A DNA stretch of 20,693 nucleotides. It comes from a virus. A program made the translations under genes and the position numbers. The DNA is taken from positions 1-20,693 of the IMG/VR virus record IMGVR_UViG_3300035698_018213; one strand, written 5' to 3'. The stretch's first letter is position 1, and each line of letters begins with the position of its first letter. The notes beneath the pieces are model-generated. The model searched no databases. It was not told where the DNA came from and was given only the letters and a program-made list of their open reading frames with translations. Shown here piece by piece: positions 1 through 20,693 of this stretch.

Positions 1-198
1 ATGATAAACACTTTTAGACCAGAGTACATGTTTCATAAAAGAAACACAGCAGCTAAACATGATTGGTTAGGAATACATTTTGTATTTTGTAATATTATTA
101 AAATTACTGTTACTATTTACGGTTATGGATTTACTATTGGAGTAAGAGTTTATGACGTAATGAAAACAGGAGCACAGAATAACAATGCCAATTTATAA
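1..198 (+). CDS. Small hypothetical protein, possibly 5'-truncated by the window edge
   Basis: Open frame of 65 residues beginning at the first base of the window, so the true start may lie upstream. I do not recognise the protein. It has a basic N-terminal part with several His residues, a hydrophobic/aromatic centre (IHFVFCNIIKITVTIYGYGF) that could be beta strands, and a polar end. Its last 14 bases overlap the next small gene, the overlapping style used throughout the first 1.9 kb. No upstream ribosome binding site can be seen because the window begins here. It may be the last part of an early or middle gene cluster. Whether it is a complete gene is uncertain. Confidence 0.4.
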   Translation: MINTFRPEYMFHKRNTAAKHDWLGIHFVFCNIIKITVTIYGYGFTIGVRVYDVMKTGAQNNNANL

Positions 199-352
199 TC
201 CTAGAGCAATAGATTATACTAAAGGAACTATTAATAATTTAGATGGAACAAACAAACTAATAAAAATTGGTTGCTATGTAATGACATCTGAAGAAGCAAT
301 AAATTGTAGGAAAGATAATATTATAAACGGAGGAAATAAAAATGTCATATAA
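185..352 (+). CDS. Small hypothetical protein (55 aa)
   Basis: ATG at 185 opens a 55-residue frame ending TAA at 350-352. An AGGAGC-type ribosome binding site lies about a dozen bases upstream, inside the end of the preceding gene. The frame overlaps the preceding gene by 14 bases and the following start at 342 by 11 bases. It fills a stretch that would otherwise be an unusual gap in a densely packed region, which is the main argument for it being real. The protein starts MPIYNPRAIDYTKG and contains two Cys residues that are not in a CxxC pattern. No family is recognised. Confidence 0.5.
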   Translation: MPIYNPRAIDYTKGTINNLDGTNKLIKIGCYVMTSEEAINCRKDNIINGGNKNVI

Positions 353-695
353 AGCTGAATGTAGTTCATGCGGTTGGATATTTAAAGAGTCTGAATCTTC
401 AAAGATTAGAGACATGCCAACAACGTGTATAAAATGTAAAGGAGATATGAGAGTAGCACCTTGTATGAATAAAGATCAACGAGACTATTCCTATGAATTA
501 ATAATACAATGCAAAGAGAATGGAGCAACAATGTTAAATGGTTTTGTTATGAAAAACGAAGATTTAATAAATATTAATAAGAACGGAGCAAGATCAAAAT
601 TCGTAGCAAGAGCAAGTGAAACATTTGCAAGAATAGTGTCAGATGCTAATTCAGTTAACAGATTAATTGATCTAAATAATAGTAAAGCTAATTAA
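342..695 (+). CDS. Zinc-ribbon-like small protein (117 aa)
   Basis: ATG at 342 is preceded by a strong CGGAGG ribosome binding site. The N-terminus carries paired cysteines, CSSC at residues 8-11 and CIKC at 29-32, a four-cysteine arrangement typical of small zinc ribbons. More Cys occur at about 41 and 56. The rest is a mixed alpha/beta domain (ELIIQCKENGATMLNGFVM) followed by a helix-rich polar tail. Zinc ribbons of this size in viruses often bind nucleic acid or partner proteins, but nothing here fixes the role. Function is unknown; metal binding is inferred from cysteine spacing only. Confidence 0.7.
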   Translation: MSYKAECSSCGWIFKESESSKIRDMPTTCIKCKGDMRVAPCMNKDQRDYSYELIIQCKENGATMLNGFVMKNEDLININKNGARSKFVARASETFARIVSDANSVNRLIDLNNSKAN

Positions 696-707
696 TGAGG
701 AACTAAA

Positions 708-944
708 ATGGGACTAACGCAAGTAGAATGCATGGAGATTGATATTAACAGTGGGTTTAGAAATGTTGTAAACCAAGAAGTAAATGAAGTTCTTACTAAT
801 TTACAAACACAAGATTGTGATATTATACGTGTGAGCCAACCAATTGTGAACGGAAGAAAAGTTTACATTACAGTTGAGTATATGGATAATAAAGTAAAAT
901 TAGATGGAGATGATTCAGGTGTCGGAGTTAGAACAACGTCTTGA
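708..944 (+). CDS. Small hypothetical protein (78 aa)
   Basis: ATG at 708, with a GAGG ribosome binding site directly after the previous stop. The protein has an amphipathic helix (FRNVVNQEVNEVLTNLQ) followed by two predicted beta strands (DIIRVSQPIV and KVYITVEYM), a compact alpha/beta layout. I recognise no family. The 3' end overlaps the next gene by 41 bases in another frame. It sits in a run of small co-directional genes before the packaging genes. Confidence 0.55.
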   Translation: MGLTQVECMEIDINSGFRNVVNQEVNEVLTNLQTQDCDIIRVSQPIVNGRKVYITVEYMDNKVKLDGDDSGVGVRTTS

Positions 945-1089
945 AACTATCTTGATTGAATGTGTTAAAGACATTAAATTAATTAAAACAGATTTAGAAG
1001 TTGTTAAAAAAAGTTTAAATGATTTAGGTGTTAAAGCAGATAGAGGTAGTGTAATGATGAATAAGTTTAAAGATAAACTATTGGACTGA
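904..1089 (+). CDS. Small coiled-coil protein (61 aa)
   Basis: Frame opens with ATG at 904; a second in-frame ATG at 910 is also possible, with GGAG just upstream. The start overlaps the preceding gene by 41 bases. The protein is almost entirely helical with heptad-like hydrophobic spacing (LEQRLETILIECVKDIKLIK), suggesting a short dimeric or trimeric coiled coil. No enzymatic motif is present. It could be a small accessory or assembly factor; the family is not recognised. Confidence 0.5.
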   Translation: MEMIQVSELEQRLETILIECVKDIKLIKTDLEVVKKSLNDLGVKADRGSVMMNKFKDKLLD

Positions 1090-1096
1090 GTGGAAA

Positions 1097-1300
1097 ATGA
1101 TATTAAGATTAGGTTCTGGAATAGACACTGGATTGGAAATAATAAAATATAAGTTAGAGTTTATATTTTTTAATAAATGGTCTTTTTCATTTGCTATTGT
1201 TAAGTTTTTAAAACATAAAGAAATTAAAAAAATGTTTGAAGAATTGGAGGATATGGTATGTCAGAAGAAAATAAAGAAAAAATTAAAGAAGAAGGATTAG
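1097..1300 (+). CDS. Small hypothetical protein with lysine-rich tail (67 aa)
   Basis: ATG at 1097 follows the previous stop by seven bases. The middle is hydrophobic and aromatic (FIFFNKWSFSFAIVKFL), possibly one membrane-associated segment. The C-terminus is highly basic (KKIKKKLKKK). Its last 43 bases overlap the next gene, which has a much better ribosome binding site. The basic tail is read from the same A-rich DNA that encodes the start of the next protein, so it may be a by-product of composition. Moderate doubt that this is a real gene. Confidence 0.4.
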   Translation: MILRLGSGIDTGLEIIKYKLEFIFFNKWSFSFAIVKFLKHKEIKKMFEELEDMVCQKKIKKKLKKKD

Positions 1301-1683
1301 TTCCAAATAATGTACAACAACATTTTGATACTGATGGGATAGCTGAAAGAACTACATCTAGAAGTATTAAAATAATTAGTAAATTAGCAAAGGTTCTTGC
1401 AGAAGAAGGTATACAATTTACGTTTGGTAGAGCTTTCAAAACAGAAAATCATATGGGAGATAACACAAAACCACCGGCGTTATATTTTACTGGTGAAAAA
1501 GTTGAAATAAATTTTGTTGTTCCACCTATGGATAAATTTGGTAATGAAGGTAAAAGTTTTTTGAGGATAGAAGAATTAAAAGCTCTTACTGAAAGAGTAA
1601 CAAAGGCTGGTAAAGAAGATTTAATTATTGTGGAAGAACCTAAAGAGGAAACAACACAAAATGAAAGCAATACCAAAAATTGA
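1258..1683 (+). CDS. Hypothetical protein two genes before the terminase (141 aa)
   Basis: ATG at 1258 is preceded by TTGGAGG at ideal spacing. The protein has an acidic N-terminus, a helix (SIKIISKLAKVLAEEG), a probable beta region, and a polar Glu/Thr/Asn-rich end. In tailed phages the gene just before the large terminase is often the small terminase subunit, but I see no clear helix-turn-helix DNA-binding domain, so I do not assign that role. Position and size make a packaging accessory factor conceivable. Its end overlaps the following zinc-ribbon gene by 23 bases. Confidence 0.65.
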   Translation: MSEENKEKIKEEGLVPNNVQQHFDTDGIAERTTSRSIKIISKLAKVLAEEGIQFTFGRAFKTENHMGDNTKPPALYFTGEKVEINFVVPPMDKFGNEGKSFLRIEELKALTERVTKAGKEDLIIVEEPKEETTQNESNTKN

Positions 1684-1873
1684 ATGTAATTGTTGTAGGT
1701 CAACGTTGGTAGTAGATGCAAGAGACATTAAAACAATATACAGTTCAAAAGGTTATGAGCGTAATGTAAGGTGCTTTATTTGTGGAACAGATACAACAAT
1801 ATACAGAAGAAAAACAAAAACAAATAAGAACACAGATAGCGAAGAAGTGGATAGACCCAGTAATAAGAGCTGA
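1661..1873 (+). CDS. Zinc-ribbon protein overlapping the terminase start (70 aa)
   Basis: ATG at 1661 is chosen over an upstream TTG at 1628 because the zinc-ribbon domain begins just after it and a GAGGA ribosome binding site lies upstream. The protein has C9-x2-C12 and C38-x2-C41, a classic four-cysteine zinc ribbon, with a strand-rich centre (STLVVDARDIKTIY) and a basic, hydrophilic tail. It overlaps the previous gene by 23 bases and the terminase by 92 bases; the terminase ribosome binding site lies within it. Small zinc ribbons next to terminases are common in phages, but their exact job is usually unknown. Confidence 0.65.
   Translation: MKAIPKIECNCCRSTLVVDARDIKTIYSSKGYERNVRCFICGTDTTIYRRKTKTNKNTDSEEVDRPSNKS
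1768..1784 (+). promoter_or_regulatory. Ribosome binding site and GTG start of terL inside the upstream gene
   Basis: AAGGTG at 1768-1773 lies eight bases before GTG 1782, wholly inside the zinc-ribbon gene. An in-frame TAA at 1767-1769 blocks any start further upstream, and no ATG, GTG or TTG follows for many codons, so this GTG is the only reasonable terminase start. The deep overlap implies translational coupling of the two products. Confidence 0.7.
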
Positions 1874-3806
1874 GTCTATTTTTTGTGTTCGGAGAGGAGA
1901 TGGTACACTAGTTAGTTTACAATTACCTGAACCACATAAAGAGATTTTAAGAAATGGAATACTTGGTAAGGGTCGACGATTATTAAGACAAAAACTAGTG
2001 TATAGAAGATGTGTTAATAAGGGAAGACAGATTGGCTTCTCTATTCTATTGGCTATTGAAGCAATTCTTATAGCCCAAGATTACCCAAATACATTTCAGT
2101 ATTATATAGCAACTAGAGGGGAGCAATCTGAGAGTTGGTTGGCAAAAGTTGAACAGCTTGTTAGAGATGCAAAGAATTGGCCTAAAGAACTTGGCGGGAC
2201 ACCTATATTAAAATATACTGATAAAGGTTTGCAGAACAAGATGACTAAAGTAATAAATGGTTGTATGTTACAAGGTCTTACTGCAAACCCAGCAGGGTTA
2301 AGAGGGGACACAGCTATTAATGTAATTCTTGACGAGTATGCTTGGATGATTTTGAGAAAGAACCAACAACACGAAACATACACAGCGATTAAACATTTCT
2401 TGAAACAAGGTGGACAGTTAACAGCCCAGTCAACACCAAGGGTTAGTAATGATTTATTCTGGAGATTTTACGATAAAGGGAAGAGCATTGGGTTTGATTC
2501 ATATTATAAACCAACTATTGAGAACTGGAAAGACTTAGATTTAAATAGTCCGTTGTTTATTGACTTCGATAACAAAAGAAGGTTAATGGTTGGTAATGAT
2601 GTTTTAACAAAAGAAGACGAAATTAAATTAACAAAAAAATATTTGTCTAGACATAACTATTTCTTTGATACTAAGTTAAATGGTATAACACAGAAGAATA
2701 TACACATACCTTACAGCTGGGTCAACATTATAGATTTAGAAATGGATAGATACCAAGATGTGGAGATGTTCAAACAAGAGAATCTTGGTATACCAGTTGA
2801 TGAACGATATAAACTTATTATTGGAGAATGGATTTATCCTTTCTCACAAGAAGTTGATATAGAAAAAGGATTGGGTGTTGATTGGGATGATCGTAGGGAT
2901 TCGTATAATCCATTCACAGTGGGAATAGATTTTGCACAAAAGAGAGACTTAACTGTAATTACTGTAATTGAACAAATTGGTGAACACTATTATGAGAGAC
3001 GCATTGAGATCACACAAGGTAAATATACATCTCAAGTTGACCAAATTGTGCAGGTATATAATTTGTTCAAACCAAAATTTATTGCAATAGATTACACTGG
3101 TGTGGGGATTGCAATAGGAGACATGTTGGAAAAGAGAATTGGGAAATCAGTATTGAAATTTGTCACATTTACAAATTCAACTAAAAACGCCATGGCACAA
3201 AATTTAAAGAACATTTGTCATGATGGAAAATTTCATGTTCTTAATTGTACAGAAGAGCATGACTTAATGATAAAACATTTATTAAAAGTTGAGAAGGATG
3301 TAGGAGAAACATCTACTAAGTACTCGGGTAAAAATGTAGATCAAGAAGGGCGGGATGATGGTTTTTGGAGCAAAGCATTATCTGTATTTGGAATAACAGC
3401 CATAACAACTAAACACACAAAGGTAGCGGTTAGAGGTGTTAAAAGAATAACAACGACTAATGAAGGAAATAAGTCTAGTGCATATAAAGAATTACAAAAT
3501 GAGAGATTGAGGTTAATTAAAACTAAAGAACAACAAGAAGAACAGGTTGTTAGTTTACCAGATTACAAACAAGAAAGACTTGATAAAATGAAAGATGAAT
3601 TGTCAAGGGGTCTTATTGTTTGTAATAAATTACACAAACCCATAAAACCGTATATGTGCATGTGTGTTGATATGCCAGATTGTAGATATTTTAAATTTCA
3701 TAAAACTATAGCGGAAAAATACGGATTTACACAACAAGAAGCGGAGGACTTATTAAATGGAAGACAAAAAATTGAAGCAGAGCCAATCATACAAGGACAC
3801 AATTAA
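1782..3806 (+). CDS. terL: Terminase large subunit (packaging ATPase-nuclease)
   Basis: Motor that pumps viral DNA into the prohead through the portal and cuts concatemers. The N-terminal ATPase has a deviant Walker A (K80-GRQIGFS, with Phe where Lys usually precedes the final Ser), Walker B (VILDE, 181-185) and a coupling motif STP (217-219). The RNase H-like nuclease shows acidic residues in GIDFAQ (D383), AIDYTG (D437) and GRDDGF (D525/D526). A C-terminal extension carries a Cys/His cluster (C614, H618, C626, C628, C634, H640) that may bind zinc. The start is GTG at 1782: it is the only start codon after the in-frame stop at 1767-1769, and AAGGTG at 1768-1773 is well spaced. The length of 674 residues is somewhat large for the family because of the C-terminal extension. 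The gene overlaps both neighbours. Confidence 0.95.
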   Translation: MEQIQQYTEEKQKQIRTQIAKKWIDPVIRAESIFCVRRGDGTLVSLQLPEPHKEILRNGILGKGRRLLRQKLVYRRCVNKGRQIGFSILLAIEAILIAQDYPNTFQYYIATRGEQSESWLAKVEQLVRDAKNWPKELGGTPILKYTDKGLQNKMTKVINGCMLQGLTANPAGLRGDTAINVILDEYAWMILRKNQQHETYTAIKHFLKQGGQLTAQSTPRVSNDLFWRFYDKGKSIGFDSYYKPTIENWKDLDLNSPLFIDFDNKRRLMVGNDVLTKEDEIKLTKKYLSRHNYFFDTKLNGITQKNIHIPYSWVNIIDLEMDRYQDVEMFKQENLGIPVDERYKLIIGEWIYPFSQEVDIEKGLGVDWDDRRDSYNPFTVGIDFAQKRDLTVITVIEQIGEHYYERRIEITQGKYTSQVDQIVQVYNLFKPKFIAIDYTGVGIAIGDMLEKRIGKSVLKFVTFTNSTKNAMAQNLKNICHDGKFHVLNCTEEHDLMIKHLLKVEKDVGETSTKYSGKNVDQEGRDDGFWSKALSVFGITAITTKHTKVAVRGVKRITTTNEGNKSSAYKELQNERLRLIKTKEQQEEQVVSLPDYKQERLDKMKDELSRGLIVCNKLHKPIKPYMCMCVDMPDCRYFKFHKTIAEKYGFTQQEAEDLLNGRQKIEAEPIIQGHN

Positions 3807-4173
3807 GATTATTAACGAAGCTGTCAATAGGAAAAATAAAGAAATAAAGGTAGAAAGTAAGACATTTGTTAGTAGATTTAAATTATTTTTATATATTAAA
3901 AAGGGAATTAAAAGATATATATCCTTGTTTAAGAACAAAGTCCGAAAGTTTTTTTCATTAATTAGTGGCAAATTAAAGACACGAGATGCTAAAGAGATAC
4001 AGGTAACGATTAAATTTGTTATTGGTTACGGGTTATTAATATGGACTATATTGTATACATTTTTTGATTATAAGTTTAATATTATCTATATTTTTGGCGC
4101 AGGGTCATTACTATATGTCTTTTATGATGTATTCGATTATATTGTTACTAAATTGAGAGGAAAACCACAATGA
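3757..4173 (+). CDS. Two-helix membrane protein between terminase and portal (138 aa)
   Basis: ATG at 3757 follows a GCGGAGG ribosome binding site inside the end of terL, overlapping it by 50 bases. The first 80 residues are strongly basic (many Lys/Arg). Two hydrophobic helices then follow (about residues 86-105, VTIKFVIGYGLLIWTILYTF, and about 110-130, IIYIFGAGSLLYVFYDVFDY), with a short basic C-tail. The positive-inside rule would place the basic N-domain in the cytoplasm. The stop TGA overlaps the portal ATG as ATGA. Membrane proteins here are not a standard part of the packaging module; possible roles are membrane association of assembly, exclusion of other viruses, or holin-like action. 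Function unknown. The gene contains one copy of the 22-bp repeat. Confidence 0.7.
   Translation: MEDKKLKQSQSYKDTIKIINEAVNRKNKEIKVESKTFVSRFKLFLYIKKGIKRYISLFKNKVRKFFSLISGKLKTRDAKEIQVTIKFVIGYGLLIWTILYTFFDYKFNIIYIFGAGSLLYVFYDVFDYIVTKLRGKPQ
3878..3899 (+). repeat. Copy 1 of an exact 22-bp AT-only repeat (within a gene)
   Basis: The stretch has the core TTATTTTTATATATTAA and is identical to 8997-9018 and 17290-17311. Here it is inside the membrane-protein gene and is read in frame as FKLFLYIK. It ends about 270 bases before the portal start, so it could be an internal promoter for the portal block, although it may simply be a coding coincidence under strong AT bias. Confidence 0.6.
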
Positions 4174-5945
4174 AATTTTTAAGAGAAAACGGCCTTTTAA
4201 ACGGAACAACTTCTAAAGAGAATCGTAGTACTGTTCTAGCTTCGTTTAGGCCTTTTGCTAGAGACATTTATAAATTTAAATATATGACACCTCACGAAGA
4301 AATGGAGGAGGTCATGAATGCAAAAGATCGAAATACGTTTTTTGAATCTGCTGTTAATACAGCAACAGATTTTATTTGTGGTAAAGATTTTGTTTTCAAA
4401 AGTGAAGATGAATTTTCTAAAACAACAGTTGAAAAATGGTCTCAAGATATAGAGTTAGAACAAAAGACCCGAGAACTAGTTGAATCAACATTAACAACTG
4501 GTAATGGATTTCTAGAACAAGATTTTTTTGATACTAGATTAACAGGAGGGGCTTTAGTCCCACAAAGAATTTATACTATTCCAGACGCTAGTATGATGTA
4601 TATTAATTCAGATGAATTTGGAGACCCTAAACCAATTAAGACTGTGAGCAATACTGGTGAGGTTTTAATAAAAAAGAACTTCAAAGAATTTTACATACAA
4701 AAGATTAATCAGAATTTTAAAAATGATAGAGCTAGATATTACCAGTTATCATATTATGGTGGTACTACATCCTTCTCAGGATTGACATATCAAATTTATG
4801 GTATTCCTATTGATAAAAGAAAATTAATACATATAAAGTTAAACATGGGAAACACAGGACTATATGGAAGAAGTCCTTTAGCTTCTGCTATAAATGATAA
4901 TGAAATACTTTACGAGATAGAAAGAAGCATAGCAGTTCTTGCTAAATATAAAGCTGTTCCAAGAAAGATTTGGAGCGTTGGAGAAAAAGATAACGAAATT
5001 GCAGATGATGAATTGGATAATTTTGTTTACTATCTTGAAAATTTAAATAAAGAAGATGATGCATGGATTAATAAACCGGTTTCTGCGGTGGACGTTGGAT
5101 ATGCTGGACAAGAATTAAATCTTGAGTACGCTATTAATCACATTAAAAGAAAAATGATAGCAGGTGTTAGTTTAGACTTTTTGTCTGGAATGGGTCAAGA
5201 TGTTAATAGGGCTACAGCTACACAGGAACTACTTGCGTTTATTTTGTCTATTTATTCAAAGAGAAAGATTTTCTTAAGAGTTATACAGAAACAAATCATT
5301 AACAAATATGTCCAATACAGAGGACTTAAACCAGTTACAATAGAGTTTGATGATTTAGATTTTGAAACAAAAAACGAGAAAGAAACAAGAGTAAGACAAA
5401 ATTGGACAACAGACATGATTAAGTATAATGAAATGAGAGATCAAACAGGACAGATTATTGACAAGACACCAATTGGTGACATGTTTTATAGTCAATTGCA
5501 AGTTAAATTCCAAGCTGATCTATTTGGTGGTGGTGGAGCACCAGTTGGTGGAGAATTTCCGGAACAATTTGATACTACATATGGAACTAATTATCTAGAA
5601 CATTTTAACAAGGAGAAAGTCCCCCAAAATTATCAATTGGAAAACATGACGTTTGATGTAAATGTTAAAGAAGATACTAAACTTATTTCTTTTGATACGT
5701 TAATGAATAGTTATTCATTTTTGTTTACACCAAATTCACAAAGCACAGAAGTATATTATAAAGATTCTGATGGTGGTATAGTTATAAGTTTCAAACAGAA
5801 TGATGTAATGAATGAATGTAAAATAACATTTGAAGATATTAAAAGACATTATGGTCTTAAAGAACCATCTTCGTTTGAGGACGTTATGGCATCTATTGAG
5901 GAATTTAAAAATTTCTATTTGAGAAATGCAATAAAAGAGGTATGA
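4170..5945 (+). CDS. Portal protein
   Basis: Ring at the unique capsid vertex through which DNA enters and leaves; docks the terminase and nucleates the prohead. Family features in order: an N-terminal wing helix (about 40-76, EEMEEVMNAKDRNTFFESAV), TTGNGFLEQDFF near 109-120, the GRSPLASA turn at 233-240 followed by a long helix (EILYEIERSIAVLAKYKAVPRK), and the stem/crown stretch AGVSLDFLSGMGQDVNRATA (331-350) leading to a long basic helix. Length is 591 residues, long for the family. The last 80 or so residues form an additional beta/alpha domain after a glycine-rich linker (FGGGGAPVGGEF). ATG overlaps the previous stop (ATGA), so it is probably translated by coupling. Its location directly after terL supports the call. 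Confidence 0.92.
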   Translation: MKFLRENGLLNGTTSKENRSTVLASFRPFARDIYKFKYMTPHEEMEEVMNAKDRNTFFESAVNTATDFICGKDFVFKSEDEFSKTTVEKWSQDIELEQKTRELVESTLTTGNGFLEQDFFDTRLTGGALVPQRIYTIPDASMMYINSDEFGDPKPIKTVSNTGEVLIKKNFKEFYIQKINQNFKNDRARYYQLSYYGGTTSFSGLTYQIYGIPIDKRKLIHIKLNMGNTGLYGRSPLASAINDNEILYEIERSIAVLAKYKAVPRKIWSVGEKDNEIADDELDNFVYYLENLNKEDDAWINKPVSAVDVGYAGQELNLEYAINHIKRKMIAGVSLDFLSGMGQDVNRATATQELLAFILSIYSKRKIFLRVIQKQIINKYVQYRGLKPVTIEFDDLDFETKNEKETRVRQNWTTDMIKYNEMRDQTGQIIDKTPIGDMFYSQLQVKFQADLFGGGGAPVGGEFPEQFDTTYGTNYLEHFNKEKVPQNYQLENMTFDVNVKEDTKLISFDTLMNSYSFLFTPNSQSTEVYYKDSDGGIVISFKQNDVMNECKITFEDIKRHYGLKEPSSFEDVMASIEEFKNFYLRNAIKEV

Positions 5946-5946
5946 G

Positions 5947-6237
5947 ATGGCAGAAGATAGAGTGAGGGAACCAAGGGCTAATTACGAGGCTAATTCTCGT
6001 ATTGAGAACGAGGAACATCAGCATTCTGCTGAAGCTAAAAGAGTTATTGGTGTTAATACAACAGGAAAAGTTATAGAAACCGCTGACACTAGTGATGACG
6101 GTGGAATTATTAAAAAACAAGTTACGAATCAAAATAGTGAACAATTACTTTCTGATATATTTAAAGAACTTAAAAAGATTAATTTACATTTAGCGTTACT
6201 AAATGATATAAATATTGAAAACACGGAGGTTAATTAA
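5947..6237 (+). CDS. Small probable minor virion protein (96 aa)
   Basis: ATG at 5947 sits one base after the portal stop, with GAGG just upstream. The N-terminus is charged and polar (ANYEANSRIENEEHQHSAEA), then a short beta section (RVIGVNTTGKVIETADT), then a C-terminal helix (LLSDIFKELKKINLHLALLND). This layout of a charged start followed by a short strand segment and an ILKELKKINxHLA-like end resembles small minor virion proteins often found beside portal or fibre genes in long-tailed phages. The resemblance is from memory of such sequences and is weak. A structural or assembly role is inferred from context. Confidence 0.6.
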   Translation: MAEDRVREPRANYEANSRIENEEHQHSAEAKRVIGVNTTGKVIETADTSDDGGIIKKQVTNQNSEQLLSDIFKELKKINLHLALLNDINIENTEVN

Positions 6238-6239
6238 AA

Positions 6240-6311
6240 ATGCCAGACATAATCAAAGGGGGCACAGGGAACCCATATCCAGCCGGGGCTAAAGTAGAAG
6301 ATAGAAATTAA
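6240..6311 (+). CDS. Candidate 23-residue microprotein
   Basis: ATG at 6240 has a strong ACGGAGG site at good spacing, TAA at 6309-6311, and the next gene's AAGGAGG follows at once. It fills the gap between two genes. The peptide begins MPDIIKGGTGNPYPAG. IIKGGTGN resembles the first residues of some phage minor virion proteins (from memory, unverified), so it could be a truncated relic or a genuine microprotein. The DNA is clearly more GC-rich than its surroundings (runs such as GGGGG and CCGGGG), which is unusual here. Confidence 0.4.
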   Translation: MPDIIKGGTGNPYPAGAKVEDRN

Positions 6312-6322
6312 GGAGGACAGAA

Positions 6323-6661
6323 ATGACAGAGACATTTGATAAACACAATTTTAAGATAACAGTTGCAACAGCGATTATAGTATTATTATTTATTATAGCA
6401 ACAACAATAACAACCATAGATTGGAAGAATAGTATTGAGAATAAATGTGAAACTTTAGAAATTACACACCAGTCTGATCTCGATGCTATTAATCTTAGAC
6501 AAGATTTTTTGTCTTTAGGCTACACATCTAATATGGTTAAGATTGAAGACTTGGAAACAGAAGCTTATAGTCGTGATTTATTATTAACTGAGATTAAAAC
6601 AAAATTAGCAAATATTGAATCATTGCTTGTTGATTTAAAACAAGATTTAAAAGATAAATAG
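6323..6661 (+). CDS. Membrane-anchored coiled-coil protein (112 aa)
   Basis: ATG at 6323 follows AAGGAGG. After a short polar start (MTETFDKHNFK), residues about 11-32 form one hydrophobic segment (ITVATAIIVLLFIIATTITT). The remaining 80 residues are helical with heptad-like spacing (IKTKLANIESLLVDLKQDLK), consistent with a parallel coiled coil outside or inside the membrane. A signal-anchor topology is likely; there is no obvious cleavage site. Sitting among portal and minor head genes, it could be a virion-associated or host-membrane protein, or a holin/spanin-like factor out of its usual place. No family recognised. Confidence 0.65.
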   Translation: MTETFDKHNFKITVATAIIVLLFIIATTITTIDWKNSIENKCETLEITHQSDLDAINLRQDFLSLGYTSNMVKIEDLETEAYSRDLLLTEIKTKLANIESLLVDLKQDLKDK

Positions 6662-6673
6662 GAGGATAATTAT

Positions 6674-7048
6674 ATGGCAATTAGAAAACACTCAACAGGA
6701 ACAAGAACTTTAACAGCTGCAACAGATTCATTTGAATTTACACAAGTACATGGGAAAGTTGTATGCATCGCAATTAAACCTAGTGGTGTTGCAACGGATT
6801 TTAGAATCACCACAACAAAAGCAGGTATAACAGAATACATTTTCGGAACGGCTGCGGTTGTAAGTGTTGCGGCGGTAGGGGTCATTCATTATCCTAAAGT
6901 TTTAGCACAAGATCTTGATGGTGTTGATTTAGCAACAACTGGTAATCTTTACAAAGATATTGTACTTAATGGTGACAGTGTTACAATTGCTGTAGCTGCT
7001 GGAACAACTTCTGAAACATGGGTAGTAGACATGTATGTCGAGGAATAA
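6674..7048 (+). CDS. Small beta-rich probable virion protein (124 aa)
   Basis: ATG at 6674 follows AGGAGG. The sequence is Thr/Val/Ala-rich and almost entirely beta strand (TRTLTAATDSFEFTQV, AAVVSVAAVGVIHYP, GDSVTIAVAAGTTSETWVVD), with few charges and no Cys cluster. Such composition is typical of small capsid decoration or adhesin-like proteins. The next gene starts two bases after its stop. The exact role is unknown; a virion surface or head-decoration role is inferred from composition and location. Confidence 0.65.
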   Translation: MAIRKHSTGTRTLTAATDSFEFTQVHGKVVCIAIKPSGVATDFRITTTKAGITEYIFGTAAVVSVAAVGVIHYPKVLAQDLDGVDLATTGNLYKDIVLNGDSVTIAVAAGTTSETWVVDMYVEE

Positions 7049-7049
7049 A

Positions 7050-7553
7050 ATGAAAACTGTAAAAGAATATTTAAATTCAACTAAGGGATATAATCCTCAT
7101 GTATCTTATAAAGAAATGTGTGATGGACAAAAAGATGTTGAAGAAGAACTCACTGGTCCTGGTGGACATGTTCCTGATGGTAGTGGACCATGTGGTTTAG
7201 GAAATGGTCCAGGAAATGGAAAAGGAGATGGAACTGGTTTAGAAGAAGAACAAGTTGAAAGTCAATTTGGAGATTTTCCAATGGATGCATTTCATGCAGG
7301 TTTAGAAACAGAATTAGCAGAACATCCAGAAGTTGGTGCAATGGGAGCAGCACAATTAGTTTTAGATCATCTTAAAGAAGACTCACAATATTATACTAAA
7401 GGAGAAGGTGAAATTGTGGATGAAGCAACTGGTATGACAACAAGAGTATCAAAGCCCGGTTATCATTGGGTTATGGGAAAGACTGGTGATTGGCAAGAAC
7501 TAAAAATAGAAACAGATGAAGAACCCATTAATGCTTTAAAAGTAGATCAATAA
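7050..7553 (+). CDS. Glycine-rich DUF5661-like phage protein
   Basis: ATG at 7050 is preferred to the in-frame ATGs at 7031/7035 because CGAGG lies just before it and after them. The first part (MKTVKEYLNSTKGYNPHVSY) resembles the short N-terminal segment of phage structural proteins. A Gly/Pro-rich section follows (GGHVPDGSGPCGLGNGPGNG), a pattern I have seen in phage proteins near portal genes. A helical domain comes next (GLETELAEHPEV, then LVLDHLKEDSQYYTK), which matches the DUF5661 pattern xALDHLxExPxYYTxL. The C-terminal part (PGYHWVMGKTGDWQE) is a small separate segment. Function of DUF5661 is unknown. Family call is from pattern memory. Confidence 0.65.
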   Translation: MKTVKEYLNSTKGYNPHVSYKEMCDGQKDVEEELTGPGGHVPDGSGPCGLGNGPGNGKGDGTGLEEEQVESQFGDFPMDAFHAGLETELAEHPEVGAMGAAQLVLDHLKEDSQYYTKGEGEIVDEATGMTTRVSKPGYHWVMGKTGDWQELKIETDEEPINALKVDQ

Positions 7554-7558
7554 GTAAA

Positions 7559-8326
7559 ATGCCGAAACTAACATACGACCCCACAGGAACAGTAAAACAA
7601 CAATCACAATTGGCTGTTGGTATAAGACAACAGTATCGTGATGCTTTAAAGACTATTGAAGATCATTTAAAGAAAAATCGAAAGACTGTGGAACGTATGA
7701 TTGTTTCAGAGGCAACTATTGGGATTGATGCAATTGATTTTATTATGAATGGGATGTCTGGTGTTAACGAAAATATGAAGCCGTTAGTGTATGGAGTACT
7801 GGGAAGTGTTTGGAATAAATCAAATCTAGATACATCAAAAATGTTAGGTAATAAAATCATAAGAACAGATGTTGATGTTTTAAGAGCAGTACAAAATAAT
7901 TCCTTTGGTTATATTCAGAAATTAACAGAAGACAATAAAGCAAATCTTAGAAGAATATTAACCGATGGTGTAACACAAGGGGACAGCATAACTGATATAT
8001 CAAAAGAGATACGTCAAAGTTTTAGAACAACTTCATATCGTTCAGAATTAATTGCAAGAACTGAAGTAATACGTTCTTATAATGAGGGTGCAATGAGTAC
8101 CATGAAAACTGCTGGTGTTAAAAAATATAAATGGAAAGCAGCATTGGACGAAGTGACAGGTGATCTTGATAGATGGTTGAATGGACAAACATTTCCCATG
8201 GGACAGAAAGGAACATTTACAACAACAGTAAATGGAAAACAATATACTGTTCATAAATCTCCTAAACCAGTAGTAGACACACATCCTAATTGTAGATGTC
8301 GTACAATACCAGTGGTGAACGTTTAG
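7559..8326 (+). CDS. Mu F-like minor head (head morphogenesis) protein
   Basis: A minor capsid protein needed for head assembly, usually bound to the portal and sometimes ejected with the DNA. The N-terminal 160 residues are helical. The family core starts at ELIARTEVIRSYNEGAM (163-179), continues with KYKWKAALDE, and ends with the signature HPNCRCRT (242-249). Length of 255 residues is typical of the short single-domain form. ATG at 7559 lacks an obvious Shine-Dalgarno site but follows the previous stop by only five bases, suggesting coupled translation. Placement downstream of the portal is the usual one, although four extra small genes separate them here. Confidence 0.9.
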   Translation: MPKLTYDPTGTVKQQSQLAVGIRQQYRDALKTIEDHLKKNRKTVERMIVSEATIGIDAIDFIMNGMSGVNENMKPLVYGVLGSVWNKSNLDTSKMLGNKIIRTDVDVLRAVQNNSFGYIQKLTEDNKANLRRILTDGVTQGDSITDISKEIRQSFRTTSYRSELIARTEVIRSYNEGAMSTMKTAGVKKYKWKAALDEVTGDLDRWLNGQTFPMGQKGTFTTTVNGKQYTVHKSPKPVVDTHPNCRCRTIPVVNV

Positions 8327-8332
8327 AATAAA

Positions 8333-8416
8333 ATGACATATAATATTAGCATGACGGAAAACGTTGTTACATGTATGATGACGGAAATAAGTTATAATGT
8401 AATAATGGAGGATTAA
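8333..8416 (+). CDS. Candidate 27-residue microprotein
   Basis: The 91-base gap after the Mu F gene contains one small frame, ATG 8333 to TAA 8414-8416, which begins seven bases after the Mu F stop and ends one base before the next ATG (8418). The peptide is Met/Thr/Asn-rich. The DNA carries a direct repeat ATGACGGAAA at 8351-8360 and 8378-8387. No good ribosome binding site precedes it. It may be a coupled leader peptide or chance. Confidence 0.25.
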   Translation: MTYNISMTENVVTCMMTEISYNVIMED

Positions 8417-8417
8417 A

Positions 8418-8774
8418 ATGACATCAGTACCAATAAACATATCAATTTTTAGAGGAGATACAAAGGACTGGACTCTCACCGTTATTGATGACGATGGACG
8501 AGTAGATTTAACTGATTGGGCAACAAGACTAACTGTAAAAACAAACAAATCAGATGCAGATGTTGACGCTGTAATTCAAAAAACTGGTGTCAATCTTGTT
8601 GCAGCAAATGGAACTGTCACAATGTCTTTAATAAAATCCGAAACAGTAGACCTTGAAATTAAAGATTATTATTATGATATTCAAATTGATAATACAACTA
8701 CAAGTAAAGTACACACAATAAGAAGCGGAATATTTACAGTTGTTGAAGATATTACAATCACATCATTAGTATAA
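8418..8774 (+). CDS. BppU N-terminal-like beta-sandwich virion protein (118 aa)
   Basis: ATG at 8418 follows TGGAGG. The sequence fits the BppU/baseplate-upper N-terminal pattern closely: IFRGDTKDWTLTVIDDDG near the start, DLTDWATRLTVKT, a central AVIQKTG, SLIKSETVDLEIKDYYYDIQI, and a final GIFTVVEDITIT. In lactococcal phages this fold anchors receptor-binding proteins to the baseplate; stand-alone copies of similar length also occur near head genes in other phages. Here it lies between the Mu F gene and the capsid module, so a head decoration or neck appendage role is more likely than a baseplate role. Family call is from pattern recognition. Confidence 0.8.
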   Translation: MTSVPINISIFRGDTKDWTLTVIDDDGRVDLTDWATRLTVKTNKSDADVDAVIQKTGVNLVAANGTVTMSLIKSETVDLEIKDYYYDIQIDNTTTSKVHTIRSGIFTVVEDITITSLV

Positions 8775-8796
8775 TTTTAAAAAAGAGGCAAACCCA

Positions 8797-9000
8797 ATGG
8801 ACTATGATGAAACTATATTAGAGTGTATTAGAAACAAGTATAAAACAGTGAGAGAGATTAGTTTAGAAACAAAGATCAATTACGGTAGAGTGGGAATTAG
8901 ATTGAAAATGTTACAAAAATATGAACTTGTAGATGATATACAATGTTTTACTAATTCTAGAGGTGTGAAGCCATTAAAGTTTAAAAGTAGACCAAATTAA
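8797..9000 (+). CDS. Winged helix-turn-helix DNA-binding protein (67 aa)
   Basis: ATG at 8797 has AGAGG about ten bases upstream. The short protein has an N-terminal helix (DETILECIRNK), a helix-turn-helix (KTVREISLETKINYGRVGIRLKMLQKY in two overlapping helices, about 16-42), and a wing-like end (ELVDDIQCFTNSRGVKPLKF). This is a minimal winged helix of the kind common in archaeal and phage regulators. Its stop codon lies inside the 22-bp repeat that probably starts the capsid transcript, so it is well placed to regulate that promoter or the structural genes in general. DNA binding is inferred from fold only. Confidence 0.75.
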   Translation: MDYDETILECIRNKYKTVREISLETKINYGRVGIRLKMLQKYELVDDIQCFTNSRGVKPLKFKSRPN

Positions 9001-9018
9001 ATTATTTTTATATATTAA
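8997..9018 (+). promoter_or_regulatory. Putative late promoter: copy 2 of the 22-bp repeat
   Basis: Exact copy of 3878-3899 and 17290-17311. It begins at the stop codon of the winged-helix gene and is followed by a 105-base leader before the capsid module. The core TTTTTATATATT fits an archaeal TATA box. A bacterial reading is also possible: TTAACA at 9015-9020 with TATATA about 16 to 18 bases later. Confidence 0.55.
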
Positions 9019-9057
9019 CAAGTAGATAATTCTTATTATATATATTTTTTAAACATT

Positions 9058-9109
9058 TCCGTGTGGAAAAGGGATAGTTTCTTGGGTTTAACCTTTCTTT
9101 CCGCACGGA
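9058..9109 (+). promoter_or_regulatory. Long leader hairpin before the capsid module
   Basis: Positions 9058-9069 pair with 9098-9109 (arms TCCGTGTGGAAA and TTTCCGCACGGA), 12 pairs with one G-U, plus possible inner AAAGG/CCTTT pairing. The GC-rich arms stand out from the AT-rich surroundings. The hairpin ends just before the GAGGG ribosome binding site and ATG 9124. No long T-tract follows, so it is more likely a leader, stability or translation-control element than a terminator. Confidence 0.65.
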
Positions 9110-9123
9110 TACGAGGGATTATT

Positions 9124-9354
9124 ATGACTAATAAAATAGAGAATATTAACGAGCTACAAACAGTATATCTTGTGCAAGTTGGTGATCGTGTTACTAAAGG
9201 TTCTAAACAGGGCCAAATTGTTTCTATGAATAAAGATAAAGCAATCGTATCTTATGATGGTGGTGTTTTTAAAGAAGAACCTTTGGAGTCTTTGACACCA
9301 GTACAAGAAACATGTGCGAAGAAGTATTTAGATGAAATGAGAGGCCGTAACTAA
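9124..9354 (+). CDS. Small SH3/KOW-like beta protein (76 aa)
   Basis: ATG at 9124 is chosen because GAGGG precedes it and the in-frame extension to GTG 9061 would run through the leader hairpin and has no ribosome binding site. The protein has a short helical start, then a compact beta barrel pattern (VQVGDRVTKGSKQGQIVSMN, KAIVSYDGGVFKEEPLESL) typical of SH3/KOW-like small domains, and a short helical end. Small proteins like this occur just before prohead protease genes. No catalytic motif. It is the first gene of the capsid transcript; the protease starts two bases after its stop. Confidence 0.65.
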   Translation: MTNKIENINELQTVYLVQVGDRVTKGSKQGQIVSMNKDKAIVSYDGGVFKEEPLESLTPVQETCAKKYLDEMRGRN

Positions 9355-9355
9355 G

Positions 9356-10240
9356 ATGAAAGTTTACGAAAAGGTTTGGTTATCTCCTCAACAATTTAAG
9401 ATAGTTGAAACTTATGATGATAAAGATAGTGCTAAAGATTCCAGTTCTGTTCCAATAGGAGTAAAAATGAGAGGGACTGCCATTCATGGAGACACAGCAA
9501 CTAGAAATGGTATATCATATACTACACCATCACTGTCATCTTACTGTGATAGATTCAAAGAGCGTGGTAGATTTATTCCAATGCTTGACACACATAACGA
9601 TTCTTCTATAAGAACACACCCACCATTTGGACATATTGAAAATCTTAAAATGGATGGTAATAAATTATTGTATGAAGGAGATATTGACCCAGAAGAAAAA
9701 ATGTTCTTACGTAAAGCAAAACGAGGAGATTTAGGAGAGGTAAGCATACAAGCTATTGTAGATCAGATTGATGAACAAGAAAATGAAGAGACTGGAGAAA
9801 CAGTAGTTGTTGCTAATGTTAGAGAACTTCTAGAAATAAGTCCCGTAACAATAGCTGGTAGTAGAGATTCAAATATGCAATTCTTAGAAAAGATTGGAGA
9901 AAAAGTTACAAAAAAAACACTTCATACATTAGAAAAAAAATATGGTTTAGCAGTAACTGAAAAAAGATTAGTTGAAAAATTTAGAAGTGGAATATATAAA
10001 GAGCAAAATGATGAAGACTCAACTGTTCTTAACAACGGGGTTCCAGAAGATAAAGACGAAGAAAATCCAACAGTGAAGAAACCAAATAGAGAAGATGTTA
10101 CTTCGTCAAATAGTGACGGTATAGTTGGAACTAAACTTGGTAAAGATGTTAAGAAAGCACCTGAACCAGAATTAAAAAAACAATTAGAACGTGCTAATTT
10201 ATTAAAAAATTCAACAAAACGAATTAATTTATTGAGGTAA
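9356..10240 (+). CDS. Prohead maturation protease
   Basis: Processes capsid and scaffold proteins during head maturation. The N-terminal 180 residues show the herpesvirus/HK97-type serine protease pattern: PMLDTHND with probable catalytic His80, a glycine-anchored strand (FGHIENL), GEVSIQA with probable catalytic Ser130, and ELLEISPVTIAGSRDS (157-172), equivalent to the ExSLVxxPA segment. The C-terminal 110 residues are charged, helical and linker-like. This tail contains REDVTSSNS at 245-253, nearly identical to REDVTTSNS in the capsid N-terminus, so the tail may be self-cleaved. ATG at 9356 lies two bases after the preceding stop, with little Shine-Dalgarno signal, so coupling is likely. 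Position before scaffold and capsid is standard. Confidence 0.88.
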   Translation: MKVYEKVWLSPQQFKIVETYDDKDSAKDSSSVPIGVKMRGTAIHGDTATRNGISYTTPSLSSYCDRFKERGRFIPMLDTHNDSSIRTHPPFGHIENLKMDGNKLLYEGDIDPEEKMFLRKAKRGDLGEVSIQAIVDQIDEQENEETGETVVVANVRELLEISPVTIAGSRDSNMQFLEKIGEKVTKKTLHTLEKKYGLAVTEKRLVEKFRSGIYKEQNDEDSTVLNNGVPEDKDEENPTVKKPNREDVTSSNSDGIVGTKLGKDVKKAPEPELKKQLERANLLKNSTKRINLLR

Positions 10241-10247
10241 AATAAAA

Positions 10248-11336
10248 ATGACAACAACAAACGCAACAAATAATGTAAGTCATTTAAGTATTGCTACTTT
10301 TGAAATGACGGATGACGTTACAATTACTGCTGGAAATCCTCTTCTACTAACAAGTGGGAAAGTATTACAACCCACATCAACTGCAATTGTGACAACAGCT
10401 ATTGGTGTAGCTAGTTCAACAAAAACTTTTACATCAAAATCAACAACAGGACAACAAGAATATATGGGTGTTATTACAGAAGGCCAATTACTTTTTACAG
10501 GTTTAGTAGAAGCATCAGGTACATATACAACTGCTATTGCCGTCGGCGATTATGTAAGTTTGTATTATGATGGTACAAATTTTTATGTTGTAAAAGATTC
10601 AACTGCTCCAATTGGAAAAGTTATAGATGGAAATGTAGACAGTGGGTCATCTGATGAAACCGCTGATTTGATTATTGATTGTAATTTTGCAGTAGAATCT
10701 ATTAATCCTAACGAAGTGTTCATTTCTGATTACACTTTCAATACACTAGCTGTTAATTCAACATTAGCTGTCACTGGTATTACTACTTTGACTGGTTCAT
10801 TAGTTCTAAATAATAAATTAGCACTAACAGATAGTCAATCAGGTGGAGCAAGTAATGGTTCAGTTATTAAGAAACAATTAGTTGCAGGTGAAGCTTATAC
10901 TGGAACAACAGCCGGAACCATGGTTAAAATGTATGGTGAATCAACGGCAACAGTACCGAGTGGAGAGTTCACAGGTTTTTATGTATCATTAAAAGGTTTA
11001 CATACAGACCCAGGAAATAATACTTCAATAATTTCAGCACACGTACACGCGAGTAATACTACAGTTGTTCATGCAGGATTATGGTTATATGGAGATATGA
11101 CTAATGGTCTGAAAATGAGCGGTTCAACACTAACAAGTGCGCTAGATATTTCAGAAGCTACAGCAGTTACTAATATATTTTCAGTACCCGCTGCAGGTAC
11201 AGCACCAGTTACAGCAAATGCTTTAGTTCCAGCAACGGCACCAGATGCTACTACTGTTGGAGCAGATGCATCGTTAACAGTGGATGTAGCTGGAACACCA
11301 TATTATATTGCTTTGTATGATACATTACATGCATAA
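10248..11336 (+). CDS. Capsid cement (DUF2190-like) protein fused to a fibre-like domain
   Basis: ATG at 10248 with a GAGG site overlapping the protease stop region. Residues about 1-150 match the DUF2190/capsid-cement pattern: GNPLLLTSGKVLQP, TAIGVASSTKTF, a VITEGQLLFTGLVEASG strand pair, AVGDYVSLYYDGTNF, IGKVIDGNVDSG, ADLIIDC. A short repetitive linker (LAVNSTLAVTGITTLTGSL) leads to a C-terminal, Ser/Thr/Gly-rich beta domain ending in ADASLTVDVAGTPYYIALYDTL, a form I associate with phage surface or fibre proteins. Together this suggests a head decoration protein with a protruding outer domain. A hairpin-less T-rich tract follows, so it probably ends a strong transcript. The domain split is inferred. 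Confidence 0.75.
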   Translation: MTTTNATNNVSHLSIATFEMTDDVTITAGNPLLLTSGKVLQPTSTAIVTTAIGVASSTKTFTSKSTTGQQEYMGVITEGQLLFTGLVEASGTYTTAIAVGDYVSLYYDGTNFYVVKDSTAPIGKVIDGNVDSGSSDETADLIIDCNFAVESINPNEVFISDYTFNTLAVNSTLAVTGITTLTGSLVLNNKLALTDSQSGGASNGSVIKKQLVAGEAYTGTTAGTMVKMYGESTATVPSGEFTGFYVSLKGLHTDPGNNTSIISAHVHASNTTVVHAGLWLYGDMTNGLKMSGSTLTSALDISEATAVTNIFSVPAAGTAPVTANALVPATAPDATTVGADASLTVDVAGTPYYIALYDTLHA

Positions 11337-11343
11337 GTAAATA

Positions 11344-11358
11344 TTTTTTTATTTTTTT
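11344..11358 (+). terminator. Hairpin-less T-tract after the cement/fibre gene
   Basis: Two runs of seven T separated by one A follow the stop codon by few bases. No GC-rich hairpin precedes them. U-rich tracts of this kind terminate transcription in archaea; a bacterial intrinsic terminator would need a stem. Confidence 0.45.
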
Positions 11359-11382
11359 ACATTAATTAAACCCGAGGTAAAT

Positions 11383-11715
11383 ATGAAATTAACAATAAAA
11401 GAACGATTAATGGCAACTTCAATAATAGCACCATTATTATTGGCAAATGATTATGAAACTATTAAAATTTTAGTTGAGTTAAAACAAAGTTTGTCTTTTA
11501 CAGATCAAGAACATGAAGATTATGGTCTTGTTTTTACTGGTGATAAAGCTGATTGGAAACCAGAGGTTAACAATCTTGAAAAAGATATATCATTTGGTAA
11601 AGATGCTTTTAAAATAATTAATAATGAACTGAAAAAATTAGATGTTACAAAGAAGTTAACTCAAGATTCGTTGTCTTTGTATGAAAAAATTGTGAATTTT
11701 AAACTGGAGGATTAA
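11383..11715 (+). CDS. Conserved-looking small hypothetical protein (110 aa)
   Basis: ATG at 11383 follows CGAGG. The protein is helical: an N-terminal segment (MKLTIKERLMATSIIAPLLL), a helix (DYETIKILVELKQSLSFTDQ), an EHEDYGLVFTGD turn, and a C-terminal helical part (FKIINNELKKLDVTKKLTQD). It resembles short uncharacterised phage proteins with the order IERLLLLGILP, then IKxLxELxxxLSFTxEEH, then KKLTxExxxLYEKF; I recall the pattern but not a function. It sits between cement and scaffold. Not a signal peptide protein despite the hydrophobic start, because the hydrophobic stretch is short. Confidence 0.65.
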   Translation: MKLTIKERLMATSIIAPLLLANDYETIKILVELKQSLSFTDQEHEDYGLVFTGDKADWKPEVNNLEKDISFGKDAFKIINNELKKLDVTKKLTQDSLSLYEKIVNFKLED

Positions 11716-11721
11716 ATAAAA

Positions 11722-12729
11722 ATGAAAAAAGTAACAAAGGAATTTAAGATGCAAGTGGATGTTACACCACTTGAAGACGAGGACGATAAAATGCAAGATC
11801 AAAATACAGATGACGTTAAAACCGAAGAAAACGGTGAACAAGATATGTCTTCTATTGCTTCAGCTTTGCAAAATATTAATGATGCAATTGCTAATATTGA
11901 TTCAAGATTAAACAACCTTGAAAGTGGCGATAAAATAGAAGAAGAAATTAACGAAGACCCGGTTACAGATGATGATGAAGGAATTATACAAGAAGATTTG
12001 AAAGGAGTTCCTGAAAGACCACAAGGTAAAAAATCAGAAAAACCCGCAACACCTACTGCACAAACTGTACCTAAAGCTGGAGAACAAAATCCAAACCCTA
12101 TTCCACAAGGTCAAACACAAGTAGCTACAGGAGATTCTCCTGGAAATTCAATGGACCCTGCTGGTAATAAAGATGGAGACGACAACGGAGCAGAAGGAAA
12201 AGTTCTAAAACCTAGTAGTGATATTACTAGACCAGCTGTTAAGAAAAATTCTATGGATAGCGACGAAGACGATACAGACGATAAAAAAGAAGAAGCTGTT
12301 GAAGACGACGAAGATAAAAAAGAAGAAGGAATGGAAGGAGACGACCCAAGTAAACCAAAACCTGGTTTGGAAGCACCTGCAAATCCTGATGCAATGAAAC
12401 AATCAGAAAGTTACATTGACGTAGAATTAAAAAGACTAAAAGAACACATGGACAAATTAGAATCTATGAAAAGATCAACTAAAACTGAAGATGTGTTTAA
12501 AGAATCAAATTCAGAAGACCTTACACAGAGACAAAGCGTTGCAGGAAACGTTAGAAGTGAGAGCAAGAACAGAGATGTCAACCTAAGTGCAGACGATGCA
12601 TCAAGATTAGACGCTGCTCAAGAAAACTATTTGGAAACTAAATCAACAGTGGCTAGTACCATTAAAGAATATTTAGCAAAAAGTAGTAGTGTATCACCGG
12701 CGACAAGAAGAATGTTTGGTATGAGATAA
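11722..12729 (+). CDS. Probable capsid scaffolding protein
   Basis: ATG at 11722 follows CTGGAGG. A short N-terminal segment and a coiled coil (about 43-68, SSIASALQNINDAIANIDSR) are followed by a long disordered, very acidic and Pro/Gly-rich region (about 70-225, many Asp/Glu/Lys), a second helical coil (YIDVELKRLKEHMDKLESMK, 231-250), and a basic C-terminal helix ending ATRRMFGMR. This low-complexity acidic/helical layout with a basic capsid-binding end, placed immediately before the major capsid gene, is what scaffolding proteins look like. EDVFKESNS at 256-264 resembles the motif shared by protease and capsid. Length is at the upper end for scaffolds. An internal virion protein is the alternative. 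Confidence 0.7.
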   Translation: MKKVTKEFKMQVDVTPLEDEDDKMQDQNTDDVKTEENGEQDMSSIASALQNINDAIANIDSRLNNLESGDKIEEEINEDPVTDDDEGIIQEDLKGVPERPQGKKSEKPATPTAQTVPKAGEQNPNPIPQGQTQVATGDSPGNSMDPAGNKDGDDNGAEGKVLKPSSDITRPAVKKNSMDSDEDDTDDKKEEAVEDDEDKKEEGMEGDDPSKPKPGLEAPANPDAMKQSESYIDVELKRLKEHMDKLESMKRSTKTEDVFKESNSEDLTQRQSVAGNVRSESKNRDVNLSADDASRLDAAQENYLETKSTVASTIKEYLAKSSSVSPATRRMFGMR

Positions 12730-12757
12730 AACCATTATATACAAGGAGGAAAATAGA

Positions 12758-13792
12758 ATGGGAAACTTAGCTAATAGCGCTATTGAACAAGGCTTTTTTG
12801 AACATGGTAGCAAAATTGCAGAATCCGCAGGTAAATTACTTGTAGGGGACATGTTAAAGAAAGGGGTTTCAATAGAAGCTTTAAAAGAAGATTTAAACCT
12901 TAAAGAAGGTTACAGAACAAGAGAAGACGTTACCACAAGTAACTCTAATGCTTTATATGTTACAGGTCTAGCATCTGTTATTAGAGCGGCAGTTGAACCT
13001 AATATGGTTGGTTTGGAAGTATTACAGTTAAACACTGACCTTATGAATGGTGGTGGAAAAGGAGCAATCCAACTTCCAAAAGAACAAAGAATAACTGCGG
13101 CTGAAGTAGGAGAAGGCGGAACTGTTTCATACACAGGCGTTGGATACACTTCAATAACTGTTACACCTACCAAGAAAATTGCAGCATCAAAAATTACTTG
13201 GGAAATGGTACAAAGAGGAATGATTTCATTAATTACAGCTGAAGCTGCAAGATGCGGAAAAGCACTTGCAAGAAAAGTTGATAGTGACATTATATCTGGA
13301 ATTGAGGCAATTATAACATCTGGAAACAGTAATAGAACTGCAACAGGTGGAGCATCTACAAGAGTATCATATAATGATCTTATTGATGCAAGAGCTGACA
13401 TTGAAGGATATGAGGTTGGTGGATTTCACGCAACTCACCTAATTGTACACCCTGACGATTACGCTGCTTTAAGCAAAGATACTGATTTCAAGAACGCTTT
13501 ATACAGAGCACCCGTAGTAGCTGGTTCTGGTGGAAGTGCAACTGCAACTTTATTCCCAGTAATGGAATACTTTGGAGACGCTAAAATCATAAGAACTGCT
13601 CAAATTACTACTGGAACATCAGTCTTCGTAGATTCAACTGAGCTTGGAACTTTTGTCCAGGAATCAGATGTAGAAGTTGTAGATGGAAGAATTAACGGAA
13701 GCGTTGATACTGAAATTATTGCACTTCAATCATACGGAATTGGTATCCAAAACGTAAGAGCTGCATCCGGCGTTATTATGGCTGCATCTTAA
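12758..13792 (+). CDS. Major capsid protein, HK97 fold
   Basis: Main shell protein. ATG at 12758 has AAGGAGG at good spacing; ATTATATACA just upstream is weakly TATA-like. The N-terminal 55 residues are helical (a delta-domain candidate), followed by REDVTTSNS at 55-63. The mature domain has an N-arm/E-loop region (TDLMNGGGKGAIQLPKEQ), SYTGVGYTSITVTPTKKIAASKITWEM, the long spine helix (AAEAARCGKALARKVDSDII), GFHATHLIVHPDDYAAL in the P/A domain, and a C-terminal strand pair near YGIGIQNVRAASGVIM. Length of 344 residues is typical. The order protease, scaffold, capsid supports the call. The T-rich tract after it suggests a high-level transcript ending here. Confidence 0.93.
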   Translation: MGNLANSAIEQGFFEHGSKIAESAGKLLVGDMLKKGVSIEALKEDLNLKEGYRTREDVTTSNSNALYVTGLASVIRAAVEPNMVGLEVLQLNTDLMNGGGKGAIQLPKEQRITAAEVGEGGTVSYTGVGYTSITVTPTKKIAASKITWEMVQRGMISLITAEAARCGKALARKVDSDIISGIEAIITSGNSNRTATGGASTRVSYNDLIDARADIEGYEVGGFHATHLIVHPDDYAALSKDTDFKNALYRAPVVAGSGGSATATLFPVMEYFGDAKIIRTAQITTGTSVFVDSTELGTFVQESDVEVVDGRINGSVDTEIIALQSYGIGIQNVRAASGVIMAAS

Positions 13793-13820
13793 GATAAAGA
13801 TAACTAATTAATTTTAGGGA

Positions 13821-13856
13821 TTTTTATTTATTTTTTATTTTTTTATTTTATTTTTA
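13821..13856 (+). terminator. Long T-rich tract after the major capsid gene
   Basis: About 36 bases consisting only of T runs broken by single A residues, beginning shortly after the capsid stop. No GC stem precedes it. Fits archaeal U-rich termination; could also limit read-through so that the capsid message is the most abundant. Confidence 0.5.
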
Positions 13857-13877
13857 TAACTAATGGAGGAAAATAAA

Positions 13878-14144
13878 ATGGCACAAGGTGATTTCGTAGT
13901 TTTAGGAACCTTTACATTACCAAAATCTGGTCCCGGCGCAATATCTACAGTTGATGTAACCGCTACAGGAACAGCGGCAGATGATACAGTTCTTATTACA
14001 CCAACATCAACAGTAAGAGATGGAGAAGGTAATTTTGGAGTTAAGGTTACAGACATTACAACAAATTCATTTACAGTAACGGCAGACAGACCACAACTTT
14101 CTGAAGCTCAAACATTTCAATTTATTGTATTTGATAACGCTTAG
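13878..14144 (+). CDS. Small beta-rich head protein (88 aa)
   Basis: ATG at 13878 is chosen over ATG 13863 because TGGAGG overlaps the upstream ATG and is well spaced only to 13878. The protein is nearly all beta strand (DFVVLGTFTLPKSGPGAIST, TVLITPTSTVRDGEGNFGV, SFTVTADRPQLSEAQTFQF), with no Cys and balanced charge. Directly after the capsid gene, proteins of this size are commonly decoration or head-stabilising proteins. Family not recognised. Followed by a 111-base leader region with two hairpins. Confidence 0.65.
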   Translation: MAQGDFVVLGTFTLPKSGPGAISTVDVTATGTAADDTVLITPTSTVRDGEGNFGVKVTDITTNSFTVTADRPQLSEAQTFQFIVFDNA

Positions 14145-14178
14145 AAATATTTATTTAAAATAGTGCAAATCTTTTTCC

Positions 14179-14235
14179 TGGGTAAAACCGGAGTAAAGAT
14201 AATACCCATGCGGAACTAAAAAATTTAAGTTCCGT
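14179..14235 (+). promoter_or_regulatory. Two leader hairpins before the second cement candidate
   Basis: TGGGTA (14179-14184) pairs with TACCCA (14203-14208). CGGAACT (14211-14217) pairs with AGTTCCG (14228-14234), with a possible G-U closing pair. They fill the gap between 14145 and 14255 and are GC-richer than the background. The second stem is followed by TGTTTT and then an ACGGAGG ribosome binding site, so it may be a leader element, RNA stabiliser or weak terminator. Confidence 0.5.
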
Positions 14236-14255
14236 GTTTTAACGGAGGATATAAA

Positions 14256-14774
14256 ATGGCTCAAACAGCAAACAACACACATACAACTGCTCCAGATGGA
14301 TACGGTATGAACGGAAACAATGGTATACCTGAAGGTAACCTAGTTCTTAGTTATCCAGCAGCAGCAGCAACAACTTATTACGCTAGAGATTTAGTAACTG
14401 TTAGTACATCAGCTAATACAATTTCAAAATGTACAGGAAAATCAAGTATCTTTGATGGTATTGTTTTGCAAGGAGTTGATAATTCACTTGGAGCAGCATC
14501 TGATAGATACGTTCCAGTAGGAGTAAAAGGTATCTTTGAATTTAATTCATTTGTAGAAGCATCTGGTCAAACAGAAACAACTGCAATTACTTACCAAGAT
14601 TTAGTTTATCTATCTGCTGATTCTGCAGGTGTAGGAGCAGGTCAAAAAGTTACAGCTTATGATTCATCTTCAACTTTAGTTGGAAGATCATTTGATGCTA
14701 CAACTACAATTGCAACAGACGCAAATACAGTTAGTAGAGTTTACATTAATGCTTTGTCAAAAAGTTTAATATAA
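14256..14774 (+). CDS. Second capsid cement/decoration-like protein (172 aa)
   Basis: ATG at 14256 follows ACGGAGG. Residues 1-25 are flexible and polar (NTHTTAPDGYGMNGNNG). The rest is beta-rich with the order typical of small cement proteins: GNLVLSYPAAAATTYYARD, VSTSANTISKCTG, FDGIVLQGVDNS, DRYVPVGVKGIFEF, a SGQTETTAITYQDLVYLSAD strand, and VGRSFDATTTI. Its general layout parallels the N-terminal part of the 10248 protein, so the virion may carry two related decoration proteins. It ends in a ten-T tract, suggesting high expression. Family-level assignment is inference from pattern. Confidence 0.65.
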   Translation: MAQTANNTHTTAPDGYGMNGNNGIPEGNLVLSYPAAAATTYYARDLVTVSTSANTISKCTGKSSIFDGIVLQGVDNSLGAASDRYVPVGVKGIFEFNSFVEASGQTETTAITYQDLVYLSADSAGVGAGQKVTAYDSSSTLVGRSFDATTTIATDANTVSRVYINALSKSLI

Positions 14775-14791
14775 ATACTATAAACTAATTA

Positions 14792-14816
14792 TTTGTTTTA
14801 TTTTTTTTTTACTTTT
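14792..14816 (+). terminator. T-tract with ten consecutive T after the cement-like gene
   Basis: A run of ten T (14801-14810) with flanking T groups follows the stop by under 40 bases. Only a weak all-AT inverted repeat (AGTTTA/TAAACT) precedes it. Third such tract after a probable abundant structural gene. Confidence 0.45.
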
Positions 14817-14837
14817 ACAATTATGGAGGCTAATACT

Positions 14838-15104
14838 ATGGCAAAACTAAAGAATTTATTCAAGAAGACTGAAACAAAGTTAAAACCTAAAACAGAAGCA
14901 GTACCAAAAGCTAGAACAGAATCAGTACCAAAAGCTAAAACACAATCCAAACCTAAATCTTCAAAATTTGTAGATTTTTCAAAATATGATAATTATAATA
15001 TTGATACATTAGGCAACATTCAATTTTTGAATCCTTTTACTAGTAGAATGATTCAAGTCAATAAAGATACAAAGATATGCCCTATTACAGGGAAGAAGTT
15101 TTAA
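14838..15104 (+). CDS. Small basic protein with Pro/Lys repeats (88 aa)
   Basis: ATG at 14838 is chosen because TGGAGG lies just upstream; the longer frame from 14793 would begin inside the T-tract. Residues 1-35 are very basic and repetitive (KPKTEAVPKARTESVPKAKT), built on a VPKA-x-T unit. The rest is a small domain (SKFVDFSKYDNYNIDTLGNI, then NPFTSRMIQVNKDTKICPIT). The basic repeats could bind DNA or the capsid interior. Unknown function. The next gene overlaps in spacing, with ten bases between stop and ATG. Confidence 0.55.
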   Translation: MAKLKNLFKKTETKLKPKTEAVPKARTESVPKAKTQSKPKSSKFVDFSKYDNYNIDTLGNIQFLNPFTSRMIQVNKDTKICPITGKKF

Positions 15105-15114
15105 GGTGATTAAT

Positions 15115-15645
15115 ATGGAAAATAAAACCCAAGATAAAGTCTCAACCATGGACACTAGTAATGATAAACCAGATACTCTAAAAAAAGTACCTGAACAACC
15201 AGCAGTTCAAACTGTACCAGTTACACCAGTTGTTGCTCCAGTTGCACCAGTTGTTGCTCCAGTTGTTGCTCCAGTTGTTTCTACTGAGGACGTCAAACAG
15301 AAAGTTCCCACTACTGTAGATCAAGATATAATTGACCAAGTGGAATTAAGATTTAGAGAAACAAAAGCAAAAGATGAAATGTGGGTAACACTAGTTGATG
15401 ATAAAAAGAACTTTTTTAATTCAGCAGATGAATCACATTTTTTCATAAGACAAGGACATTGTAAAAAATTACCTAAAGAATTAACACCAGTTATTGAACA
15501 TGCATTAAGTGAAAATAATAGATTGCTAAGAGAAGCAACTGATGCAGAACTAAAGAAAGAATTAAAATATACTGTTACAGAAGAATATGTAAACATGGGG
15601 TTAATTAAACCGGTTGCTGACGAAGAAGAAGCATTGGTATTTTAA
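15115..15645 (+). CDS. Hypothetical protein with VAPV repeats (176 aa)
   Basis: ATG at 15115 has AAGGTGA upstream; an upstream in-frame GTG at 15106 lies inside that site and is rejected. Residues 1-60 are disordered with a Pro/Val repeat (VAPVAPVVAPVVAPVV). The C-terminal 110 residues are a mixed helical domain (DQVELRFRETKAKDEMWVTL, HFFIRQGHCKKLPKEL, EHALSENNRLLREATDAELK). The repeat probably acts as a flexible spacer. Domains of this type near connector genes are common in long-tailed phages, but I assign no function. Its length and spacing in the head-tail connection region suggest a minor virion protein. Confidence 0.55.
   Translation: MENKTQDKVSTMDTSNDKPDTLKKVPEQPAVQTVPVTPVVAPVAPVVAPVVAPVVSTEDVKQKVPTTVDQDIIDQVELRFRETKAKDEMWVTLVDDKKNFFNSADESHFFIRQGHCKKLPKELTPVIEHALSENNRLLREATDAELKKELKYTVTEEYVNMGLIKPVADEEEALVF
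15217..15282 (+). repeat. Short tandem coding repeat (CCAGTT units)
   Basis: Six consecutive CCAGTT-led units of 9 or 12 bases (CCAGTTACA, CCAGTTGTTGCT, CCAGTTGCA, then three 12-base units) encode the PV(V)AP repeat. Near-identity at DNA level suggests recent expansion by slippage, so copy number may differ between related viruses. Confidence 0.75.
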
Positions 15646-15660
15646 CCGAGGTGAATTAAA

Positions 15661-16416
15661 ATGGTTACAGGAAACATAGCAATACAAACCACAACCGGAT
15701 ATTGTACTGAAGCTGAATGGAGAGCCAAATACGGTTTCTCACAAGCAGACGAATCTACTGAACAGTTTGAAACAGATTTAAAAGAAGCAATGTTTGAAGT
15801 ACGCAAACGTGGTTTTCATTTAGCAAGAGAACGTTTAATATTTATTGATGGAAACAAACGGGCATTTTTGCCCTATCAATGGATGGGAGACGGTAATATG
15901 GATGGCTCCATAACTGTTGCCGATATTTTACTATATAAATTATCTTCTGATGGTAGAATATTAGATACTGTTAGTACAGACAATGTTACATCAATAGATG
16001 CGTATAATAATTTTTTACAATTTGATACTTCTTATACGACGACTACACAACATTATGTTACATATTATGCTTGTGGAAAACCATTGGATGAATTGACTGT
16101 TGATTGGCTTAAGAGAGCTGTTATGGCTATGGTTACATTACTAATGTTGCAACGATTAAGACAGCTGAGACTTATTAAAGGGACGTCTGGTTGGTCTGCT
16201 GCTGGTGTGACTGTAACTAAAAATGAGCAAGATTATGATGAAATGAAAAATGATGCCAATAATGTATTGAAACAATATGTTGATTGGATAAAACCACTTG
16301 TCTTTCGTAATATTAGAACAGGAACAGGTACAGGAGACAATAGGGGTTTTCAACCAGGTATTGCTTATTCATCACAGATGTTTTTGGATAGAAGTAGTTT
16401 AAGGAGAAGATGGTAG
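15661..16416 (+). CDS. Probable head-tail adaptor protein (251 aa)
   Basis: ATG at 15661 follows CCGAGGTG. First section CTEAEWRAKYGFSQADEST and FETDLKEAMFEVRKRGFH resemble the N-terminal helices of gp6/gp15-type adaptors that bind below the portal. The sequence DGNMDGSITVAD (77-88) matches the 12-position EF-hand/dockerin calcium loop exactly at the ligand positions. A beta section follows, then a long helix pair (ELTVDWLKRAVMAMVTLLML, then NDANNVLKQYVDWIKPL), as in adaptor proteins, and a basic C-terminal arm (FLDRSSLRRRW). Ends in a 7-base overlap with the next gene. Order in the module (after capsid, before stopper and gp10-like) supports an adaptor role. Confidence 0.6.
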   Translation: MVTGNIAIQTTTGYCTEAEWRAKYGFSQADESTEQFETDLKEAMFEVRKRGFHLARERLIFIDGNKRAFLPYQWMGDGNMDGSITVADILLYKLSSDGRILDTVSTDNVTSIDAYNNFLQFDTSYTTTTQHYVTYYACGKPLDELTVDWLKRAVMAMVTLLMLQRLRQLRLIKGTSGWSAAGVTVTKNEQDYDEMKNDANNVLKQYVDWIKPLVFRNIRTGTGTGDNRGFQPGIAYSSQMFLDRSSLRRRW

Positions 16417-16838
16417 ACTCTATATCAGCAAGACTTGACATTGACAATACTGTTTTAACAAAGACTATATCGTACAAATCATTTAGTATAGTTGAAGACA
16501 TGGCTTATGGAAGTAAAACAAAAACTCCAAAAACTTATAGTCTTAAAGCACAAGTTACTATACAAGGACTTTCGGACAAGTTCGTGCGACAAGGAGTAAT
16601 GAGTGCTGGTGATGCGATTGGTATTTTGAGATACGAGTATACTAAGGAAACAACGGGGAAAACTATTTCCCCTGCTTTGGTACCTAAACAAGCACCAATT
16701 TCAGACGAATTGAAATTTCTAAATAGATGGTTTAGAATTAAGACTTTAATACCAATAACCTCAGAAGACGACGGGATTATTTGTTGGGAATTTACAGCAG
16801 TTAACATATCTAACGAAGAACAAATATTAACAGATTAA
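16410..16838 (+). CDS. Probable head closure (stopper) protein (142 aa)
   Basis: ATG at 16410 has AAGGAG immediately upstream and overlaps the adaptor candidate. The protein is beta-rich with a small barrel-like order (YSLKAQVTIQGLSDKFVRQG, AGDAIGILRYEYTKE, DELKFLNRWFRIKTLIPITS, GIICWEFTAVNI), as in head-tail connector stopper proteins of the gp16/FII group. No catalytic or metal motif is present. The role is inferred from gene order: adaptor, then this gene, then an HK97 gp10-like neck protein. Confidence 0.55.
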   Translation: MVDSISARLDIDNTVLTKTISYKSFSIVEDMAYGSKTKTPKTYSLKAQVTIQGLSDKFVRQGVMSAGDAIGILRYEYTKETTGKTISPALVPKQAPISDELKFLNRWFRIKTLIPITSEDDGIICWEFTAVNISNEEQILTD

Positions 16839-16840
16839 AA

Positions 16841-17293
16841 ATGGGGAACGAAAAAAAGTTTTCTTCTGATATGAATTTAAAAATTAAAAAAGCATTGGGA
16901 GAAGCATTAGAACAAAGTGCTATGTTAGTGTTAGCAAAGGCTAAAGAAAAAGCCCCATTTGGAAAAACAGGTTTACTTGGAAATGCCATATTTATGAATG
17001 TGGATAAAGAAAATTTGAAAGCAAGTGTATACACAAATGTTTCATATGCACCATGTGTTGAATATATGACAAAACCACATATTATACGTCCTAAAAATAA
17101 GAAAGCTCTTGCTTGGGGAAAAAATATTGGTAGATTACCAAATGGCGATAACATGAAAGAGGTTGTTCTTCGCAAAGGCCAAGAGGTACATCATCCAGGT
17201 ACACAAGCACAACCGTATATGAGACCAGCATTAGATACGAGTACTGAAGAAATAAATGCAATATTTGCAAAGCACATTAACAACATTAGTTAA
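16841..17293 (+). CDS. HK97 gp10-like neck/tail completion protein
   Basis: A neck protein between head and tail. N-terminal helices (LKIKKALGEALEQSAMLVLA) lead to KAPFGKTGLLGNAI (37-50), YAPCVEYMTKPHIIRPKNKK (69-88), and HHPGTQAQPYMRPALDT (117-133), all family hallmarks. Length 150 residues is typical. ATG at 16841 follows the preceding stop by two bases and has no clear Shine-Dalgarno site, so coupling is likely. Its stop codon lies in the third copy of the 22-bp repeat, ending the connector block. Confidence 0.9.
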   Translation: MGNEKKFSSDMNLKIKKALGEALEQSAMLVLAKAKEKAPFGKTGLLGNAIFMNVDKENLKASVYTNVSYAPCVEYMTKPHIIRPKNKKALAWGKNIGRLPNGDNMKEVVLRKGQEVHHPGTQAQPYMRPALDTSTEEINAIFAKHINNIS

Positions 17294-17311
17294 ATTATTT
17301 TTATATATTAA
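17290..17311 (+). promoter_or_regulatory. Putative late promoter: copy 3 of the 22-bp repeat
   Basis: Exact copy of 3878-3899 and 8997-9018. As with copy 2 it begins at the stop codon of the preceding gene and is followed by a noncoding leader and a new module, here the tail genes. Contains the TATA-like TTTTTATATATT; a TATAAT at 17317-17322 nearby gives a weaker bacterial alternative. Confidence 0.55.
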
Positions 17312-17336
17312 GATATTATAATATTAATAACAACAC

Positions 17337-17369
17337 ATACCAAGTGGTATTAAAACAGACCAAGAGGTC
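17337..17369 (+). promoter_or_regulatory. Two near-identical palindromes overlapping the ribosome binding site
   Basis: ATACC-AAGT-GGTAT (17337-17350) and GACC-AAGA-GGTC (17358-17369) share ACCAAG-N-GGT, and their centres are exactly 20 bp apart. In RNA each forms a small tetraloop hairpin. GAGGT in the second is the ribosome binding site for ATG 17375. Either tandem DNA operators or an RNA element that hides the site. Confidence 0.55.
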
Positions 17370-17374
17370 GCATA

Positions 17375-18106
17375 ATGGCAAAAACAGATTTTATAGATGA
17401 AATTGATCTAAAAGATGAACTAGTTAATTTTATTCGTTGGACAGTTTTTAGTTTAGACGATAAAAACAGAGAAACTAGAACAACTCAAACATTCGACGCG
17501 ACTTCTAGTCAAACAGATTTTCCCTTAACATATGGTACAAGGTTACGATTTGTAGAATCAGTAACACTAAATGGAGTACCAATACTTTTTGGAGATGATT
17601 ATGATTTTACTTTTCCTGGTTCTAATAGAACAAACACAGGAAAAATTATACTTAACGTTGCATCAACACTTCACGATGCAATCGTTGTTATTTATGGTTA
17701 TGCAAATCAATACAATGTAAATGGAGTTGCTCGTAATAAAGACGCAATGGTATATCCAGATTTTCCAAGGTCTGATTTGAGTATATCTAAATATCCAAGG
17801 ATTGGACTGGGTATAGGTTTACCTAGACAACCCGGTGGATTATCTGGCGGAACTCAAAATGTAGTTAAGACAAATATACGAGTTAGTGTTATAATATTAA
17901 TGGAAAATACTTTTCTTTTAGATACATTTTCCAAAACATTGAATAAAGCATTTATGGAGTATGCAAAAAAGTTTTATAATTTTAGGTATATTATTCCAGA
18001 AAATACTACTAATATCACTCTTTCAGAAGATGTTACTTCTGATGTATTAGCAAGAAATATTGATTTGATTATACCGGATAGATACGAATTTATAACATAT
18101 GCATGA
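17375..18106 (+). CDS. Probable tail terminator protein with inserted fibre-type domain
   Basis: ATG at 17375 with GAGGT upstream. Residues 1-35 (IDLKDELVNFIRWTVFSLDD) and 126-243 form one apparent domain: YPDFPRSDLSISKYPRIGLGI, VVKTNIRVSVIILMENTFLL, a helix (FSKTLNKAFMEYAKKFYNF), and LARNIDLIIPDRYEF, as in tail terminators. Between them, residues about 38-110 (TFDATSSQTDFPLTYG, VESVTLNGVPILFGDDYDF, IILNVASTLHDAIVVIYGY) match the fibre-type beta module usually written QTFTATxGQTxFxLxY...VxVNGVxLxxGxDYT...GDxVxIxYGY. The insertion makes the protein longer than usual terminators. Function from order: before the tail tube. Confidence 0.6.
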   Translation: MAKTDFIDEIDLKDELVNFIRWTVFSLDDKNRETRTTQTFDATSSQTDFPLTYGTRLRFVESVTLNGVPILFGDDYDFTFPGSNRTNTGKIILNVASTLHDAIVVIYGYANQYNVNGVARNKDAMVYPDFPRSDLSISKYPRIGLGIGLPRQPGGLSGGTQNVVKTNIRVSVIILMENTFLLDTFSKTLNKAFMEYAKKFYNFRYIIPENTTNITLSEDVTSDVLARNIDLIIPDRYEFITYA

Positions 18107-18116
18107 GGAATAAAAA

Positions 18117-18359
18117 ATGAAAAGAACATTTAAATATTATGATGGTTCGCCCGTCATATTAAAAACTGATCTAATTGTTGCAGCTAATGAAATTATTGAG
18201 GTGGAAGAAGATGACGCTATACTATCTTTTCTTGAAAATAGCCCACGCTTTGAAGAACTTATTAATAAAATTAAGAGTACTAACAAAAAAACATTATCAA
18301 CAACGAGAAATAAAAATTATGATACGAAGAAAGTAAAAATAAATTTGGAGGAAAAGTAA
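18117..18359 (+). CDS. Small hypothetical protein before the tail tube (80 aa)
   Basis: ATG at 18117 has GAGG upstream. The protein has a short beta hairpin start (FKYYDGSPVILKTDLIVAAN), an acidic helix (VEEDDAILSFLENSPRFEEL), and a strongly basic C-terminal tail. The pattern of a small beta section followed by a Leu/Glu helix resembles small proteins placed between neck and tube genes, which sometimes carry a rim/FRD-like fold. Family not recognised. Its stop is directly followed by the tube ATG. Confidence 0.55.
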   Translation: MKRTFKYYDGSPVILKTDLIVAANEIIEVEEDDAILSFLENSPRFEELINKIKSTNKKTLSTTRNKNYDTKKVKINLEEK

Positions 18360-19514
18360 ATGGCATCAGACGTAGGACGTGCAGGTATTGACACATATAC
18401 TCTTTATGGTACAGAAACAACTTATGGAACTAAAGCAAGTACGATTGCATCACACTTTGGAATTGTTCAATCAGTCACACCATCAAACAGAAATAATCTT
18501 TTACAACAAAGAGGTTTTAGAGGAACAACAACAGGTGGAAGAGAATTAATTAAATCTTTAGGTGGAAAATACGAAACCACTGTTTCAATAGAATTTCAAC
18601 CACAACATTGTGATTGGTTAAAACATGTAATGGGAACTAGAACAGGAGCTGGAACTTCTACATCTAAATATGTTTATACCACAAAAATTACAAGTATTAC
18701 AACATCAAGAACAGAAAATAAGTTAGTTGATACTGGAACAACTTTTGACACTGGACCTTCATTAATAAATGCTAAAGTTTACAATACTACAGATAGTACA
18801 TATGCAAGAGTAACTGCTGTTGACGATGCAAATACTTTAAGCATTAGTGCAGACATAATGGCATCAGAAGAATCTTACACATTAATTATTGATAACTTAA
18901 CACCTCTTACTATTACAACTAATAAGGAACTTGGTTCTAACACTAGACACCTTGTTTATTTAGGTGGTAAAATTAATAGTTGTACAATAAGAAGTAGTTT
19001 TGGAGAAGTTGTTACAATTTCAATAGAAGTTTTTTCTTCAAATACGGCTCAAGATACAATACTTGAAACACCAATAGCTTTAGACGCTGCGGATGTTTAC
19101 ACTTTTGAAGGCAGTGCAGTAGAATGGCCAAATGCAACACCCATAACCAATGTTATTGATTCTTTTGAACTAACAATAACAAATAATATTGAAGTACTAT
19201 ATGGACTGGGCAGTAGAACTGGTCAAAAATCTAAAGAAAAAGCAAGAGAGTATGGTCTAAGACTTACAATGAAAACCGAAGACAATACTTATTCAACTGC
19301 GTTTTTAGGTTCTGCAACAGCAGTAACAACACCAACTGAAGTGGCAACAGTAGAATTCAATTTTAGTGGTGGAACAAATCACACAGCGAACTTTTTATTT
19401 TCATCTGTCACATTAGATGAATGGTCAGACCCTGAAACACTAGCTGAAGTTGTACCGGAAGAATTATCTGGAATTGCTGAAAGTTTAGTAGTTACTGAAC
19501 AACAAACCACATAA
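18360..19514 (+). CDS. Major tail tube protein
   Basis: Monomers stack to form the tail tube. ATG at 18360 follows TTGGAGG and adjoins the previous stop. Residues 5-45 (GRAGIDTYTLYGTETTYGTK) are the typical first strands; GGRELIKSLGGKYETTVSIEFQPQHCDWLKHVMG (about 60-92) is the hairpin and helix. About residues 105-178 hold a separate module (NKLVDTGTTFDTGPSLINAK, VYNTTDSTYARVTAVDDANT) that occurs as an insert in several virion proteins. Then strands with GGKINSCTIRSSFGEVVTIS and SAVEWPNATPITNVIDSFEL, a loop NNIEVLYGLGSRTGQKSKEK, and a C-terminal acidic end. At 384 residues it is long for a tube, largely through the insert. Position before the chaperone genes supports it. Confidence 0.85.
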   Translation: MASDVGRAGIDTYTLYGTETTYGTKASTIASHFGIVQSVTPSNRNNLLQQRGFRGTTTGGRELIKSLGGKYETTVSIEFQPQHCDWLKHVMGTRTGAGTSTSKYVYTTKITSITTSRTENKLVDTGTTFDTGPSLINAKVYNTTDSTYARVTAVDDANTLSISADIMASEESYTLIIDNLTPLTITTNKELGSNTRHLVYLGGKINSCTIRSSFGEVVTISIEVFSSNTAQDTILETPIALDAADVYTFEGSAVEWPNATPITNVIDSFELTITNNIEVLYGLGSRTGQKSKEKAREYGLRLTMKTEDNTYSTAFLGSATAVTTPTEVATVEFNFSGGTNHTANFLFSSVTLDEWSDPETLAEVVPEELSGIAESLVVTEQQTT

Positions 19515-19549
19515 GTAAATAATAAATAAACCCAAGGAGGAGTTTCCAA

Positions 19550-19909
19550 ATGAAAGAAGAAGTTTTAACCCAAGTGCCATGTTATGAAGGACAAGAGATT
19601 GTAATTCAAAAAATGAATTTTGGTCAAAAAGGAGAATTGGCTGAAATATCAACAGAGATAACAGTTGTTGGTGGTAAAGAAAACGTAGTAATACATCCAG
19701 GTAAATCTAGAATTTACACTTTAATTTATGGTATTAAATCTGCACCGTTTTTTTCAATGGCTGATTTAAAACATAAAGAAACAGTTGTTAAAGGTTTAGA
19801 CCCAGATGCTGGTGATTATATACATTCCAAAATACAGGAATTAAATATTGCTAAGTATAGTGAAGAATTAGAAAAAAAATCAGAGCCGCAGCTTCCGGAA
19901 AAACAATAA
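19550..19909 (+). CDS. Tail assembly chaperone (G-type, 0-frame product)
   Basis: ATG at 19550 follows AAGGAGG. The 119-residue protein is beta-rich at first (TQVPCYEGQEIVIQKMNFGQ), then helical with FFSMADLKHKETVVKGLDPD and GDYIHSKIQELNIAKYSEEL, the typical layout of the lambda gpG/HK97 gp14 family, ending in a charged disordered tail. It sits between tail tube and tape measure, as expected. Near its 3' end lies A-AAA-AAA (19873-19879), where a fraction of ribosomes would slip -1 to make the longer GT-type product. The chaperone would coat the tape measure and recruit tube subunits. Confidence 0.85.
   Translation: MKEEVLTQVPCYEGQEIVIQKMNFGQKGELAEISTEITVVGGKENVVIHPGKSRIYTLIYGIKSAPFFSMADLKHKETVVKGLDPDAGDYIHSKIQELNIAKYSEELEKKSEPQLPEKQ
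19873..19879 (+). promoter_or_regulatory. Programmed -1 ribosomal frameshift site A-AAA-AAA
   Basis: Codons 108-110 read GAA AAA AAA, giving a perfect X-XXY-YYZ slippery heptamer at the last A of GAA and the two AAA. After a -1 slip the frame stays open from 19879 to TAA 20068-20070. Only a weak three-pair stem is seen downstream (CCG with CGG near 19886-19898), so the stimulator is unclear. Confidence 0.8.
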
Positions 19910-20070
19910 GCTCAATGGCTGTTGGCGAGATTATTCAAAAGGCATTACTTTGTAAAACATTTAAATGTTTGCCTTCTGAGCTTGACAAAGAAGACACAGA
20001 AGAGATGGACATGATGTCAATAGTATATCAAGAACTGGGGGCAAAGAACCCGTTCTTTTATTTTATGTAA
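19879..20070 (+). CDS. T-type extension of the tail assembly chaperone (-1 frame)
   Basis: This frame is open without stops from the slippery site to 20070, and contributes 63 residues; the fusion with the first 110 residues of the 19550 product would be 173 residues long. The sequence IRAAASGKTISSMAVGEIIQ joins the two parts, and the remainder is helical (KCLPSELDKEDTEEMDMMSI), as in gpT-like C-terminal domains. The internal ATG at 19915 has no ribosome binding site, so independent translation is unlikely. The tape measure ATG follows this stop by one base, consistent with coupling. This gene is only visible when the frameshift is considered. Confidence 0.8.
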   Translation: MRAAASGKTISSMAVGEIIQKALLCKTFKCLPSELDKEDTEEMDMMSIVYQELGAKNPFFYFM

Positions 20071-20071
20071 A

Positions 20072-20693
20072 ATGGTAAACGCAACATTAGAAGTGGACAT
20101 TGTTCCTAAAGCGGACAAGCAGAAGTTAATAGAAGAAGCTAGAAAAATGAGCGCAGAAGTGAACAAACAGTTTAAAGGCTCATTAATGATAGACGGTCAA
20201 AAAGTAACAACAAGCGACCCGAAAAAATTCAAAAATCTTTCTAAAAGTTTAGGATTAAAAACCGAAACAGAAACATCTTTTGATGCAGACACTGGTAAAG
20301 AAACAGTAACTTCAAAGGCCACTAAATCTGGTGGTGCTAGTAGTGGTTTCATGGGCAAAATAGGCGGTTCAATAATAGGTATGATAGGACCATTAGGAGT
20401 TGCTTTGGCGGTTATTAGTAATATGAAACCTATTATGACAATGATGAATAAGATCACTAAAACAATTGTTGCAATAGTTCAACCAATAACAGACTTAGTA
20501 TATGTTTTGTTAATGCCGATAATTGGAATCTTTAAGCCAATTCTTCTCATGATTAGAACATTGATGGCTCCGTTTAGAAAGATAGCAGTACAGTTAGCTG
20601 GTGCCGGAATGAAGGCAATTGCTGGTGGGGATTTTGCAGCAGGTATGAAATTAATAATGTTGTCTGCCACAACAATAGTTGGGCCTTTGATTA
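20072..20693 (+). CDS. Tail tape measure protein, N-terminal part (cut by the window end)
   Basis: ATG at 20072, one base after the T-type stop; the frame is open for 207 codons to the end of the window. The N-terminus is alpha/beta (NATLEVDIVPKADKQKLIEE), then a Lys/Ser-rich linker, then a Gly-rich hydrophobic part (GGSIIGMIGPLGVALAVISN) and membrane-like helices (ITDLVYVLLMPIIGIFKPIL, LMIRTLMAPF). Glycine/hydrophobic segments following a helical start, right after chaperone genes, are typical of tape measure proteins, which set tail length and are ejected into the membrane. Length of the full protein cannot be seen. It starts without a strong Shine-Dalgarno site. Confidence 0.85.
   Translation, partial: MVNATLEVDIVPKADKQKLIEEARKMSAEVNKQFKGSLMIDGQKVTTSDPKKFKNLSKSLGLKTETETSFDADTGKETVTSKATKSGGASSGFMGKIGGSIIGMIGPLGVALAVISNMKPIMTMMNKITKTIVAIVQPITDLVYVLLMPIIGIFKPILLMIRTLMAPFRKIAVQLAGAGMKAIAGGDFAAGMKLIMLSATTIVGPLI

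Follow-up and report, generated by a model that had tools for sequence, protein, structure and literature searches.

A capsid N-arm-like module in the tail of a predicted prohead protease from uncultured tailed viruses

In phages T4 and SPN3US, the protease, the capsid protein and other head proteins are all cut at one code during maturation (PMC9026906, PMC10052503). T4 gp21 cleaves after L/I-x-E (PMC9026906), and SPN3US gp245 cleaves after A-x-E and also removes its own 64-residue C-terminal propeptide (PMC10052503). The propeptides of gp21 have been proposed to target the enzyme, and the entry of a prohead protease into the shell, together with the reason for its self-trimming, represents a major gap even for T4 (PMC9026906).

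We analysed virus record IMGVR_UViG_3300035698_018213 at its full length, positions 1 to 20,693 (the window), together with 12 related contigs from IMG/VR, all from a group of uncultured tailed viruses. The protease of one of these 13 contigs (L011) lies outside its contig fragment, leaving a readable protease in 12, and another contig, L043, was fetched later and left out of the profile described below. Close relatives of the window proteins were not found among the cultured phages scanned, nor were relatives of the window found in cellular genomes by two kinds of scan.

The locus combines features of several described systems (Table 1). With T4 gp21/gp23 it shares the protease fold, the gene order protease-scaffold-capsid and a glutamate before the candidate cut (residue 65 of gp23 ends LTE). 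With HK97 gp4/gp5 it shares an HK97-fold capsid protein, an N-terminal pre-domain and a separate protease, with the pre-domain being a prediction here, but it differs from HK97 in its separate scaffold gene and short pre-domain (about 36-56 aa). The protease fold is also that of herpesvirus assemblin/UL26, with weaker matches; unlike in UL26, protease and scaffold are separate in the window, and the element shared by two proteins is capsid-like. The UL26/UL26.5 arrangement is resembled by L004 and L007, where protease, zinc ribbon and scaffold occupy one open frame (L004:2194-4122 and L007:1922-3844) that has an internal Met where the scaffold begins; in L005 and L006 the same genes form two adjacent frames.

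Table 1. Features of the protease-capsid locus, with positions in the window.
Feature	Position	Strand	Basis
Prohead (head maturation) protease, 294 aa, predicted T4 gp21/herpes assemblin fold	9356..10240	+	PHROG, model, invariant columns
Capsid-N-arm-like module, protease residues 245-271, REDVTSSNSDGIVGTKLGKDVKKAPEP, 27 aa, in low-confidence tail	10088..10168	+	
Predicted C-terminal helix behind module, protease residues 272-293	10169..10234	+	DSSP on model
Acidic scaffold-like protein between protease and capsid	11722..12729	+	Alignment of 12 scaffolds
HK97-fold major capsid protein, 344 aa	12758..13792	+	Pfam, PHROG
Predicted pre-domain (delta-like) and length-variable linker, capsid residues 1-54	12758..12919	+	
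NLKEG, capsid residues 47-51, alternative candidate gp21-type site LKE50/G	12896..12910	+	[LF][KR]E kept in relatives
Capsid residues 55-81, REDVTTSNSNALYVTGLASVIRAAVEP, candidate processing site (after E56) and putative start of mature N-arm	12920..13000	+	

The window enzyme is predicted to be a prohead protease of the gp21/assemblin fold. It matched the PHROG head maturation protease profile (E 1.5e-8), and its predicted structure, which was of good quality over residues about 12-165, matched T4 gp21 (5jbl; E 1.8e-5, prob 1.00), herpesvirus assemblins more weakly, and many prohead proteases in BFVD at E < 1e-6. Its score against PF04586 was 17.4 bits against a curated cut-off of 21, which the L043 protease exceeded with 38 bits. 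His80 (DTHND) and Ser130 (VSIQ) were unchanged in the alignment of 11 relatives and are the predicted active-site residues. In the C-terminal tail of the model, DSSP assigned a helix to residues 273-293 (pLDDT about 43-54), which may form part of the C-terminal propeptide proposed below.

The capsid protein matched Pfam Phage_capsid_4 (E 6e-12), the PHROG major head protein (E 1.4e-13), PF25209 (46.8 bits, cut-off 27) and PF05065 (27.8 bits, cut-off 24.2). Its core matched the solved structure 8qpq, which we take to be HFTV1, and Gp6 marginally, neither of which covers the N-terminus; the paper on HFTV1 says nothing of cleavage. Our own capsid fold model was too poor (pLDDT 37) to place the N-arm. 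In a low-confidence model, the pre-domain contained helices at residues 19-34 and 39-45; a match of the N-terminal helix to the designed repeat 8etq was judged composition-driven and rejected, and a profile search for homology to the T4 gp23 N-arm returned no significant match.

A preliminary description of this DNA had pointed out a nonapeptide common to the two proteins: the protease has REDVTSSNS (residues 245-253, 10088-10114) and the capsid protein has REDVTTSNS (residues 55-63, 12920-12946), with differing codons. Our analysis confirmed these positions and showed that only 17 of the 27 bases and 3 of the 9 codons are identical, so that the identity lies at the protein level. The protease copy was said to lie in the tail of the enzyme, which indeed had low confidence in the model and is probably disordered. 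The capsid copy, said to mark the boundary between delta domain and mature protein, sits just past the length-variable linker and opens the strongly conserved capsid body.

The resemblance proved better than had been claimed. Among all pairs of the 31 window proteins, the two 9-mers were the sole 8/9 match (runner-up 7/9), and the ungapped local score of protease versus capsid, 63, was the top of 465 pairs, followed by 49. Shuffling gave p about 3e-5 for this pair, and BLASTP gave E = 3e-5. The alignment extends over 27 residues without gaps rather than nine, closing with T-x-L-x6-A-x-E-P, and has the common signature [RK]E[DE][VIM]xTxN[SA]xx[LI]xxTxLxxx[IV][RK]xAxEP. The 18 residues past the 9-mer were similar by themselves in every tested pair (shuffle p 4e-4 to about 1e-5). 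In L002, the protease-capsid match reached further upstream (shuffle p 4e-6), and the best match in L043 covered 42 residues (p 2e-6); that in L003, taken singly, was weaker (p 0.018).

As a control, the same local comparison was made in T4, HK97, SPN3US, Mcat3, MTATph1 and KLEB27-3, and none of these six phages showed a significant protease-capsid match (p 0.16-0.76), compared with p 5e-5 for the window. The values for T4 (p 0.27), HK97 (p 0.33) and SPN3US gp245 and gp75 (p 0.22) set these systems apart from the window, where the extended segment is shared. A shared cleavage code by itself thus does not produce such similarity. The capsids of Moorella phage MTATph1 and Bacillus phage KLEB27-3 resemble that of the window in an N-arm of the form [RT]EALxTxDAxIL...EAAEP, which has the same signature (VREALSTTDASILIPQVITGVMREAAEP in MTATph1), whereas their proteases contain no module copy.

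Within the virus group, the capsid motif was present in 13 of 13 capsids. The protease tails of L002 (REEITTGNSDGLVGTGLSKKIKKAPEP) and L003 (REEIGTDNAGDLTATVLPKKVKKASEP) carry the 27-residue module, and so does that of L043 (KEDINTSNADALITTDLTKKVKKQPEP), which was detected at E 3.8e-13 by the profile built without it. The L008 protease has a degenerate module, with the later part kept and ED lost (E 8e-6), and L009 a partial, gapped one. In L018, the module is absent from the protease and present, as KEDVTTGNAGGLMTTVLPKKIRRAKEP, in a 690-aa pre-portal protein. No module copy was found in the proteases of L004, L006 and L012, and those of L005 and L007 showed a weak trace at most, such as KEITTTNGEGII in the former (E about 0.9). 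A clear protease copy is therefore missing in these 5 of the 12 readable relatives, whose lineages have a zinc ribbon in the protease tail, and L018 is a sixth case. When the five clear non-capsid copies were made into a profile, it matched all 13 capsids and the L008 protease among 1688 ORFs, and nothing further below E = 0.8. A DNA pattern of the module (39 bits), run against 2.9 million viral contigs, matched this virus group only, which shows specificity and not completeness because the pattern was derived from these sequences.

The modules are 44-67% identical among themselves, compared with 31-42% for protease bodies outside the closest relatives, and the non-capsid copies, including that of the L018 pre-portal protein, share a signature of their own, T-x-L-x-K-x-[VI]-[KR]-[KR]. 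Joint conservation in protease and capsid is real, since the module recurs in diverged relatives, in the held-out L043 and in the L018 pre-portal protein. Co-variation, the check suggested in the preliminary description, was borne out to the extent that several pairs were jointly conserved; this did not extend to all relatives. Own-genome combinations matched better than swapped ones: over 120 permutations they came out best for the 27-mer and at 2 of 120 for the 9-mer. With five pairs that share ancestry this is weak support, and a Mantel-type test was not significant (r 0.39, p 0.14), so phylogeny could explain the own-pair matching.

The preliminary description had gone on to propose that REDVTxSNS is the recognition sequence of the protease, found wherever the enzyme cuts, in the capsid protein as in itself. 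The joint conservation and the boundary position lend this partial support, and a glutamate at P1 with a basic P2 was kept in all capsids and in all five clear non-capsid copies. Moreover, T4 gp21 and SPN3US gp245 provide precedents for glutamate-directed cleavage, in the latter case including self-cleavage (PMC9026906, PMC10052503), and the capsid sites agree with [LF][KR]E in 10 of 13 relatives, where this tripeptide directly precedes the motif; the window, L002 and L003 capsids have T/A/V-R-E at the motif and L[KR]E six residues upstream. However, known shared codes comprise about three residues and come without an extended match between protease and capsid, while the similarity found here runs at least 18 residues beyond any plausible cut into the capsid N-arm, with the primed side conserved to P'25. 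L008 drops ED yet keeps the later part, several relatives have the motif in the capsid while their protease has no clear copy, and the copy reported in the scaffold is not conserved. We therefore consider this reading unlikely, and REDVTxSNS is probably not the cleavage code.

Two proteins hint at a possible shorter code. A 648-aa pre-portal protein of L043 (L043:923-2866), a string of small domains (DUF5661 and others) resembling a head polyprotein that the prohead protease would process, contains nine [LF][KR]E sites versus 0.9 expected, and six of the nine are ESL[KR]E or ESFRE versus 0.01 expected. After the catalytic part of the L018 protease fusion there are six [LF][KR]E versus 0.94 expected. 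Neither the reversed motif nor its D and Q variants showed enrichment. We infer that the repeats link small domains and are probably cut, as happens in other phages whose packaged head proteins are processed. The ESL[KR]E-type sites of L043 and L018 continue with G, A, S, I, Q or Y rather than with DVTT, which also argues against REDVTxSNS as the code. Across genes, N-terminal [hydrophobic][KR]E propeptides were not significantly enriched (11 seen versus 7.5 expected). The capsid segment thus seems to combine two adjacent elements, a short glutamate-directed processing site, probably T4-gp21-like and after E56 or E50, and the start of the mature N-arm, and the protease tail would mimic both. 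Among the N-terminal 100 residues, indels across relatives are confined to the pre-domain and linker; together with the conservation, this suggests a boundary at which the N-terminal region would be removed at maturation. With the processing site and arm reproduced in the protease tail, the mature capsid N-terminus is no longer a mere guess but can be predicted narrowly, to follow E50 or E56.

The explanation we prefer, which we judge about as apt to be right as wrong, is that the C-terminal propeptide of the protease mimics the capsid N-arm, docks the enzyme in the procapsid and is self-cleaved at maturation. Protease residues 245-271 would copy capsid residues 55-81, comprising the glutamate-directed site (R-E/D) and the first ~25 residues of the mature N-arm, and the tail would dock inside the procapsid at or near the position of the N-arm or delta domain. 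Once the shell is complete, the protease would make equivalent cuts in the capsid subunits and in its tail, thereby freeing itself; E246 of the module is a candidate autocleavage point, and the tail may be cut at E246/D247 or at IYKE216/Q. This reading is favoured because the low-confidence tail, the helix behind the module, the self-cleavage of gp245, which, as we propose here, has a C-terminal propeptide and uses a single code to cut itself and its capsid, and the targeting role proposed for the gp21 propeptides all fit it. On the other side, the P3 residues of the protease copies (N, N, N, S, in N/S-[RK]-E) misfit the hydrophobic P3 of the putative [LF][KR]E code, the L018 copy having I-K-E; the L003 match, taken singly, is weaker; and the proteases of L004, L006 and L012 have no module. 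If the proposal is true, the capsid-like tail gives, for one virus group, a concrete and testable answer to how the protease enters the shell and why it trims itself.

The module, which resembles a substrate and lies in a flexible part of the enzyme's own chain, could alternatively act as a built-in pseudosubstrate, occupying the active site and silencing the protease until shell assembly, and the non-consensus P3 of the protease copies would suit such a role. This would leave unexplained both the likeness to the N-arm over 18 residues beyond the site and the L018 module in a different protein, and we find it improbable. Nor do we give much credence to a relic of an ancestral protease-capsid fusion, in which the start of the capsid arm would have stayed with the protease after the two genes split, with little function at present. 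A fusion of this kind is suggested by phrog_617, a family of long 'major head protein' whose first part is matched by the L043 protease and whose second part by the L043 capsid, and one is annotated in PAJU2, but the module was not detected at the PAJU2 junction, it is better conserved than the protease body, and the non-capsid copies have their own signature, also in the unrelated pre-portal protein of L018. Chance resemblance of charged, low-information segments, of which about 0.016 such pairs would be expected over the 465 pairs of the window by shuffling, has a negligible claim, mainly because the same module recurs in other protease tails, those of L002, L003 and L043, of which the held-out L043 refutes it.

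The occurrence in L018 raises the wider possibility, which we put forward only tentatively, that N-arm mimicry is a targeting device of head proteins in this group: a portable 27-residue look-alike would dock its carrier, the protease or the L018 pre-portal protein, and the glutamate site would release it. The module, if this is true, would be a portable tag for placing proteins inside capsids. The 690-aa protein (L018:2-1051; full gene L038:4678-6747) has, besides the module, zinc ribbons and a weak match to N-formylglutamate amidohydrolase, and homing-endonuclease-like ORFs lie between its gene and the portal.

Between the protease and capsid genes lie those for a 362-aa protein, a 110-aa protein and the scaffold-like protein. 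A looser copy of the nonapeptide, EDVFKESNS, had been noted in the scaffold; it is present at residues 256-264 (12487-12513), but an alignment of 12 scaffolds showed no conservation beyond L002, which has NNVFKESQS, and L003 has no equivalent, so this third copy was discarded as spurious. Near the scaffold C-terminus, E[YF][LV] is conserved, with [VI][KR] before it in most relatives. Two patches, [RK][QK][ST]-hydrophobic and [VI][KR]E[YF]L (window 12529-12549 and 12661-12675), are conserved in 12 relatives and are candidates for a release site and a capsid-binding tail. The 362-aa protein (window 10248-11336) resembles a post-capsid protein of L004 and L005, and its counterpart in L002, which contains an internal repeat, is about twice as long. 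The second-best 9-mer of the window, RNKMKTVKE/RNKYKTVRE, is shared by two other small proteins (window 7035-7553 and 8797-9000).
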